This document shows, one piece after another, positions 1 to 64,000 of a DNA stretch of 64,000 nt. The notes under the pieces are model-generated. The model saw only the letters and a program-made list of their open reading frames with translations. It had not been told where the DNA came from and made no database searches. Both the position numbers and the translations under genes were made by a program. Each line of letters opens with the position of its first letter. Positions within the stretch are counted from its first letter, which is position 1. Source of the stretch: Rhodospirillales bacterium (GTDB lineage: Bacteria > Pseudomonadota > Alphaproteobacteria > Rhodospirillales > WMHbin7); contig JACRPC010000018.1 in NCBI GenBank assembly GCA_016214125.1, positions 1 through 64,000 on the forward strand, written 5' to 3'.

Positions 1-1
1 C

Positions 2-121
2 AGGCACGTCAAAGCTCGGACCTTCGACGCCCTCTGGAGAGCCATCGGCGACGTCTGCCAACTCTATTCACCAGAAGAATGCTGGAACTATCTCAAGGCA
101 GCCGGATATGCGTCAGATTAA
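2..121 (+). mobile_element. IS630-family transposase, C-terminal fragment cut by window edge
   Basis: The last 39 codons of an open frame enter from the left edge and stop at TAA 119-121. The translated tail includes TFDALWRAIGDVC and CWNYLKAAGY, which is the typical end of IS630-type DDE transposases (an aromatic-rich helix followed by an N-Y-L-x-x-A-G-Y motif). Only the 3' end is present, so I cannot say whether the element is intact or where its other end lies. No clear terminal repeat was recognised in the 25 bases before the next gene. Confidence 0.7.
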
Positions 122-146
122 ACGCACGACGCTCTAGCGCCCGAGT

Positions 147-1358
147 TCACATCATCGAGCAGCCCTTGCCGGGATCGGCCAACGCCTTGTGAGCAACCCC
201 CAGCACCACCTCTTCGCCGCCCTTGACCTGGCGAAGATAGATGTCCTGGATCGGGTTGTGGTTCTTGCCCAAGGTGAAGTTTCCACGCGGGCTTTCGATG
301 GTGGCGCCGGCGATGGCGGCGTACAGGGTCTTGGTCGCCTTGAGGTCGCCCTTCACCGCCTCGACGCCCTTGATCAGCATGGTGGCGGCGTCATAGCCTT
401 GAACGGCATAGACATCGGCATCCTTGTTGGCCACGGCCTTGAAGGCGGGGCGGAACTTCTTGTTCATCGGGTTGTCGAGCGCGTCGGCGTAGTGCAGCGT
501 GCTCTTGATGCCCTCGGCGGCGGCGCCGGCCTGCTTCAGCACGCCGTCGGTGATGAAGCCCGAACCGTAGAGCGGGATCTTGCCCTGCAGCCCGGCGGCG
601 GCGTAATCCTGGATGAATTTGAGCGCGCCGGCGCCGGCGAAGAAGACGAACACCGCATCGGGCTTGATCGAGGCAATTTCCGTCAGATAGGCCTGGAACT
701 CGACCTTGGGGAAATCGAGGAAGATTTCCTTGACCACGGTGCCGCCGTTGGCGACGAAGTTTTCCTTGAAGCCGCCGGTGGCTTCGTGACCGGCCGGATA
801 GTTCCAGCTCATCATCACCGCCTTTTTGTGGCCGTCATTGACCATGACCTTGCCGCAGGGAAAGGCCGGCTGCCAATTCGAGAAGGACGAGCGGAAGATG
901 TTGGGCGCGCACATCTGGCCGGTGATGCTGGCGGCGCCGGCGTTGGGGCAAATGGTGAAGGTTCCTTCCTCCCGCGCCACGGCGACCATCGCTTCGGCGA
1001 CGCCGGAATGGGTGGAGCCGACCAGAACGTCGACTTTGTCGCGCTGGATCAGCCGCGCGGCATTGTCCTTGGCCTTGGGCGGCGCCGATTCATCGTCGAG
1101 CTGCACGTACTCGACCTCGCGGCCGGCGATCTTGCCGCCAATCTCGTTCAGGCGCAGCTTGAAGCCCTCGGTGATGCTGACGCCCGGCCCGGAGAAGGCG
1201 CCGCTGTAGGCCACCATCAGCCCCACCTTGATTTTCGCCGCCTGACCGATGGCGAAGCGGGTGGGGATAAAGGAAACCGCCGTGCCGGCCGCCGCGCCCT
1301 TGAGAAGCGTGCGGCGGGTGATCGGCAGGATGCGGGTGCTGGTCGGTGTCTTGCTCAT
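147..1358 (-). CDS. Liv-type ABC transporter substrate-binding protein, Tat-exported
   Basis: 403-aa periplasmic binding protein of the branched-chain amino acid/aromatic acid (Peripla_BP_6) family. The chosen start has a good ribosome-binding site (AGGGAGAAACGTC before ATG). It gives a twin-arginine signal (ITRRTLLKGAAAG, then a hydrophobic stretch ending FAIGQAA), followed by the family opening IKVGLMVAYSGAFSGPG. It is the last gene of a leftward catabolic operon, 90 bp after the acid-CoA ligase gene. No permease or ATPase gene is adjacent, so it would need membrane components from elsewhere (a livHMGF set lies 40 kb away in the window). The operon suggests the ligand is an organic or aromatic acid rather than an amino acid; that is inference. 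Confidence 0.85.
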   Translation of the reverse strand: MSKTPTSTRILPITRRTLLKGAAAGTAVSFIPTRFAIGQAAKIKVGLMVAYSGAFSGPGVSITEGFKLRLNEIGGKIAGREVEYVQLDDESAPPKAKDNAARLIQRDKVDVLVGSTHSGVAEAMVAVAREEGTFTICPNAGAASITGQMCAPNIFRSSFSNWQPAFPCGKVMVNDGHKKAVMMSWNYPAGHEATGGFKENFVANGGTVVKEIFLDFPKVEFQAYLTEIASIKPDAVFVFFAGAGALKFIQDYAAAGLQGKIPLYGSGFITDGVLKQAGAAAEGIKSTLHYADALDNPMNKKFRPAFKAVANKDADVYAVQGYDAATMLIKGVEAVKGDLKATKTLYAAIAGATIESPRGNFTLGKNHNPIQDIYLRQVKGGEEVVLGVAHKALADPGKGCSMM

Positions 1359-1448
1359 GACGTTTCTCCCTAGATTGACGTTGTTGGGGTTGGTCGTGCG
1401 TATCGCCCCGGCCGAAACCGGAGCCGGCATGGACCGGAAGGGCAAGGT

Positions 1449-3104
1449 CTAAGACCGGTTCTCGGCCGGCCCGGCCTTGATTTTTTCCTCGATGAACTCC
1501 TTGAGCATCCGGCGCAACACCTTGCCGGCCGGACTGATGGGAAACTGATCGACGATCTCCAGATGCTCGGGCAGCTTGAATTTGGCGATGCCGCGCCCGA
1601 TCAGATAGGCACCAAGCGCGTCAAGGGTGAGCGTCTGCTCGGGCTTTAAGATGACGAAAGCGCAGGCGCGCTCGCCATAGACCGGGTCGGGCATCGGCAC
1701 CAAGGCGACGTTTTGCACCGCCGGATGGGCGATGATCAAATCCTCGACCTCGACGCAGCTTATCTTTTCGCCGCCCCGGTTGATCAATTCCTTCTTGCGG
1801 CCTTGATGGAAGATGTGTCGGCCGCGCTTCAGCACCAGATCGCCGGTGCGGTAATAGCCGTCCGCCGTAAAGGCGCGGGCGTTGGCATCGGGATTGTTGT
1901 AATAGCCGCGAATCGTGTAGGGGCCGCGCGCCAGCAACTCGCCCACCGTGCCGTCGGGCACCTCGCGCTCGGCGTCGTCGATCACCTTGATCTCGTCGTC
2001 GGCGCATATCGGCTGGCCAGCGCTTTCCCACTTTCGATCGCCGGTGTCGTCGCGCCCGACCATGCAGATCAGGCCTTCGGCGTTGCCATAGGCCTCCTGG
2101 GAGAAGCAGCCGATCTTCGATTCGATCGCTTGGCGCAATTCCGGGGCGGTGCGGGCGCCGCCGGTCTCAATGTTGCGGATCGAGCGGAGATCGTAGTTCG
2201 ACAGGACGGGCGAGGCGGTAAAGGCCACCGCGGCCGGCGGGGTGAGCAGGGTGAAAGTGGCGCGCTCCGCCTGGATCAATCGGAAGCAGACCTCGGGATC
2301 GAGGCTGGGCGCGATGACGACGCGCCCGCCATGGGCCAGAGCGCTCAGAATTCCCGCCGAGGCCAGGGTGGCGTTGTGCCCAAAGGGCAGGAGGCCGAAA
2401 TAGACGGTGTCGGGGCCGAAGCCGGTCATCCGCCCGGCCTGGGTGAAGTTGTAGACGTAATCGTCGTGGGTGCGGGGAATGAGCTTCGGCAGGGCCGTTG
2501 TCCCGCCCGACAGCAGCATGAGCGCCACCTCGCCCGGGTCGGGCTTGACCGAGGCCAGGCGGCGTTCGATCTCGGTGTCGTCAATCGCCCGGCCGAGGAG
2601 GTCGGAGATCGCCGTTTGATTGGCAAGCGCCTCGCCTTGCACCAGCACCTGGCGCCAGGGCGTTTCGGCGCGTATCTCCTCGGCCATCTGGCGATAGTCG
2701 AAGTCGCGCAGGCGATCGGCGATAAAATAGGCCTTGGCGTCGGAGGCCCTGGAGAAGTGAAGAATTTCGGTGCGCCGGTGCGCCGGCAAGGCCATGATCG
2801 GGATGACCCCGATCCGCATCAAGGCGAAAAAGGCGATGACGAATTCCGCCGAATTGGGAAGCTGGAACACCACCCGGTCAAGCGGCTTTAGCCCCAACTC
2901 AAGCAGGCCGACCGCAAGCCGGCCGCTCAAGCGCCAGACGTCGCCATAGGAAAAGCGGCGTTGGCCATCGTAAAGGGCTTGGCGTTCGGGATCGGCCGCC
3001 GCCCGCTGGGCCAAGACGTCGCCGATCGTTAAGCCCTTCCAATAACCCTTTTCCCGGTACCGCTGGGAAAATTCATTCGGCCAAGGGACACATCCTTGCA
3101 GCAT
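1449..3104 (-). CDS. EntE/DhbE-like acyl-adenylating ligase (aromatic acid activation)
   Basis: 551-aa ANL-superfamily adenylate-forming enzyme. The P-loop SGGTTALPKLIPRTH lies at residues 199-213. The N-terminal FSQRYREKGYWKGLTIGD and the MALPAHRRTEI segment (104-114) are characteristic of 2,3-dihydroxybenzoate-AMP ligases (EntE, DhbE). The GHNATLASAG segment aligns with the DhbE segment holding the aryl-acid-binding Asn and Ser, and both appear conserved. There is no aryl-carrier protein or siderophore gene nearby. Instead it sits between an enoyl-CoA hydratase gene (21 bp upstream) and a transport binding-protein gene. It therefore more probably activates an aromatic or related acid to its CoA thioester for catabolism; substrate unproven. 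Confidence 0.8.
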   Translation of the reverse strand: MLQGCVPWPNEFSQRYREKGYWKGLTIGDVLAQRAAADPERQALYDGQRRFSYGDVWRLSGRLAVGLLELGLKPLDRVVFQLPNSAEFVIAFFALMRIGVIPIMALPAHRRTEILHFSRASDAKAYFIADRLRDFDYRQMAEEIRAETPWRQVLVQGEALANQTAISDLLGRAIDDTEIERRLASVKPDPGEVALMLLSGGTTALPKLIPRTHDDYVYNFTQAGRMTGFGPDTVYFGLLPFGHNATLASAGILSALAHGGRVVIAPSLDPEVCFRLIQAERATFTLLTPPAAVAFTASPVLSNYDLRSIRNIETGGARTAPELRQAIESKIGCFSQEAYGNAEGLICMVGRDDTGDRKWESAGQPICADDEIKVIDDAEREVPDGTVGELLARGPYTIRGYYNNPDANARAFTADGYYRTGDLVLKRGRHIFHQGRKKELINRGGEKISCVEVEDLIIAHPAVQNVALVPMPDPVYGERACAFVILKPEQTLTLDALGAYLIGRGIAKFKLPEHLEIVDQFPISPAGKVLRRMLKEFIEEKIKAGPAENRS

Positions 3105-3125
3105 CGCCCCGCCCCCCCGTTTTGT

Positions 3126-3926
3126 TCAGTCGTCGGTGAACTCCGGCTTTCGCTTCTCGATGAAGGCTTCGACCGCTTCCTTGTGGCCGGGCGTCTTGTG
3201 CGCCAGCGCCTGATAGGCCGCCGACAATTCCAGCACCGTTTCCAGCCGCGCGTTGTGGCTTTCGCGCATCAGGCGCTTGGTGAGGCGAAGCGCCCGCCCC
3301 GGATTGGCGGCGATCCGCCCGGCGATGCGGCGCGCTTCCTCCATCAGCATTTCGGGCGCCACCACCTTGGAGACCAACCCGGCCGCCAGGGCTTCGGGCG
3401 CCGTCAGGGGATCGCCGGTGAAGGCCATCTCGGCCGCCTTGGAGAAGCCGACGACGCGCGGCAAGAGCCAAGCCCCGCCATCGCCGGGCACGATGCCGAC
3501 CTTGACGAAGCTTTCGGCGAACAGCGCCTTTTCCGAGGCGATGCGGATGTCGCACATGCAGGTGAGGTCGCAGCCGGCGCCGATCGCCGGGCCGTTGACG
3601 GCGGCGATGGTGGGCACATCGAGATTGTAGAGCGCCAGCGTCAGGCGCTGGATGCCGTGCCGGTATTCCTCGCGGATGGCGGTGCCGTCATGGCTGTCGG
3701 GGCCGTAATGGCGGCGCATGTCCTTGACGTTGCCGCCCGAGGAAAAAGCCGAGCCGGCGCCGGTGACGATCACCGCGCGCACCGAAACATCCTCGCTGAT
3801 CTTGCGGCAGGCGGCGACGAACTCCTCGACCGCGCTGTTGCCGGTGAGCGGGTTGCGGGCTTCGGGCTGGTTCATCGTCAGAGTGACGATCGGACCGGTC
3901 TGATCGTAAAGAAGGAAGGAACCCAT
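3126..3926 (-). CDS. Enoyl-CoA hydratase/isomerase family protein
   Basis: 266-aa crotonase-fold protein. Start chosen at ATG 3926, which has TAGGAGACCG upstream and gives the usual N-terminus (VTLTMNQPEARNPL). The oxyanion-hole region SSGGNVKDM and the second signature IAAVNGPAIGAGCDLTCMCDIRIAS, with EGDG-type PGDGGAWLLPR, are intact. It ends KEAVEAFIEKRKPEF, normal for the family. It probably hydrates a 2-enoyl-CoA made by one of the two acyl-CoA dehydrogenases encoded directly upstream. Spacing is 11 bp to the upstream gene and 21 bp to the ligase, consistent with one transcript. Confidence 0.88.
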   Translation of the reverse strand: MGSFLLYDQTGPIVTLTMNQPEARNPLTGNSAVEEFVAACRKISEDVSVRAVIVTGAGSAFSSGGNVKDMRRHYGPDSHDGTAIREEYRHGIQRLTLALYNLDVPTIAAVNGPAIGAGCDLTCMCDIRIASEKALFAESFVKVGIVPGDGGAWLLPRVVGFSKAAEMAFTGDPLTAPEALAAGLVSKVVAPEMLMEEARRIAGRIAANPGRALRLTKRLMRESHNARLETVLELSAAYQALAHKTPGHKEAVEAFIEKRKPEFTDD

Positions 3927-3937
3927 CGATCGGTCTC

Positions 3938-4912
3938 CTAATACATAAGTCGGGTGCGGATGAAATCGAGCGTGCCGCCCGAGGTCTCGGCCAAGGCGGC
4001 TTGGCCGACCCGGGCGTGCCAATAGCCGTCGGCGCCATAGCCCAGCCGCCAGCCATGCAGGCGGCGGGTGAGCAGTTGCAGATCGAATTCCTCGGTGATG
4101 CCCATGGCGCCGTGCACGGCGTGCGCGGTGGCGCAGGCCCGGACCGCCGCTTCGCCGGCGCGCGCCTTGGCGATGGCCGCCCGCAAGGGATCGGGCCTAA
4201 GGCCGGGACCGCTGAAGGCCAGTTCCGCCGCCATGCGGGCCGCGAAGACCTGTTCGGCCATCACGCTCAACTGTTGTTGGATGGCCTGGAACTTGCCGAT
4301 TGGCTTGCCGAATTGGACGCGCTCGTTGGCGAAGCGGATGGTGTCTTCGAAAACGCGCACCAGGGCGCCCGCCATCTGGGCGGCCAGGACGGAGGCCGCC
4401 ATCGCCCGCAGATCGGTGGGATTGGCAACGCGCCGGGCCGGTTTGGCGAAGGCGACATCGCCGCTCAAGCGATCTTGGCCGGCGTCGGGCGCCACATCGC
4501 CCATCGGCGCCAGGGCAAAGCCGTCGGGGCAAGCGAGCAGCGCCCACGAGGCGGTGCGGGCATAGGGAAGGCCGGCGCAGCGCCAGGCGGCGTCGGGATC
4601 GGTGGCGATGGTGATGGCACCTTCCGGAACGTCCTCGCCCGCCTCGGCCAAAAGAGCGCGGGCCAGCATGGTGAGACCCAAGGGCACCGGCAGAGCCTGG
4701 GCGCCCGCCGCCATCAAGGTGGGAAAGACATCGGCCAGAGCCAGCCCGGCGCCGTCGGCCGATTCCGGCACCAGGGCGTGGCCAAAGCCGCCCTCCTCGA
4801 TCGCCGCCCATAGCGGGCCGGCGTCGCCGCCGTCCTCGATGGCCCGCACTTGGGCCGGGCTGGCCTGGCTGGCGAAGAGACGTTCGAGGGCGTCGCGCAA
4901 AAGATCGGTCAT
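3938..4912 (-). CDS. Acyl-CoA dehydrogenase family protein (short form)
   Basis: 324-aa FAD-dependent acyl-CoA dehydrogenase relative. The C-terminal helical domain is clear (ERVQFGKPIGKFQAIQQQLS; AVHGAMGITEEFDLQLLTRRLHG). The middle domain is compressed, as in subunits of heteromeric dehydrogenases. The start at ATG 4912 is 4 bp after the stop of the other dehydrogenase gene, so the two are probably translationally coupled and may form a heteromer like FadE-pair or steroid-type alpha2beta2 enzymes; that is an inference. An upstream in-frame ATG at 4930 would overlap the neighbour by 14 bp. Confidence 0.85.
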   Translation of the reverse strand: MTDLLRDALERLFASQASPAQVRAIEDGGDAGPLWAAIEEGGFGHALVPESADGAGLALADVFPTLMAAGAQALPVPLGLTMLARALLAEAGEDVPEGAITIATDPDAAWRCAGLPYARTASWALLACPDGFALAPMGDVAPDAGQDRLSGDVAFAKPARRVANPTDLRAMAASVLAAQMAGALVRVFEDTIRFANERVQFGKPIGKFQAIQQQLSVMAEQVFAARMAAELAFSGPGLRPDPLRAAIAKARAGEAAVRACATAHAVHGAMGITEEFDLQLLTRRLHGWRLGYGADGYWHARVGQAALAETSGGTLDFIRTRLMY

Positions 4913-4916
4913 GGCG

Positions 4917-6062
4917 TCACCGCAAGCCAAGGCCGCGGGCGATCATGCCGCGCAGGATTTCCCGCGTGCCGCCGCGCAGCGAAAAGGAGGGCGCCACCTG
5001 GGTGACGTAGGTCAGCGCCGCCAATAGCTGGGCGGGGATCGGCCGCTCGGGATGGCTGCCCAGCGCGTCGGCGATCAGGATGGGGATTTCCTGCTCAAGC
5101 TCGGTGCCGAGATCCTTGACCAGCGCCGCCTCGACCACCGGGCTTTCGCCGGCCGCCAAGCGGGCCATGATGGCGATCGACATGGCGCGCAGGCTGGCCA
5201 ACGCGCCGATCAGCCGGCCCAGCGCCGCCGCTTGCGACCGCTCGCCGGTCTGGCGCAGATGGTCGAGCCAGGAATCGAGCAGCACGATCGAGGAATAGAG
5301 CCGCTCGGGGCCGCTGCGCTCGAAGGCCAGTTCGGCGGTCACCTGCTCCCAGCCCTGGCCCTCGGCGCCGATCAGGGCGTCGTCGGCCAGCTCGACCTCG
5401 TCGAAGAAGACTTCCGAGAAATGGGTGTCGAGGGCGAGATCGCGGATCGGCCGCACGGTGATGCCGGGCAGCGCCAAATCGATGATGATCTGCGACAGGC
5501 CCTTGTGGCGATCCTCGGGCGCGCCCGAGGTGCGCACGAGCGCGATCATATAATGCGAGCGGAAGGCGTTGGTGGTCCAGATCTTGCGCCCGTTCAGGCG
5601 CCAGCCTTTGGCGGTCTTGGTGGCGCGCGAGCGCACGCTGGCCAGATCGGAGCCGGAATTGGGCTCGCTCATGCCGATGCAGAAGAAAGCCTCGCCCTTG
5701 CAGATGCGCGGCAGATAGAATTGCTTTTGCGCCTCGGTGCCGTATTTGAGGATCAGCGGCCCGCTTTGCCGATCGGCGATCCAATGCGCCGCCACCGGCG
5801 CGCCGACGGCCAGCAATTCCTCGACCAGCACGAAGCGGGCAAAGGGGCTGCGCGCCGCGCCCCCATAGGCCTTGGGCAAGGTGAGGCCCAGCCAGCCCTG
5901 GGCGCCCAGCTTGCGGCTGAATTCGGCGTCGAAGCCCATCCAGGAGCGCACCCGGCGGGAGGCCGGCAGCGCCGCCACGGTTTCGGCCAGGAAGGCCTTG
6001 ACGGGCGCGCGCAGAGCCTCGTCCTCGGGCGGAATGCGGGTGAGCGGTAGGGGCGCCAGCAT
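4917..6062 (-). CDS. Acyl-CoA dehydrogenase
   Basis: 381-aa acyl-CoA dehydrogenase with all three domains. It has the N-terminal GLTLPKAYGGAARSP, the FAD/substrate signature FCIGMSEPNSGSDLASVRSRA, the middle WTTNAFRSHYMIALVRT and a C-terminal SFSLRGGTREILRGMIARGLGL. It is the first full gene of the leftward operon. Its ribosome-binding site (AAGGAGCC) lies inside the end of an upstream degenerate hydratase frame, 8 bp away. Together with the short dehydrogenase directly downstream it should desaturate an acyl-CoA of unknown structure. Confidence 0.9.
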   Translation of the reverse strand: MLAPLPLTRIPPEDEALRAPVKAFLAETVAALPASRRVRSWMGFDAEFSRKLGAQGWLGLTLPKAYGGAARSPFARFVLVEELLAVGAPVAAHWIADRQSGPLILKYGTEAQKQFYLPRICKGEAFFCIGMSEPNSGSDLASVRSRATKTAKGWRLNGRKIWTTNAFRSHYMIALVRTSGAPEDRHKGLSQIIIDLALPGITVRPIRDLALDTHFSEVFFDEVELADDALIGAEGQGWEQVTAELAFERSGPERLYSSIVLLDSWLDHLRQTGERSQAAALGRLIGALASLRAMSIAIMARLAAGESPVVEAALVKDLGTELEQEIPILIADALGSHPERPIPAQLLAALTYVTQVAPSFSLRGGTREILRGMIARGLGLR

Positions 6063-6067
6063 CGGCG

Positions 6068-6241
6068 TCAGGCTCCTTTCTTTGGCGCGAAGGCCTTGAT
6101 CGCGTCCTGGCGGGTCTTAGCCGGGCGGCCGGCGGTCGAAGCCTTGATGGTGCGGTCGAGCGCGTTCAGGGCCGGGGGGCGGTTGAGGGTGATGCGCGCC
6201 AAGCCGTCGGCGCGCCTCTCGAACAGGATTTCGTCGGCCAT
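6068..6241 (-). pseudogene. Remnant of an enoyl-CoA hydratase (internal in-frame deletion)
   Basis: A 57-codon frame begins MADEILFERRADGLARI and continues TLNRPPALNALD, which is the normal N-terminus of a crotonase-family protein. It then jumps to a tail, RQDAIKAFAPKKGA, that resembles the family's C-terminal end (x-AIKAFxxKR). About 200 residues, including both oxyanion-hole segments, are missing. The frame is kept across the junction and the final codons carry the ribosome-binding site for the next gene. It is the first frame of the leftward operon. I read it as a decayed second hydratase retained as a leader; a small functional protein cannot be excluded. Confidence 0.6.
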
Positions 6242-6295
6242 GGCCCTTCCCCGGCGTGGAACGCGGGCCCCCGGGTGGCGAGGGCCGCGCCGGCA

Positions 6296-6323
6296 AGGTT
6301 AGCCGGGGATTGCCCCTTGTCAA
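6296..6323 (-). promoter_or_regulatory. Probable sigma-70 promoter of the leftward acyl-CoA operon
   Basis: On the minus strand a perfect -35 TTGACA (6318-6323) is followed after 16 bp by TAACCT (6296-6301). Transcription would start near 6289, about 48 nt before the first ATG at 6241. It lies in the divergent gap facing the IclR gene. Confidence 0.5.
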
Positions 6324-6337
6324 TATTTGAATTATCG

Positions 6338-6352
6338 TTTCACCTGTTGAAA
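6338..6352. promoter_or_regulatory. Palindromic operator candidate for the adjacent IclR regulator
   Basis: TTTCA-CCTGT-TGAAA is a perfect 5-bp-arm inverted repeat 14 bp upstream of the leftward -35 box and 30 bp before the IclR start codon. Its position in a divergent regulator/operon gap and its AT-rich half-sites fit an IclR-family binding site. Assignment is by position only. Confidence 0.4.
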
Positions 6353-6381
6353 TCGGTGCCACCGACCCGGGAGCCCTGGCG

Positions 6382-7185
6382 ATGCCGTCCTTCGATCCGG
6401 TTCACGCCGTTGCCCGCGGCCTTGCCGTGCTGCGGGTGGTTAATGATCTCGAATGCGCCAGCATCGCCCAGATCCATCAGGCGACCCGCATCCACAAATC
6501 GACCGTGCTGCGCATGCTGGAGACTCTGATCCACGAGGGCTATGTCGCCCGCAAGGAGGATGGCCCCCACTATGTGCCGACCGGCAAATGCCTGCAATTG
6601 GCCTCGGGCCTCGAGCGTTCGCAGCGTCTGGTGGCGATCGCCAGCCCGATCGTGTCGCGCTTCCGCAAGAGCGTCGGCTGGCCCTCGGACCTGGCGCTGT
6701 TCGACCAGGACGCCATGGTGATCGTGGCGACCAACCGCGAGTTCGGCGTGCTCTCGCTCAACCGCAAGATCGGCGCCCGGGTGCCCATGCTGGGCAGTTC
6801 GCTGGGCCGTGCCTATCTGGCCTTCTGCCCGCCGGCCGAGCGCGACGCCATCTTGGAACGCCTGGCCCATTCCGACAGTTTGTGGGATCGCCAGGCCCGC
6901 AACCGGCGCGGCCTGTTGGCGGCGCTCGACGACATCAAGCGCAAGGGTTACGCCACCTCGGACCCCGATTACCGCAAACAGGTCTATCAGGACGCCGTCG
7001 TCGGCCTCTCGGTGCCGGTCGGCAGCGGCCTGGGTGCCGGGGCGCCGATCGCCGCCACCCTCAACGTCATTTACCTGAGCGGCAGCCTCAGCATGGCCGA
7101 GGGGGTGCGCAAATACGTGCCGCGCCTCAAGCGCGTCGCCCAGGAAATCGCCCAGGCCTTCGGCCGCGAATTCGGATCGCTATGA
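6382..7185 (+). CDS. IclR-family transcriptional regulator
   Basis: 267-aa regulator. The N-terminal winged helix-turn-helix (residues ~5-65: VHAVARGLAVLRVVN, then STVLRMLETLIHEGYV) is followed by the IclR effector-binding domain (GLERSQRLVAIASPIVSRF through the YQDAVVGLSVPVGSG loop). It is divergent from the acyl-CoA operon with a 140-bp shared gap holding a promoter and palindrome, so it is the likely local regulator, responding to a substrate or CoA intermediate. Its stop overlaps the end of the convergent Lrp gene by 6 bp. Confidence 0.88.
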   Translation: MPSFDPVHAVARGLAVLRVVNDLECASIAQIHQATRIHKSTVLRMLETLIHEGYVARKEDGPHYVPTGKCLQLASGLERSQRLVAIASPIVSRFRKSVGWPSDLALFDQDAMVIVATNREFGVLSLNRKIGARVPMLGSSLGRAYLAFCPPAERDAILERLAHSDSLWDRQARNRRGLLAALDDIKRKGYATSDPDYRKQVYQDAVVGLSVPVGSGLGAGAPIAATLNVIYLSGSLSMAEGVRKYVPRLKRVAQEIAQAFGREFGSL

Positions 7186-7644
7186 GGCCTTCCCTGGAGC
7201 CGGGCGCTGGGCGGGTTTGATCGCCTTAAGCGCGAAGCTGGTGCGCATGCGCTCGACGCCCGGCATCTTGATCAGCTCGGCCCGCAGGAAACGGTCGAAG
7301 GCCTCCATGTCGGCCACCTTGACGTGGAGGAGATAATCCTGATCGCCGGCGATGGCGTGGCACTCCACCACCTCGCCCCGGCCCAAGAGGCTGGCCTCGA
7401 ATTCGGGCGCCTTGTGCAGATCGATCGAGACCAGCACGAAGGCGGTAAAGCCGATTCCCAAGGCAGCCGGATCGACCCGGGCGGCGTAGCCCAGGATCAC
7501 CCCCCATTCCTCCATCTGGCGGACCCGGCGCCAGCAAGGCGAGACCGACAGCCCCACCCGCTCGGCCAGTTCGGCGATCGGGATGCGGCCTTCCTCCTGG
7601 AGAACCCCCAGGATGCGGTGATCGACGGGATCGAGGGCAATCAC
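7180..7644 (-). CDS. Lrp/AsnC-family transcriptional regulator
   Basis: 154-aa protein with the AsnC helix-turn-helix (LDPVDHRILGVLQEEGRI, then LAERVGLSVSPCWRRVRQMEEWGVI) and the RAM ligand-binding domain (FTAFVLVSIDLH; VVECHAIAGDQDYLLHVKVADMEAFDRF). Length is typical. It is divergent from iorAB across a 181-bp AT-rich gap that contains a 29-bp inverted repeat, so it likely controls that operon in response to an amino acid; the 2-oxo acid chemistry of IorAB makes an aromatic amino acid an attractive effector (inference). Confidence 0.9.
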   Translation of the reverse strand: MIALDPVDHRILGVLQEEGRIPIAELAERVGLSVSPCWRRVRQMEEWGVILGYAARVDPAALGIGFTAFVLVSIDLHKAPEFEASLLGRGEVVECHAIAGDQDYLLHVKVADMEAFDRFLRAELIKMPGVERMRTSFALKAIKPAQRPAPGKAS

Positions 7645-7682
7645 GGCAATAATTTTCCATGAAACATGATATTACGAGGTTA

Positions 7683-7711
7683 TCTTGCCACAAAATCAGG
7701 AAATGGCAAGA
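7683..7711. promoter_or_regulatory. Inverted repeat, candidate Lrp/AsnC operator
   Basis: TCTTGCCA and TGGCAAGA form a perfect 8-bp inverted repeat separated by 13 bp. It lies 39 bp from the Lrp-type gene start and just upstream of the -35 box of iorAB. Such a site would let the regulator act on both divergent promoters. Confidence 0.45.
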
Positions 7712-7715
7712 AAAG

Positions 7716-7745
7716 TTGAAAGGATTTTCCCGCCCCCTCCATGCT
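7716..7745 (+). promoter_or_regulatory. Possible promoter of iorAB-trpB2
   Basis: TTGAAA (7716-7721), an 18-bp spacer, then CATGCT (7740-7745). The -10 match is moderate. The predicted leader is about 75 nt. The -35 box begins 4 bp after the inverted repeat at 7683-7711. Confidence 0.35.
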
Positions 7746-7825
7746 AGCGTCGCGGTTAATGAAACAGCGTCGGGCCGAGGACCCAAGGTCCCGAACCGGC
7801 GCCGGACTAGGGAGGATAAGGGGAC

Positions 7826-10800
7826 ATGACCGCCTTGGCGGTGCCGTCTCTCGACGATCGCTACCTTGTGGAAGGGGGCCGGGTCTATCTCACCGGCACC
7901 CAGGCCTTGGTGCGTCTTCTCCTTGAACAGGCCAGGCGCGACCAGGCCCAGGGCCTGAAAACTGGCGGGTTTGTTTCCGGCTATCGCGGCTCGCCCTTGG
8001 GCGGGCTCGACCGGGCGCTGTGGGAAGCCCAGCCCCATCTCGAGCGCCACGCCATTCGCTTCGTGCCGGCGGTGAACGAGGAGCTGGCCGCCACCGCCCT
8101 GATCGGCACCCAGCAGCTTATGAATTATCCGGGCGCCACGGTCGAGGGCGTCTTTGCCCTTTGGTACGGCAAGGGGCCGGGGCTCGATCGCGCCTCGGAC
8201 GCGCTCAAGCACGCCAATTCGCTGGGCAGCAGCCCCAAGGGCGGCGGGCTGGTGGTGGTGGGCGACGATCACGGCGCCGTTTCGTCCTCGCTCGCCCATC
8301 AGAGCGAGCCCACCATGGCAAGTTGGGGCATGCCGGTTCTCTATCCCACCGGCCCGCGCGACTACATCGAGTTGGGCCTTCTGGGTTTTGCGCTGTCGCG
8401 CTTCGCCGGCACCCTGGTCGGCTTCAAGACGGTGGCGGAGACGGTGGAATCGGCGGCCTCGTTCGCCCTTGATCCCCACCGGCCGGCCATCGTGCGGCCC
8501 GCCTTCGAGACCCCGCCCGGCGGCCTGCACAACCGCTGGCCCGATTTCCAGCTTCCCCAAGAAAAGCGCCTGTACGAGCAGCGCCTGGTGGCGGCACGCG
8601 CCTTTGCCCGCGCCAACCGCATCGACCGCATCGCCTTTCGCGCGCCCAAGCCTCGCCTGGGGCTGGTGGCGGCGGGCAAGGCCTGGCTCGATCTCATGCA
8701 GGCCTTGGACGATCTCGGCATCGACGCCGCCAAAGCCGAGGAACTGGGCCTTGCCGCCTACAAGGTGGGCATGGTCTGGCCGCTGGAGCCCGAGGGGCTG
8801 GGCGAATTCGCCCTGGGCCTCGAGGAAATCTTCGTCATCGAGGAAAAGCGGCCCTTCCTGGAAAGCCAGATCAAGGACCGCCTCTATCACCTTGAGGGCC
8901 GGCGGCCGCGCGTGGTCGGCAAGACCGACGAGACCGGCCGCGCCCTGCTTCCCGAGGTGGGCGAGCTGGCGCCGCGCATCATCGCCCTGGCGCTGTTGGC
9001 AAGGCTCGAGCGGCTGGGAATTGCCCACGGCCTTGCCCTGCCCGCGCTGCCCGCCCGCAAGATCGCAACCGGCCTGCCCATCCGCACCCCCAATTTCTGC
9101 CCCGGCTGCCCGCATTCCCTGTCGGTGCGCCGGCCCGAGGGCAGCCGCGCCTTCGCCGGCACCGGCTGCCATCTGATGGCGGCCTTCGTCGATCCCGCCA
9201 CCTCAAGCCTGATCCATATGGGCTGCGAAGGCGCCAACTGGATCGGTCAGGCCCCCTTCACCGACACCAAGCACGTCTTCCAGAATCTGGGCGACGGCAC
9301 CTATGTGCACTCGGCCAGCCTGGCGATCCGCCAGGCGCTGGCGGCCAAGGTCAACATCACCTACAAGATTCTTTACAACGACGCGGTGGCGATGACCGGC
9401 GGCCAACCCTTCGAGGCGGCGCTCACGGTGCCCAATCTTGCCCGCCAATTGCTGGGCGAGGGCGTGGCCCGCATCGCCCTGGTGAGCGACCAGCCCGACC
9501 GCCATGCGGACGCCCTGCCGGCCCGAGTGAGCCGCCACGGCCGCAACGAATTCGACGCCGTACAGCGCCAGCTTCGTGACACGCCGGGCGTGACCATTCT
9601 CATCTACGACCAGCCCTGCGCCACCGAGCGCCGCCGCCAGATCAAGCGCGGCAAGCGCGCCGCCGCCACCCGCCATATCGTGATCCATCCCGAGATCTGC
9701 GAGAATTGCGGCGACTGCGTGGTGAAATCGGGCTGCGCCGCCCTGGTCGAGCGCCCCACTCCCTTTGGCCCCAAGCGTGCCGTCGATCCGGCGGCTTGCA
9801 GCCAATCCTATGCCTGCCTGGAAGGTTTCTGCCCGGCTCTGGTGAGCGTCGAGGGCACGCCCAAAAAACCCGCCGCCCGGCCCCTACCCGCCGACGCGTC
9901 GCTGCCGATGCCCGAGATTCCCGCCTTGCCGGCCGGCCGGCCCTGGCGGCTCTTGGTCGCCGGAATCGGCGGCACCGGCGTGGTGACGAGCGGCCAGATT
10001 CTCGGCATGGCCGCCCATCTCGACGGCCGCGCCGTCTCGGTGCTCTCCTTCACCGGTCTGGCGCAGAAGGGCGGCGGCGTGCTGGCGCATCTGCAATTCG
10101 CCCGGGGCGACGACGATCTGGCAGCACCCCGGATCGGCGAGGCCGCCGCCGACGCCCTGGTGGCCGGCGATCTGGTGATGGCGGCCTCCGAGCCCTGCCT
10201 GTCGCGCCTTCATCCGCAAACCCGCGCCGTGGTCGATCCGCTCTTGGTGCCGACCGGCGCCATGGTGCGCGATCCCCGCAACCCGCCCGATGCCAACCCG
10301 ATGCGCCGCGCCCTGGCCGAAGCGGTGGGCGCCGACCATTTGACCGTCCTGCCCGCCGCCGAACTGGCCCATGCGCTGGCGGGCGATTCCCAGGCCGCCA
10401 ATCTGCTGCTCGTGGGCCATGCCTGGCAATCGGGCCTCATTCCGCTTGGCCTCGACGCGCTCCTGCGGGCGATCGAATTGAACGGCGTTGCCATCGCCGC
10501 CAACCGCGCCGCCTTCGCATGGGGGCGCCATCTGGCGCATCGGCCGGAGCGCATCGCCGCGATCCTGCCCCAAGCCCTGCCCGAGGATTTCCCGGCGCTC
10601 CTGGCCCGCCACACCCAGGCGCTCGCCGCCTATCAGGATCGAGCCCTGGCCGAACGCCATCGCCGCGTCGCCGAACGGGCCCAGCGGGCGTTGGAGCCCT
10701 TGGGCGCCGAGGGCCTGGCCCTGGCCACCACCATCGCCCGAGCCCATTATCGGCTGCTCGCCTACAAGGACGAGTACGAGGTGGCGCGGCTGCTCACCCA

Positions 10801-11221
10801 CCCGGTTTTCCATGCGGCGCTCGATGCCCGCTTCGAGCCGGGCTGGCGGATGCGCGTCCATCTCGCTCCGCCCTTCCTGGGCTTGAAGAAGCGCGAGTTC
10901 GGCCCCTGGATCGGGGCGTTTCTAAAAATCCTGGCGGCGCTGAAAGGCCTGCGCGGACGCGCCTTCGATCCGTTCGCCCTTGAGGCCGAGCGCCAGGACG
11001 AGCGCCTGGCCATCAGCGCCTACGAAGCGCGGATCGAACGCCTGCTGGCCGGAATCGGCCCCGACCGGCTGGCACCGGCGGTCAAGGTCGCCGCCTTGCC
11101 TTTGGCGGTGCGGGGCTTCGGTCCGGTGCGGGCCAGGGATCGACAGGAAACGGAAAAAATTTTGGCGGCCCTCGAAGCGGAATTCTGCAATACTACGCCG
11201 CACGCCCAGGCGGCGCAGTAA
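7826..11221 (+). CDS. Indolepyruvate:ferredoxin oxidoreductase, fused IorA-IorB type
   Basis: 1131-aa thiamine-diphosphate enzyme that oxidatively decarboxylates aryl-pyruvates to aryl-acetyl-CoA with reduction of ferredoxin. In order: pyrimidine-binding domain (GGFVSGYRGSPLGGLD, EELAATALIGTQQLMN), ThDP domain (FCPGCPHSLSVR, TGCHLMAAFVD, LYNDAVAMTGGQP), an Fe-S segment with CENCGDCVVKSGC and further Cys in ACSQSYACLEGFCPA, then the IorB-like gamma domain (LLVAGIGGTGVVTSGQILG, FTGLAQKGGGVLAHLQF) and a C-terminal extension. The large fused form is normal for proteobacteria. Start has GGGAGGATAAGGGG before ATG. It lies 48 bp upstream of the TrpB2-type gene. Aryl substrate is by family analogy; other 2-oxo acids are possible. 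Confidence 0.88.
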   Translation: MTALAVPSLDDRYLVEGGRVYLTGTQALVRLLLEQARRDQAQGLKTGGFVSGYRGSPLGGLDRALWEAQPHLERHAIRFVPAVNEELAATALIGTQQLMNYPGATVEGVFALWYGKGPGLDRASDALKHANSLGSSPKGGGLVVVGDDHGAVSSSLAHQSEPTMASWGMPVLYPTGPRDYIELGLLGFALSRFAGTLVGFKTVAETVESAASFALDPHRPAIVRPAFETPPGGLHNRWPDFQLPQEKRLYEQRLVAARAFARANRIDRIAFRAPKPRLGLVAAGKAWLDLMQALDDLGIDAAKAEELGLAAYKVGMVWPLEPEGLGEFALGLEEIFVIEEKRPFLESQIKDRLYHLEGRRPRVVGKTDETGRALLPEVGELAPRIIALALLARLERLGIAHGLALPALPARKIATGLPIRTPNFCPGCPHSLSVRRPEGSRAFAGTGCHLMAAFVDPATSSLIHMGCEGANWIGQAPFTDTKHVFQNLGDGTYVHSASLAIRQALAAKVNITYKILYNDAVAMTGGQPFEAALTVPNLARQLLGEGVARIALVSDQPDRHADALPARVSRHGRNEFDAVQRQLRDTPGVTILIYDQPCATERRRQIKRGKRAAATRHIVIHPEICENCGDCVVKSGCAALVERPTPFGPKRAVDPAACSQSYACLEGFCPALVSVEGTPKKPAARPLPADASLPMPEIPALPAGRPWRLLVAGIGGTGVVTSGQILGMAAHLDGRAVSVLSFTGLAQKGGGVLAHLQFARGDDDLAAPRIGEAAADALVAGDLVMAASEPCLSRLHPQTRAVVDPLLVPTGAMVRDPRNPPDANPMRRALAEAVGADHLTVLPAAELAHALAGDSQAANLLLVGHAWQSGLIPLGLDALLRAIELNGVAIAANRAAFAWGRHLAHRPERIAAILPQALPEDFPALLARHTQALAAYQDRALAERHRRVAERAQRALEPLGAEGLALATTIARAHYRLLAYKDEYEVARLLTHPVFHAALDARFEPGWRMRVHLAPPFLGLKKREFGPWIGAFLKILAALKGLRGRAFDPFALEAERQDERLAISAYEARIERLLAGIGPDRLAPAVKVAALPLAVRGFGPVRARDRQETEKILAALEAEFCNTTPHAQAAQ

Positions 11222-11269
11222 GAGGTGCGTACGCCGTAACTTGGGATCAACGTCCAGGGAGACCGAAAC

Positions 11270-12634
11270 ATGGATACCGTGAAGTACCTTCTCGACGAGA
11301 GCCGGATTCCGAAGAACTGGTACAACATCGCCGCCGATCTGCCCAAGCCGCCGCCGCCGGTGTTGCATCCGGGCACCGGCCAGCCGGTCGGCCCGGCCGA
11401 TCTCGAGCCCTTGTTCCCGATGGAGCTGATCCTTCAGGAAGTCTCGGCCGAGCGCGAAATTCAGATCCCCGAGCCGGTGCGCGAAATCTACAAGCAATGG
11501 CGCCCGTCGCCGCTTCATCGCGCGCGCCGCCTCGAGAAGGCTTTGGGCACCACCGCCAAGATCTATTACAAATACGAGGGCGTGAGCCCGGCGGGCAGCC
11601 ACAAGCCCAACACCTCGATTCCGCAGGCCTTCTACAACAAGGCGGCCGGCGTGAAGAAGCTCACCACCGAGACCGGCGCCGGCCAGTGGGGCTCGTCGCT
11701 GGCCTTTGCCGGCGCGGTCTTCGGCCTGCCGGTCGATGTCTACATGGTGAAGATCAGCTACCAGCAGAAGCCCTACCGCCGGGCGCTGATGGAAACCTAC
11801 GGCGCGCGCTGCGTCGCCTCGCCCAGCGAGGAGACTAACGCCGGCCGCACCATCTTGAAGGCCAATCCGAATTCGACCGGCTCGCTCGGCATCGCCATTT
11901 CGGAAGCCGTCGAGATGGCCGCCCAGGACCCCAACACCAAATACGCGCTGGGCAGCGTGCTTAACCATGTGCTGATGCACCAGTCGGTGATCGGCCTGGA
12001 AGCGATCGCCCAGATGGAAATGGCGGGCGACGACCCCGACATCGTCATCGGCTGCGCCGGCGGCGGATCGAACTTTGCCGGCATCGCCTTCCCCTTCCTC
12101 GGCCAGAACTTCCGCGGCGGCAAGAAGCGCCAGATCGTCGCCGTCGAACCGGCCGCCTGCCCGACCATGACGCGCGGCAAGTACGCCTACGATTTCGGCG
12201 ATACCGGCCATCTCACGCCGCTGGTCAAGATGCACACGCTGGGCTCGACCTTCATGCCGGCCGGCATCCATGCCGGCGGGCTGCGCTATCACGGCATGGC
12301 GCCGATGGTGAGCCACCTGCTCGAACTGGGGGCCATCAGCCCCGAGGCTTATAACCAGACCGAGTGCTTCGAGGCCGCCGTCACCTTCGCCCGCGCCGAG
12401 GGCATCGTGCCGGCGCCGGAAAGCTCGCACGCCATCAAGAGCGCGGTGGCGCATGCGCTCAAGGCCAAGGCCGAGGGCAAGTCGCCCACCATCTTGTTCT
12501 GCCTGTCGGGTCACGGCCATTTCGACATGGCCGCCTACACCGACTATTTCGCGGGCAAGCTGGTCGACGCGCCCTACGACCAGAAGGCGCTGGACAAGGC
12601 GCTTTCCGAATTGCCGAAGGTGGCCGCCGAATAA
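11270..12634 (+). CDS. TrpB2-type pyridoxal-phosphate enzyme (tryptophan synthase beta-like)
   Basis: 454-aa TrpB-like enzyme of the longer TrpB2 class. It has the N-terminal extension typical of that class, the PLP lysine K112 in SPAGSHKPNTS, and the phosphate-binding loop GCAGGGSNFAG. Conserved TETGAGQWGSS and ESSHAIKSA segments are intact. TrpB2 proteins make tryptophan from indole and serine and usually lack the interface for TrpA; no trpA is nearby. The tight linkage to iorAB suggests a shared role in indole/aryl-pyruvate metabolism, for example indole salvage, rather than the main trp pathway; this is inference. A strong terminator follows 25 bp after the stop. Confidence 0.88.
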   Translation: MDTVKYLLDESRIPKNWYNIAADLPKPPPPVLHPGTGQPVGPADLEPLFPMELILQEVSAEREIQIPEPVREIYKQWRPSPLHRARRLEKALGTTAKIYYKYEGVSPAGSHKPNTSIPQAFYNKAAGVKKLTTETGAGQWGSSLAFAGAVFGLPVDVYMVKISYQQKPYRRALMETYGARCVASPSEETNAGRTILKANPNSTGSLGIAISEAVEMAAQDPNTKYALGSVLNHVLMHQSVIGLEAIAQMEMAGDDPDIVIGCAGGGSNFAGIAFPFLGQNFRGGKKRQIVAVEPAACPTMTRGKYAYDFGDTGHLTPLVKMHTLGSTFMPAGIHAGGLRYHGMAPMVSHLLELGAISPEAYNQTECFEAAVTFARAEGIVPAPESSHAIKSAVAHALKAKAEGKSPTILFCLSGHGHFDMAAYTDYFAGKLVDAPYDQKALDKALSELPKVAAE

Positions 12635-12659
12635 AGGGCGGCTTCGGATCGCGGATAAG

Positions 12660-12685
12660 AAACGGGGGCCCCACGGCCCCCGTTT
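12660..12685. terminator. Bidirectional hairpin terminator
   Basis: AAACGGGGGCC (12660-12670), loop CCAC, GGCCCCCGTTT (12675-12685) form a perfect 11-bp stem with a 4-nt loop. The rightward exit is TTTCGATT and the leftward exit TTTCTTATCC. It sits between the convergent ends of the TrpB2 gene and the hemerythrin-fusion gene, so it can serve both. Confidence 0.85.
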
Positions 12686-12689
12686 CGAT

Positions 12690-15308
12690 TCAAAACACGC
12701 CCTTGTCGTTCAAGAACGGCGCGTAGCGGCGGTCTTCGGAGAGGATGTGGCTGGTGATCCAATCCTGGAGAATCGCCAGCACCTCGCGGTCGGCCTTGAA
12801 GTCGTTGGCGGCTAGGCGCAGGCCGATATCCTTCACCTGCTCGATCAGCTTTTGGTGCTTGTGCTGGTGGCCGTCGATCTCGGTGTAGCCATAGCGGGTC
12901 AGGAGCTGCTCCTCGGCCTCGAAATGATAGTGGGTGTAATCGAGCAGCAGACGCAGCGTCTCGCGGATCGATTGGGGGTCCTTGCCGGTTTGCACCGCCT
13001 CCAGCACCTGGTTGGTGATGTCGAACAGCTTCTGGTGATGGCCGTCGATCTTTTGGATGTTGACGCTGTATTCGGCCCGCCAGACCAGGGCGTTCTCGAC
13101 CTGGGTGCCGCTGCGCGCCACGGCGCGCAGCCGCTTCTCGAAGGTCTCGAACAGCTTCCAGCGCACGATGGGAATGTCGCGCAGAAGCGCGCCCGGCACG
13201 AAATCGACCTCGGTCACCTCGACCGCCTCGACATGGAACAGGCTGGGGGTGTCGAAGACCGCCACGTCCTCGCCGAAGAAATCGCCTGGCGCCAGCACGT
13301 CGATGACGTCGCCGCCCAGCATGCGCCGCACCTTGCCCGAGCGCACCAGGGCCAGTTCGCCCGTCTCGCGCGGATCGATGGTCTGGCCCGCCTTGTAGGC
13401 CAGCGGGCGCAACTTGGTGGCGATGCGGTTCAAGGTGGTGTTGGACAGCCCTTCGCCGAACAGCCAGGTGCGCCTAAGGAATTGGCGGCTTTCCTGCAGG
13501 CGCGAGATGTCGTCGAAGACGTTGTTGACGCGCACGAATTCGTTGTAGAGATCGCAAGGCAGCCGAAGGGCCTGGACGAAATTGAGCGCCCGGTAGGTGA
13601 CTTGCGAGGGCGCGCGGTAGAGGGCCACCATCTCGCCCAGCATGGCGCCGGCCGAGAGCACGTTGCGGATGCCGGTTTCGGTGTTGAGGCTTTCCACCGA
13701 GCCGGTGAGCAGCAGATAGACCTCGTCGGGAATCGCGCCTTCCTTGATCAGGATGGTCTCGGGATTGAACGACACCGTGCGGTTGTTGAGCAGCACGCGA
13801 AGCTGATGGCCGGGCACCTTGGGAAAATAGGCGGAAAGGAACTCATAGGCGTTGCGCCAGACGAAATCCTGGCGGCCGGGGATCAGCACGTCGACGGTGC
13901 CGAAGGGAGCGCCGGAGCCGATGGCGCGCTCGGCCTCGGTGAGCGGGCGGGCGATGTGGGAAAGGATGATCTTGCCCGAGCGGTCGTTCTTGAAATCCTG
14001 GGCGGCGCCGTGGATGAGGCCGCCGCCGATATCGACCTTCTTCACGTCGGCGGTGACGGCGTAATCGGCGGCAACCGCGTCGTACCATTCCTGGCTTAGG
14101 CCGGGCGCCTGGGCGTCGGCGGTAATCATGCCCTTCAAGACGTCGAGCGAGACGATGTCGGCCAGGTGGGCGTAGGTGCGCCAGCCACCCTCCCACAGGG
14201 CGCGGAAGAGGAAGATGCTGGTCTCCACCGGATGGGGCGAATAGATCGGCTTCACCCCCAGCCCGTCGATGTCGTTCCACTGGTCGAAGACCAGATCGCG
14301 GACGTCAAAATAATGGGCGAAGTCGTCTTCCTCGATGTCGAGCAGCGTCGCCAGCTTCTTGGCCACCGCGGCGCGCACCAGGGGTGTGGCGTAATATCTG
14401 GTGCGCTGGTCGGAGCGCATGAGCGAGGTCAGCCCGGCGAAATGGTCGTCGTGGGAATGGGTGTGGAAGATGCCGTCGATCTCGTTGATGCCGATGCCCA
14501 TCGCCTGCAGGCTGACATGGATGTTGGGGCCGGCGTCAATCAGGAAGATCTTGCCCTGGTACATCAGGATGCTGCCCATGCTGGGGCGGTTGATGTCCCA
14601 GCCGTCGCCGTCGCCGGTGTGCAGGACTGCGAAATACTCGCGCTTGACCTGGTGATTGCCCAAAGGATAGGGGGAATCGTAATTTTCGTGAGCGGCCAGA
14701 TTGAGATCGACGAGCGCGGTTTCGCCCTCGTAGGAAAACTCGAACCGGTTAAGCGCCAGGCGCCGGATGGCGACGCCGCCCGGCAACACCGCCGGCTCGG
14801 ATTCGATGAACTGGGTGTCGAGCAGCTCGCGCGGATGGCGGATGGCGCCGAAGGCGAATTTGAGCTTGAGCCGCATCATCGCCTTGGCCTTGGCCGGATC
14901 GATGCCGGCGTCGACCATCTCCTCTTCCGAGATCAGGCCGTAATTGCCGCGATAGATGTATTGCAACTGGGCGTTCACCTGGTCGCGCGCCCCGATCAGA
15001 AGCGGCTTGGCGCCGGTGTTGCAGGGATGGCCGGGCAGAATCATGCCCTGGCGGTAAAGCATCTGCAGGACCGGGAATTCGGCCAGATTGCAGAAGCTGC
15101 CGTTCTGCAGCATCACGTCGGAGAGCAAGATGGCGTTGGGGCCGGTTTCGTGGCCGACGCCATTGGTTTCGGTGGGCAGGATCAGGCCGCGCTTCATCAG
15201 ATGCTTGACGCTGTCGGCCGGACAGCCGCACAGCACGGAGAGGCCGGTGTCCGGTACCTCGATCCACCAGATGCCGGTGGCAACCTTGAGTTTGCGAAGC
15301 TTGCTCAT
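12690..15308 (-). CDS. Metallo-beta-lactamase / double cNMP-binding / hemerythrin fusion protein
   Basis: 872-aa multidomain protein. Residues ~1-200 are an unrecognised N-terminal region (Cys at 27 and 29). A metallo-beta-lactamase-fold domain (~220-480) has the metal motif HSHDDH at 284-289 and IYSPHPVE near 355. Two cyclic-nucleotide-binding-like domains follow (~500-600: ILIKEGAIPDEVYLLLTGSV; ~615-735: ELALVRSGKV, APGDFFGEDVAVF). A bacteriohemerythrin-like domain (~740-865) retains the probable di-iron ligands H758, H795, E799, H814, H818, H854 and D859. No transmembrane segment or signal is obvious, so it is likely cytosolic. A plausible role is an O2/NO-responsive hydrolase or sensor gated by nucleotide. 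It lies downstream of ecm with a 127-bp gap. Confidence 0.85.
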   Translation of the reverse strand: MSKLRKLKVATGIWWIEVPDTGLSVLCGCPADSVKHLMKRGLILPTETNGVGHETGPNAILLSDVMLQNGSFCNLAEFPVLQMLYRQGMILPGHPCNTGAKPLLIGARDQVNAQLQYIYRGNYGLISEEEMVDAGIDPAKAKAMMRLKLKFAFGAIRHPRELLDTQFIESEPAVLPGGVAIRRLALNRFEFSYEGETALVDLNLAAHENYDSPYPLGNHQVKREYFAVLHTGDGDGWDINRPSMGSILMYQGKIFLIDAGPNIHVSLQAMGIGINEIDGIFHTHSHDDHFAGLTSLMRSDQRTRYYATPLVRAAVAKKLATLLDIEEDDFAHYFDVRDLVFDQWNDIDGLGVKPIYSPHPVETSIFLFRALWEGGWRTYAHLADIVSLDVLKGMITADAQAPGLSQEWYDAVAADYAVTADVKKVDIGGGLIHGAAQDFKNDRSGKIILSHIARPLTEAERAIGSGAPFGTVDVLIPGRQDFVWRNAYEFLSAYFPKVPGHQLRVLLNNRTVSFNPETILIKEGAIPDEVYLLLTGSVESLNTETGIRNVLSAGAMLGEMVALYRAPSQVTYRALNFVQALRLPCDLYNEFVRVNNVFDDISRLQESRQFLRRTWLFGEGLSNTTLNRIATKLRPLAYKAGQTIDPRETGELALVRSGKVRRMLGGDVIDVLAPGDFFGEDVAVFDTPSLFHVEAVEVTEVDFVPGALLRDIPIVRWKLFETFEKRLRAVARSGTQVENALVWRAEYSVNIQKIDGHHQKLFDITNQVLEAVQTGKDPQSIRETLRLLLDYTHYHFEAEEQLLTRYGYTEIDGHQHKHQKLIEQVKDIGLRLAANDFKADREVLAILQDWITSHILSEDRRYAPFLNDKGVF

Positions 15309-15435
15309 GCGACGACGCGGACAATTCCTAAGTCCCGAGCAAGGTTATCACGCTCACTGGAGCGGGAACAATCGAAAGCGACTAATAATCCCCCTGCTCC
15401 ACGATTGTTGGAAAATGAAAGAATTGGCATTCACC

Positions 15436-17403
15436 TCATCGGGATGTATCGAGCAAATCCACAATCTCGGCCAGAATGGCGGTGAGGTCGTAATCCTTGG
15501 GGGTGAAGATGCGGGCCACGCCTTGGGCCTGCAAGCGGGCGGCGTCGGCGGGCGGGATGATGCCGCCCGCCACCACCTTGGTTTCCGACAGGCCGGCGGC
15601 CTTGAGGCCGTCGAGCACCTGGCCGATCAAGGGCATGTGCGAGCCGGAAAGGATCGACAGCCCCACCAGATGCACATGCTCCTCGAGCGCGGCGGCGACG
15701 ATGCGCTCGGGCGTTTGGCGGATGCCCTCATAGACCACCTCGATGCCGGCGTCGCGGGCCCGCACGGCGATCTGCTCGGCGCCGTTCGAATGCCCATCCA
15801 ACCCCGGCTTGGCGATCAGCATCTTCAACCGCCGGCCCTGGCGCTTGGCCAGCGCCTCGACCTTGGCCCGAAGCGCCGTCATCGATTCGCTGGCCGCGCC
15901 GCCTGCCGCCGCCGCGATGCCGGTGGGGGCACGGAACTCGCCGAACACCTGGCGCAGCGTTTGGCCCCATTCGCCGGTGGTGACGCCGGCATGGGCGCAG
16001 ACGATCGAGGGTTCCATGATGTTGGTGCCCTCCTTGGCGGCGCGCGCCAAAGCTTCGAGCGCCTTGCCGACCGCCTGGGCGTCGCGGCCGTCGCGCCAAG
16101 CGCGAAGCCGGGCGATCTGCTCCGCCTCGGCCTGGGGATCGACGGTTTGGATGGCGCCGCCGGCTTGGGTGAGCGGGCAGGGCTCGGTTTCGGTGAAGCG
16201 GTTGACGCCCACCACGACGCGCTCGCCCGATTCGATCGCCGCCAGCCGAGCGGCGTTCGATTCGACCAGGCGGCGTTTCATATAGCCTTCTTCCACCGCC
16301 TTGACGGCGCCGCCCATCTTGGCGATCGCCGCCAGTTCCGCTTGGGCCTGGGCGATCAGCGCCTCGACCTTGGCCGCCACCACCGGCGCGCCCGCAAAGA
16401 GATCGCCATATTCCAAGAGGTCGGTTTCGTAGGCGACGATCTGCTGCAGGCGCAGCGACCATTGCTGATCCCAGGGCCGGGGCAGGCCCAGGGCCTCGTT
16501 CCAGGCGGGAAGCTGGACGGCGCGGGCCCGCGCGTCCTTGGACAGCACCACCGCCATCATTTCCAAGAGAATGCGATAGACGTTGTTCTCGGGCTGGCTT
16601 TCGGTGAGTCCCAGCGAATTCACCTGCACGCCGTAGCGGAAACGCCGAAGCGCCGGATCGGTGATGCCGTAGCGCTCCTTGAGCAAGCTGTCCCACATCT
16701 CGGTGAAGGCGCGCATCTTGCAAAGCTCGGTGACGAAGCGGATGCCGGCGTTGACGAAGAAGCTGATCCGCCCGGCGACTTTGGGAAATTCGGCCGGTGC
16801 AATCTGGCCCGACGCCTGCAAGTGATCGAGCACCGCCAGCGCGGTGGCCAGCGCATAGGCCAGTTCCTGCTCGGGCGTCGCGCCGGCCTCCTGCAAATGG
16901 TAGGAGCAGACATTGATCGGATTCCATTTTGGAATCGCGCTGGCCGTGAAGGCGATAACATCGGAGGTGAGCCGCAGCGAGGGCCCAGGCGGGAAGATAT
17001 GGGTGCCGCGCGACAGATATTCCTTGATGACGTCGTTCTGGGTGGTGCCGTTCAAGGCTTTGCGCGGGGCACCTTGGCGCTCGGCGGTCGCCACATAGAG
17101 CGCCAAGAGCCAGGCCGCCGGGGCGTTGATGGTCATCGAGGTGTTCATTTGTGCGAGCGGGATGCCCTGGAACAGCGCCTCCATGTCGCCCAGATGGCCG
17201 ATCGGCACGCCGACCTTGCCCACCTCGCCCTTCGCCAGCGGATGGTCGGCATCCAAGGCGGTTTGGGTGGGCAGATCGAAGGCCACCGACAAACCGGTCT
17301 GACCCTTGGCGAGATTGCTCCGGTAAAGCTTGTTGCTTTCCAAAGCCGAGGAATGGCCGGAATAGGTGCGGATCAGCCAGGGCGCGTCGCGTTCAGGGGC
17401 CAT
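15436..17403 (-). CDS. ecm: Ethylmalonyl-CoA mutase (coenzyme B12-dependent)
   Basis: 655-aa acyl-CoA mutase. The large TIM-barrel domain opens WLIRTYSGHSSALESNKLY (the Ecm/MeaA branch rather than methylmalonyl-CoA mutase) with FDLPTQTALDADHPLAKGEVGKVGV. The C-terminal cobalamin domain carries the axial histidine H538 in GLDGHSNGAEQ (DxHxxG motif). It converts ethylmalonyl-CoA to methylsuccinyl-CoA in the ethylmalonyl-CoA pathway for acetyl-CoA assimilation. It is divergent from ccr-mcd, encoding the steps before and after it, which supports the assignment over methylmalonyl-CoA mutase. Confidence 0.92.
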   Translation of the reverse strand: MAPERDAPWLIRTYSGHSSALESNKLYRSNLAKGQTGLSVAFDLPTQTALDADHPLAKGEVGKVGVPIGHLGDMEALFQGIPLAQMNTSMTINAPAAWLLALYVATAERQGAPRKALNGTTQNDVIKEYLSRGTHIFPPGPSLRLTSDVIAFTASAIPKWNPINVCSYHLQEAGATPEQELAYALATALAVLDHLQASGQIAPAEFPKVAGRISFFVNAGIRFVTELCKMRAFTEMWDSLLKERYGITDPALRRFRYGVQVNSLGLTESQPENNVYRILLEMMAVVLSKDARARAVQLPAWNEALGLPRPWDQQWSLRLQQIVAYETDLLEYGDLFAGAPVVAAKVEALIAQAQAELAAIAKMGGAVKAVEEGYMKRRLVESNAARLAAIESGERVVVGVNRFTETEPCPLTQAGGAIQTVDPQAEAEQIARLRAWRDGRDAQAVGKALEALARAAKEGTNIMEPSIVCAHAGVTTGEWGQTLRQVFGEFRAPTGIAAAAGGAASESMTALRAKVEALAKRQGRRLKMLIAKPGLDGHSNGAEQIAVRARDAGIEVVYEGIRQTPERIVAAALEEHVHLVGLSILSGSHMPLIGQVLDGLKAAGLSETKVVAGGIIPPADAARLQAQGVARIFTPKDYDLTAILAEIVDLLDTSR

Positions 17404-17472
17404 GATTTTTGACCGTTTGAAATAAAATTACCCACAATCTTCGTGGCGTGAAAGATTCTAGCATTTTGTGCA

Positions 17473-17501
17473 TTGCGAAGAAAAGCGAGAATCGTTACAC
17501 A
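17473..17501 (+). promoter_or_regulatory. Tentative ccr promoter in the ecm/ccr divergent gap
   Basis: TTGCGA (17473-17478), 17 bp, TACACA (17496-17501). The match is weak. The surrounding 153-bp gap is AT-rich compared with its flanks and must carry the control elements for both divergent pathway genes. Confidence 0.25.
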
Positions 17502-17556
17502 TTACGGCGATGCGGTATGGGGTGTGCACCGCAATGTGGAAACCAGGAGATCGGCG

Positions 17557-18807
17557 ATGGCGGCCCAGGAGAAAAAGGACCTTTACGAGATCGGCGAAAT
17601 TCCCCCCTTGGGCCATGTGCCCAAGACCATGTACGCCTGGACCATACGCCGCGAGCGCCATGGCGAGCCCTCGAAAGCCATGCAGGTCGAGGTGGTGCCC
17701 ACCCCCGAGATCGATCCGCACGAAGTGCTGGTGATGGTGATGGCCGCCGGCGTCAATTACAACGGCGTCTGGGCCAGCCTGGGCACGCCCGTCTCGCCGT
17801 TCGACGTTCACAAGGCACCCTTCCACATCGCCGGCTCGGATGCCTCGGGCATCGTCTGGGCGGTCGGCGCGAAGGTGAAGCGCTGGAAGGTGGGCGACGA
17901 GGTGGTCGTGCACTGCAACCAGACCGACGGCGACGACGAAGAATGCAATGGCGGCGATCCGATGTTCTCGCCCAGCCAGCGCATCTGGGGCTATGAAACG
18001 CCCGACGGGTCCTTCGCCCAATTCACCCGCGTCCAGGCGCAGCAAATCATGGCCCGGCCCCGCCATCTCACCTGGGAGGAATCGGGCTGCTACGTGCTGA
18101 CCCTGGCCACCGCGTACCGCATGCTGTTCGGCTTCCGCCCGCACATCCTGCGTCCCGGCCATAATGTGCTGGTCTGGGGCGCCTCGGGTGGGCTGGGCTC
18201 GATGGCGGTGCAGCTCATCGCGGTTGCCGGCGCCAACGCGGTGGGCGTGATTTCCGATCCCTCGAAGCGCGATTTCGTGCTCGGGCTGGGCGCGTCGGGC
18301 ACCATCAACCGCTCGGATTTCAAATGCTGGGGCCAACTGCCCAAGGTCAACAGCCCCGAATTCAACGAGTACATGAAAGAGGTGCGCAAGTTCGGCAAGG
18401 CGATCTGGGACGTCACCGGCAAGGGCAACGACGTCGATTTCGTCTTCGAGCATCCGGGCGAGCAGACCTTCCCGGTCTCCTGCTTCGTCGTCAAGCGCGG
18501 CGGCATGGTGGTGTTCTGCGCCGGCACCACCGGCTACAACCTCACCTTCGACGCCCGCTTCGTCTGGATGCGCCAGAAGCGCATCCAGGGCAGCCACTTC
18601 GCCAACCTCTTGCAGGCCAGCCAGTCGAACCAACTGGTGATCGAGCGGCGCATTGATCCGTGCATGAGCGAGGTCTTCCCCTGGGAGGAAATCCCCGCCT
18701 CGCACATGAAGATGCTGCGCAACCAGCACAAACCCGGCAACATGGCGGTGATGGTGCAGGCCAAGGTGCCCGGCCGGCGCACGCTTGAAGATTGCATCGA
18801 GGGCTAA
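17557..18807 (+). CDS. ccr: Crotonyl-CoA carboxylase/reductase
   Basis: 416-aa zinc-independent MDR-superfamily enzyme. The start at ATG 17557 (AGGAG 8 bp upstream) gives the family N-terminus MAAQEKKDLYEIGEIPPLG. The nucleotide-binding segment VLVWGASGGLGSMAVQL, the HIAGSDASGIVWAVG region and the C-terminal NMAVMVQAK are characteristic. It reductively carboxylates crotonyl-CoA to ethylmalonyl-CoA using NADPH and CO2, the defining step of the ethylmalonyl-CoA pathway. It is followed 21 bp later by mcd and faces ecm. Confidence 0.93.
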   Translation: MAAQEKKDLYEIGEIPPLGHVPKTMYAWTIRRERHGEPSKAMQVEVVPTPEIDPHEVLVMVMAAGVNYNGVWASLGTPVSPFDVHKAPFHIAGSDASGIVWAVGAKVKRWKVGDEVVVHCNQTDGDDEECNGGDPMFSPSQRIWGYETPDGSFAQFTRVQAQQIMARPRHLTWEESGCYVLTLATAYRMLFGFRPHILRPGHNVLVWGASGGLGSMAVQLIAVAGANAVGVISDPSKRDFVLGLGASGTINRSDFKCWGQLPKVNSPEFNEYMKEVRKFGKAIWDVTGKGNDVDFVFEHPGEQTFPVSCFVVKRGGMVVFCAGTTGYNLTFDARFVWMRQKRIQGSHFANLLQASQSNQLVIERRIDPCMSEVFPWEEIPASHMKMLRNQHKPGNMAVMVQAKVPGRRTLEDCIEG

Positions 18808-18828
18808 TTCGAACAAGGTGGGTTGGCG

Positions 18829-20487
18829 ATGACCGCGCTGCTTCTGCCCGATCTTCTTTCGCTCTGTCGCGCCGCGCTGTCGGGTGTCGAGGCCTTGCAG
18901 GCGGCCGCCAAGAGCCAGGTGAGCGCCCGGGTGGCGCCCAAGGGCAAGATCGAATCCGCCCTGGTCGATCGGCACCAATTCCCCCTGCACGGCTTCGCTT
19001 GGCTTTCCACCTATGTCGAGGCGCTGCGCCAGATGCTTGCCTGGGCCGAGCGGCTGGAGAAGACCGGCCGGCTGGGACGTCTCGAAGCCCTGATGCTGCA
19101 AGCCCTGTTCGGCGAATATCTGGCGCAGATTTGGGGCGGCATCGCGCTCTCCCAGGTCGAGATCGTGAGGCCCCAGGACATGGGGCTGGACAGCAAGGAA
19201 AGCCACCGCTTCTTCACGCCGGAAATCGCGCGCCTGAAGCGCGAAGGCAACAGCGACGCGGTGCGGATGGCGATCGCCGAACTGATCCGCGACGGCCATC
19301 ATTTCGGCGACGCCGGCCTCGACGACGAGACGCTGACGCTGACCCGCGACCAGATGCGCCGCTTTGCCGAAGACCAGGTGATTCCGCACGCCCACGAATG
19401 GCATCTGAAGGACGAGCTGATCCCGCTTGGCGTGATCGAGCAGATGGCCGAGATGGGCGTCTTCGGCCTCACCATTCCCGAGGAGTATGGCGGGCTGGGC
19501 CTGGGCAAGATGGCGATGTGCGTGGTGACCGAGGAGCTTTCGCGCGCCTATATCGGCGTGGGCTCGCTGGGCACCCGCTCGGAGATCGCCGGCGAATTGA
19601 TTAGGCTGGGCGGCACCGAGGATCAGAAGCGCCATTACCTGCCCAAGATCGCCTCGGGCGAAATTCTGCCCACCGCCGTCTTCACCGAGCCCAACACGGG
19701 GTCGGATCTGGCGTCGTTGCGCACCCGCGCCGTGCGCGCGGGCGACGTCTACAAGGTGACCGGCAACAAGACCTGGATCACTCATGCGGCGCGCACCGAT
19801 CTGATGACGCTCTTGGTGCGCACCGATCCCAACGACAAGGGCTATCAAGGCTTGTCGATGTTCCTGGCCGCCAAGCCGCGCGGCGACGACGCCAACCCCT
19901 TCCCCGCCCAAGGCATGAGCGGCGGCGAGATCAAGGTGCTCGGCTATCGCGGCATGAAGGAATACGAGATCGGCTTCGACGGCTTCGAGGTGGCGGCCCA
20001 ATCGCTTCTGGGCCAGGCCGAGGGCCAGGGCTTCAAGCAATTGATGGCGACCTTCGAATCGGCCCGCATCCAGACGGCGGCGCGCGCCGTGGGCGTGGCC
20101 CAGTCGGCGATGGAGGCGGGCCTCACCTACGCCAACGAGCGCATCCAGTTCGCCCGACCGATCTTCGAGTTTCCGCGCGTCGCCGGCAAGCTGGCCTGGA
20201 TGGCGGTGGAAACCATGGCCGCCCGCCAGCTTTCCTATTTCGCCGCCCGCGAGAAGGATTCGGACCGGCGCTGCGACATCGAGGCCGGAATGGCGAAATT
20301 GCTGGCCGCCAGGGTCGCCTGGGCCAACGCCGACAACGCCGTGCAGATCCATGGCGGCAACGGCTATGCGATGGAATATCCGATCAGCCGCATTCTTTGC
20401 GACGCCCGCATCCTCAACATCTTCGAAGGCGCCGCGGAAATCCAGGCCCAGGTGGTGGCCCGCGGTCTTATCGCGGGAAGAAACTAA
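18829..20487 (+). CDS. mcd: (2S)-methylsuccinyl-CoA dehydrogenase
   Basis: 552-aa acyl-CoA dehydrogenase with the N-terminal ~150-residue extension typical of Mcd (ALLLPDLLSLCRAALSG; FAWLSTYVEALRQMLAW). The FAD domain has FTEPNTGSDLASLRTRAVR and the C-terminal region NAVQIHGGNGYAMEYPISR, then FEGAAEIQAQVVARGL. It oxidises methylsuccinyl-CoA to mesaconyl-CoA. ATG 18829 is preceded by AAGGTGGG; a TTG two codons earlier is possible. Cotranscribed with ccr. Its stop overlaps the end of the convergent HicB-like gene. Confidence 0.92.
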   Translation: MTALLLPDLLSLCRAALSGVEALQAAAKSQVSARVAPKGKIESALVDRHQFPLHGFAWLSTYVEALRQMLAWAERLEKTGRLGRLEALMLQALFGEYLAQIWGGIALSQVEIVRPQDMGLDSKESHRFFTPEIARLKREGNSDAVRMAIAELIRDGHHFGDAGLDDETLTLTRDQMRRFAEDQVIPHAHEWHLKDELIPLGVIEQMAEMGVFGLTIPEEYGGLGLGKMAMCVVTEELSRAYIGVGSLGTRSEIAGELIRLGGTEDQKRHYLPKIASGEILPTAVFTEPNTGSDLASLRTRAVRAGDVYKVTGNKTWITHAARTDLMTLLVRTDPNDKGYQGLSMFLAAKPRGDDANPFPAQGMSGGEIKVLGYRGMKEYEIGFDGFEVAAQSLLGQAEGQGFKQLMATFESARIQTAARAVGVAQSAMEAGLTYANERIQFARPIFEFPRVAGKLAWMAVETMAARQLSYFAAREKDSDRRCDIEAGMAKLLAARVAWANADNAVQIHGGNGYAMEYPISRILCDARILNIFEGAAEIQAQVVARGLIAGRN

Positions 20488-20807
20488 CCGGCCAGCTTGT
20501 AGCTGATCAGGCGGTTGAGCGAAACGCCCGACTCCGCGGCTTCGACGGTCAGGCGGCGATGCAGGTCGGGCGGCAGGCGGACCTGGAGCTTGCCGGAAAA
20601 GCGGCGTTCGGACAGCGGTTCGGGCACCGCCTCGTCTTCGGCCCTGAGGTCGCTCACCACGCGACGAACCAGGCGACGTATGCCGCGAAAGGCCTTGTTC
20701 TCGTCGCCGTCGAGCCAAGACAGGCTGGGAAATTCGGCGCAGGTGCCGACATAGTCCCGGTCTTCGGCCGACCAGGTGACCCGGTAGGTGTAGCGGTCGG
20801 CGCTCAT
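20484..20807 (-). CDS. Orphan HicB-like protein (toxin-antitoxin antitoxin family)
   Basis: 107-aa protein with a partial RNase-H-like HicB fold (YRVTWSAEDRDYVGTCAEFP, then DGDENKAFRGIRRLV) and a C-terminal ribbon-helix-helix-type segment (LPPDLHRRLTVEAAESGVSLNRLI), as in HicB antitoxins. Start at ATG 20807 follows AAAGGAGCCC. No HicA-like toxin gene is on either side: the flanks are mcd and an SRPBCC-type gene. It may be a solitary DNA-binding regulator or a relic of a lost module. Confidence 0.8.
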   Translation of the reverse strand: MSADRYTYRVTWSAEDRDYVGTCAEFPSLSWLDGDENKAFRGIRRLVRRVVSDLRAEDEAVPEPLSERRFSGKLQVRLPPDLHRRLTVEAAESGVSLNRLISYKLAG

Positions 20808-20844
20808 GATCGGGCTCCTTTCACCTCGCCTCTGGCGACCCAAT

Positions 20845-21474
20845 TTAGCCGAATTGCGGCTGAAATGGCAGATGCCGATCGAGATCGAAGGCCAGCCCCA
20901 AGGCCATCAGGAGGAGCGCCGCGATCTCGACCGCCGTGATCACCAGGATCATATAAACGATCCGCCGCCCCGACGGCGTCAGGCGCAGCCACAGCCGTTC
21001 CATCCACCACCGCCAGCAGCGGTTGGCGCCGCGCCGATGCCAGCCGGCCAGGAATCGGTGAAGGTCTTCGCCGTAGCGGGTAAGCCCGGTGTCGATCTCG
21101 GCGGCGCGCGCCGTCTTGTCGGCCGCCGAGCGCGTCGAATAATCGTCGGTGACAGTAAGGATCGAACCCCCGTTTTCCGCCGCCGTCACCCGATAGCGCG
21201 TTTCCGCCTTGAGAAGCGTGTCGAAGGCCAGCGTCACGCCGTCTTCGTTGGCCGTCGCCACGATCCCGGCGTCGATCGCCTGGCCGGTCGAAAGATTGCG
21301 CCCCACCCAGCGGTAGCGATGGTCGCCCAGCACCTCCCAGATGCGGATTTCCAAGCGCGAGGAGATGCGCAACAGCCGCTCGATGTCGGCTTGCAGAAAA
21401 TCACGAAGGGCATCGGGCGCCAGGGGTGTCGCCAGCGTCACCCAGGCGCGATCCTCGGCCGCGTCGTCGCTCAT
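20845..21474 (-). CDS. SRPBCC-like membrane-anchored protein
   Basis: 209-aa protein. The first ~150 residues look like a START/SRPBCC ligand-binding fold (WVTLATPLAPDALRDFLQADIERLLRI; FDTLLKAETRYRVTAAENG; then TDDYSTR). One hydrophobic segment follows near the C-terminus (IVYMILVITAVEIAALLLMALGL). The start codon overlaps the stop of the universal stress protein gene (ATGA), so the two are coupled. The ligand is unknown; assignment to SRPBCC is by pattern and moderately secure. Confidence 0.6.
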   Translation of the reverse strand: MSDDAAEDRAWVTLATPLAPDALRDFLQADIERLLRISSRLEIRIWEVLGDHRYRWVGRNLSTGQAIDAGIVATANEDGVTLAFDTLLKAETRYRVTAAENGGSILTVTDDYSTRSAADKTARAAEIDTGLTRYGEDLHRFLAGWHRRGANRCWRWWMERLWLRLTPSGRRIVYMILVITAVEIAALLLMALGLAFDLDRHLPFQPQFG

Positions 21475-21941
21475 GATTCCGGATGGGGCACGATTAGCAA
21501 GCGCACGGTGAGCCGGCGCGCCAACGTTTCCAGATCGAGCCGAGAGCGCAAGCCCGGTACCCCCAAGGGCCTGGGCGAGCCGATCACCACCAGATCGAAG
21601 GTCCCGCTTTCCTTGAGCGTCGCCAGCAGGCATTCCACCGGCTTGCCCTGACGGATTTCGTGATCGTAGGCCAGGCCTTCGGCGATGGTTTGTGCCTCGA
21701 AATCGCGGATGTGCTGGGCGATCTCGCGCCCCAACTGCGATTCGACGTAACCGCCGAAGCGGATGTGGGTGACGGCGTTGTTCAGCCAGTCGTCGCCCAG
21801 CATGCCTTTCCACAGATCGGGCACCACGACGAGCTGATGGAGCGCCGCGCCCGCTTGGCGCGCCAGAGCGAGCGCGGCGGCCTCGGCGGCCCGGGCGCCC
21901 GGCGTGCCGTGGCTGGCCAGCAGAATGCGGCTAGGGTTCAT
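21471..21941 (-). CDS. Universal stress protein family (UspA-like)
   Basis: 156-aa protein with the Usp alpha/beta fold: N-terminal RILLASHGTPGARAAEAAALALA, the FDLVVIGSPRPLG strand-loop, and a final SxRLTVRLLIVPHPES strand. It belongs to a leftward group with the YeiH-like transporter and a microprotein, although a terminator-like hairpin at 21960-21985 may separate it from them. It overlaps the SRPBCC-type gene by 4 bp. Confidence 0.82.
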   Translation of the reverse strand: MNPSRILLASHGTPGARAAEAAALALARQAGAALHQLVVVPDLWKGMLGDDWLNNAVTHIRFGGYVESQLGREIAQHIRDFEAQTIAEGLAYDHEIRQGKPVECLLATLKESGTFDLVVIGSPRPLGVPGLRSRLDLETLARRLTVRLLIVPHPES

Positions 21942-21959
21942 GGGCCGACGATAAAGGGT

Positions 21960-21985
21960 GGGGCCGGGCGTGGCAACCCGGCCCC
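21960..21985 (-). terminator. GC-rich hairpin after the microprotein gene
   Basis: GGGGCCGGG (21960-21968), 8-nt loop, CCCGGCCCC (21977-21985): perfect 9-bp stem 7 bp beyond the stop of the 55-aa gene. There is no strong U-tract, so termination may be partial, allowing some read-through into usp. Confidence 0.5.
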
Positions 21986-21991
21986 GTGGCG

Positions 21992-22159
21992 TCAGTTGAC
22001 GAACAGATAGGTGCCGAGCGCGATCAGCAGCGAAAGCGCCAGCGCCATCACGTCTTCATGGCGGTCGGAGGCGAAGATGGTGAGCGCCGTGCCGCGATGG
22101 AATTTGAGCTTGCCTTCCTTCTGGAGGTCGATGTTCTGGCTCTTGGCGTCGGTGGGCAT
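21992..22159 (-). CDS. 55-aa single-span membrane microprotein linked to the YeiH-like transporter
   Basis: A short frame with an AAGGAGGTTCG-type ribosome-binding site before ATG 22159 encodes 55 residues: a polar N-terminus (MPTDAKSQNIDLQKEGKLKFHR in two parts), then EDVMALALSLLIALGTYLFVN, one clear transmembrane helix ending the protein. It starts 13 bp after the stop of the transporter gene. I do not recognise a family. Its coupling and single span suggest an accessory subunit of the transporter; this is inference. Confidence 0.75.
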   Translation of the reverse strand: MPTDAKSQNIDLQKEGKLKFHRGTALTIFASDRHEDVMALALSLLIALGTYLFVN

Positions 22160-22172
22160 GCGAACCTCCTTC

Positions 22173-23741
22173 CTAGATGGCTTCGCGAACGAAGAGGAGC
22201 ACGACGATCAAGGACAGCACCGCCTTGGCGGTGCCGACCACGCCGCCGATCACCAAGGGCTGGCCGCCGGCCTGCTTGATCGCCGCGATGGTGATCTGCA
22301 TGCCCAACCCGGTAAGGCCGAAGGCGAACAACCAGATGATGAAGTCGCGGAACATGGCGATCTTCTTCGAGGTGTGGCGCACCGCCCGGTGCGCCTTGGT
22401 CAGCACCGCGCTGGCGTCCTTGGAGAGAATCTTGGCGTTGACGACGCCGCGCAGCGTATCGTCATCCTCGACGCTCATCAGCTTCTTGTTGGCGACCAGC
22501 CGCTCGAGCGCCGCCTTCTGGTCGGCGCGCTGGATCTTGCCCGCCTCGGCCGCCAGCGTGCCCAGATCCTTGGCCGAGAGAAGCTTGTCCTCCTTGATCT
22601 TGTTGTCGAAGTAAGCGCCCTGATAGTGCTGGGCGGGCGCGAAGACGCCGGTCGAGGAGAGCGCGAACAAGAGGATGAAGCCCAGCACGAAGACCGGGAA
22701 CTTCTCGAACACCACTTTGCCGACGCTCACTTGGGCGCTGGTCTTGCCTTCCGATTCCTCGCGCTTGACGTACCACACCGCCAGCCAGAGCACGATGATC
22801 GGCAGGAAGAGGACGCGAGTGATGTTGAAGATCTCCGCCACCTTCAAGGTCTCGATGCCGTTGGGCTGGAAGGCCAACGCCGCCCCCGCCACTTGGGCCG
22901 AATTCAAGATGCCGGTGCCGGCCCAGGCGCCGAACTGGATGTGGCCCATGCCGAACAGATGGCCGATGGCCGGGAACAAAAACATGCAGCCCAAGCCCCA
23001 GACCAGGATGGTGCCGATGGTGTAGGCGATCTCGGTCGATTTGGCCTGCACGACCGGCGCCGCCGCCACCGCTGCCGAAACGCCGCAGACGCCGACCCCG
23101 GCCGACAGCACGCCGCCCATCGAATTGGGAATCTTGCGCCGCTCGCCCATGATAAGGACCAGCCAGACCGAACCCAGGACGAAGAAGCCGATCATCACCA
23201 CCGACAAGAGACCGATCTGCCACAACTCGGCCAGGCTGTAGAGGGTGCCCAAGAGCACCACGCCGGTTTTCAGGCCCAGCCTGGACAGCCGCACGCCGTT
23301 TTCCGCCCAATCGGGAATCTTGAAGACGTTGACGACGATCATGCCGGTGGCGATGCCGAGCACGATGTAATTGAGCCCCAGCACGTCGTGCAGGAACTTG
23401 TCGGCCAGCACCGGCCCCATCGCCTTGCTCATCACGGCGACCCAGGGATCAAGGAACCAGCGCACGATCATGGCGATCAAAAGAATGAAGGTGCCGCCCG
23501 CCACCGTGGAGAGGTAGTAGTCGAGTTGACCGGGTTTATGGCTGCCGAACTGATGCCAGAGCCCCACCACCAGGGCGACGGTGCCGAAGACGTAGGGCAG
23601 CGTCGTCATCTCGCCCAACAGGCGGGCGGTGCCCAGATAGGCGGTGAGGTCCTTGAGATTGCCGGAACCGGCCAGCCAGCCGATCGCCAGCAAGACGAGC
23701 CCCATGATCAACAGCGCCGGATGCTTTCTGGTATAAACCAT
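22173..23741 (-). CDS. YeiH/UPF0324-family membrane protein (putative sulfate exporter family), enlarged
   Basis: 522-aa polytopic membrane protein. About ten hydrophobic segments and the family signature SAGVGVCGVSAAVAAAPVV (residues ~212-231) place it in the YeiH/Cons_hypoth698 family. Usual members are near 340-360 residues. This one has an extra N-terminal region and a soluble, charged insert at ~372-462 (rich in K, D and A) before the last spans. Start at ATG 23741, with AAGGGGGGG 7 nt upstream; ATG 23747 is too close to it. The upstream region has a good promoter and a 24-bp palindrome. Substrate unknown. Confidence 0.8.
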   Translation of the reverse strand: MVYTRKHPALLIMGLVLLAIGWLAGSGNLKDLTAYLGTARLLGEMTTLPYVFGTVALVVGLWHQFGSHKPGQLDYYLSTVAGGTFILLIAMIVRWFLDPWVAVMSKAMGPVLADKFLHDVLGLNYIVLGIATGMIVVNVFKIPDWAENGVRLSRLGLKTGVVLLGTLYSLAELWQIGLLSVVMIGFFVLGSVWLVLIMGERRKIPNSMGGVLSAGVGVCGVSAAVAAAPVVQAKSTEIAYTIGTILVWGLGCMFLFPAIGHLFGMGHIQFGAWAGTGILNSAQVAGAALAFQPNGIETLKVAEIFNITRVLFLPIIVLWLAVWYVKREESEGKTSAQVSVGKVVFEKFPVFVLGFILLFALSSTGVFAPAQHYQGAYFDNKIKEDKLLSAKDLGTLAAEAGKIQRADQKAALERLVANKKLMSVEDDDTLRGVVNAKILSKDASAVLTKAHRAVRHTSKKIAMFRDFIIWLFAFGLTGLGMQITIAAIKQAGGQPLVIGGVVGTAKAVLSLIVVLLFVREAI

Positions 23742-23804
23742 CGACATTCCCCCCCTTCTTGCGATCGACGGAGGCCCTTTGGCCCTTGCCCGCCACCTCA
23801 ATTA

Positions 23805-23828
23805 TTGCAGCGCGAATTCGCACCGCAA
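23805..23828. promoter_or_regulatory. 24-bp interrupted palindrome in the transporter leader
   Basis: TTGC-N3-GCGAATTCGC-N3-GCAA is a perfectly symmetric interrupted palindrome between the promoter and the start of the YeiH-like gene. It would be a dimeric-repressor operator just downstream of the transcription start, or a hairpin in the leader RNA. Confidence 0.45.
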
Positions 23829-23861
23829 AAATTTCCGAACGATATCAGCTATTTACGGTCC

Positions 23862-23890
23862 GTTATGCGCGGATTCGCGCGCTCTGTCAA
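23862..23890 (-). promoter_or_regulatory. Sigma-70 promoter of the YeiH-like operon
   Basis: Minus strand: TTGACA (23885-23890), 17-bp spacer, CATAAC (23862-23867). The -35 is perfect and the -10 matches at 4 of 6. Transcription would begin near 23855, giving a leader of about 115 nt. Confidence 0.6.
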
Positions 23891-23941
23891 TTGGCGGTTG
23901 GTTTGGGTTGATGGGTTCTGGCGGTCGGCGATGGCCCGAAC

Positions 23942-23971
23942 AAAAAAAGGGGCCGTGGAATACCACGGCCC
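23942..23971 (-). terminator. Intrinsic terminator of the candidate small RNA
   Basis: Minus strand: GGGCCGTGG, loop TATT, CCACGGCCC, then C and a run of seven T. The stem is perfect (23950-23958 with 23963-23971). Confidence 0.85.
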
Positions 23972-24039
23972 AAGTTTAGGGAGGAAACGTCCAAGAAAGC
24001 AGGCAAGAGGGGCATCGGGGAGACACCCCATTTGCTGCA
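23942..24039 (-). ncRNA. Candidate small RNA (~98 nt)
   Basis: The 480-bp space between the YeiH-like and transglycosylase genes has no credible coding frame. It contains a well-formed minus-strand transcription unit: promoter at 24046-24074, a start near 24039, a small hairpin (GGGG-TGTCT-CCCC), a CCUCCC tract that could pair with ribosome-binding sites, and a textbook terminator (9-bp stem, 4-nt loop, seven U). No known RNA family was recognised. Because it points at the YeiH-like gene, a leader/attenuator role is an alternative, although that gene has its own promoter downstream. Confidence 0.6.
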
Positions 24040-24045
24040 ACGCAA

Positions 24046-24101
24046 AATATAAGGATGTGCGCTTTTCCATGCAAGAGAAAAATGCACAAAAAACTTTTTT
24101 G
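24046..24101 (-). promoter_or_regulatory. Promoter with A/T-rich upstream element for the candidate small RNA
   Basis: Minus strand: TTGCAT (24069-24074), 17-bp spacer, TATATT (24046-24051). Upstream at 24087-24101 is CAAAAAA-C-TTTTTTG, an A-tract/T-tract palindrome at about -48 to -62 that resembles an UP element. The surrounding DNA is far more AT-rich than the window. Confidence 0.6.
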
Positions 24102-24222
24102 TTGATTTTCAACACGCTGTAAGTATGTCACCTGATCACTTGTCGCCGGGTGGCGTAACATTATTTCTGGCATGGGCCATGCACAGTTGCTATTGCGAAA
24201 CGGTGCTCACCAAAGGTCTACG

Positions 24223-25011
24223 ATGTCGTTCCCTCTGATCCGGATTGTGCTCTTCGGGCTTCTGCTCTTTCCCCTCTCGGCCTGGGCAAACCCCGATCCG
24301 TCAAGGGTTTGCGCCTTGGAAGCGGCGCGGGCCGAACGCGCCTTGGCGATTCCTGCCGGCCTGCTCGACGCCATCGCGATCGTCGAGTCGGGGCGCTGGG
24401 ACGCCGACCGCCGGGCAAGCTTTGCCTGGCCCTGGTCGATCACCGCCGAGGGCAAGGGGCAATTCCTGCCCAGCAAGGCCGCCGCCATCGCCGAGGTGAA
24501 GCGGCTTCGGGCCCAGGGGGTGCGCAACATCGATGTCGGCTGCATGCAGGTGAACCTGCACCATCACGCCCAGGCTTTCGCCTCGCTCGACGAGGCCTTC
24601 GATCCCACCCGCAACATGGATTACGCCGCCCGCTTCCTCAAGGATCTCCACGAGGCGCACGGCTCCTGGCCGGTGGCGGCCGGGCGCTATCACTCGGCCA
24701 CTCCGGTCCATTTCCACCGCTATCAGGCCAAGGTGCTGGAGACCTGGAACGACCGCAAGAGTCTCAATCCGGCGCCCACCCGCCTGGCCAAGGCCGAGCC
24801 GTTCCCGACCCCCAAGGTTCCGCCGCTTGCGTCGCCTCGGCCCAACCACCTGACCCCGGCCAGCGAGGTGGCCCAAGCGATCGCCGCCGCCCAGAAGGCG
24901 CGCGACGAATCCCGCGCCCAGGCGCGCGCCCAGGCCGAAGCCTACCGTCAGGCCAAACTCGAGGAATACCGGCTGCGCAAGCTCGAGCGCCAAGCCAACA
25001 AGAACTCGTAA
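24223..25011 (+). CDS. Exported lytic transglycosylase-like protein (SLT domain)
   Basis: 262-aa protein. The start at ATG 24223 gives a signal peptide (PLIRIVLFGLLLFPLSAWA). The SLT-type domain has the catalytic-glutamate context LLDAIAIVESGRWD and the conserved core VRNIDVGCMQVNLHHH, then FDPTRNMDYAARFLKDL and AAGRYHSATP. This cuts peptidoglycan glycan strands in the periplasm. The C-terminal ~70 residues are Pro-rich, then Ala/Arg/Gln-rich and probably helical. It is divergent from the candidate small RNA. Its stop nearly abuts the convergent DedA gene. Confidence 0.85.
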   Translation: MSFPLIRIVLFGLLLFPLSAWANPDPSRVCALEAARAERALAIPAGLLDAIAIVESGRWDADRRASFAWPWSITAEGKGQFLPSKAAAIAEVKRLRAQGVRNIDVGCMQVNLHHHAQAFASLDEAFDPTRNMDYAARFLKDLHEAHGSWPVAAGRYHSATPVHFHRYQAKVLETWNDRKSLNPAPTRLAKAEPFPTPKVPPLASPRPNHLTPASEVAQAIAAAQKARDESRAQARAQAEAYRQAKLEEYRLRKLERQANKNS

Positions 25012-25017
25012 CCGGGG

Positions 25018-25632
25018 TTACGGCGCCCCCGGATTGCGCAATTTTCCCTCGGCCATCAGCCGCTCCTGGCGCCGGCGCTTCAGCCAATTGACGACGCCGA
25101 TCAGCACCGCCGCCGCCACGAAGCCGCCCAGGATGGCGAGCTTGTGCTCGCCCAGCCAGCGCTCCAGCGCATAGCCCAACAGATAGCCGCCCCAGGCGAA
25201 GGTGTTGGCCCAAAGCGCCGCCGCGATGAAATTGAGCACGAAAAATTTGAGCCGGGAAATGCCGCTCATCCCGATGACGAAGGGGCTGATGTTGCGGATG
25301 CCGTAGATGAAGCGGAAGGTGAGGATGAACAGGGTTTCGTGGGTGCGCACCATGCGGAACGCCCAATCGATCTTGCCCGCCATATTGGGCCAGCGCGCCA
25401 GAAGCGGCGTGCCGTACCGCCGGCCGATGTAGAAATAGAACTGGTCGCCCATGAAGCTGCCGGCCAAGGCGAACACCATCACCAGGGTGACGTTGATCGG
25501 ATAGCGGCCCTCGCTGGCCAAGGCGCCCAGGATGATGATGAAAGTCTCGCCCTCGAGGAAGGTCCAGACGACGATCACCAGATAGAGCAGGTAGGAATAG
25601 TTCTCGAGGATATTGATAACGAAATCTTCCAC
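25018..25632 (-). CDS. DedA/SNARE-associated family membrane protein
   Basis: 204-aa polytopic inner-membrane protein of the DedA (VTT) family: FLEGETFIIILGALASEG, the GDQFYFYIGRRYG segment and the R-containing FRFIYGIRNISPFVIGMSG re-entrant region. Members act in lipid-carrier recycling and membrane homeostasis, likely as undecaprenyl-phosphate or phospholipid flippases. The C-terminus is basic (LKRRRQERLMAEGKLR). Stands alone between convergent and unrelated genes. Confidence 0.9.
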   Translation of the reverse strand: MEDFVINILENYSYLLYLVIVVWTFLEGETFIIILGALASEGRYPINVTLVMVFALAGSFMGDQFYFYIGRRYGTPLLARWPNMAGKIDWAFRMVRTHETLFILTFRFIYGIRNISPFVIGMSGISRLKFFVLNFIAAALWANTFAWGGYLLGYALERWLGEHKLAILGGFVAAAVLIGVVNWLKRRRQERLMAEGKLRNPGAP

Positions 25633-25718
25633 GGCGTTCCCTGATTCGACCCGGTTGCGGCGCGTTGCTTTTTTTCACTGTCGGCATTCGGCCCGTGAAC
25701 GTCAAGGGCGGGATGAAC

Positions 25719-26807
25719 CTAAGAGCCGGAAAGCGGAGAAAGACGCGTGATATGCCCCATCTTGCGCCCGGCGCGGATTTCGGTTTTCCCGTAGAGGTGA
25801 AGCTTGGCGTCGGGCTCGGCCAGGGCTGGGACGCCCAGGGCGACCGCCTGGCCGATCAGATTGGTCATCCGCGCATCGGCATGGCGGGCGGGCGAGCCCA
25901 GCGGCAGGCCGCAGATCGCCCGCACCAATTGTTCGAACTGGCTGGTGCGGCAGGTATCGATCGTCCAATGCCCCGAATTGTGCGGCCGGGGCGCCATCTC
26001 GTTCACCACCAGCCGGCCTTGTTTGTCGACGAACATCTCCACCGCCAGCAGACCGACCAGGTCCAGCGCCTGGGCCGCCTTGCCGGCGATCGCCACCGCC
26101 TGGGCGCCCTGCGCCGCCTCGATGGGCGCCGGCACCGTGCTGGTCGCCAGGATATGATCGACATGGACATTGTGGGCGACATCGAAGGCGGCCAGCGCCC
26201 CATCCTGGCCGCGGGCCACGATGGCGGAAATCTCGTGGGTGAAATCGACATAGCCTTCAAGCACGCCGGTGTCGGTGGCGAGCCTTCGCCAGGCGGCGGC
26301 CAGATCGGTACCGGCCTCGATCTTCGTCTGGCCCTTGCCGTCATAGCCGAGCCGGGCGGTCTTCAGGATCGAGGGCGTTCCCAGCGCCTCGACCGCCGCC
26401 GCCAGATCGGCCAGATTGCGCACCGGGCGCCAAGGCGCGGTGGCGATGCCCAGATCGTTGAAGAAGGTCTTTTCCGCCAAACGGTCCTGCGCCGCCGCCA
26501 GCGCCCTGGCGCCCGGCCGGACTGGCACCAGTTCGGCCAATCGTTCGACCGTGGCGAGCGGAATGTTTTCGAACTCGAAGGTGGCGATGTCGATCGAGCG
26601 GGCGAAGGCGTCCAAAGCCTCGCGGTTTTCATAATCGGCCAAGGTGGTGCGCCAGGCAACCTGGCTGGCCGGGCTGTCGGGCTCGGGCGTGAAGATGTGG
26701 CAGCGATAACCGAGCGCGCCCGCCGCCAAGGCCGTCATCCGCCCCAACTGGCCGCCGCCGATAATGCCGATGGTGCCGCCGGGCGGCACCCGCAAGGGTG
26801 CGCTCAT
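25719..26807 (-). CDS. purK: 5-(carboxyamino)imidazole ribonucleotide synthase
   Basis: 362-aa ATP-grasp enzyme of purine synthesis that carboxylates AIR to N5-CAIR. It opens with [19 protein letters not shown] and has the ATP-grasp motifs [14 protein letters not shown] and [28 protein letters not shown]. Its start overlaps the stop of purE by 4 bp (ATGA), the usual purE-purK arrangement. Confidence 0.95.
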
Positions 26808-27298
26808 GCCGGCTCGGCTTTGGGGGTCTTCGCCACGTTCGCGGTCTGGGCGGCCCGCCAGGCATCGACCGCCTTGGCCAGTTTGGCGTCGGACAGCGCC
26901 AGCACCTGGGCGGCCAGCAGCGCGGCGTTGATGGCGCCCGCCTTGCCGATCGCCAGCGTGCCCACCGGCACCCCGGCCGGCATCTGGACGATGGAAAGCA
27001 GACTGTCCATTCCTTTGAGGGCGTGGCTTTCGATCGGCACCCCGAACACCGGAAGCGCGGTCATCGAGGCGGTCATGCCGGGCAGATGGGCGGCGCCGCC
27101 GGCGCCGGCGATGATCGCCTTCAAGCCGCGCTTGCGCGCCGTCTGGGCGTAGGAATAGAGCCGCTTGGGGGTGCGGTGGGCCGAGACGATGCGCACTTCA
27201 TGCGCCACCCCCAGGGCCTCCAGCGTTTCGGCGGCGTGCTTCAAGGTGGCCCAATCGGACTGGCTGCCCATGATGATGCCGACCGCCGGCTTGGCCAT
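26804..27298 (-). CDS. purE: N5-carboxyaminoimidazole ribonucleotide mutase
   Basis: 164-aa class I PurE converting N5-CAIR to CAIR. It has the signature [34 protein letters not shown] and the active-site [16 protein letters not shown]. Start at ATG 27298 with GAGAGGAAAC upstream. First gene of the purEK operon, driven by a recognisable promoter. Confidence 0.95.
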
Positions 27299-27331
27299 GT
27301 TTCCTCTCTCCCTGTCGCGGGAAAGGGGTGG

Positions 27332-27359
27332 ATTATAGGGAGGCCCGACCCGATTGCAA
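27332..27359 (-). promoter_or_regulatory. Sigma-70 promoter of purEK
   Basis: Minus strand: TTGCAA (27354-27359), 16-bp spacer, perfect TATAAT (27332-27337), about 27 nt of leader before purE. Confidence 0.65.
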
Positions 27360-27450
27360 GGCTGGATCGGTTCAAAATGGCTCATCCCGCCCGCCCCGGC
27401 GCCATGCTACAATTCGCCCCGTTGAAGACCCGCGATCCGGGAGTTCGACC

Positions 27451-30400
27451 ATGAAAAAGGCGACAGGGCTGCGGCGTCTCGGGCTCGTCCTGGCCCTTCT
27501 TGCAACCGCCCCCGCCCTGGCGGCGCCCGCCGACCGCGACGGCGACGGCATGATGCGAAGGCGGGCCACCGAAAGCTCGGCCGAGCGGCTGCTCGATCCG
27601 GCGCTGCTCGATTCTCAAATCCGCGTCGCCGAGGCCAGGGCCCTGGTCGACCAGCCGCCGCCCGAAACCACCCACGCCCAGACGCTGGCCGATTTCTATT
27701 ACCGGCGCGGAATCGCCGCCAGTTTGGTGGGCCGCCAACCCCAGGTGGTGCGCGATTTGCGCCAGGCGATCGACTACAGCCGCCAGAACGCCACCATCAA
27801 CCGCGCCGACGCCTATTACCAGATCGGCCTATCCTTGCTGACCAGCAGCCGCACCCTGGCCGCGGTCAAGGAGTTCGAGGCGGCGCTGGCGGAAGATCAG
27901 CCTCTGGGCGCAAAGACACGCGTTCTGGCCAACCTCATCCAATCGCTCAGCCAGTTGGGCCAGATCGACAAGGCCAAAGCGCGGCTCGCGCTCTTGAAGG
28001 ACACTCAGCAGGAGTTGGCCGCCAACGGCCGCATTCCGCGGAACAACCAGCTTGGCGCCCAGGGCAACGTACCCTGGGGCGAGTTCAACATCCTGCAGGC
28101 CGAGGGCAAATACGCGGAGGCGGAAGCCAAGCTGCGCGAGGCGATCGCCATTTGGGCGGGGATGCCCAACACCATCGCCGGCAACGTTCTCTTGATCGGC
28201 AATATGCGCCGCCAGCTCGCCTACAATCTGCGCCTGCAAGGCCGTCTGGCCGAAGCCGAGAACGAGGCCCGCCAATCGCTGGTGATCACCCAGCAGATCC
28301 TGGGGCCCGATTCCCACCGGACCGCGATGTCCCTGTCCGCCTTGAGCGTCATTCTGGCCGATCAGGGCCGCGCCAAGGAAGCCGAAGCGCTGGCGCGGCG
28401 CACCGTCGAGATCAACCAGACGCTCGGACACAACAAGCCGGGCGGCGCGCTCCTCACCTTGGCCAACGCGTTGATCGCCCAATATCAATGGCCCGAGGCG
28501 ATGGCGCAGATCGACTTGGCCCGCCAGGGATTTGGCGATGATCGGGAAAATTTCGAGATCGCCGCTCTCAAGAATCCGGCGATTCCGCTGGTCTTCTTGA
28601 AGACCGGACATCACGACGAGGCGCTGGTCCGCATCGAACGCCTGATCGCCGCCAATCGGGCGGCGCTGGGCGAGACCGCCTATCCGACCGCCGAGGGCCT
28701 GGGCCTTCGAGGTGTGGCGTTGGCGGCCGCTGGCAAGAAGGCCCAAGCCCTGGCCGATTTCACCGCCGCGACGCCGATCCTGATCGCCGGTTCGGCCGAA
28801 TCCGACGACGAGGTCGGCAACCGCGCCCGCGACCAGCGCTTGCGCCTGATCCTGGAGGCCCAGATCGATCTGTTGCTGTCGATCCGGGGCACACCCTTGG
28901 CGGCGACCCTTGCGGCCGATCCGGTGGCGGAATCCTTCCGCTTGGCCGACGCGGCGCGCGGCCGCACGGTGCAGCGGGCGCTCTCGGCCTCGGCCGCCCG
29001 CATGGCCGCCAATTCGCCCGCCCTGGCCGAGATCGCCCGGCGCGAGCAGGACATCCAAAAGAATCTTTCGGCGCTCTCCGGCCTGATGGCCAACGCGATC
29101 AGCGCCCCGGCCGAGGAGCAGGACCCCAAGCGGACCGACGAGCTGCGGGCCCGGATCGACGGGCTGCGCCAGGAGCGCGCCGCCATCCTGAAACGGATCG
29201 AAGCCGAGTTTCCCGATTACGCCAAGCTGATCGCGCCAAGACCGACCACGGTGGCCGACGTTCAGGCGCGGCTCAAGCCGGGCGAGGCGATGCTCGCCTT
29301 CTACAGCGCCGAGAACACCGTTTATACCTGGTCGATTCCCGCCCAGGGGGCGCCAGTGGCCTCGGTGGCGGCGCTGGGACGACTCGATCTCGATGCGCGC
29401 GTTCGCCATCTGCGCCGATCGCTCGATCTTTCGGTACAGAGCATCGAGGAGATTCCCGAATTCGATCTGGCGGCCGCGCACGATTTGTTTGCGGCCCTTC
29501 TGGGGCCGAGCCGGTCCAACTGGGACCGCGCCGACACATTGTTCGTGGTGCCGCATGGCCCGTTGGCCGAACTGCCCTTGGCGCTCCTGCCCACCGAGCG
29601 GGTGGCCGCGGGGAAACCGGCGCCGGCGGTTCCCTTTGCCCTCTACAAGGGGGTGCCCTGGCTGGCGCGCAAGGCGGCGGTCGCCCAATTGCCCTCGGCC
29701 GGCGCGCTGGGAACCGTGCGCGCCCTGGCGGCGCGCCCGGCGGCGCCGCGTCGTTTCCTCGCTTTCGGCGATCCCCTGTTCAGCAAGGACCAGGCCGAAG
29801 AGGCGCGCAACAGCGGGCTGGCGGTCGCCATGGCGCAACGGGGCGCGGTCAAGCGGCGCAACCTGACCCGCCGCGCCGCCGATTTCACCGCCGAGTTGGC
29901 GCAATTGCCGCGCCTGCCCGACACCGCCGAGGAGGTGCAGAGCATCGCCCAGGCGCTGGCCGCCGATCCCGAGAAGGATCTCTTTCTCGGCGCGCGCGCC
30001 AGCGACGCCCGGGTGGGCGGGCTCGACCTCACCCAATGGCGGATCATCATGTTTGCCACCCACGGGCTGGTGCCGGGCGATCTGGCCGGGCTCGACCAGC
30101 CGGCGCTGGCGATGAGCGCGCCCGAGGTGGCGGGCGACGGCGGCACCGGCCTGCTCACCATGGAGCGGATCATGCGGCTCAAGCTGGATGCCGATTGGGT
30201 GGTGCTGTCGGCCTGCAACACCGCGGCCGGCGAAGGCGCCGGCGCCGAGGCAGTGTCCGGCTTGGGCCGCGCCTTCTTCTACGCCGGCGCCCGCGCCCTC
30301 TTGGTCAGCAACTGGCCGGTGGAAACCGTGTCGGCCCGCCTGCTCACCACCGATCTCTTCCGCCGCCAAGTGGCCGAGCCCTCCCTCACCCGCGCCCGGG

Positions 30401-30546
30401 CGCTCCAGCGGGCCATGCTCACCCTCTTGGACGGTCCCGGACCGCTTGACAGCGCCGGCAAAGAACAGTTCAGCTATGCCCATCCCACCTTCTGGGCGCC
30501 GTTCAGTCTGGTGGGAGATGGCGGCGGCAGTTTTGCATCGCCCTGA
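27451..30546 (+). CDS. Exported TPR-CHAT protein (caspase-like peptidase domain)
   Basis: 1031-aa protein. A signal peptide (GLRRLGLVLALLATAPALAAP) is followed by tetratricopeptide-like helical repeats over ~70-480 (Tpr pairs such as YAEAEAKLREAIAIW and GRLAEAENEARQSL). A helical linker (~520-610) and a C-terminal CHAT domain (~680-1025) follow. The CHAT dyad is visible: H871 in FATHG and C922 in VLSACNTAAGEG, with LVSNWPV after it. CHAT domains are clan-CD (caspase/separase-like) peptidases. Export to the periplasm is unlike the cytosolic CHAT effectors of defence systems. The small exported gene 21 bp downstream may be its partner or substrate (inference). Start at ATG 27451 with GGGAG 8 bp before. 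Confidence 0.88.
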   Translation: MKKATGLRRLGLVLALLATAPALAAPADRDGDGMMRRRATESSAERLLDPALLDSQIRVAEARALVDQPPPETTHAQTLADFYYRRGIAASLVGRQPQVVRDLRQAIDYSRQNATINRADAYYQIGLSLLTSSRTLAAVKEFEAALAEDQPLGAKTRVLANLIQSLSQLGQIDKAKARLALLKDTQQELAANGRIPRNNQLGAQGNVPWGEFNILQAEGKYAEAEAKLREAIAIWAGMPNTIAGNVLLIGNMRRQLAYNLRLQGRLAEAENEARQSLVITQQILGPDSHRTAMSLSALSVILADQGRAKEAEALARRTVEINQTLGHNKPGGALLTLANALIAQYQWPEAMAQIDLARQGFGDDRENFEIAALKNPAIPLVFLKTGHHDEALVRIERLIAANRAALGETAYPTAEGLGLRGVALAAAGKKAQALADFTAATPILIAGSAESDDEVGNRARDQRLRLILEAQIDLLLSIRGTPLAATLAADPVAESFRLADAARGRTVQRALSASAARMAANSPALAEIARREQDIQKNLSALSGLMANAISAPAEEQDPKRTDELRARIDGLRQERAAILKRIEAEFPDYAKLIAPRPTTVADVQARLKPGEAMLAFYSAENTVYTWSIPAQGAPVASVAALGRLDLDARVRHLRRSLDLSVQSIEEIPEFDLAAAHDLFAALLGPSRSNWDRADTLFVVPHGPLAELPLALLPTERVAAGKPAPAVPFALYKGVPWLARKAAVAQLPSAGALGTVRALAARPAAPRRFLAFGDPLFSKDQAEEARNSGLAVAMAQRGAVKRRNLTRRAADFTAELAQLPRLPDTAEEVQSIAQALAADPEKDLFLGARASDARVGGLDLTQWRIIMFATHGLVPGDLAGLDQPALAMSAPEVAGDGGTGLLTMERIMRLKLDADWVVLSACNTAAGEGAGAEAVSGLGRAFFYAGARALLVSNWPVETVSARLLTTDLFRRQVAEPSLTRARALQRAMLTLLDGPGPLDSAGKEQFSYAHPTFWAPFSLVGDGGGSFASP

Positions 30547-30567
30547 CTTGTCGAAAGGAGCCTGTTC

Positions 30568-30996
30568 ATGACTCGTTGGTATCTGGCGATCGGCCTGACT
30601 TTGGCGGCCGTGGCGGCGTTTCCCCTAGGCGCCGCCACCCTGATCGGCGAGGACGAGGCCAAGCGGCCCAGCGCCACGCCCGGCATCACCCAGCGCGGCG
30701 TCACCCGCGGCCCGACGATGAAGATGATCAACCCCCCCGCCACCAAGGCGCCCTTCGATTTCCAGGTCCGCTTCCAGGCCCATGGCGGCGCCAAGATCGA
30801 GCCCGCCTCGCTCAAGGTGACCTATCTGAAATCGCCGCCGCTCGACATCACCGAGCGCGTCAAGCCCTTCGCCAGCGCCGACGGCATCGCCATGCCCAAG
30901 GCCGAGGCGCCACAGGGCGAACACCCGATCCGCATCGAGATCAAGGACAGCGAGGGTCGCGCCGGTTCGGCGACCTTCAATCTGACGGTCAACTGA
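30568..30996 (+). CDS. Small exported protein paired with the CHAT protein
   Basis: 142-aa protein. A signal peptide (WYLAIGLTLAAVAAFPLGAA) leads to a ~115-residue beta-rich segment (PFDFQVRFQAHGGAKIEPASLKVTY; IRIEIKDSEGRAGSATFNLTVN) that resembles a single Ig/bacterial surface-type sandwich. GTG/ATG context: AAAGGAG before ATG. It is 21 bp after the TPR-CHAT gene and in the same direction, so cotranscription is likely. No family was recognised with confidence. Confidence 0.75.
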   Translation: MTRWYLAIGLTLAAVAAFPLGAATLIGEDEAKRPSATPGITQRGVTRGPTMKMINPPATKAPFDFQVRFQAHGGAKIEPASLKVTYLKSPPLDITERVKPFASADGIAMPKAEAPQGEHPIRIEIKDSEGRAGSATFNLTVN

Positions 30997-31003
30997 GGGG
31001 CCG

Positions 31004-31822
31004 CTAATCCAGGAGCTTGTGGATGCCGGCGATCACCGAGGTGATCGCCGCCACCAGGGGCATCATCGAGGTGATGGTGCCCGACAGCGCGTGCATGCGC
31101 TTCTCGAACTGTACCCGGGTTTCGTTTTCCGGTGCCGTCATCCGCGCCAGAGTGAGCGCCAGACGGCGGATCGGCGCCTCGGCATCCGCCCCGGACACCC
31201 GCGAACGGAAGCGCTTGGCGATCAGGGCACCGGTCAGATAGCTGAGCCAGATGCTCAAGCCGTACTCGACGACTTCCCGCCAATCATGCGCGTTTTCCGG
31301 CAGGATCGGCACGCCGTCGATCAGGCCGGTCACCGCCAGCATGCCCGACACCGATAGCGCCGCGATCACGAGGCCCAGGATCGTTTGCGCCAGCAGCGGC
31401 CGCCGGCTCTTGAACAGCAGCACCAGACCGAAGGGCAGCGGCAGCAGAAGCGAGAGGACGCGGATCACCCAGGTCTTGAGATCGAGGACGATGACCGTCA
31501 GCCAATGGGCGGCGATGAGCAGGAGAACGGGAAGGAGCAGCGCCAGGAGCCATTGACCAAGCTGGGCCGTCGGCGTTCGGTTGCGGGCCGGGGACGGCGC
31601 CGGTTCGGTGGCCGCGGCGTCGGGCTTACGCTCAAGCGGCAGGTTTTCCAAGGCGCCGACCCGCGCCGCCAGGACCTCGGCCTCGGCTTTGGCCGCGTCC
31701 AGGCGGGTCTCGAGAACCTTCAAACGGTCCAGAACCGGCCGGACGATCGCCAGATCGCGGTGGCAATGCTTGCACACCAGCGCTTCGTCCTTGATCTCTT
31801 CGGCGCAGAACGGGCAGATCAT
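31004..31822 (-). CDS. Zinc-ribbon membrane protein with coiled coil
   Basis: 272-aa protein. The N-terminal zinc ribbon has CPFCAEEIKDEALVCKHCHRDL (two CxxC pairs, residues ~3-20). A short coiled coil follows (LDRLKVLETRLDAAKAEAEVL), then a Pro-rich linker, about four hydrophobic segments (~95-200) and a C-terminal helical region. Such zinc-ribbon membrane proteins are common and of unknown function. It is convergent with the CHAT gene pair, ending 8 bp from it. Confidence 0.75.
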   Translation of the reverse strand: MICPFCAEEIKDEALVCKHCHRDLAIVRPVLDRLKVLETRLDAAKAEAEVLAARVGALENLPLERKPDAAATEPAPSPARNRTPTAQLGQWLLALLLPVLLLIAAHWLTVIVLDLKTWVIRVLSLLLPLPFGLVLLFKSRRPLLAQTILGLVIAALSVSGMLAVTGLIDGVPILPENAHDWREVVEYGLSIWLSYLTGALIAKRFRSRVSGADAEAPIRRLALTLARMTAPENETRVQFEKRMHALSGTITSMMPLVAAITSVIAGIHKLLD

Positions 31823-31925
31823 GGTCGGGCTGTTCCCCCCTTGGCCGGCAAAACAGTAGCAATCTCTGGAACGGATACCAAGATGCAAAGCGCGCTCCCG
31901 GTCACCCAACGGGCTGGGGTGCCTT

Positions 31926-32699
31926 CTAGACAAACAACCGCAGACTTACCGACGGCTTTTCCACAAAGCCGATCACCGAGCGCGCAAACGGGTGCTGGAC
32001 GATATTGATGCCGGCGCGGCGGAACAGGAACCAAAGAGCCTCCAGAGTGAAGATCGAGAAATGGCCGTTGCGCGGGGTCACATACCACGATTCCAGTGTT
32101 TGCGCCGAAACGTCGTGGTGAAGAAGGGTTTGAATCCAAAGCACGCCGCGAGGATTGAGGCGCGACCGGAGTGTGCGGAGGAGGTGGTCGAGATCGGTGC
32201 AATGCTCGATGACCTCGATCATCAGAATCAGATCGTACGCCCCCTCTGGAAGGATGGCGATGTCGGGAACAAAGGGATCGTAGCTGTCAACGCGGAATCC
32301 CTGATCGCGAAAGGCCTGGCCGATCGGACCGGGATTGCCCCCGGAGCCGAAATCGAGAATTCGCATCCACTCCTGGCCACCCGAAAAGTAATGCGAAAGG
32401 CCCACCCCCATCCGGTAGGGCTCGGTCGCAACCGATTCCGGGGGGCTGCCATGGGCGTCGGGGTCAAACCCGGCCGCAGAATAACGCTCCGGCTTGTAGA
32501 TCCGTTCCCGCAACAGCGGGATATCCCAGCCATCCGCCACCGTTGAAAAGAGAAATCCGCACCGACCGCAAGCGTAATAGGGAACCAGGTCTCCCGCGCC
32601 AGGGTCAGGCTTTTCGGTATGCAATCTCGACCAGTTGACGGTCCCGACACCGCGCGTCTCGCCCAGGCAGCACTTGCAGCATGGTGTCATCGAAGTCAT
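31926..32699 (-). CDS. SAM-dependent methyltransferase with N-terminal Cys cluster
   Basis: 257-aa class I methyltransferase. The Rossmann motif I is MRILDFGSGGNPGPIGQAF, followed by DLILMIEVIEHCTDLDHLL, the arrangement of Methyltransf_11/23-type enzymes. A zinc-ribbon-like N-terminus has CCKCCLGE and CGRCGFLF, as in methyltransferases linked to glycan or nucleotide-sugar modification. The sequence is noticeably less GC-rich than its neighbours, which may reflect transfer. Substrate unknown; it faces the carbamoyltransferase cluster across a divergent gap, so a cell-surface glycan is one guess. Confidence 0.82.
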   Translation of the reverse strand: MTSMTPCCKCCLGETRGVGTVNWSRLHTEKPDPGAGDLVPYYACGRCGFLFSTVADGWDIPLLRERIYKPERYSAAGFDPDAHGSPPESVATEPYRMGVGLSHYFSGGQEWMRILDFGSGGNPGPIGQAFRDQGFRVDSYDPFVPDIAILPEGAYDLILMIEVIEHCTDLDHLLRTLRSRLNPRGVLWIQTLLHHDVSAQTLESWYVTPRNGHFSIFTLEALWFLFRRAGINIVQHPFARSVIGFVEKPSVSLRLFV

Positions 32700-32853
32700 G
32701 GCGTTCCCGCGCCCCCGTATCGGTCCGACACCTTCCGGAATGCGACGTTCCGAGTCGAGGAACCAGAATTATCAGAAGACCGAATCGCTTTGCAAGACCG
32801 ACCGCCGGGGGAAAATGGTTCAACCCCGCCCCCGGATAATCTAGGATGGCGTC

Positions 32854-33864
32854 ATGACGCGCTGGTTTTCATCCCGGCACTTCGGAGTTGCCCTGGCCGT
32901 GACGCTTCTGCTCGCGCCGGCCGCGCGCGCCGCCGACGAGGCCCAATTCAAAGCCACCGAAGAGGAGGCGCGCCACGAGATCGAGGACATGGTCTTTCGG
33001 CTGCGCATGTTTCACGAGGAGGCGCGGGCCAGCCTGATGGCCTCGCTGGCCCTGCCGGTGTTTGCCGAGTATTTCGCCCTGCCGGAATCGCGCGCCAACC
33101 GCTACGATTCGCGCGGCCATCTCGTGCTCTCCGAGCGCCAGGCCGAATTGCGCCGACGCATGGAAGGCTGGGCGCTGGCGTTGCACCGGCGCTTCCCGAT
33201 CGGCGAAACCTGCCTGGTCGATCGCCAGGGCCAAGAGCATATGCGGGTGGTGGGCGGCGCCGTCAAGGAGCCGGCGGAATTCTCAAGCGAGGAGAACACG
33301 GCGCCCTTCTTCGCCCCCACGCTCGCCCTGGCGCCCGGCCGCGTTCACCTGTCCGACCCCTACATGTCGCCCGACGTGCACCGCTGGGTGGTGGCCTTTG
33401 CCACGCCGCTGCCGTCCACCGCCGACGGCAAGGCGCCCGGCTTTTTCCACATCGAGGTGCCGCTGGCGCTCTATCAGGACATTCTGGCCACCAAGGAATA
33501 CAGCTTCGCCAACGCCCAGGCGCCGGTGCGCGATCTTGAAGAGCAGGGGCGGACCTTCCTCGTCGACCGCAGCGGCCGCCTGCTGGCCGACAGCCGGCGC
33601 GAGATCGCCATGGTCAAGCGGCCCGACCAGCAGGGCGGCGGCATGGGCGGCCATGCGCATGACGAAAAGCTTGAGGATTACCTGCCGTTGGCCCGAATCA
33701 TCAGCGCCGACCCCGCCTTCCTGGCGGCGATCGAACGCATGCGCCGGGGCGAAACGGCGCTCATCCGCCTCGCGCTCGACGGCAAGCCCTATGTGCTGGC
33801 CTTCCAGCCGGTGCCCGACCGGCCCGGCTGGAGCCTGGGCCATCTCGATCCCGTGGGGCCTTGA
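32854..33864 (+). CDS. Exported Cache-like sensor-domain protein
   Basis: 336-aa protein with a signal peptide (FGVALAVTLLLAPAARA) and a long helix followed by two alpha/beta units resembling a dCache periplasmic sensor domain (RVHLSDPYMSPDVHRWVVAFATPLPS, then TFLVDRSGRLLADSR). There is no second transmembrane span, HAMP or output domain, so it would be a free periplasmic ligand-binding protein. A Gly/His segment (GGGMGGHAHDEK) lies near ~265. It ends 15 bp before the carbamoyltransferase gene, suggesting one operon. Confidence 0.7.
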   Translation: MTRWFSSRHFGVALAVTLLLAPAARAADEAQFKATEEEARHEIEDMVFRLRMFHEEARASLMASLALPVFAEYFALPESRANRYDSRGHLVLSERQAELRRRMEGWALALHRRFPIGETCLVDRQGQEHMRVVGGAVKEPAEFSSEENTAPFFAPTLALAPGRVHLSDPYMSPDVHRWVVAFATPLPSTADGKAPGFFHIEVPLALYQDILATKEYSFANAQAPVRDLEEQGRTFLVDRSGRLLADSRREIAMVKRPDQQGGGMGGHAHDEKLEDYLPLARIISADPAFLAAIERMRRGETALIRLALDGKPYVLAFQPVPDRPGWSLGHLDPVGP

Positions 33865-33879
33865 GGCGCGGGCGGCCCG

Positions 33880-35661
33880 ATGAAGATACTTGGCCTGTCG
33901 TTCGACTATCATGATTCGGCGGCGGCTCTTCTGGTCGACGGACGCCTGGTCGCCGCCGCCGAGGAGGAGCGCTTCAGCCGCCACAAGCACGATTCGCGGT
34001 TTCCCCGCAACGCCATCGCCTTTGCCCTGGCCGAGGCCGACCTTCAGCCTGCCGATCTCGACGCCGTGGTCTTCTACGAAGATACCCTGCTCAAACTCGA
34101 TCGCATCGTTTCGAGCTATCTCGGCCGGGTCGATCAGGCTCCCGACTATCTGTTCTCGGTCCTCAATTTGTGGAGCGCCGCCGGCAAGATGGACGTCGAG
34201 GGACGTTTGGCCCGTCATTTCGGCCTGGCCCCGTCATTCTTCCACCGCATCGGCCACCACCAGGCGCACGCCGCCTCGGCCTTCTTTCCCTCGCCCTTCG
34301 CCGAGGCGGCGATCGTCACCATGGACGGCGTCGGCGAATACGACACCACGGTGGTGTCGCGGGGCCACGGCACCACAATCGAGCGCCTTTACGCCAGCCG
34401 ATTGCCGCAATCGCTGGGGCTTCTCTATTCGGCCTTTACCGCCTTCCTGGGCTTCGAGGTCAATGAGGGCGAATACAAAGTGATGGGCATGGCCGGTTTC
34501 GGCCAGCCGCGCTTCCTGGAGGCGATCCGGGCCTTGGTGACGCTGAGCGACGACGGGCTGTTCGCCATCGACCAGTCCTATTTTTTGTTCGAGTGCCCGA
34601 AGGATCGGCCCTACAGCGACCGCCTGATCGAGCGTTTCGGCCCGCCGCGCCCGCCGGAGAGCCCGTTCCGTATGGCGCCCGCCGGCACCACGCCGGCGCC
34701 CGGTTCGATCGAGGCGCGATCGGCCCATTACGCCGACATCGCCTGCTCGCTGCAGCGGGTGGTCGAAGAGATCATCCTGCACGTCGTCGGGGGCGCCATG
34801 CGCCGGACCGGCCTTATGGACGTCTGCATCGCCGGCGGCGTTGGTTTGAATTCGCTTGCCAACGCCCGCCTGAAGCGAGAACTGGGGTGCCGGCTGTTCG
34901 TGCAGCCGGCCGCCGGCGACAGCGGCGGGGCCTTGGGCGCGGCGCTCCATCACTGGCATCAGACTCTGGAGAAACCACGCAGCGCCCCCTTCGTTTCCGC
35001 CTATCTCGGCAAGGCCTATGACGATACGGCGATCGGGCATGCGTTGGCTCGTCATCGGATGCGCGTCCACCAGTTCGACGATGACGAGTCGTTGATCGAC
35101 GCCACCGTCGATCTCCTGGAAGACGGTCGGGTGGTGGGCTGGATGCAGGGCCGCTTCGAATGGGGCCCGCGCGCCTTGGGCAACCGCAGCATCCTCGCCA
35201 ACCCCACTCGGCCCGACATGCAGGCGATGGTCAACGTCAAGATCAAATTCCGCGAGCCCTTCCGCCCCTTCGCGCCCTCGGTGCTGGCCGAGCACGCCCA
35301 TGTCTTCTTCGAAATCGATCCTGACCTGCCGCCCTGGTCGCCCGAGCATTTCATGCTGGCGGTCGGCCGGGTGCGCCCCTTCGCCCAGGGCCTGATCCCC
35401 GCCGTCACCCATGTCGACGGCACGGCGCGCATCCAGTTGGTGCGCCCGGAAATCAATCCCCTTTACTACAAATTGATCGCCGCCTTCGGCCGGCGCACCG
35501 GCGTGCCGGTTTTGCTCAACACCTCGTTCAATCTGCGCGGCGAGGCGATGGTCGACAAGCCTTACGACGCCCTGGAAACCTTCACCTGGAGCGAGATGGA
35601 CGCCCTGGTGATGGGCCGCTTCCTGCTGCTTAAGGAGAACCAGCCTTGCGCACCCTGGTGA
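33880..35661 (+). CDS. NodU/CmcH-family carbamoyltransferase
   Basis: 593-aa protein that transfers a carbamoyl group from carbamoyl phosphate to a hydroxyl. The N-terminal ASKHA/Kae1-like domain begins MKILGLSFDYHDSAAALL and contains the metal motif RIGHHQAHAASAFFPSPF (H126, H127, H130). The C-terminal carbamoyltransferase domain has GWMQGRFEWGPRALGNRSIL and LLNTSFNLRGEAMV. Known members act on Nod factors, antibiotics, and surface glycans. The next gene, an SGNH-like protein, overlaps it by 16 bp, so the two products likely act together on one glycan or small molecule. Confidence 0.9.
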   Translation: MKILGLSFDYHDSAAALLVDGRLVAAAEEERFSRHKHDSRFPRNAIAFALAEADLQPADLDAVVFYEDTLLKLDRIVSSYLGRVDQAPDYLFSVLNLWSAAGKMDVEGRLARHFGLAPSFFHRIGHHQAHAASAFFPSPFAEAAIVTMDGVGEYDTTVVSRGHGTTIERLYASRLPQSLGLLYSAFTAFLGFEVNEGEYKVMGMAGFGQPRFLEAIRALVTLSDDGLFAIDQSYFLFECPKDRPYSDRLIERFGPPRPPESPFRMAPAGTTPAPGSIEARSAHYADIACSLQRVVEEIILHVVGGAMRRTGLMDVCIAGGVGLNSLANARLKRELGCRLFVQPAAGDSGGALGAALHHWHQTLEKPRSAPFVSAYLGKAYDDTAIGHALARHRMRVHQFDDDESLIDATVDLLEDGRVVGWMQGRFEWGPRALGNRSILANPTRPDMQAMVNVKIKFREPFRPFAPSVLAEHAHVFFEIDPDLPPWSPEHFMLAVGRVRPFAQGLIPAVTHVDGTARIQLVRPEINPLYYKLIAAFGRRTGVPVLLNTSFNLRGEAMVDKPYDALETFTWSEMDALVMGRFLLLKENQPCAPW

Positions 35662-36980
35662 TCCTGCCCGGCGAGGTGATCGAGCCGGCCGAACTTGAGC
35701 GCTGCCTGCGCCTGTGCCGCCAGCGCTTTTTGCCGCACGGCCCGCTGGCGATCGTCGCCCCCGCCGACCAATTGGCCGCCTACCGCCAAGCCAGGCCCGA
35801 CGACGCCATCGCCCTGGATGGCGCCGCAACAAGGGCCGAGGCCGACATTCTGGTGCTTGTCTATATCGGCAACCGGCCCCCCGAGGGGCTGGCGATTCCC
35901 GAAGGCAAGCGGGTGTACGGCTACGCCTCGTCGTCCTATCTGCGCGAAGGCGCCGGTCCGTTTGAATTGATGGCGCCCGTCCAGTACGACGCTTTCGAAT
36001 TTCCCCACCTCGGCCGGCACATCTTCAGCCGACTTGGCGGCCGCGAGCCCGGATTCGCCAATTTTCCATATGGCGTTCTTTATTTCGATCCGCTGTCGGG
36101 ACCGATCGATCCCTTCGGCTTTCGCATCGCCTTCGACTGGCGGGAGTTGGCGACGCGGCCCGCCGATCACAAGCTGGCGGTCGTCTTCGGCGGCTCGGCC
36201 GCCTTTTCCTGTTCGGTGGCGATCGACGAGATGTTTGCCCACCAATTGGAAATCCGGCTCAACGCCTCCGATCCCAAGCCGGGCGGCGCCCATCAATGGA
36301 CCGTGCTCAATTTCGGCATGCACGACAATGTGGTGATGCAGGAAATGCTCACCTATCTGATGTTCGTCGACCGATTGAAGCCCGAGATCGTGATCGCGCA
36401 TGACGGCCACAACGACATTTGGTACGGGCTGGGCGGCGACCCATTTTTGGTTGCCGGCTATCAGCTTGTCTATCAGCGCCACGCCGAGCAATGGTCGCGC
36501 CTTTTGCACAAGACCGAGGACTGGCCGATTCCCGACATCCATTCCTGCGAGGTCGGTTCGCAGCAATTCAATTTGCCGCCCAACATTCTGGCCGCCTACA
36601 TCGCCCGCAAGCGCCAATTCCAATCCGTGGTCGAGCGCCAGGGCAGCCTGTTCTTCTGGGGCCTACAGCCGATGATCGCCAGCCGGCGCACACTAAGCCC
36701 GGTCGAGCGGAAGATTCGCGAGTCCATGCCCAAGCGCGCCCAAACCCCCGAGAAGGGCAAATTCTTCGCCGCCATCATCCATGTCTACGATTTGCTGCAC
36801 CAGGCGCTGACCCGGCTCGACGGCATTCGGCTGGTCGATTTCCATGCCCTGTTCCAGGCCCGGGATGGCACCACCCAATTGATGACCGATCATGTGCATT
36901 GCACCCCGGCCGGCGACGCGGTGATCGCCGAGGCCTACGACCGGGCGATCCGCGCCGCCCTGGCGGAGGAATCGCGATGA
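35646..36980 (+). CDS. SGNH/GDSL-hydrolase-like protein
   Basis: 444-aa protein starting at TTG 35646 (AAGGAG 7 nt before), overlapping the carbamoyltransferase gene by 16 bp. Residues ~1-170 are unrecognised. From ~175 an SGNH-type core is visible: block I VVFGGSAAFS (S184 as nucleophile in place of the GDS form), block II LNFGM (N222), block III HDGHND (N256) and block V DHVHCTPAGD (D415, H418). No signal peptide is seen. An esterase or O-acyl/O-carbamoyl-handling enzyme for the carbamoyltransferase product is the simplest reading (inference). Confidence 0.72.
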   Translation: MRTLVILPGEVIEPAELERCLRLCRQRFLPHGPLAIVAPADQLAAYRQARPDDAIALDGAATRAEADILVLVYIGNRPPEGLAIPEGKRVYGYASSSYLREGAGPFELMAPVQYDAFEFPHLGRHIFSRLGGREPGFANFPYGVLYFDPLSGPIDPFGFRIAFDWRELATRPADHKLAVVFGGSAAFSCSVAIDEMFAHQLEIRLNASDPKPGGAHQWTVLNFGMHDNVVMQEMLTYLMFVDRLKPEIVIAHDGHNDIWYGLGGDPFLVAGYQLVYQRHAEQWSRLLHKTEDWPIPDIHSCEVGSQQFNLPPNILAAYIARKRQFQSVVERQGSLFFWGLQPMIASRRTLSPVERKIRESMPKRAQTPEKGKFFAAIIHVYDLLHQALTRLDGIRLVDFHALFQARDGTTQLMTDHVHCTPAGDAVIAEAYDRAIRAALAEESR

Positions 36981-37423
36981 CGATGACCCTGGAATCGCTG
37001 ATCAAGGCCAACCTCGCGGAACTGCCGGCGATGCCGGACATGATGGCACCGGCAACCTTGAGCCAGCGGCGTTTGTTCCTGACCCGGCTGGCCGCCGGCG
37101 GGCTTGCGCAGCTTATGGAACAGGCCGGGCGCCTGCATCCCGGCGGACTGGGCATCCTGTTCCAAAACGCGCTGCTGACCGACCAGCCCGAACGTTACCG
37201 CATGATGCGCAATTTCCACCAGCGGTTCTGGTTCGAGGAAAAGGAAGCGGTGGCGGCGGACATCGAGCGGGCCTTTTCCGAGCGCGATCCGCCCCGGCTT
37301 TGGGCCGGCTTTCTGCTGCTGATTCAGTTCCGCGACATCGTCATTCGCCGCGTCGAATACCGTTACATGCCCGACCGGCCGCCCTCGAATCCACCCTCGG
37401 CTTTCGTCTACTGCATGCAGTGA
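36977..37423 (+). CDS. Unrecognised 148-aa protein at the end of the carbamoyltransferase operon
   Basis: Its ATG overlaps the stop of the SGNH-like gene (ATGA), indicating translational coupling. The protein is mostly helical in appearance (LFLTRLAAGGLAQLMEQAGRL; FWFEEKEAVAADIERAFSER), has no signal peptide, and contains a hydrophobic LWAGFLLLIQFRDIVI stretch and a C-terminal YRYMPDRPPSNPP. No family was recognised. Its place in the operon suggests it assists the two enzymes. Confidence 0.75.
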   Translation: MTMTLESLIKANLAELPAMPDMMAPATLSQRRLFLTRLAAGGLAQLMEQAGRLHPGGLGILFQNALLTDQPERYRMMRNFHQRFWFEEKEAVAADIERAFSERDPPRLWAGFLLLIQFRDIVIRRVEYRYMPDRPPSNPPSAFVYCMQ

Positions 37424-37427
37424 ACCC

Positions 37428-39125
37428 CTACGACGCCACCGGCTCGGCTTGGCGCACGCAGTTGCGGCCGGCCTTTTTGGCGGCGTAGAGCGCGGTGTCG
37501 GCGCGCTTGACGAGCGCGTCGGGTTCCTCGCCGCTGCCCTTCTTGAAGGTGGCGACGCCGATCGAGATCGTCACGCTTAGGCCATCGACCACCATCGATT
37601 CCACCGCCCGGCGCACCGACTCCGCCACCGCCGCCGCCGCCTCGTCGCCGGTGTTGGGCAAGATGGCGATGAATTCCTCGCCGCCATAGCGGCAAGCGAC
37701 ATCCATCGGCCGCACGGTTTGGCGGAAGGCGGTGGCGACATGCTGAAGCACCCGATCGCCCTGGTCATGGCCGTGGGTGTCGTTGAACTTCTTGAAGTGG
37801 TCAACGTCGAACAGGAACACCGACAGCGGATGGTCGTAGCGCAGCGCCAAGGCGTGCTCGGTGGCCAATTTGCCGTCGAAATAACGCCGATTGAAAAGGC
37901 CGGTGAGCGCGTCGGTGTCGGACTGGCGGCGCAGATCCTCGCGCAGGCGGGTTTCCTGGGTGACGTCGCGCATCAGCGCCGCCGAGCCGATGATCTGGCC
38001 TTCCGAGCCGGCGATTTGTCCGACATGGACGCTGAGTATGCGATCCTTGTAGGCCAGCGTCTGGATCGGCGCCTGATCGCCCTCAGGCGGACGGCCGAGC
38101 TGCAGAAGCATCCAATCGGGATCGTCGAACAGGGCCATGAATCCGTCGGCGACGATGCGCTCGTGGGTCTTGCCGAGAAGCTCGACGGCGGCCGGGTTGA
38201 CCAGCACAACCTGGCCGTCGCGGTCGGTAGCGACCATGCCTTCCTGAGCGCCCAAGAGAATGGTGGTGAGCTTGTTGCGCTCCTGCTGCAACCCATCATA
38301 CATCTGCAGGATCTGGCCGATCATGGCGTTGAAGCTTTTCGCCATCTGCCCCAACTCGTCACGGCTGACTTCGGGAACCGTCTGGCTGAGGTCGCCGCCC
38401 GAAGCCCGATGCATCGCCTGGGTCATCGCCTGGATGGGGACGATGACGGCACGGCGCAGGAGTAGGCCGCTGATCGCCATCACGGCGAGGAAAGTGAGGC
38501 CCAGAATGAGCAGCGAATGCTGCCAGGTACTGGCGATGTCGGTGTCGACGGCCTTGAGTGAGGTGGTGAGCTTCAAGACGCCGCGCAGCTTGGTCTCGTC
38601 GGCGTGGCAGCGTCGGCAGGTGTCCTGATGGAGGATCGGCGCCAGGATGGTGAAGATGCGCTCGCCGCCGAATTGGGTGTCGATATAGGTGACCGGCTGC
38701 CCGGTCTTTTGCACCTCGACCAAGCGGGGATGCAGGCCCGGCATGACGCGGACCAGGGCGTCGGTCTTGTGAAGCGGAAAGCGGTCGTCGCCCAATCGCT
38801 CGTTCACCGCCTTGACGGTGCGGTTGTCCTGGAAGGCCTCGGTGCCGTCGGTGCGCAGGATGCGGAACTCGATGACGTCGGGCACGCTTTTCAAGCGCTC
38901 GGACAGCATGGCGCCGATGTCGGCGTAGCCGGCGATCATCACCGCGTTCAGGCTTTGGACCACGCTTTCGGTGACGTTGATGAGAACGCGCTGGTTCTGC
39001 GCGAGAAGATTCTCTTCTTCTTCGTGGACGTAGAAGGCGACCAGGCCGACCAGGCCGGTCGCCATCACCAGGCCGACGACGCCCAGGATCTTGTGGCTGA
39101 TGCGGTTGAAGGTGAAGAGCGTCAT
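37428..39125 (-). CDS. Diguanylate cyclase with periplasmic CxxCH heme-type sensor
   Basis: 565-aa inner-membrane protein. It has one span (~12-32), a periplasmic domain (~33-195) with a c-type heme motif CRRCH (C170, C173, H174), a second span (~200-220), HAMP, a PAS-like domain, and a C-terminal GGDEF domain with an intact YGGEEF active site. The inhibitory RxxD site (RPMD) lies five residues before GGEEF. It should make cyclic di-GMP in response to a periplasmic redox or gas signal. Start at ATG 39125. It is 16 bp downstream of a close paralogue in the same direction. Confidence 0.88.
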   Translation of the reverse strand: MTLFTFNRISHKILGVVGLVMATGLVGLVAFYVHEEEENLLAQNQRVLINVTESVVQSLNAVMIAGYADIGAMLSERLKSVPDVIEFRILRTDGTEAFQDNRTVKAVNERLGDDRFPLHKTDALVRVMPGLHPRLVEVQKTGQPVTYIDTQFGGERIFTILAPILHQDTCRRCHADETKLRGVLKLTTSLKAVDTDIASTWQHSLLILGLTFLAVMAISGLLLRRAVIVPIQAMTQAMHRASGGDLSQTVPEVSRDELGQMAKSFNAMIGQILQMYDGLQQERNKLTTILLGAQEGMVATDRDGQVVLVNPAAVELLGKTHERIVADGFMALFDDPDWMLLQLGRPPEGDQAPIQTLAYKDRILSVHVGQIAGSEGQIIGSAALMRDVTQETRLREDLRRQSDTDALTGLFNRRYFDGKLATEHALALRYDHPLSVFLFDVDHFKKFNDTHGHDQGDRVLQHVATAFRQTVRPMDVACRYGGEEFIAILPNTGDEAAAAVAESVRRAVESMVVDGLSVTISIGVATFKKGSGEEPDALVKRADTALYAAKKAGRNCVRQAEPVAS

Positions 39126-39141
39126 GGTCGGCCTTGTCGGT

Positions 39142-40863
39142 TCAGGGGTCCATGGGTGCGGGGGCGGGCACCGCCAGCACGACGCGGTTGCGCCCGCCCT
39201 TCTTGCCGGCGTACAGCGCGGCATCGGCCATTTCAACGAAGCGGGGGGCGCTTTCCGGCTTCAATTCGCGGAAGCTGGCGACGCCGATGCTGACCGTCAC
39301 CTTGAGACCGTCGACCACCATGTCCTCGATGCCCTTGCGCAGGCGGTCGGCCAAAATCATCGCGCCGTCCTCGCCGGTCGACGGCAGGATGACCAGAAAT
39401 TCCTCGCCGCCATAGCGGCAGGGAATGTCGACCTTGCGCACCACCTGGCGAATCATCTCGGCCACCGCCTTCAGCACCCGATCGCCCTGGTCGTGGCCGT
39501 GGGTGTCGTTGAATTTCTTGAAGTGGTCGATGTCGAACATGAAGATGGAAAGATCGGCATCGGCACCGCGGGCGCGCTCGACCTCGTGTTCGAGCGAGCG
39601 GTCGAGGAAGCGGCGATTTCCCAGCCCCGTCAGGCCGTCGGTGGTGGAAAGCTCCTTGAGCTCGCGTTCCAGGCGCTTTTCCTCGGTAATGTCGCGCAGG
39701 AGCGCCGTCGAGCCGACCGGCGCGCCGTCGGGCCCGGCGATGGTGGCCACCTCAACATCGAGGACGCGGCCGTTGTGCTCGATCGTGTGGGGATGGCCTC
39801 GCCCCTCGACCAGCCAGGCCGCCATGGTTTCGGGGTCGTCGATCAGCCGATCGAAGCCATCGGCGATGATGCGCTCGGCCGATTTGCCGAGAAGGGTCGC
39901 CGCCGCCGGGTTGACCAGCACCACCCGACCGGCCGGGTTGGTGACGACGATGCCCTCCCGGGCGGTCAGGATGATGGTGGTGAGCTTGTTCTGCTCGCCT
40001 TCCAGGCCGACATAGGTCTTGTGCAGCTCCTGGGTCATCGAGTTGAAGCTTTTGGCCATCTGCCCGACCTCGTCTTGGCCGATCACCGGCACTTCGTGGT
40101 CGAGCTTGCCGGTGGAAACCACGCTCATCGCCTGCGAGACATCGACGATCGGCCGCACGATCTGGCGGCGCAGCACCAGAACGACGACGACGACGATGCC
40201 GGTGACCGCGATGGCCAGAATGGCCAGCGCCTGCATCCAGGTCTCGCGCAGATCCTTTTCCACTTCGGCCAGCGAGGTGGTGAGCTTCAAGACGCCGCGC
40301 ACCGCATGCGCCTTGCCGTGGCAGCGATGGCAGCGCTCCTCGTTGAGAATGGGGGCAAGGAAGGTGAGTTGCGAATCGCCGGCGGCACCCGGATCGTAAT
40401 AGCGCTCGATCCGTTTCTCCGACACCGTGGCCGCCAGGCTGGGATGCTCGGCGGGCAGGACGGCGATCTCCTCTTCTTTCTCGTGCGGGCTGAAATCCTC
40501 ATTGCCGCGCCGGCGGTTGACCTCGTCGACGGTCTTGTTGTCGCGGAAGGCCTCAAGCCCGGTGGTGCGCAGGATGCGGAAATCGACCACGCCCTTCACC
40601 TCCTTCAGGCGGTCGGCGAAAAGCTGGGCGATGTCGGCGTAGCCGGCCAGCATCACCGTCTGCAGGCTTTGGATGACGCTTTCCGTCACCTTGCGCATGG
40701 CGCGTTCGTTGTTCTCGTGAATGTGGCGTCGCTGGCGGTCGGTGTAGAAAGTGACGACCATCACCAGGCCAACCAGAACGGCCGCCAGCACGGCGGCCAT
40801 GAGCTTGAAGCCCAGCCTTTCGCGAAACAACAAGGCGGCGCGCCGGATTAGATCCGACGCCAT
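39142..40863 (-). CDS. Diguanylate cyclase with periplasmic CxxCH heme-type sensor (paralogue)
   Basis: 573-aa paralogue of the next gene with the same layout: span at ~20-40, periplasmic domain with CHRCH (C178, C181, H182), second span, HAMP, PAS and GGDEF with YGGEEF. Its RKVD inhibitory site lies five residues upstream. The shared segment RGVLKLTTSL after the heme motif shows the pair arose by duplication, but the periplasmic halves have diverged (it has an acidic HEKEEE stretch). The start ATG 40863 lacks a ribosome-binding site of its own; a 12-codon upstream frame with a strong site overlaps it. Confidence 0.88.
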   Translation of the reverse strand: MASDLIRRAALLFRERLGFKLMAAVLAAVLVGLVMVVTFYTDRQRRHIHENNERAMRKVTESVIQSLQTVMLAGYADIAQLFADRLKEVKGVVDFRILRTTGLEAFRDNKTVDEVNRRRGNEDFSPHEKEEEIAVLPAEHPSLAATVSEKRIERYYDPGAAGDSQLTFLAPILNEERCHRCHGKAHAVRGVLKLTTSLAEVEKDLRETWMQALAILAIAVTGIVVVVVLVLRRQIVRPIVDVSQAMSVVSTGKLDHEVPVIGQDEVGQMAKSFNSMTQELHKTYVGLEGEQNKLTTIILTAREGIVVTNPAGRVVLVNPAAATLLGKSAERIIADGFDRLIDDPETMAAWLVEGRGHPHTIEHNGRVLDVEVATIAGPDGAPVGSTALLRDITEEKRLERELKELSTTDGLTGLGNRRFLDRSLEHEVERARGADADLSIFMFDIDHFKKFNDTHGHDQGDRVLKAVAEMIRQVVRKVDIPCRYGGEEFLVILPSTGEDGAMILADRLRKGIEDMVVDGLKVTVSIGVASFRELKPESAPRFVEMADAALYAGKKGGRNRVVLAVPAPAPMDP

Positions 40864-40886
40864 GGCGTCGGCAGAAATGGCGGCAT
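40848..40886 (-). other. Short upstream open frame overlapping a diguanylate cyclase start
   Basis: GAGGAGGGAGCA precedes ATG 40886, which opens a 12-codon frame (MPPFLPTPWRRI) ending at TAA 40848. The cyclase start at 40863 lies inside it in another frame and has no Shine-Dalgarno sequence. This layout suggests translational coupling or a leader peptide. Confidence 0.4.
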
Positions 40887-41005
40887 TGCTCCCTCCTCGG
40901 GGCGACTCGTTGGCCGGTCGCCCTTGGTGGCCGACCGAGATCGGCTCCGCTAGAAAACGGCAAGCCCCCGCCGGTCGTCAAGGGATTTTGGGGGGTTGGC
41001 GCGGC

Positions 41006-41728
41006 TCAGGCGCCGTCGGCGACCAGGCTGACGCCCAAATAGCGGCTCTTGGTCGCCTGATCGTCGATCAGGTTCTTGCTCGGCCCCTGGTGGACGATGG
41101 CGCCGCGCTCGAGCACGATCACCCGCTGGGTGAGTTCGAGCGCCAGATCGGCGTGCTGCTCGACCAGGATCATCGCCAGCCCTTCCTGCTCGGTCATCCG
41201 GCGGATGGCGTCGACCAGCTCGTCGATGATCACCGGTGCCAGGCCTTCGCAGGGCTCGTCGAGCAGCAGGAGCTTGGGGTTGGTCATCAAGGTCCGCGCG
41301 ATCGCCAGCATCTGCTGTTCGCCGCCCGAAAGCTGGTTGCCCAGATTGTCGCGCCGCTCGGCCAGGCGCGGAAAAAGTTCGTAGATTTTTTCCAAGGTCC
41401 AGGGGCCGGGTCGGGAGGCGACGGTCAGATTCTCCTCGGCGGTCAGCGAGGGAAAGACCTCGCGCTCCTGGGCCACCCAGCCCAGGCCGAGGCGCGCCCG
41501 CTTGAAGGCGGCCAGGCGGCCGATATCCTGGCCCCGCCAGGCGAGCCGGCCGCTGCGCAGCCGGGTGTGGCCCATGACGGTCATCAGCAGCGTCGATTTG
41601 CCGACGCCGTTGCGGCCGAGCAACGCCAGGCTTTCGCCCTCGCCAAGGCCGAGCGAAACCTGGTCGAGCACCACCGCCTCGCCATAGCCGGCGGTCACCT
41701 GGTCGAGTTCGAGAAGGCGCTCAGCCAT
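41006..41728 (-). CDS. livF: Branched-chain amino acid-type ABC transporter, ATP-binding protein LivF
   Basis: 240-aa ABC ATPase of the LivF subfamily. It has Walker A GRNGVGKST, signature LSGGEQQMLAIARTL, Walker B LLLDEPCEGLAPVI and the LivF-type C-terminal VLERGAIVHQG. It overlaps livG by 8 bp and is the last gene of the livK2-livK1-livHMGF group. Confidence 0.92.
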   Translation of the reverse strand: MAERLLELDQVTAGYGEAVVLDQVSLGLGEGESLALLGRNGVGKSTLLMTVMGHTRLRSGRLAWRGQDIGRLAAFKRARLGLGWVAQEREVFPSLTAEENLTVASRPGPWTLEKIYELFPRLAERRDNLGNQLSGGEQQMLAIARTLMTNPKLLLLDEPCEGLAPVIIDELVDAIRRMTEQEGLAMILVEQHADLALELTQRVIVLERGAIVHQGPSKNLIDDQATKSRYLGVSLVADGA

Positions 41729-42479
41729 GATGGTGCCCCCGCCCGAGATAGACCTCGCGCACCTGGGGATCGGCGGCGATCTCGCGCGGCGACCCTTCGA
41801 CGATGATCCGGCCGCTCACCATCACGGTGATCCGTTTGGCGAACTTGAAGACCAGATTCATGTCGTGCTCGATGAAGAGAATGGCGATGTCGCCCGGAAG
41901 GTTGGAAATGACGTCGAACAGCTCGCCGCTTTCGCCAACCGGCACGCCCGCCGCCGGCTCGTCGAGCAAGAGCACTTTGGGCTTCATGGCCAGCGCCAGC
42001 GCGATCTCGAGCAGGCGCTGGCGGCCATAGGCCAGCTCGACGGTGGTTCGCTCGGCCGAGGAGGCGAGGTTGAGCAGCTCGAGCAGCGCGTAGGCTTCCT
42101 CGACCGCATCCTTGTGGGTGCGCAGGCTGGCCAGCCAGCGAGCCCCGTGACCGCGCCGCTCGCAGATCGCCAGAGTCACCGCCTGCAAGGGCGTCAATTG
42201 GCCGAACAGGGTGTTGATCTGGAAGGTGCGGGCGATGCCGCGCTTCACCCGTTCGTGCGGCGCCAGCTTGGTGATGTCTTCGCCGGAGAGGAGGATGCGG
42301 CCGGCCGCCGGGGCGAAGACGCCGGTCAACAGGTTGATCAGCGTCGTCTTGCCTGCCCCGTTGGGACCGATCAGCGCGTAGCGCGCCCCTTTGGGCAGAC
42401 CGTAATTGACGTCCTGGGTGACCGCCAGGGCGCCGAAGCTGAGGGACAGCCCCTCGGTGGCAAGGATAACGTCGCTCAT
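41721..42479 (-). CDS. livG: Branched-chain amino acid-type ABC transporter, ATP-binding protein LivG
   Basis: 252-aa ABC ATPase: Walker A GPNGAGKTT, the family's RTFQINTLFG segment, a degenerate signature (ELAYGRQRLLEIALAL instead of LSGGQ, usual in LivG) and Walker B LLLDEPAAGVP. It ends GRGHHHG. Its start overlaps the stop of livM by 4 bp. Confidence 0.92.
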   Translation of the reverse strand: MSDVILATEGLSLSFGALAVTQDVNYGLPKGARYALIGPNGAGKTTLINLLTGVFAPAAGRILLSGEDITKLAPHERVKRGIARTFQINTLFGQLTPLQAVTLAICERRGHGARWLASLRTHKDAVEEAYALLELLNLASSAERTTVELAYGRQRLLEIALALAMKPKVLLLDEPAAGVPVGESGELFDVISNLPGDIAILFIEHDMNLVFKFAKRITVMVSGRIIVEGSPREIAADPQVREVYLGRGHHHG

Positions 42480-43486
42480 CGGCCGGCTCCGGCGCGGGCG
42501 CGCCACCAGCGCACTAGGCGATCGAAGCCGCCCATGACGCCGCCGCGGGCGAACATCACCACGGCGACCAGAAGGGCGCCGATCCCCAGATACCAATATT
42601 GCGGATAGGAGGTCGCCAACTGATCGCGGGCGATCATGAACACCGCGGCGCCGATCAGCCCGCCGAACAGCCGCCCGGTGCCGCCCAGGATGAGGATGAT
42701 CATGATCTCGGCCGAACGCTGGAAGCTTAGGACCTCGAGCGCCACGAACTGGGTGGTCTGGGCGATGAGCGCGCCCGCCACCCCGGCCATCGCCGCCGAG
42801 ATCGTGTAGACGATGCGCACCCGCTCGCCCATGTCGGTGCCGATCGCCGGCGCCCGCCTGGGGTTGTCGCGCATCGCCTGCAAGGACAGGCCGAAGGGCG
42901 AGTGGACGATCCGCCGGGCGACCAGGAACATCAAGAAGAGCACGATCAACGCATAAAGATAGGCGGTGCGGCCCAAGAGGTCGAAGGTGAAGGTGCCGAA
43001 GATCGGCCAAATCTCGACGCCCTGCAGGCCGTCGTCGCCGCCGGTGAGCCAGACGGCGCGGTTGGCGGCCTCGAAGAGCAGCACGCACAGACCCATCGTC
43101 ACCATGAGAAGCGCGATGCCGTGCAGGCGGGTGATGATCGGGCTGACGATCAGGCCAAGCAGGCCGGCGGAGAGGCCGGCGATCACCATGCCGCTCAGCG
43201 GTTCGCCCCAGCCGTACTTGGCGATGATGCCCGCCACATAGGCGCCGAAGCCGAAGAAGGCGGCGTGGCCGAGCGAGATGATGCCGGCATAGCCCATCAG
43301 GAGATCGAGCGAGAGGGCGAACAGGCCGACGATGGCGATCTGGCTGGCCAGTTGCAGATAGCCGGGGAAGGCGAACAGCACCAGCAGGGTGCCCAGCCAG
43401 AAGGCAGTCTCGTACCAGCGCCAGCGCGCGGCGGCGATCAGCCGGTCGGCCGGAGTGGCAAGCGCGGGCTTGGCGAAGGCAAACAT
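42476..43486 (-). CDS. livM: Branched-chain amino acid-type ABC transporter permease LivM
   Basis: 336-aa integral membrane permease with the LivM signature YAGIISLGHAAFFGFGAYVAG and the cytoplasmic EAA-like loop SLQAMRDNPRRAPAIGTDM. A longer soluble N-terminus (~30 residues) precedes the first span. Start ATG overlaps the livH stop (ATGA). Confidence 0.9.
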   Translation of the reverse strand: MFAFAKPALATPADRLIAAARWRWYETAFWLGTLLVLFAFPGYLQLASQIAIVGLFALSLDLLMGYAGIISLGHAAFFGFGAYVAGIIAKYGWGEPLSGMVIAGLSAGLLGLIVSPIITRLHGIALLMVTMGLCVLLFEAANRAVWLTGGDDGLQGVEIWPIFGTFTFDLLGRTAYLYALIVLFLMFLVARRIVHSPFGLSLQAMRDNPRRAPAIGTDMGERVRIVYTISAAMAGVAGALIAQTTQFVALEVLSFQRSAEIMIILILGGTGRLFGGLIGAAVFMIARDQLATSYPQYWYLGIGALLVAVVMFARGGVMGGFDRLVRWWRARAGAGR

Positions 43487-44352
43487 CAGCGCGCCCTCTT
43501 GGCCGGTTTGAAGCCCTGGGGCCGCCAGATCAGGATGCCGACCATGACGGTGTAAAGGATGAAGGCGCCCACTTGCGGCACATAATATTTTCCCGCCACG
43601 TCGCACAGGCCCAAGAGCACCGCCGCGCCCAGCGTGCTGGGAATCGAGCCCAACCCGCCCACCGAGACGACGAGCAGGAAGTACACCAGATGCTTCAAGG
43701 CGAAGGTGGGGTCGAGGCCCAGGATCTGGACGCTTAGCGCGCCGCCCAATCCGGCCAGGCCGGAACCGATGGCGAAGGTGACGGCGAACACCACCTCGAC
43801 ATTGATGCCAAGCCCGGTCGCCATGCGCGGATTGTCGACGGCGGCGCGCACCTGGGCGCCGAAGCGGGTGCGTTCGAGTCCCAGCACCACCACGACGGTG
43901 AGCACGCCCCCCACCACCAGGAGGAACAGGCGGTAGGCCGGCAGATCGATGCCGAACTTGATGCGCTCCAAGAGGAAGGGCGGCAGGCGGACCGCTTGCT
44001 GCAGCGGGCCCCAAACCAAGGTGGCGGCCGCCACCGCCATGAAGACCAGGCCGATGGTGAACAGCACCTGGTCGAGTTCACCGGCGCCGTAGAGTCGGCG
44101 GTAAAGCGTGCGCTCGAACAGCACGCCGACCAGCCCGACCACCAGGAAGACCAGCGGAAGCGTGCCCAGGAACGGCCAGCCGGCCTTGGCCATCAGGGTG
44201 GCCGCGATGTAACCGCCCAACATGGCGAAGGCGCCGTGGGCCAGATTGACGAAGCCCATGAGGCCCATGGTCACCGACAGCCCGACCGCCATCAGGAACA
44301 GGAGCACGCCATAGACCATGCCATCGAAAAGAATGCCGATCAGACTGGACAC
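43486..44352 (-). CDS. livH: Branched-chain amino acid-type ABC transporter permease LivH
   Basis: 288-aa permease: GLMGFVNLAHGAFAMLGGYIA and the coupling loop AAVDNPRMATGLGINV with the following SGLAGLGGAL. It starts 78 bp after the stop of the nearer binding-protein gene, and its own stop overlaps livM. Confidence 0.92.
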   Translation of the reverse strand: MSSLIGILFDGMVYGVLLFLMAVGLSVTMGLMGFVNLAHGAFAMLGGYIAATLMAKAGWPFLGTLPLVFLVVGLVGVLFERTLYRRLYGAGELDQVLFTIGLVFMAVAAATLVWGPLQQAVRLPPFLLERIKFGIDLPAYRLFLLVVGGVLTVVVVLGLERTRFGAQVRAAVDNPRMATGLGINVEVVFAVTFAIGSGLAGLGGALSVQILGLDPTFALKHLVYFLLVVSVGGLGSIPSTLGAAVLLGLCDVAGKYYVPQVGAFILYTVMVGILIWRPQGFKPAKRAR

Positions 44353-44430
44353 ATCAACCCCGAGCGCAACGAGAAGGGACGGCCGCGGCGCCTGGATGGA
44401 GCGCCGCGGCCTTGCTTGGAACGAACCGGC

Positions 44431-45630
44431 TTACTTGCCCGGGTCTTTGACCTTGGCGACGCTGTCGAACTCGATGTTCAACAGCTTGCCACCATGCTTC
44501 TCGACCTTGCGGATGTAGATGGTGTTGACGGCATCGCGGGTTTCCGGATCGATCTCGAGCGGCCCGCGCGGGCTCATCACCTTATAGTTCTTCATGAACT
44601 CGACCATCTTGTCCGGATCGGTCTGGCCGTTCTGGGCCTTGATGGCGCCGTAGATGGCGCCCATGCCGTCATAGGCGCCGACCGCGAAGAAGTTCGGACG
44701 CGGCCCCTTGGGGAAAGCCGCTTCGAACGCCTTCACGAAGGCCTCGTTCTCCGGGCTCTTGTGGGCGTAGGAGTAGTGGCCCGAGGTGATGGTGCCCAGC
44801 GCGATGTCGCCGGTGGCTTCGATCTGGCCGTCTTCGGTGAGATCGCCCGAGGCGAGGATCTTGATGCCGTCCTTGACCAGGCCGCGCTCGGTGACGCCCT
44901 TGTAGAAGGAGACCGTCTGCTCGCCGGCGGGCAGGAAGACGAAGACCGCGTCGGGCTTGGCGTCCTTGATGCGCTGGATGTAAGGCGTGAATTCGGGATT
45001 CTTGGGCGGAACCCGAACCTCGCCCACGATCTCGCCGCCGGCGGCGGTGAAGGATTTCTTGAAGAAGATTTCCGAATCGTGGCCGGGGCCGTAATCGGAG
45101 ACCAGCGAATAGACTTTCTTGAAGCCGTTCTTGGCCGCCCAGGTGCCAAGCGGCGAGACCACTTGCGGCAGGGTGAAGGAGACCCGCACGATGTAGGGCG
45201 ACTTGGTGGTGACGATCGAGGTCGCCGCGTTCATGATGACGAAGGGCTTCTTGGCCTCGACCGTCAAGGGCGCGATCGCCAGGGCGTTGGGCGTGAAGAC
45301 GACGCCGGCCAGAAGATCGACCTTGTCGCGCACGATCAGTTCCTGGGCCAGGCGCTTGGCGGTGTCGGGCGCGATGCCGGTGGTGTCGCGCTTCAAGATC
45401 TCGACCTTGCGGCCACCGATCGTGTCGCCAAACTGCTTCATATAGACCTGAACGCCGCCATCCATCTGCACGGCCAGATCGGCAAAGGGGCCCGAATAGG
45501 GCAAGAGTAGGCCAATCTTGATCGGCTCTTGGGCCATCGCCAGACCGGCGGTGCCGGCCAGAGCCACGGCCGCTGCCCCAAACCGCAGGGTCCAGCGCTT
45601 GAGCCGGTTTGACAACATGGTTACGCGCAT
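44431..45630 (-). CDS. Liv-type ABC transporter substrate-binding protein (copy 1)
   Basis: 399-aa periplasmic binding protein. The signal peptide ends GLAMAQ, then EPIKIGLLLPYSGPFADLAVQ. It is strongly similar over its whole length to copy 2 (shared SDYGPGHDSEIFFKK, TSGHYSYAHKSPENEAF, MSPRGPLEIDPETRD), showing tandem duplication. ATG 45630 has GGGAGG 5 nt upstream. A Liv-type family member located next to livHMGF; related proteins in this family bind aromatic acids as often as amino acids, so the ligand is open. Confidence 0.9.
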   Translation of the reverse strand: MRVTMLSNRLKRWTLRFGAAAVALAGTAGLAMAQEPIKIGLLLPYSGPFADLAVQMDGGVQVYMKQFGDTIGGRKVEILKRDTTGIAPDTAKRLAQELIVRDKVDLLAGVVFTPNALAIAPLTVEAKKPFVIMNAATSIVTTKSPYIVRVSFTLPQVVSPLGTWAAKNGFKKVYSLVSDYGPGHDSEIFFKKSFTAAGGEIVGEVRVPPKNPEFTPYIQRIKDAKPDAVFVFLPAGEQTVSFYKGVTERGLVKDGIKILASGDLTEDGQIEATGDIALGTITSGHYSYAHKSPENEAFVKAFEAAFPKGPRPNFFAVGAYDGMGAIYGAIKAQNGQTDPDKMVEFMKNYKVMSPRGPLEIDPETRDAVNTIYIRKVEKHGGKLLNIEFDSVAKVKDPGK

Positions 45631-45761
45631 TTCTGCCTCCCAGAATCGGTTGTACATCCCAATAATACCGGACGTTGCCGGCCAGTGTGGCCTTGGAACG
45701 CCCCGACGGCAAGACCGTCCTACTCTTCTTGCCCGAGGCCTTGGTGACCACGGTCTCTTTC

Positions 45762-45787
45762 GGACTGAATGATTATTCGTTCAGTCC
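45762..45787. promoter_or_regulatory. Perfect inverted repeat upstream of binding-protein copy 1 (TetR-like operator)
   Basis: GGACTGAA-N10-TTCAGTCC, 8-bp perfect arms, AT-rich core. On the minus strand a possible -35 TTGACG (45793-45798) is spaced 17 bp from TAATCA, which falls inside the repeat. A repressor bound here would block that promoter. Shape resembles TetR-family operators; no tetR gene is in the window. Confidence 0.45.
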
Positions 45788-45804
45788 ATTTTCGTCAAGC
45801 CGTT

Positions 45805-46989
45805 TTACTTGCCGGGGTCCTTGACCTTCGGATAGCTCTCGAACTCGACATTGACCAGCTTGCCCGCCTTGCGCTCGACCTTGCGGATATAGATCGTCTG
45901 CACGATGTCGCGGGTCTCGGGGTCGATCTCGATCGGCCCGCGCGGACTCATCGCCTTGTAGGTTTTCAAGAAGTCGATGGTCTGGTCGGCGTCGAGCTTG
46001 CCGTTCTGCGCCTTGATGGCGGCGTAGATCACCGCCATGCCGTCATAGGCGCCGATGGCGGTGAGATTGGGGCGCGGCCCGTTGGGAAAGGTCGCCTCGA
46101 ACGCCTTGATGAAGGCGGCGTTCTCCGGGCTTTCGTGGGCGTAGGAGTAATGGCCGGACGTGATCACTCCCAAGGCCGGATCGCCCATGCCCTCCAACAC
46201 GCCATCCTCGGTGAGATCGCCCGAGCCGATCAGGCGGATGCCGTCGGCCAACAGGCCCTTCTCGACCGCCGATTTCAACAGCGTCACCGGCTGCTCGCCC
46301 GAGGGCAGGAAGACGAAGACCGCATCGGGCTTGATGTCCTTGATGCGCTGGACGTAGGGGGTGAAATCGGGGTTGCGCAACGGCACCCGCACCTCGCCGA
46401 CGATCTGGCCGCCCGCCTCGGTGAAGGCCTTCTTGAAGAAGATTTCCGAATCATGGCCGGGGCCGTAATCGGAAACCAGCGTGTAGACCTTCTTGATGCC
46501 GTTCTTGGCCGCCCAGCCGCCCAAGGGCGACACCACTTGGGGGAGCGTGAAAGACAGACGCACGATGTAGGGCGAGCGGGTGGTGATGACCGAGGTCGCG
46601 GCATTCATGATGACGAAGGGTTTCTTGGCCTCGGTCACCACCGGCGCGATCGCCATGGCGTTGGGGGTGAAGAGGACGCCGGTGATCAGATCGACCTTGT
46701 CGCGCACGATCAGCTCTTGCGCCAGACGCTTGGCGATATCGGGGTTGGGGCCGCCGGTGTCGCGCTTCAGGATCTCGATCTTGCGCCCGGCCACTATGTC
46801 GCCGTGTTGCTTGACGTAAACTTGGACGCCGTAATCCATCTGGGCGGCCAGATCGGCGAAGGGACCCGAATAGGGCAGGATGAGGCCGATCTTGAGCGGC
46901 TCTTGCGCCGGGGCGACACCGGTGGCCGACAGGAGGCCGAGAATGGCCAAAGCCGCCGCCCGACCCGCGTTGGTGCGCTTGATGAACAT
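45805..46989 (-). CDS. Liv-type ABC transporter substrate-binding protein (copy 2)
   Basis: 394-aa periplasmic binding protein with a signal peptide (AAALAILGLLSATGVAPAQ) and mature start EPLKIGLILPYSGPFADLAAQ. Tandem paralogue of copy 1, 174 bp upstream of it. AGGGGGG precedes ATG 46989. The two proteins differ mainly in the loop carrying the ligand pocket (PSGEQPVTLLKSAVEKG versus PAGEQTVSFYKGVTERG), so they could widen the substrate range of one LivHMGF transporter. Confidence 0.9.
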   Translation of the reverse strand: MFIKRTNAGRAAALAILGLLSATGVAPAQEPLKIGLILPYSGPFADLAAQMDYGVQVYVKQHGDIVAGRKIEILKRDTGGPNPDIAKRLAQELIVRDKVDLITGVLFTPNAMAIAPVVTEAKKPFVIMNAATSVITTRSPYIVRLSFTLPQVVSPLGGWAAKNGIKKVYTLVSDYGPGHDSEIFFKKAFTEAGGQIVGEVRVPLRNPDFTPYVQRIKDIKPDAVFVFLPSGEQPVTLLKSAVEKGLLADGIRLIGSGDLTEDGVLEGMGDPALGVITSGHYSYAHESPENAAFIKAFEATFPNGPRPNLTAIGAYDGMAVIYAAIKAQNGKLDADQTIDFLKTYKAMSPRGPIEIDPETRDIVQTIYIRKVERKAGKLVNVEFESYPKVKDPGK

Positions 46990-47079
46990 GCGATTCCCCC
47001 CTAAAACAATCGGCCCATCCTAGCCGATCGGCGATCGCCCCTTGATGCTTTCTCGGGGCTTATTGATCGCTGCCGGCGA

Positions 47080-49254
47080 TCAGGTGCCGCGCGGCCGGTA
47101 ATCGAGCGGCGGCGGCTCGCCGCGCCCGTGGCGGGCGATTCCCTGGGGCACGCTTTCGGCGCGCGCCGCGATCGCCAGGCCCAAATCGCGATCGACCGGA
47201 TAAGGCTCCTTGAGATCGGGCGGCGGCAGGACCGAGGTGGGATAGAAGGCGATCTTCTGATCCTTGGGATCGATCTTGCGCTCGGGCCGGATCGTCTTGC
47301 GGTTCACCCCCTGGGGCGGCGGGACGCAGACATTCTTGGGATCGGGCATGTGGCAGCGTTCGCCGGTGACTTCGAGATCGAGCCACCATTTCTTGACATC
47401 GTTGGGATTGCCGTGCCCCAGCTTGTCGTCGAGCCAGATGGCCAGCGGCGTCAGGATCGGCTTCAGCCACAGGGCGTTGATGCCCAGCCAACTGCCCAAC
47501 CGGGTGAGCCAGGGACCGTCCCAGGTGATGTCCTTGGTGAGCGGGCAGACCTTGATGCAGCGTCCGCAGGCCGAACCGCGCAGATTGAGCATGCGGTAGC
47601 GCGTGCATTTCTCGCTGTCGGGCTTCCAGGTTTCGTAGCCGTTGAAGATCACCTTCTCGCCCACCGGGATCGAACCCGACGGGCATTCGCGGGCGCATTT
47701 GACGCAGGTGCCGCAGAAGGTTTGCAAGCCGAAATCGATCGGCTTGTCGAGGGCCAGCGGCATATCGGTGGTCACCACCACGGTTTTCAGACGCGGCCCC
47801 AGGAAGGGACTGACCAGCGTCTCGCCGATCCGGCTTTGCTCGCCCAGCCCGGCCAGCAGCATCAGGGGCACCTGAAGAACGTCGCTGTCGATGCTGGTCT
47901 GGGCGCGGGCGGCGTGCCCCATGGAGCGGATCAGCTCGGCGGTGACGCCGGCGATTTCGCCGCCGCGCATGTAGGCGCGCATCGATTGCGAGCCCGAGAT
48001 GTAATCGTCGCCGCAGGCGCCTTCGAAGGTCTCGTGGCCCTGGTCGATCAGCATCACCACCGCGTATTTGTGGTAGGGCGCGATCGGCTCGCCGGTCTTG
48101 CCGTGCGAATACCAGACGTAATCGGGCGCCTTGCAGATGCCGGTCACCGCCGCGCCCATGGCGTAGCTGAGCGCCTTGATGGCGCGGGCGTTGGCTTCGG
48201 GATCGTCGCTGCCCGGCTCGCGGGCGTTGGCGGGCACGCCGCCCTGATGCGGCTTCATCGCCCACATCAGGCGCAAAATCCCTTGCGCCAGGGGATGCTT
48301 GTAGGCCCAGCGGCCGCGTTCCTTGACCGCCCGGGGCCCCATGTCGCCGCGCTCGGCCCGCACATAGAACATGGCGCGCGCCGGCACCCGGCGCACCTCC
48401 TCGTCGAAGATGACGGTGGTGGGCGTGTCGCGCCGCGTCAGGCGTTCGACCGGATAGGGGCCGAGATGCGAGGGCCGGCGCCGGCGGCGCCAGCGTTCGA
48501 TCCCCGAGACCGCGCCGGAAAGGCCAAGCTGATAGGCCAAGGACGAATTCTTGTTGCGGGCGTCGGGGGAAAGCGGCAGGTCGGTCGCCGCCTCGTAGGC
48601 CGTGGTCACCGCCGCCACCACGAAACGCTCGCCGATATAGGGATGGGCGAGGCCGGTTTCGGTGCGCACCGCCAGCCCGGCCAGCACCGCCAGCCGGTCG
48701 AGATCGATCTCGCTCTCTTCGGCCCAATGGGCGCGGGCCGCGAACCCCATCTGCGCCAGATAGCCGGCCAGGATGACGGCGATCTCGGCGGCGCGCACAT
48801 TGGCCAGCCCGGCCTCTTGGCCCTCGATCCATTTGGCCGCCCGGTTGTCGGCGTCGATCGGATCGGCCAGCTCGACCAGGATCACCAAGGCCTGGCGGTG
48901 ATCGGCCGGCGCCGTTTGCCCGTCCAACCAGGCGTTGGCCGGCAGGGCGCACAGCCCCACCGCCGCCGCGTCGAGAAAATAGGCGGCGCCCTTGAGGTCC
49001 TGGGCGCGGCGCGCCAAATCGTCGGGCACCGGCGCCCGGGCCAGGGCCACCGCCGGCTCTCGATGTTCGGAAGAAATCTTGCGGTACTTGGCGGCGGCCT
49101 GACCCAGCTTGGAGGCGCCGACCGGCGCCGGGGGCTTTGCCGCAACCCGCGGCCTCGCCGCCTCACGCGACGCCTGGGCGGGATCGCGCCCGAGACGTTC
49201 CAGCGGATAGGGGCCCCAATCGACGGGGCGCTTCTTGCGGCCGAGGCCCAGCAT
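47080..49254 (-). CDS. Reductive-dehalogenase-like Fe-S/cobalamin protein with internal duplication
   Basis: 724-aa protein. The C-terminal half (~260-600) matches the reductive dehalogenase/epoxyqueuosine-reductase fold: AELIRSMGHAARAQ, LLAGLGEQSRIGETLVSP, VVTTDMPL, then two [4Fe-4S] sets, CGTCVKCARECP (C514, C517, C520, C524) and C550 with CGRCIKVCP (C563, C566, C570). The N-terminal half (~1-255) repeats the cobalamin-fold part without Fe-S: GPYPLERL and GPYPVERL open the two halves, and AGYLAQMGFAARAHWAEE and ATDLPLSPD mirror the second half. No Tat signal or RdhB anchor, so it is cytosolic, like catabolic NADPH-type RdhA. Adjacent genes: IclR regulator and Nfn-like fusion. Confidence 0.75.
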   Translation of the reverse strand: MLGLGRKKRPVDWGPYPLERLGRDPAQASREAARPRVAAKPPAPVGASKLGQAAAKYRKISSEHREPAVALARAPVPDDLARRAQDLKGAAYFLDAAAVGLCALPANAWLDGQTAPADHRQALVILVELADPIDADNRAAKWIEGQEAGLANVRAAEIAVILAGYLAQMGFAARAHWAEESEIDLDRLAVLAGLAVRTETGLAHPYIGERFVVAAVTTAYEAATDLPLSPDARNKNSSLAYQLGLSGAVSGIERWRRRRRPSHLGPYPVERLTRRDTPTTVIFDEEVRRVPARAMFYVRAERGDMGPRAVKERGRWAYKHPLAQGILRLMWAMKPHQGGVPANAREPGSDDPEANARAIKALSYAMGAAVTGICKAPDYVWYSHGKTGEPIAPYHKYAVVMLIDQGHETFEGACGDDYISGSQSMRAYMRGGEIAGVTAELIRSMGHAARAQTSIDSDVLQVPLMLLAGLGEQSRIGETLVSPFLGPRLKTVVVTTDMPLALDKPIDFGLQTFCGTCVKCARECPSGSIPVGEKVIFNGYETWKPDSEKCTRYRMLNLRGSACGRCIKVCPLTKDITWDGPWLTRLGSWLGINALWLKPILTPLAIWLDDKLGHGNPNDVKKWWLDLEVTGERCHMPDPKNVCVPPPQGVNRKTIRPERKIDPKDQKIAFYPTSVLPPPDLKEPYPVDRDLGLAIAARAESVPQGIARHGRGEPPPLDYRPRGT

Positions 49255-49345
49255 GGCGCGTTTCCTTTATTGTTGCGGTTTGGCAGGGAGCGCAGGCCCC
49301 GAAGCGAAAGCCCTTTTGCCGGCCAAGTCAATCATGCAGATCGCC

Positions 49346-49362
49346 GGTCCGTATTGCGGACC
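49346..49362. promoter_or_regulatory. Inverted repeat in the RdhA-like/IclR divergent gap
   Basis: GGTCCG-TATTG-CGGACC, perfect 6-bp arms, 67 bp before the IclR start and 92 bp from the start of the divergent RdhA-like gene. A likely IclR-family operator by position. Confidence 0.4.
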
Positions 49363-49428
49363 TTGGGGCGTCAAGTCTATTCTAGGCCACGCCGACGCCT
49401 TGCCGGCGCTCCGCTAAGGGTCCACGGA

Positions 49429-50241
49429 ATGGATCGAACGCCGCCGTCCGCCGATGTCGTCCGCTCACTGGTCAAGGGGCTGGCCGTGCTGCGCGCCTTG
49501 AACGAACACGCCCCGGCCCGCATCGCCACCCTGGTCGCCGCCACCGGCCTGCCCAAGCCGACGCTGATCCGCATCCTCAACACGCTCCTCGCCGATGGCT
49601 ATGTCGCGCCGGTGCCGAAAAGCGACGGTGGCGGCTATCAGCCGACGCCGAAAGTGCGCCTGCTCTCGGGCGCCTTCGCCCAGGGTAGCCTTTTGGCGCA
49701 GATCGCCCGGCCGTTGCTCGTCAATGTGAGTCTGGTGATCAAATGGCCGGTCGAGGTCTTGACCCGTGACGGGCTGTCGATGCTGATCGAGGCCTCAAGC
49801 CGCGAATCCGCCCCCATCACCTTGAAGCGCTTCGACCAGACCCGCTTTCCCCTGCTGCGCTCGGGCGCCGGGCTGGTCTATCTCGCCTGGCTGCCCAAAC
49901 GCGAAAGCGCCGAGCTGATCGCCCAGGCGATGGCGATCAACGACGCCTTCGACGGGCCGCGCCTGACCATGGCCGGCTTGGCCAAGCGGTTGGAGGAAAT
50001 TCGCGCCCAGGGCTGGGGCCATCGCGATTATGAGGCGCCGATCCAGGGCACGCGCGCCATCAGCCTGCCCATCCTGATGGACGAGCGGCCGCTGGCGGTG
50101 CTGGCGACCATCACTTTGCGCCAGGTGGTGGGTGCCACCCAGTTCGAGCGCCGCCTGTTGCCGCATCTTCGGGTCGCGGCCCAGGAGATCGTCCGCCAAT
50201 ACCGCCAGCACACCGGCCTTCGGGAAGCGATTCCGGCCTAA
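49429..50241 (+). CDS. IclR-family transcriptional regulator
   Basis: 270-aa regulator: winged helix domain (VVRSLVKGLAVLRALNE; LPKPTLIRILNTLLADGYV) and effector domain (LLAQIARPLLVNVS; the ligand-loop region ISLPILMDERPLAVL). ATG 49429 has AAGGG 8 nt before. It is divergent from the RdhA-like gene and convergent with the Nfn-like fusion, so it probably controls the former. Confidence 0.88.
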   Translation: MDRTPPSADVVRSLVKGLAVLRALNEHAPARIATLVAATGLPKPTLIRILNTLLADGYVAPVPKSDGGGYQPTPKVRLLSGAFAQGSLLAQIARPLLVNVSLVIKWPVEVLTRDGLSMLIEASSRESAPITLKRFDQTRFPLLRSGAGLVYLAWLPKRESAELIAQAMAINDAFDGPRLTMAGLAKRLEEIRAQGWGHRDYEAPIQGTRAISLPILMDERPLAVLATITLRQVVGATQFERRLLPHLRVAAQEIVRQYRQHTGLREAIPA

Positions 50242-53225
50242 AGAATTCCCGCTTTCCCCGAGCGCCAACGGCTGAACTCGGTGGCAAGCACCGCCACATG
50301 CTCGCGCTCTTCGGCCGCCAGCTCCTCGTAGAGCTGCTGTTCGGCCGAGCCGGCCTCAACCTCGGCGGTGCGCGATTCGAAAAAGGCGACCGCGCGCTCC
50401 TCGAAGGCGATCGCCAGGCGGAACAGGCTGGCGGCGTCGCTGGGCTTGTCGTCGAAGCCGGCGCGCACGGCGGCCAGATCGATGCGGAAGCCCTCGATCG
50501 CCTCGGGCACGGCGGCGTGATAGCGCCTGGCCAGCGTGTCCATGTGCTCGTCTTCCATGGCGGCGAATTTGCCGAACAGCTCCTTGAGCGCCGGATCGGC
50601 GGCCTGGGCGGCGGCGCGCTGATAGAAGGCGCGCCCGCCCAGTTCGATCTCGAAGGCGGTGCGGATGGCCTGGGTGGCGGCGTCGCCCGCCACCGCCTTG
50701 CCGTCGCGCGCCTCGAGGGCGCCGCCGCAATGCGGGCACATGCCGTAGGGAAAGGCAAAGCCCTCGCTCACCTTGCCGCACGCGGTGCAGCGCCAGGCCA
50801 GCGTGGCGTCGGCGCAGCAGATATAATCCTCGTCGCCTTCGAGCGGGCGGTGGCATTTGGCGCAGGTCTTGCCCAGCGCGGTCAAGGGCGCCGGCGCCGC
50901 CTGGGAGATCGGCAGAGGTGGCACGAAGGCGCTGGCATCGGCCTCGGTGATCGGCCATTTCGCCTTCTTCTGCTGAAGATAGGCGCCGATGGCGCGCGCG
51001 GCGCGCCGGCCCGCCCCCATCGCCAGGATCACCGTGGCGCCGCCGGTGACGATGTCGCCGCCGGCAAAGACGCCCGTCAGGCTGGTGGCCTGGGTCTTGT
51101 CGTCGGCGACGATGTAGCCCCATTTGTTGGTGCCCAGCCCCGGCGTCGCCTGGGCGACGATCGGGTTGGCGTTGGTGCCCAGGGCGTAGATGACGGTGTC
51201 GCATTCAAGCTCGACGAATTCGTCAAGCGGCACCGGCTTGCGCCGTCCCTTCTCGTCCGGCTCGCCCAGCTTCATCTTTTGCACCCGCATGCCCTTGACG
51301 TCGCCGGTGTCGCTGACCCGGATCTCGACCGGGGCGTGCAGGAAGAAGAACTCGATGCCCTCCTCCTTGGCGTGGCGGATTTCCTCGATGCGGGCCGGCG
51401 CTTCGGCCTCGGTGCGCCGATAGACGCAGCGCACCGTCGGCGCCCCCAGGCGCTTGGCGACCCGCAGACAATCCATTGCCGTGTTGCCGGCGCCGATCAC
51501 CACCACGCTTTTGCCGTGGCTGATCGGCGTGTCGAGGAAGGGGAACTTGTCGCCGCCCATCAGATTGACGCGGGTCAGGAACTCGTTGGCCGAATAGACC
51601 CGGCCGGCGAACTCGCCCGGAATGCCGAGGAACGAGGGCGCGCCGGCCCCGGCCGCCACGAAGACCGAATCGAAGCCCATCGGTCCCAGCATCTGGGGAA
51701 TGGTGAAGGTCTTGCCGATCACCTTGTTGGTCTCGAAGCGCACCCCCATGTCGCGCAGGCGCTGGATTTCACGATCGATGATGGCGCGCGGCAAACGGAA
51801 GGAGGGAATGCCGTATTGCAGCACGCCGCCCAGCACATGCAGGGCCTCGTAGACCACGACTTCGGCGCCGAAGCGCACCAGATCGGCGGCCGCCGCCAGG
51901 CCGCCGGGACCCGAGCCCACGATCGCCACCTTGCCCAGCCTCTCGGCAAAACGCGGCGGCTGGGCCTTGGGCGGGCGGGCGAAATCGCCGATGTAGCGCT
52001 CGAGCCGGCCGATCGCCACCGATTCCATCTTCTTGGTGATGACGCACTGGGCCTCACACTGGGTTTCCTGCGGGCAGACCCGGCCGCAGATCGAGGGGAA
52101 GATGCTCGATTCGTAGATGGTGGCGAGCGCGCCGTCGATGTCGCGCAAGAGAAGCTTGCGGATGAAGGTGGGTATATCGATCGACACCGGGCAACCGGCG
52201 ATGCAGGTCGGCTTGGCGCATTGGATGCAGCGTTCGGCCTCGCGCAGCGCGTCCTCGATCGAGTAGCCGAGATTGACCTCCTCGAAATTGGCGGCGCGCT
52301 CGTGTGGGTCGCGCTCGGGCATCTTCACCTGATGCTTTTCCAAGGCGGCCAGTTTCTTGTAGCTGCGCTTGCCCTCGACCACCAGCATCCGTTCGAGATT
52401 GCAAATGTGATCGAGCTGGGCGTTGGCCTTCGCCTCCTCGTCCTTGAAGCGCTTCTGGCGGGCGTGCAGTTCCTTGAAATCGACCTGATGGCCGTCGAAA
52501 TCGGGACCGTCGACGCAAGCGAACTTGACCTCCTTGCCCACCGTGACGCGGCAGGAGCCGCACATGCCGGTGCCGTCGACCATGATGGTGTTCAAGGACA
52601 CCATCGTCTTGACGCCCGAGGGCCGGGTGACATCGACGCAGGCGTGCATCATCGGCAGCGGTCCGATCGCCACCACCAGATCAGGCCTGTCCTTGTCGAT
52701 CAGGTCGGACAAAGCGGCGGTGACGAAACCGGGCCGCCCATAGCTGCCGTCGTCGGTGCAGATGATCAAATCGTCGCTGTGCTGGCGGAACTTGTCCTCC
52801 CAGAAGACCAGACCCTTGTTGCGGAAGCCCATGATGGCGGTGACGCGGTTGCCGGCTTCCTTGAAGGCGCGAAGCTGCGGATAGACCGGCGCCACCCCCA
52901 GCCCGCCGCCGACGAAGACCACATGCCCGACCTTCTCGACATGCTGGGGCAGACCCAAGGGCCCGACGAAATCGAGGAAGCGGTCGCCCGCCTTGTAATC
53001 GTCGCGCATTTCGCGCGTCGTTTTGCCCAAGGCCTGGATGACCATGGTGATGGTGCCGCGGCCACGATCGTAATCGGCCACGGTGAGCGGAATGCGCTCG
53101 GCGCCTTCATACAAGCGCAGCATGACGAAATGGCCGGGCTGGGCCGCCTGGGCCACGTCGGGCGCCTCGACCTCCCACAGAAAGGTGACATCGGAAAAGG
53201 CTTCGCGGCGCAGGATCGGGTACAT
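50238..53225 (-). CDS. NfnAB/SudAB-like flavoprotein fused to a rubredoxin-rubrerythrin-like domain
   Basis: 995-aa protein. Residues ~1-280 match the small subunit (FAD/NAD domain: FVGGGLGVAPVYPQLRAFKEA; [2Fe-2S] Cys in MCGSCRVTVG). A linker and ~300-770 match the large subunit: N-terminal Fe-S Cys ERCIQCAKPTCIAGCPV and CGRVCPQETQCEAQCV, FAD fold VAIVGSGPGGLAAAADLV, NADP fold SVVVIGAGNTAMDC. Such enzymes couple NADH, NADPH and ferredoxin by flavin-based bifurcation. The tail adds zinc-ribbon/rubredoxin-like Cys pairs (C788 onward: CAKC, CTAC, CPHC) and a ferritin-like helical domain with ExxH-type pairs (MEDEHMD, AEEREHV), as in rubrerythrin. ATG 53225 matches the family start (MYPILRREAF); a GTG lies three codons upstream. 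Confidence 0.82.
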   Translation of the reverse strand: MYPILRREAFSDVTFLWEVEAPDVAQAAQPGHFVMLRLYEGAERIPLTVADYDRGRGTITMVIQALGKTTREMRDDYKAGDRFLDFVGPLGLPQHVEKVGHVVFVGGGLGVAPVYPQLRAFKEAGNRVTAIMGFRNKGLVFWEDKFRQHSDDLIICTDDGSYGRPGFVTAALSDLIDKDRPDLVVAIGPLPMMHACVDVTRPSGVKTMVSLNTIMVDGTGMCGSCRVTVGKEVKFACVDGPDFDGHQVDFKELHARQKRFKDEEAKANAQLDHICNLERMLVVEGKRSYKKLAALEKHQVKMPERDPHERAANFEEVNLGYSIEDALREAERCIQCAKPTCIAGCPVSIDIPTFIRKLLLRDIDGALATIYESSIFPSICGRVCPQETQCEAQCVITKKMESVAIGRLERYIGDFARPPKAQPPRFAERLGKVAIVGSGPGGLAAAADLVRFGAEVVVYEALHVLGGVLQYGIPSFRLPRAIIDREIQRLRDMGVRFETNKVIGKTFTIPQMLGPMGFDSVFVAAGAGAPSFLGIPGEFAGRVYSANEFLTRVNLMGGDKFPFLDTPISHGKSVVVIGAGNTAMDCLRVAKRLGAPTVRCVYRRTEAEAPARIEEIRHAKEEGIEFFFLHAPVEIRVSDTGDVKGMRVQKMKLGEPDEKGRRKPVPLDEFVELECDTVIYALGTNANPIVAQATPGLGTNKWGYIVADDKTQATSLTGVFAGGDIVTGGATVILAMGAGRRAARAIGAYLQQKKAKWPITEADASAFVPPLPISQAAPAPLTALGKTCAKCHRPLEGDEDYICCADATLAWRCTACGKVSEGFAFPYGMCPHCGGALEARDGKAVAGDAATQAIRTAFEIELGGRAFYQRAAAQAADPALKELFGKFAAMEDEHMDTLARRYHAAVPEAIEGFRIDLAAVRAGFDDKPSDAASLFRLAIAFEERAVAFFESRTAEVEAGSAEQQLYEELAAEEREHVAVLATEFSRWRSGKAGIL

Positions 53226-53357
53226 GGCAACCACACTTTGCGAAGGGAAAAACGACCGGCTCGGAGGCCGGGCACAATAGCCAGAAGCCCGCCGGCCGAA
53301 AAGAGCGAATCCTGGGAAAAATGCTGCGGTCGCACATTAGGGTCTTGAAATGTAATT

Positions 53358-53394
53358 GCCGGCCTAATAATATTCTTCCGGCTCCCAGGCCGGC
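53358..53394. repeat. Inverted repeat upstream of apbE-rnf
   Basis: GCCGGCCT and AGGCCGGC, perfect 8-bp arms with a 21-nt AT-rich spacer, ending 1 bp before the promoter-like element at 53395. It may be a regulator site or a weak hairpin between the divergent Nfn-like and apbE genes. Confidence 0.35.
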
Positions 53395-53411
53395 TTGGAC
53401 ATATAATTGCT
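53395..53411 (+). promoter_or_regulatory. Sigma-54-like (or sigma-70) promoter of the apbE-rnf operon
   Basis: TTGGACATATAATTGCT has GG-N10-GC spacing (GG 53397-53398, GC 53409-53410) with TTGCT at -12, fitting RpoN promoters except that -24 reads GGAC rather than GGCAC. The same bases contain a perfect TATAAT, but no -35 lies at 16-18 bp. Start would be near 53422. Confidence 0.4.
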
Positions 53412-53508
53412 CAAATCGGGTAATTCTGGAAACAGAGTCAAAATTGTAGCGCCGTTCGCCAAGAACGACGATATTGCCGTTTCGACCTATCGGGAGGCTC
53501 TGTACGTG

Positions 53509-54507
53509 ATGTCCACGATGATCACCCGCCGCCGCGCCATCACCATCCTGGCCGCCGCCGCCGGTCTGCCGCTGCTCTTGAAGGCCGGCAAGGCCGAGGC
53601 CCGCCTGATCCGCTGGGAAGGCACCATGCTGGGCGCCCCGGCTTCGTTGGCCATTTATCATAGCGACGAGGCGAAGGCGCGCGCCGCAATCGAGGCCGGC
53701 TTGGCCGAAGCCAAGCGCCTGGAAGCCATCTTCAGTCTGTTCCGCGCCGATTCCGCCATCGCCCAGTTGAACCGCGACGGGATGCTGGCCGAGGCGCCGG
53801 CCGAACTGATCGAGATTGCGGCCTTCGCCCGCCAAATTGCCGAACGCTCGGACGGCGCCTTCGATCCCACCGTGCAGCCGCTTTGGACTCTTTATTTCCG
53901 CCATTTCACCGCCGCCACCGTCGATCCGGCCGGTCCCACGGCCGAGGCGATCGCCGCCGCCCGCGCCCTGGTCGATTGGCGCGGTCTTAACATCGACGCG
54001 GGTGCCCGGCGGATCGGCTTCGCCAAGCCCGGCATGGGCCTCACCTTGAACGGCGTCGCCCAGGGCTTCGTCACCGACCGGGTGACCGAGGTGCTGCGCG
54101 CCTACGGCCTTCAGAACATGCTGGTCGATATGGGCGAGCCGCGCGCGCTCTCGACCAAGCCCGACGGGTCGGCCTGGCGGATCGGCATCGCCAATCCGGC
54201 CGAACCGGCCAAGGCGATCACCGAAATCGAGGCGGTCGATCAGGCGGTGGCGACCTCGGGCGGCTATGGCACGCTCTTCGACGCCGAAGGCCGGTTCACG
54301 CACCTGATCGATCCGAAAAGCGGACGCACCGCCCCGGCCCTGGCCGGCGTCACCGTGATCGCACCCACCGCCACCTTGGCCGACGCCCTGTCGACCACCT
54401 TGTCGGTGGCGCCGATGGTCCTGCGCCAAGCGATTCTGTCGGCCTACCCGCCGGCCCGGGCGATCTTCGTTTCGCCCCAGGGCGTGGTGGCGACGGTTTC
54501 GGCCTGA
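53509..54507 (+). CDS. apbE: FAD:protein FMN transferase (flavinylation of Rnf subunits)
   Basis: 332-aa ApbE-family protein that attaches FMN to Thr (or Ser) of RnfD/RnfG-type subunits. It has a twin-arginine-type signal (TRRRAITILAAAAGLPLLL), AKRLEAIFSLFRADSAIAQLN and FDPTVQPLW, GVAQGFVTDRV, NMLVDMGEPRA and HLIDPKSGRTAP. GGGAGG precedes it; GTG 53506 is an alternative start. It opens the rnf operon and overlaps the next gene by one base (TGATG), as expected for the enzyme that matures the complex. Confidence 0.92.
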   Translation: MSTMITRRRAITILAAAAGLPLLLKAGKAEARLIRWEGTMLGAPASLAIYHSDEAKARAAIEAGLAEAKRLEAIFSLFRADSAIAQLNRDGMLAEAPAELIEIAAFARQIAERSDGAFDPTVQPLWTLYFRHFTAATVDPAGPTAEAIAAARALVDWRGLNIDAGARRIGFAKPGMGLTLNGVAQGFVTDRVTEVLRAYGLQNMLVDMGEPRALSTKPDGSAWRIGIANPAEPAKAITEIEAVDQAVATSGGYGTLFDAEGRFTHLIDPKSGRTAPALAGVTVIAPTATLADALSTTLSVAPMVLRQAILSAYPPARAIFVSPQGVVATVSA

Positions 54508-55034
54508 TGCAGACCCAGGACACCTTCGAGGGCGGGTTCGACGACGGTCGGCCGCTGCGGTCGCAGGCCCTGGTCGAGGGTTTTGCGCGCATCGTCGCCG
54601 TCGAGGGTCCGACCGCCTGGGCCGAGCCCGAGCGCGCCGCCAGTTGCGGCTCGTGCGCCACCGTCAAGACCTGCGGCTCGGCCACCGCCTGGTTCAAGCT
54701 GACCCCGGCCGAGGCCAGCCGCTTTCCGCTGGCCAACGATTTCAACGCCCGCATCGGCGAGCGGATCGTGGTGGGCATCCGCCAGGGTTCGCTCCTGCGC
54801 GCCTCCAGCCTCGCCTACGCCCTGCCGCTCCTCACCCTGATCGGCGCAGGCCTGTTCGCCCAGGCCAAGGGCGCCAGCGAGGGCCTGACCATCCTGGCCA
54901 GCCTGGCCGGATTCGCTTTGGGCCTGCTGATCGCCCATCGGGGCGCCAAATTTCTTGCCGCCCGGGGCGATCTGGCCCCGATCTTCCTGCGCCGCTCGAG
55001 CGGCGGCGAATGCGACCTGTCGGCCCACGCCTAG
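54507..55034 (+). CDS. rseC: RseC/MucC-family membrane protein
   Basis: 175-aa protein. The N-terminal beta-rich part holds a Cys cluster, CGSCATVKTCG (residues ~47-57), followed by two hydrophobic spans (LAYALPLLTLIGAGLFAQA; GLTILASLAGFALGLLIA). This is the RseC/MucC architecture, often found with rnf/rsx operons where it takes part in SoxR reduction. Start overlaps the apbE stop. Confidence 0.85.
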   Translation: MQTQDTFEGGFDDGRPLRSQALVEGFARIVAVEGPTAWAEPERAASCGSCATVKTCGSATAWFKLTPAEASRFPLANDFNARIGERIVVGIRQGSLLRASSLAYALPLLTLIGAGLFAQAKGASEGLTILASLAGFALGLLIAHRGAKFLAARGDLAPIFLRRSSGGECDLSAHA

Positions 55035-55052
55035 CCGGAACGAGGAACCTTC

Positions 55053-55637
55053 ATGGTCACCCAATATCTGATGCTGATCGTCGGCGCCGCCCTGGTGAAC
55101 AACGTCATCTTGGCCCGCTTCCTGGGGCTGTGCTCGTTCATGGGCGTCACCACCCGGGTCGACACCGCGGTCGGCATGGGCATGGCGACCACTTTCGTCA
55201 TCACGGTGTCGTCGATCATCGACTGGCTGATCGACACCTATCTTCTGATGCCCTACAACCTCACCTATCTGCGCACCTTCGTCTTCATCCTGGTGATTGC
55301 GGCGGCCGTGCAGTTCACCGAGGCGGTGGTGCGCAAGGTCTCGCCCACCATGTTCCAGCTCTTGGGCATCTATCTGCCGCTCATCACCACCAACTGCGCC
55401 GTTCTGGGCGTGGCGCTTCTGGTGGTGGTCGAGAAGCAGACCTTCATGCAGTGCGTGGTGTTTTCCTTCGCCTCCTCGCTGGGCTACAGCCTGGTGATGG
55501 CGATTTTCGCCGGGCTGCGCGAACGCATCGCGCTGGCCGAAGTGCCGCGCCTGTTTGCCGGGCCGCCGATCGGCTTCATCACCGCCAGCCTTCTGGCGCT
55601 GGCCTTCATGGGCTTTTCCGGCATGCAGACCAACTAG
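55053..55637 (+). CDS. rnfA: Rnf complex subunit A
   Basis: 194-aa polytopic membrane subunit (about six spans): [29 protein letters not shown] and [17 protein letters not shown]. With RnfE it forms the membrane pseudosymmetric core that carries an Fe-S cluster in recent structures of the family. Follows rseC by 18 bp. Confidence 0.95.
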
Positions 55638-55659
55638 GACGGAAGGGAGAAAAGGAACG

Positions 55660-56202
55660 ATGCTTCTGGCCGTTGGCAGTGTCGCCGTGATGGGCGTGAC
55701 CTTGGGGGTGCTGTTGGGCGCCGCCGCCCGCTATCTTGCCGTCGAGGGCAATCCGCTCGAAGCCGAACTGCAAAGCCTGTTGCCCGGCTCGCAATGCGGC
55801 CAGTGCGGCTTTGTCGGCTGCGCCCAGGCCGCCGCCGCCCTGGCCAAGGGCGAGGCGCCGGTAACGCTTTGCCCGCCCGGCGGCAAGGCGGTGGCCGAGA
55901 AGCTGGCCGCCAAATTGGGCGTCACCGTCGATCTGTCCGAGCATGAAGAGAAGGGGCCGCACACCGCCTTCATCAACGAGGCCCTGTGCATCGGCTGCCT
56001 GCGCTGCATCCAGGAATGCTCGACCGACGCCATCGTCGGCGCCAACAAGCAGATGCACACCGTGATCAGCGAGGCCTGCCACGGCTGCGAGAAGTGCTTC
56101 AAGATCTGCCCGACCGAGGCCATCGTCATGCGGCCGGTTCTGGTCAGCGTCGGCACCTGGCATTGGCAAAAGCCGATGCCCGAACACGCCACCCAACATT
56201 GA
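55660..56202 (+). CDS. rnfB: Rnf complex subunit B (ferredoxin-type Fe-S)
   Basis: 180-aa subunit. An N-terminal membrane anchor (VMGVTLGVLLGAAARY) is followed by the Fe-S motif CGQCGFVGCAQAAAALAKG with a distal CPPGG, and two ferredoxin motifs CIGCLRCIQECSTDA and CHGCEKCFKICPTEA. It is the presumed entry point for ferredoxin electrons. Start at ATG 55660 with AAAGGA upstream. Confidence 0.95.
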   Translation: MLLAVGSVAVMGVTLGVLLGAAARYLAVEGNPLEAELQSLLPGSQCGQCGFVGCAQAAAALAKGEAPVTLCPPGGKAVAEKLAAKLGVTVDLSEHEEKGPHTAFINEALCIGCLRCIQECSTDAIVGANKQMHTVISEACHGCEKCFKICPTEAIVMRPVLVSVGTWHWQKPMPEHATQH

Positions 56203-56221
56203 GGGCGGGAGCGCAGCGTCG

Positions 56222-57670
56222 ATGAAACTGTTCCCGATCCGCGGCGGCATTCATCCCGCCTACCGCAAGCAGGCGACCGCCGAGAAGGCGATCGTCGCCC
56301 TGCTGCCCTTGCCGGCCCGGCTTTATCTGCCGCTGCAGCAGCATATGGGCGCCGCCGCCGAAGCCCTGGTCCAGCCGGGCGACCGGGTGAAGAAGGGCCA
56401 GCTTCTGGGTCGTGGCGTGGGACCGGTCTCGGCCGCCGTGCACGCGCCCACCTCGGGCCGCATCGCCCAAGTGGCCGAACTGACCGCGCCCCACCCCTCG
56501 GGCCTGCCCCAGCTCACCATCGTCTTGGAGCCCGACGGCCAGGACGAATGGGCGGAGTTGGCCCCGCCGATCGCCGATCCCTTCGCCGCCGATCCGAAGG
56601 CGATCAAGGAGCGGGTTGCCCAAGCCGGCATCGTCGGCATGGGTGGCGCCACCTTCCCGTCCTCGGTCAAGCTCGATCTCGGCACCCGCTTGAAGCTTGA
56701 GATTCTGCTGCTCAACGGCGCCGAGTGCGAGCCCTACCTCACCTGCGACGACCGGGTGATGCGCGAGCATCCGTCCGAGGTCATCGACGGCGCGCGGATC
56801 ATGGCGCACGCGCTGGGCGCGCCGCGCATCGTCATCGCCATCGAACGCAACAAGCCCCAGGCCCTGGACGCCATGCGGCTGGCCGCCAGCGCTTTCCCCG
56901 CCATCGAAGTGGTCGACGTGCCGGTGCAGTACCCGATGGGCTCGGAGCGCCATTTGACCCAGGCGATCACCGGGCAGGAGACCCCGGCCCGCAAGCTCAC
57001 CGCCGACCTGGGCGTGGTGGTGCACAACGTCGCCACGGCGCGCGCCGTCCATCACGCCGTCCGCTTCGGCCGACCGCTTTTGTCGCGGGTCGTCACGGTG
57101 AGCGGCGGCGCGGTCAAGGAACCCAAGAACGTCGAAGCGCCCCTAGGCACGCCGGTGGCCGATCTGATCGACTTCTGCGGCGGTCTTTCGGAAACGCCCA
57201 AGCGCTTGGTCTCCGGCGGACCGATGATGGGCCAGCCCCTGCCCTCGAGCGAGGTGCCGGTGGTCAAGGGCACCTCGGGCATCCTGGCGCTGACCACCGC
57301 CGAGGCCAACGAGCGCCCGACCCAGCCCTGCATCCGCTGCGGCACCTGCGTCACCATTTGCCCCTGCGGTCTGGTGCCGGTCGAGATGGCCGCCCACATC
57401 CGCAAGGACGATCTCGACGGCGCCGCCGCCTGGGGGGTGATGGATTGCGTCTCTTGCGGCAGTTGCTCCTACATCTGCCCGTCCTACATTCCGCTCGTCC
57501 ATTATTTCAACTACGCCAAGGGCCGCATCACCGCCCAGGACCGCGAGCGGCGCAAGCAAGACGAGGTCAAGCGCCTGGCCGAGGCCCGCGCCGCCCGCTT
57601 GGAAAAACAGGCCCAGGCCAAACGCGAGGCCGCCGCCCGCAAGGCCCAAGCTGAAAGCCCCGCCCCATGA
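56222..57670 (+). CDS. rnfC: Rnf complex subunit C (NADH/FMN and Fe-S)
   Basis: 482-aa peripheral subunit. The NADH/FMN-binding domain has GIVGMGGATFPSSVKL and LLNGAECEPYLTCDDR. Two Fe-S motifs follow: CIRCGTCVTICPCGLVP and CVSCGSCSYICPSYIPLVHYF. The C-terminus is the usual Lys/Ala/Glu-rich helix (EARAARLEKQAQAKREAAARK within ~450-480), here fairly short. Its stop overlaps rnfD (ATGA). Confidence 0.95.
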   Translation: MKLFPIRGGIHPAYRKQATAEKAIVALLPLPARLYLPLQQHMGAAAEALVQPGDRVKKGQLLGRGVGPVSAAVHAPTSGRIAQVAELTAPHPSGLPQLTIVLEPDGQDEWAELAPPIADPFAADPKAIKERVAQAGIVGMGGATFPSSVKLDLGTRLKLEILLLNGAECEPYLTCDDRVMREHPSEVIDGARIMAHALGAPRIVIAIERNKPQALDAMRLAASAFPAIEVVDVPVQYPMGSERHLTQAITGQETPARKLTADLGVVVHNVATARAVHHAVRFGRPLLSRVVTVSGGAVKEPKNVEAPLGTPVADLIDFCGGLSETPKRLVSGGPMMGQPLPSSEVPVVKGTSGILALTTAEANERPTQPCIRCGTCVTICPCGLVPVEMAAHIRKDDLDGAAAWGVMDCVSCGSCSYICPSYIPLVHYFNYAKGRITAQDRERRKQDEVKRLAEARAARLEKQAQAKREAAARKAQAESPAP

Positions 57671-58779
57671 GACTGATCATCGACAAGAGCGGACCCTTCA
57701 CCCACGCGCCAGTGAGCGTGCAGCGGATCATGGCGACCGTGATCCTGGCCCTGGTGCCGGCGACGCTGTTCAACATCGGCCTCTTCGGCTGGCCGGCCCT
57801 GTTCCTGTTCGTGGTGACGGTGGGCTCCTGCGTGGCCGTCGAGGCGGCCTGCCTGATGCTGGCCAAAAGGCCGGTCAAGCCGGTGCTCACCGACAATTCC
57901 GCCATTCTCACCGGCTGGCTCTACGCCATGAGCCTGCCGCCCTGGGCGCCCTGGTGGACCGGTACGTTGGGCGCCGTCTTCGCCATCGCGCTGGCCAAGC
58001 ATGTGTTCGGCGGCCTGGGTCAGAACGTCTTCAATCCGGCGATGGTGGCCCGCGTCGCCCTTCTGGTCTCCTTCCCGGTGCAGATGACCCTGTTCGTCGC
58101 CCCGCATCCGATCTTCGGCGCCGGCTCGCCCGGCTTCGTCGAATCGCTGGCGATCACCTTCGGGCCCGGCGCCACCGACGCGGTCAGCGCCGCCTCGGCC
58201 TTGGGCTACGTCAAGAACGAGTTGGCGCGCGGCATTCCGGTGGCCGACACGCTGAAACAGCTCTCGCGCGAGGCGCTCGACCCCGGCCTTCGCCACCTGC
58301 CCGACCTGATGGATCTGGCGATCGGCTTCAAGGCCGGCAGCCTGGGCGAAACCTCGGCCCTGCTGGTTCTGCTGGGCGGTTTGTTCATCCTGGCGCGCGG
58401 CATCATCTCTTGGCACATTCCGGTCGCCGTGCTGGGCAGCCTGTTCCTGTTCGGAACCGTTTTCCACGCCATCGACCCCACCCGCTACGCGCCCGGCTAT
58501 TTCCACATCCTGTCGGGCGCCGCAATCCTGGGGGCCTTCTTCATCGCCACCGATTACGTCACCTCGCCGGTCTCCAAGTCGGGCCAGTTGGTGTTCGGCG
58601 CCGGCATCGGCGCGCTCACCTGGCTGATCCGCACCTACGCCGGCTATCCCGAGGGCATGGCCTTCGCCGTGCTGCTGATGAACGCGCTGGCGCCGATCAT
58701 CGATCAGCATTTCAAGCCGCGCGCCTTCGGCCGCACCCGCAAGGGCGACCCCCTGCCGATCGCCAAGGGGGAGCCTTGA
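57667..58779 (+). CDS. rnfD: Rnf complex subunit D
   Basis: 370-aa polytopic membrane flavoprotein: LTDNSAILTGWLYAMSLPPWAPWW, GGLGQNVFNPAMVARVALL, SLGETSALLVLLGG and YVTSPVSKSGQLVFGAG. In the flavinylation loop the sequence is DAVSAASALG; most RnfD have Thr at the position of S177 (DxVxxATPL type). ApbE can use Ser in some substrates, so covalent FMN is still possible but not certain. Confidence 0.93.
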   Translation: MRLIIDKSGPFTHAPVSVQRIMATVILALVPATLFNIGLFGWPALFLFVVTVGSCVAVEAACLMLAKRPVKPVLTDNSAILTGWLYAMSLPPWAPWWTGTLGAVFAIALAKHVFGGLGQNVFNPAMVARVALLVSFPVQMTLFVAPHPIFGAGSPGFVESLAITFGPGATDAVSAASALGYVKNELARGIPVADTLKQLSREALDPGLRHLPDLMDLAIGFKAGSLGETSALLVLLGGLFILARGIISWHIPVAVLGSLFLFGTVFHAIDPTRYAPGYFHILSGAAILGAFFIATDYVTSPVSKSGQLVFGAGIGALTWLIRTYAGYPEGMAFAVLLMNALAPIIDQHFKPRAFGRTRKGDPLPIAKGEP

Positions 58780-58780
58780 G

Positions 58781-59398
58781 ATGAATTTCGATCTGCGCGG
58801 CAAGAAAAGCACCACCCTGCACGCCATCATCCTGGGCGTTTTCAGCACCGCCTTCGGCGCCCTTCTGGCCTTCACCGACATCCTGACCGCCGACGAGATC
58901 GCGCTCCGCATGGCGGAAGATCTGCAGGCCTCGTTGGTGCAGGTGATTCCGCCCGCCATCCACGACAACAATCCGGTCAAGGATTCGATCACGTTGAAGG
59001 AAGGGGCGAAGGACCTGATCGTCTACCGCGCCCTTAAGGACGGCAAGGTGACCGGCGTCGCCTACGAGATCGCCGGCAACGGCTATGCCGGCGAGATCAA
59101 GCTGATCCTGGGCGTTGACGCCGAGGGCAAGATTCTGGGCGTGCGCGCCACCGCCTTCAAGGAAACGCCCGGCCTGGGCGACAAGATCGACGCCAAGAAA
59201 TCGGACTGGATCACCCGCTTCAACGGCCTTTCGATGGGCAATCCGCCGCGCGAGAAATGGGCGGTGAAGAAGGATGGCGGCCAGTTCGATCAGTTCTCGG
59301 GCGCCACCATCACACCCCGCGCCGTGGTCACCGCCATCCGCAAGGGGCTCGATGTCTTCGACCACAACAAGGCCCGGATCCTGGAGGTGCGCTCATGA
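58781..59398 (+). CDS. rnfG: Rnf complex subunit G (covalent FMN)
   Basis: 205-aa subunit: one N-terminal span (TLHAIILGVFSTAFGALLAFT) and a periplasmic FMN domain with the ApbE target SGATIT (T176 expected to carry FMN) and GLGDKIDAKKSDWITRF. Starts 1 bp after the rnfD stop and overlaps rnfE. Confidence 0.95.
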   Translation: MNFDLRGKKSTTLHAIILGVFSTAFGALLAFTDILTADEIALRMAEDLQASLVQVIPPAIHDNNPVKDSITLKEGAKDLIVYRALKDGKVTGVAYEIAGNGYAGEIKLILGVDAEGKILGVRATAFKETPGLGDKIDAKKSDWITRFNGLSMGNPPREKWAVKKDGGQFDQFSGATITPRAVVTAIRKGLDVFDHNKARILEVRS

Positions 59399-60081
59399 GC
59401 GACAATTACCGCACGATCGTCAAGGACGGGATGTGGGACAACAACGGCGTCCTTTGCCAGCTCTTGGGCATGTGCCCGACTATGGCGATGACCACCAGCG
59501 CCACCAACGGCTTCGGCATGGGCATGGCGACCATGCTGGTGATGGCGGCCTCCAATCTGCTGGTCGCCATCTTCCGCAAGCAGATCACCCAGGAAGTGCG
59601 CATCCCGGTCTACATCCTGATCGTGGCGGCGATGGTGACCCTGGTCGATCTCACCTTCAACGCTTGGATGCACGAACTTTACAAGGTCCTGGGCCTGTTC
59701 ATCCCGCTGATTGTCTCCAACTGCCTGCCCCTGGGCCGGCTCGAGGTTTACGCCTCGCGCGAGCCGGTGATGGCCTCGTTCCTGGATGGCCTGTTCATGG
59801 GGCTGGGCTTCACGGCGGCGCTCACCGCCATCGGCGCCATGCGCGAGATCGTCGGCTCGGGCACGCTGTTTGCCGACGCCTCGCTTTTGCTTGGCCCCGC
59901 CTTCAAGGTTCTGGAAATTCGCCTGCTGCCGGTCGAGACCAACGTGCTGGTGGCGATCTTGCCGCCCGGCGGCTTTCTCGCCACCGGCCTCTTGGTGGTG
60001 ATCAAGCGCATGATTGACCTGCGGATGGGCAAGGCGATCGCCACCGGCCCGGCCGGCCACACCGTCGGCAGCCACGCTTAG
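59395..60081 (+). CDS. rnfE: Rnf complex subunit E
   Basis: 228-aa polytopic subunit homologous to RnfA: WDNNGVLCQLLGMCPTMAMT, LFIPLIVSNCLPLGRLEVYAS. ATG 59395 overlaps the rnfG stop (ATGA). Confidence 0.95.
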   Translation: MSDNYRTIVKDGMWDNNGVLCQLLGMCPTMAMTTSATNGFGMGMATMLVMAASNLLVAIFRKQITQEVRIPVYILIVAAMVTLVDLTFNAWMHELYKVLGLFIPLIVSNCLPLGRLEVYASREPVMASFLDGLFMGLGFTAALTAIGAMREIVGSGTLFADASLLLGPAFKVLEIRLLPVETNVLVAILPPGGFLATGLLVVIKRMIDLRMGKAIATGPAGHTVGSHA

Positions 60082-60094
60082 AAGGACCGCTGCG

Positions 60095-60373
60095 ATGAAA
60101 GTGCGCGTCTGCTACGCCCTGCCCCAGCGCCAGACGGTGATCCATGTCGATCTGCCCGACGGCGCCACCCTCAAGGAGGCCATTGAGCGCTCGGGCATTC
60201 TGCGCCAATTTCCCGAGATCGATCTCGAAACCCAGAAGGTGGGCGTCTACGGCAAGGCGGCGCCTTTGGAAACCGTCTTGGACGAGGGCGCGCGGGTGGA
60301 AATCTACCGCCCCATCACCGCCGACCCCAAGACCGTGAAGCGTCGCCCGGCGCCCGAGAAGGCCGCATCGTAA
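60095..60373 (+). CDS. rnfH: RnfH family protein
   Basis: 92-aa ubiquitin-like beta-grasp protein: VRVCYALPQRQTVIHVDLP, TLKEAIERSGILRQFPEIDL, KVGVYGKAAPLETVLDEGARVEIYRPITADPK. RnfH accompanies rnf operons in Rhodobacter; its exact role is unknown. GAAGGACC precedes ATG 60095. Last gene of the operon; no clear terminator follows before the convergent gene 10 bp away. Confidence 0.9.
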   Translation: MKVRVCYALPQRQTVIHVDLPDGATLKEAIERSGILRQFPEIDLETQKVGVYGKAAPLETVLDEGARVEIYRPITADPKTVKRRPAPEKAAS

Positions 60374-60383
60374 TTCCCGGGGC

Positions 60384-61523
60384 TTATTCCCAAATCCAAC
60401 GCCGGTCGAGTTCGGCCGTCGAGGGACAGCCGATCTGCTTGAGGGTGCGCCGATAATCCTCGGCCATGAGGGCGAAGGCCCGCTCGGCGCCCGCTTGGCC
60501 CCCCGCCGCCAGCCCGTAATAAAAGCCGCGCGCCGTCAGGACGAAATCGGCGCCCAGCGCCACCGCCTTGGCCAGATCCTCGCCCGAACGCACACCGCCA
60601 TCCATGACGATCGTCGCCTCGGCCCCCAGGGTGGCGCGCATGGCGGCCAGCGCGTCGATGGCGGCCGGCGCGCTTTCCAACTGGCGGCCGCCATGGTTGG
60701 AGACCCAGACCCCGTCGGCACCGATTTTGAGGGCTTGGGTACCGTCCTCGGGCGCCAGCAGACCCTTGACCAGGAAGCGGCCCGGCCATTGGGCGCGCAG
60801 CGTCTTCACCTTTTCCCAAGTGAGATCGGGATCGATCTGCTCGCGCACGAACAGGCCCAGCTCGTCGACCGTGCGGGCCTTGGGCGCGTAGGGCGCCATG
60901 ACGGCGAAACGGGGCCGCCCACAGGCCAGCAGCGCCCGCGCCCAGGCCGGCTTGGCCAGCACGCCCAGCGCCTGCGCCAGACTGGGCCGAAAGGGCAGGA
61001 CGAAGCGGTTGCGAAGGTCGCGGTCGCGCTTGCCTGGCGCCGGCATGTCGAGCGTCAGCGCCAGAACCCGGATGCCGGCCTTCCAGGCGCGATCAAGGAG
61101 ATTGGCGTTGATCGCCGGGTCTTTGAGCGCGTAAAGCTGGAACCAGACTTGGCCAGGTGCCGCCTCAGCCACCTCTTCAATCGTGCAGGAGCCGGCCGAG
61201 CCCAGCGTGAAGGGCATTTTCCCTGCCGCCGCCATCCGCGCCAAAGAGAGATCGGATTTCGGCCAGACCAACCCACCCATGCCCACCGGCGCGACGCCCA
61301 AGGGCAAGGCATAGCCCTGGTCGAACAGCCGGGCCGAGGCGTCGGGCGTAACGCCCGTGGCGAAACGAGGCTTGAGAAGAACCGCCGCCAGCCGATCGCG
61401 GTTGCGGCGAAGACCGGCCTCGGCTCCGGCGCCGCCTTCCAGGAAATCCCAGGCGAAGCCGGGCAGGCGGCGCCGGGCCAAGCGGGCCAGATCGTCGAGG
61501 CTGGCAAGGCGGGCCAAATCCAT
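60384..61523 (-). CDS. FMN-dependent 2-hydroxy-acid dehydrogenase
   Basis: 379-aa enzyme of the lactate/glycolate/mandelate dehydrogenase family: DFLEGGAGAEAGLRRNR, LGVAPVGMGGLVWP, the catalytic-His loop VWVSNHGGRQLESAPA and FMN phosphate loop IVMDGGVRSGEDLAKAVALGA. No signal or membrane loop is seen. Its start is 2 bp after the stop of the TRAP large permease gene, so it is cotranscribed with a TRAP transporter that likely imports its 2-hydroxy-acid substrate. Confidence 0.9.
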   Translation of the reverse strand: MDLARLASLDDLARLARRRLPGFAWDFLEGGAGAEAGLRRNRDRLAAVLLKPRFATGVTPDASARLFDQGYALPLGVAPVGMGGLVWPKSDLSLARMAAAGKMPFTLGSAGSCTIEEVAEAAPGQVWFQLYALKDPAINANLLDRAWKAGIRVLALTLDMPAPGKRDRDLRNRFVLPFRPSLAQALGVLAKPAWARALLACGRPRFAVMAPYAPKARTVDELGLFVREQIDPDLTWEKVKTLRAQWPGRFLVKGLLAPEDGTQALKIGADGVWVSNHGGRQLESAPAAIDALAAMRATLGAEATIVMDGGVRSGEDLAKAVALGADFVLTARGFYYGLAAGGQAGAERAFALMAEDYRRTLKQIGCPSTAELDRRWIWE

Positions 61524-61525
61524 CG

Positions 61526-62824
61526 CTACATCTTCGAGGGCAGCCAAGTCGCCAGGATCGGAAAGGCGATCAGCACGCCCAGGCGCAGGATGTCGGTGAC
61601 GACGAAGGGAATGACGCCCAGGAAGATGGTGGAAATCTTCACGTCCTTGACGACGCTTTTGATGACGAAGACGTTCATCCCCACCGGCGGATGGATGAGC
61701 CCCAATTCGACCGTCATGACGATGATGACGCCGAACCAGATCGGATCGAAGCCCAAGGCGACGATCACCGGAAAGACGATCGGGATGGTGAGAATGATCA
61801 TCGCCATCGCGTCCATGACGCAGCCGAGCAGCAGATACATCAGCATGATGACGAGCAGCACCCCGTAGGTGCCGAGCCCCAACCCGGTCAGGAACTCGGT
61901 CACCTTCTGCGGCGTCTGGGTGATGGTGAGGAAGTAGCCGAAGATCAAGGCCCCCATCAGGATGGTGAAGACCGAGGCGGTGGTGCGCACCGAATCGACC
62001 AGACAGGTGAGAAGCTGCTTGCGGTCGAGCTTCTTGCGCAGGATGGCGATGACGTAGGCGCCGCCCGCCCCCATGCCCGCAGCCTCGGTGGCGGTGAACA
62101 GCCCGCCGTAAAGCCCGCCAATGACGAAGATGAAGAGCAGCGCCACCGCCCAGATTTCCCGCACCGCCGCCAGCCTTTCGCGCCAGGAGCTGCGCGGCCC
62201 GGCGGGCAGGAAGCCGGGCTTCGCCCAGCCGATCAGGCTGATGGTCGCCATGTACATGCCGACCGCCACCAGCCCCGGCACGATGCCGGCCACGAACAGC
62301 TTGCCGATGTCCTGCTGGGTGATGATGCCGTAGACCGCCAGCACCACCGAGGGCGGAATCATGATGCCCAGCGTGCCGCCCGCCGCGATGACCCCGGTGG
62401 CGAAGCTTTGCGGATAGTTGTAGCGCCGCATTTCGGGATAGGCGACCGCCGAGAAGGTGGCGGCGGTGGCGACCGACGAGCCGCAGATGGCGGCGAAGCC
62501 GCCGCAAGCCGCGATGGTGGCGATGCCCAGGCCGCCGCGCAGATGGCCGAGGAAGGTGTTGGCGGCGCGGAACAGCTCGCGGCTCATGCCCGAGGTCGAG
62601 GCCAGCGCGCCCATGAGCAGGAACATCGGAATGACGCCGAAGCCGGCGTCGGTGGCGGTGCGGATCGGCGATTGGGCGACGATCTTCAGGGCCGGCTGAA
62701 AGCCCGCCAGATAGCCGAAGCCGCAGACGCCCACCAGCCCCATCGCCACCCCCACCGGCACCCGGAGCAGCATGAGGACGAACAGGGCGACGAAGCCGGT
62801 GATGGCGACCGCATCAGAACTCAT
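61526..62824 (-). CDS. TRAP transporter large permease (DctM-type)
   Basis: 432-aa polytopic membrane protein: PVGVAMGLVGVCGFGYLAG, MFLLMGALASTSGMS, IAAGGTLGIMIPPSVVLAVYG and the C-terminal PPVGMNVFVIKSV. Forms the transport channel with the DctQ-type subunit encoded 10 bp upstream. Confidence 0.93.
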   Translation of the reverse strand: MSSDAVAITGFVALFVLMLLRVPVGVAMGLVGVCGFGYLAGFQPALKIVAQSPIRTATDAGFGVIPMFLLMGALASTSGMSRELFRAANTFLGHLRGGLGIATIAACGGFAAICGSSVATAATFSAVAYPEMRRYNYPQSFATGVIAAGGTLGIMIPPSVVLAVYGIITQQDIGKLFVAGIVPGLVAVGMYMATISLIGWAKPGFLPAGPRSSWRERLAAVREIWAVALLFIFVIGGLYGGLFTATEAAGMGAGGAYVIAILRKKLDRKQLLTCLVDSVRTTASVFTILMGALIFGYFLTITQTPQKVTEFLTGLGLGTYGVLLVIMLMYLLLGCVMDAMAMIILTIPIVFPVIVALGFDPIWFGVIIVMTVELGLIHPPVGMNVFVIKSVVKDVKISTIFLGVIPFVVTDILRLGVLIAFPILATWLPSKM

Positions 62825-62834
62825 CGGCGCCGCC

Positions 62835-63347
62835 TCATTCGAGCGGCGTGACGTGGACGCGGGTGTCGACCAGGTCCGGCCGGAAGACCAGCCGAAGCGT
62901 GCGCACGGTGAGCAGCACCATCGATGCGGCCAGCCCGGCCCAGGCCACCAGGTAGAACATCCAAACCGGCAGGCGCAGATCGTAGGTGAGCACGTTGTCG
63001 GCCCGTACGCTCACCACCTTGGTGCCGACCATCCAGGTGAAGGTCAGCATGACCACCAGGGTGACCAGGGCGGCCAGGATGTCGAGCGCCCGTTTGCCCC
63101 GCCGGCCGGCGACGCTCCACACCAGATCGACCGTGATGTGATCGCCGCGGTAGTTGGCCACCGCAATGCCCCAGAAGACCAGGATGCCGAGCAGAAGGGC
63201 GCTGAAATCGTAGGTGTCGGGAATCGTCCAGTTGAAGAAATAGCGCAGGAAGACGGAGACGAAGGTGAGCGCAGTGACGACGGCGAGGAAGCAAGCCGCC
63301 GTCACCTCGATGCCGTCGATGAAGCGGTCGACCCGGCCGCGATTCAT
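62835..63347 (-). CDS. TRAP transporter small permease (DctQ-type)
   Basis: 170-aa protein with four spans: FIDGIEVTAACFLAVVTALTFVSVFLRYFF in two parts, DFSALLLGILVFWGIAVA, the conserved GDHITVDLV, and two C-terminal spans. Start chosen at ATG 63347 (MNRGRVDRF), just after the binding-protein gene. Confidence 0.9.
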   Translation of the reverse strand: MNRGRVDRFIDGIEVTAACFLAVVTALTFVSVFLRYFFNWTIPDTYDFSALLLGILVFWGIAVANYRGDHITVDLVWSVAGRRGKRALDILAALVTLVVMLTFTWMVGTKVVSVRADNVLTYDLRLPVWMFYLVAWAGLAASMVLLTVRTLRLVFRPDLVDTRVHVTPLE

Positions 63348-63372
63348 TCCCCGTCTCCCGCCCCCCGGCCGC

Positions 63373-64000
63373 CTAATAGGCGGCCCGGTGCTTGGCCAGC
63401 GCGGCCCGGAACTCGGCCATCGTCGCCTCGGGATCCAAGCCGGCCTTGCGCACATTGGCCGCCCAGGTGGCCTGCAGAGGCTCGGTCACCTTGCGCCATT
63501 GGGCAACCTGATCGGGGGTGAGCGGATAGACTTCGTGATTGGGATCGTTCTTCAGCTTCTGGATGCCGTCATGCTCGAAGTCGGACCAGGGACCGGCGAT
63601 CCGCCCCGCCCATTCCGAGGTGCAGTGGTCGTCGATCACCTTCTTTTGCGCCGCCGACATCTGGTCGTAGCGCGTCTTGTTGAAGACGAAGGTGAAGGTG
63701 GTGGCATAAAGCGGCACGTCGATATGGTACTTGGTGACCTTGTCAATGCCGAACAGCAGGATCGAGCCCCAGGGGAAGCTCACCGCGTCGGCGACACCCT
63801 TTTCCAGGATGTCGCGCACCTCGGGCGCGCTCGACTGCACGTTGGTGCCGCCGAGTTGCGTGACCAGTTCCGCCATGGTGGCGTGGGCCGGCCTGATCTT
63901 CATGCCGCGCACGTCGGCAGGCACCACCACCTTCTTGCGCGAATGCAACGACCCCGGATCGTGGACGAAGGCCAGGCAGAATTTGACGTCCTTCATCTCC
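63373..64000 (-). CDS. TRAP transporter substrate-binding protein (DctP-type), 5' end outside the window
   Basis: At least 208 codons; the frame runs off the right edge, so the signal peptide and N-lobe are missing. The conserved middle is present: VPADVRGMKIRPAHATMAELVTQLGG, VRDILEKGVADAVSFPWG and TFTFVFNKTRYDQMSAAQKKVIDDH. It binds an organic acid in the periplasm and delivers it to the permease encoded downstream; with the 2-hydroxy-acid dehydrogenase in the same operon, a lactate- or glycolate-like acid is a fair guess. Confidence 0.9.
   Translation of the reverse strand, partial: EMKDVKFCLAFVHDPGSLHSRKKVVVPADVRGMKIRPAHATMAELVTQLGGTNVQSSAPEVRDILEKGVADAVSFPWGSILLFGIDKVTKYHIDVPLYATTFTFVFNKTRYDQMSAAQKKVIDDHCTSEWAGRIAGPWSDFEHDGIQKLKNDPNHEVYPLTPDQVAQWRKVTEPLQATWAANVRKAGLDPEATMAEFRAALAKHRAAY

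Follow-up and report, generated by a model that had tools for sequence, protein, structure and literature searches.

The stretch of DNA analysed here (the window, 64,000 nucleotides from a Rhodospirillales bacterium) carries an intact open reading frame on the minus strand at positions 12690-15308, which starts with ATG and encodes a protein of 872 amino acids. Pfam and NCBIfam profiles recovered all of the domains named in an initial annotation of this DNA, a metallo-beta-lactamase (MBL) domain, two domains of the cNMP-binding fold (cNBDs) and a hemerythrin (Pfam: Lactamase_B, 2.7e-8; cNMP_binding, 3.1e-19; Hemerythrin, residues 751-866, 5.9e-15), and the AlphaFold2 model of the full chain is confident (pLDDT 86.8, pTM 0.88). 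The features, all on the minus strand, are arranged as follows.

12690-15308, minus strand: complete open reading frame, 872 amino acids, with homologues of the same length
14664-15308, minus strand: conserved N-terminal domain, residues 1-215, a predicted degenerate half-domain of MBL type that lacks HxHxDH
13875-14663, minus strand: catalytic-type MBL domain, residues 216-478 (H284, H286, D288, H289, H359, D384, H451)
14442-14459, minus strand: HSHDDH metal motif, residues 284-289
13473-13811, minus strand: first cNMP-binding-fold domain, residues 500-612; phosphate-binding cassette (PBC) GEMVALYRAPSQVTYRA, with Ser (S568) in place of Arg
13104-13463, minus strand: second cNMP-binding-fold domain, residues 616-735; PBC GEDVAVFDTPSLFHVEA, with Ser (S689) in place of Arg
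12693-13097, minus strand: bacteriohemerythrin, residues 738-872 (H758, H795, E799, H814, H818, H854, D859)

A methylmalonyl-CoA mutase-like gene with a B12-binding domain (15436-17403, minus strand) lies ~130 bases upstream on the same strand, and a TrpB-like gene, named from its sequence (11270-12634), is convergent with the open reading frame. No conserved operon was found around the loci of the family; their neighbours vary and indicate no pathway, and among 133 neighbour genes 11 encode receiver domains and several encode PAS, kinase, GGDEF or HD domains. No FNR-type site (TTGAYNNNNRTCAA) precedes the gene, and matches to this motif in the window occur at chance level. Elsewhere in the window, positions 23935-24020 on the minus strand match the suhB/mmgR small RNA family (Rfam, 62.1 bits; gathering score 41).

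Full-length relatives were collected from the order to which the window belongs, from GTDB genomes, where >515 loci were found and 80 of them named, and from a sample of the phylum; conservation was counted in 112 aligned relatives, in a separate listing (n = 81) and in the hemerythrin-bearing subset (n = 79). The same full domain order occurs in Alphaproteobacteria (including many Magnetospirillum and relatives), Magnetococcales, Gallionellaceae, Thermodesulfobacteriota, Campylobacterota, Nitrospirota, Nitrospinota, anammox Planctomycetota and one Poribacteria MAG, several of these occurrences being single MAG contigs, for which binning errors are possible. Cultured carriers include Magnetospirillum fulvum and Desulfonema magnum, and no plasmid copies were found. 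Because the full-length order is present in ~78 of the 80 named loci, and 56 of 299 genomes in the phylum sample carry the family, the architecture is not a chance product, and the rarity supposed for this exact domain order does not hold. No function is assigned to this family of >515 loci in the libraries searched.

Within the phylum sample, 56 copies reach the hemerythrin and ~66 end earlier, a few of the latter at contig ends, as counted by eye with three candidates scored per genome. Paralogues differ from this layout only in lacking the hemerythrin, and some genomes with paralogues of the Magnetococcales type (L131-L146) hold five or more family copies. Long open frames had hinted at other output domains at the C-terminus, but in the paralogues that were fetched these frames proved to be upstream read-through, and the proteins end after the second cNBD. 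A tree of the core domains, built by a quick method, requires hemerythrin presence to have changed at least five times: the domain is missing from a single deep clade of Magnetococcales type, and the remaining losses or gains are scattered. Thus, the invariant unit is the N-terminal domain, the MBL domain and the two cNBDs, with the hemerythrin as an add-on that is stable yet can be removed.

The metal motif HSHDDH was correctly annotated as intact. H284, H286, D288, H289, H359, D384 and H451 are invariant in all 112 relatives, as are the additional residues H381 and H433, and D287 is conserved in 81 of 81; the assignment of D384 and H451 as ligands follows from their invariance and their position after predicted strands rather than from residue alignment. 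The domain thereby has the HxHxDH motif and the later His, Asp and His of the MBL superfamily, along with its fold: residues 226-477 of the model match Apyc1 best (Z 24.1, rmsd 2.6, 220 residues), and the two top-ranking structures are both Apyc1 cyclic-NMP phosphodiesterases (Z 24.1 and 23.3). These are followed at Z ~22 by a GMP-bound Brucella MBL protein, a PhnP-family diphosphatase, PqqB and YhfI, and at Z 19.0 by yeast PDE1. Apyc1 also ranks first in a sequence search with the A2 profile (2e-7), and the score against the Apyc1 Pfam family PF23023 is 19-21 bits, under its cut-off of 50. As no more than 2-3 Z units separate Apyc1, PhnP, PqqB and YhfI, the fold match gives no substrate.

The statement that the first ~200 residues resemble nothing recognizable was accurate as far as sequence comparison goes. 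Residues 1-215 have no family match in Pfam, NCBIfam or other libraries, none in PHROGs and, when used as a profile against PDB sequences, none up to E 10. Nevertheless, the AlphaFold2 model of residues 1-500 (pLDDT 91.5, pTM 0.90) predicts a degenerate MBL-like domain here. ELAC2 could be aligned across model residues 1 to 477 (376 residues, Z 20.1, rmsd 3.9), the Foldseek TM-score by query rises from ~0.37 with single-MBL chains to 0.50 with ELAC2, and the modelled strand and helix order of residues 1-201 repeats that of residues 226-382, apart from the insertion of a hairpin and a helix. From these three observations, residues 1-215 are probably a degenerate second MBL (half-)domain, a model-based reading with no support from sequence: comparison of this domain with Apyc1 and with the MBL domain gave an hhalign probability of <1%, and an HMM search did no better than with shuffled decoys. 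A by-eye likeness to Apyc1 (KPLLIG...RGNYGL) was discarded on the same results. Mean pairwise identity is as high in this part of the protein (61% for residues 1-230) as in the MBL domain (62%), and amounts to 46 and 38% in the cNBDs and 34% in the hemerythrin. C27 and H94 of the N-terminal domain are invariant (112/112), and C29 (108/112) and H36 (107/112) lie within GCPADSVKH; these four residues possibly form an extra metal or redox site.

Both cNBDs exceed the PF00027 cut-off of 27.5 bits (residues 512-591, 47.6 bits; residues 648-711, 29.3 bits). In a gap-free alignment of the first domain with the SthK channel, S568 occupies the position of the Arg in GEMALILRAPRTATVRA, and in an alignment of the second domain with protein kinase G, S689 occupies that of its Arg, so that neither domain has the canonical ligand site, PBC Glu plus Arg (FGE...PR[AST]A). 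No Arg is found at position 568 among the residues listed for the 112 relatives, nor in the separate listing (0/81), and at position 689 it is present in 7 and absent in 105 of 112. The Glu of the PBC is mostly kept (E559, 83/112; E680, 108/112). As a control, the 12 best cNBDs elsewhere in this genome were compared, of which eight retain the PBC Arg. Because this Arg is missing in nearly all relatives, canonical cyclic-nucleotide sensing by the two cNBDs is unlikely, which speaks against the nucleotide signal that had been proposed to act through them; they may possibly bind another ligand or none. In the hemerythrin-free paralogues of the Magnetococcales type, the first cNBD often lacks the PBC Glu as well, a further degeneration of the cNMP site. 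PADLOC matches to TIR/Pycsar effectors were rejected as just weak cNBD matches.

All seven di-iron ligands predicted for the C-terminal domain (H758, H795, E799, H814, H818, H854 and D859) are present, each of them in 75-79 of the 79 hemerythrin-bearing relatives. With these five His, one Glu and one Asp, a score of 124 bits against NCBIfam bacteriohemerythrin NF033749 (cut-off 84) and a structural match to DcrH-Hr (Z 20.7, rmsd 1.4-1.5 A), the domain is a bacteriohemerythrin. The domain content and intact ligands support the annotated layout, in which an input and a hydrolase share a single chain. As an argument against a sensing role, the hemerythrin could be an O2 store. Ten further hemerythrin-like matches are found in the same genome, e.g., C18:94762-95181 and C12:71714-72127.

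The genome also encodes five class III cyclases. Such cyclases are present in 56 of 56 family-bearing genomes vs. 163 of 243 others (Fisher, 5e-9 by genome and 3e-5 by genus), a co-occurrence that is confounded by ancestry and that signal-rich genomes could mimic.

The reading that we prefer, to which we give somewhat less than an even chance, is an O2/NO-responsive enzyme of the MBL phosphodiesterase type, with a pseudo-dimeric core, a cNBD relay and gas input through the hemerythrin. The protein would signal from the cytoplasm as a soluble enzyme, and its core (residues 1-478) would be a class II (MBL-fold) phosphodiesterase-type unit arranged as a presumed intramolecular pseudo-dimer, the degenerate N-terminal MBL domain standing in for a partner protomer and the second domain bearing the two-metal site. 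The tandem cNBDs, which lack the Arg for the cyclic phosphate, would form an allosteric relay rather than canonical cNMP sensors, and the C-terminal bacteriohemerythrin would bind O2 (or NO) and, as a result, tune hydrolysis; we infer both the gas and the direction of regulation. The substrate would most likely be a cyclic mononucleotide. Class II enzymes, including Apyc1, YhfI, PDE1 and RNase Z, are homodimers, and the catalytic residues E74 and Y112 of Apyc1 come from the opposing protomer (PMC9117128), a dimer plan that a fused and highly conserved degenerate partner domain fits. Dictyostelium GbpA and GbpB, which are phosphodiesterases activated by cyclic nucleotide, consist of MBL, cNBD and cNBD (PMC11988041), and this domain order, judged against the text of that paper and not by sequence, is the one found here. 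The Apyc1 opposing-protomer plan and the GbpA/GbpB layout together point to a cyclic-mononucleotide phosphodiesterase as the likeliest single activity, a prediction whose chances perhaps fall a little short of even. The DcrH match of the hemerythrin, the co-occurrence with class III cyclases and the signalling genes among the neighbours also favour the preferred reading; against it stand the close fold ranks of the MBL families, the absence of a conserved operon that would name a pathway, the negative sequence comparisons of the N-terminal domain with the MBL domain, and the many paralogues without a hemerythrin.

Other explanations share parts of this evidence. An O2/NO-gated enzyme acting on another substrate of the PhnP/PqqB/arylsulfatase type (a phosphoester, sulfoester or lactone) would be consistent with the close ranking of PhnP/PqqB-type families and Apyc1 by fold; it is nonetheless unlikely, as Apyc1 comes first in the sequence profile and the cNBDs joined to the core are reminiscent of phosphodiesterases. 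A bacterial GbpA-like enzyme, in which the cNBDs would bind cyclic nucleotide non-canonically and stimulate hydrolysis, with the hemerythrin as a secondary modulator, would account for the domain order of GbpA/GbpB, for the retention of Glu in most PBCs and for the five cyclases of the genome. The cyclic-phosphate Arg, kept in most of the 12 other cNBDs of this genome that were compared, is absent from both domains in almost every relative, however, and we regard such an enzyme as quite improbable.

The match of ELAC2 over both halves of the core also suggests an RNA-processing nuclease akin to long-form RNase Z, i.e., a tandem MBL protein with a degenerate N-terminal half, under redox or O2 regulation, and the RNase Z profile (TIGR02651) gives 42 bits over the motif region. 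Since this score is far from the cut-off of 293 bits, the genome contains a separate RNase Z-like frame of 276 amino acids, and the distribution of the family is sporadic, unlike that of a housekeeping RNase Z, this alternative is very doubtful. The presence of an MBL fold and a di-iron domain in one chain had led to the suggestion of a flavodiiron-like O2/NO reductase. Flavodiiron MBL domains use HxExDH, whereas position 286 is His in 112 of 112 relatives, and no flavodoxin domain (Pfam, NCBIfam) or rubredoxin domain is present; the HxHxDH motif excludes flavodiiron chemistry, and the probability that remains for it is negligible.

No paper combining these domains was found, and the text of hemerythrin surveys names fusions to MCP, GGDEF and kinase domains but not the present one. 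One survey presents 56 hemerythrin architectures in a figure (PMC4919030), and an earlier listing of the present one among the 56 is possible. The individual parts are known, and the MBL-cNBD-cNBD plan has been characterised in a eukaryote (GbpA/GbpB), while the hemerythrin-bearing bacterial family with its degenerate N-terminal domain and loss of the cNMP Arg is apparently undescribed in the searchable literature. In M. gryphiswaldense, the transcript of a cNBD protein, MGMSRv2_1306, which may or may not be a family member, is higher at low O2 (PMC5459824). It is rather unlikely that these proteins, spread over phyla of microaerophiles and anaerobes, are the first cyclic-nucleotide phosphodiesterases to be governed by a non-heme di-iron sensor of O2/NO, with a bacterial MBL core of pseudo-dimeric build and with cNBDs that have turned from sensing a ligand to serving as a relay. 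If true, this would tie O2 or NO levels directly to second-messenger breakdown at oxic-anoxic boundaries, where Magnetospirillum, Magnetococcales, iron oxidisers, sulfate reducers and anammox bacteria dwell, and would suggest that the regulatory design of a slime mould has a bacterial counterpart; the cultured carriers make tests practical.

Among known systems, the nearest characterised design is that of GbpA/GbpB, class IIb cGMP/cAMP-stimulated phosphodiesterases in which two cNBDs likewise follow the MBL domain; the present protein differs in its cNBDs without the PBC Arg, its additional C-terminal hemerythrin and its bacterial host. Apyc1 and YhfI share the HxHxDH two-metal site and are nearest to the MBL domain in fold and sequence, but are homodimers of 240-250 amino acids without regulatory domains, whereas the present chain itself carries, fused in cis, a predicted degenerate domain of MBL type. 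ELAC2 is a tandem MBL protein, as the core is predicted to be, and is matched over residues 1 to 477 of the model; the present protein departs from it in falling far under the RNase Z cut-off. The hemerythrin has the seven di-iron ligands and the C-terminal sensor position of DcrH-Hr and other bacteriohemerythrins, but its fusion partner here is a hydrolase rather than an MCP. Hemerythrin-GGDEF proteins are also known, e.g., Vibrio cholerae Bhr-DGC; in those proteins, as proposed here, a hemerythrin governs a nucleotide second-messenger enzyme, which is a c-di-GMP cyclase there and would be an MBL hydrolase in this family.
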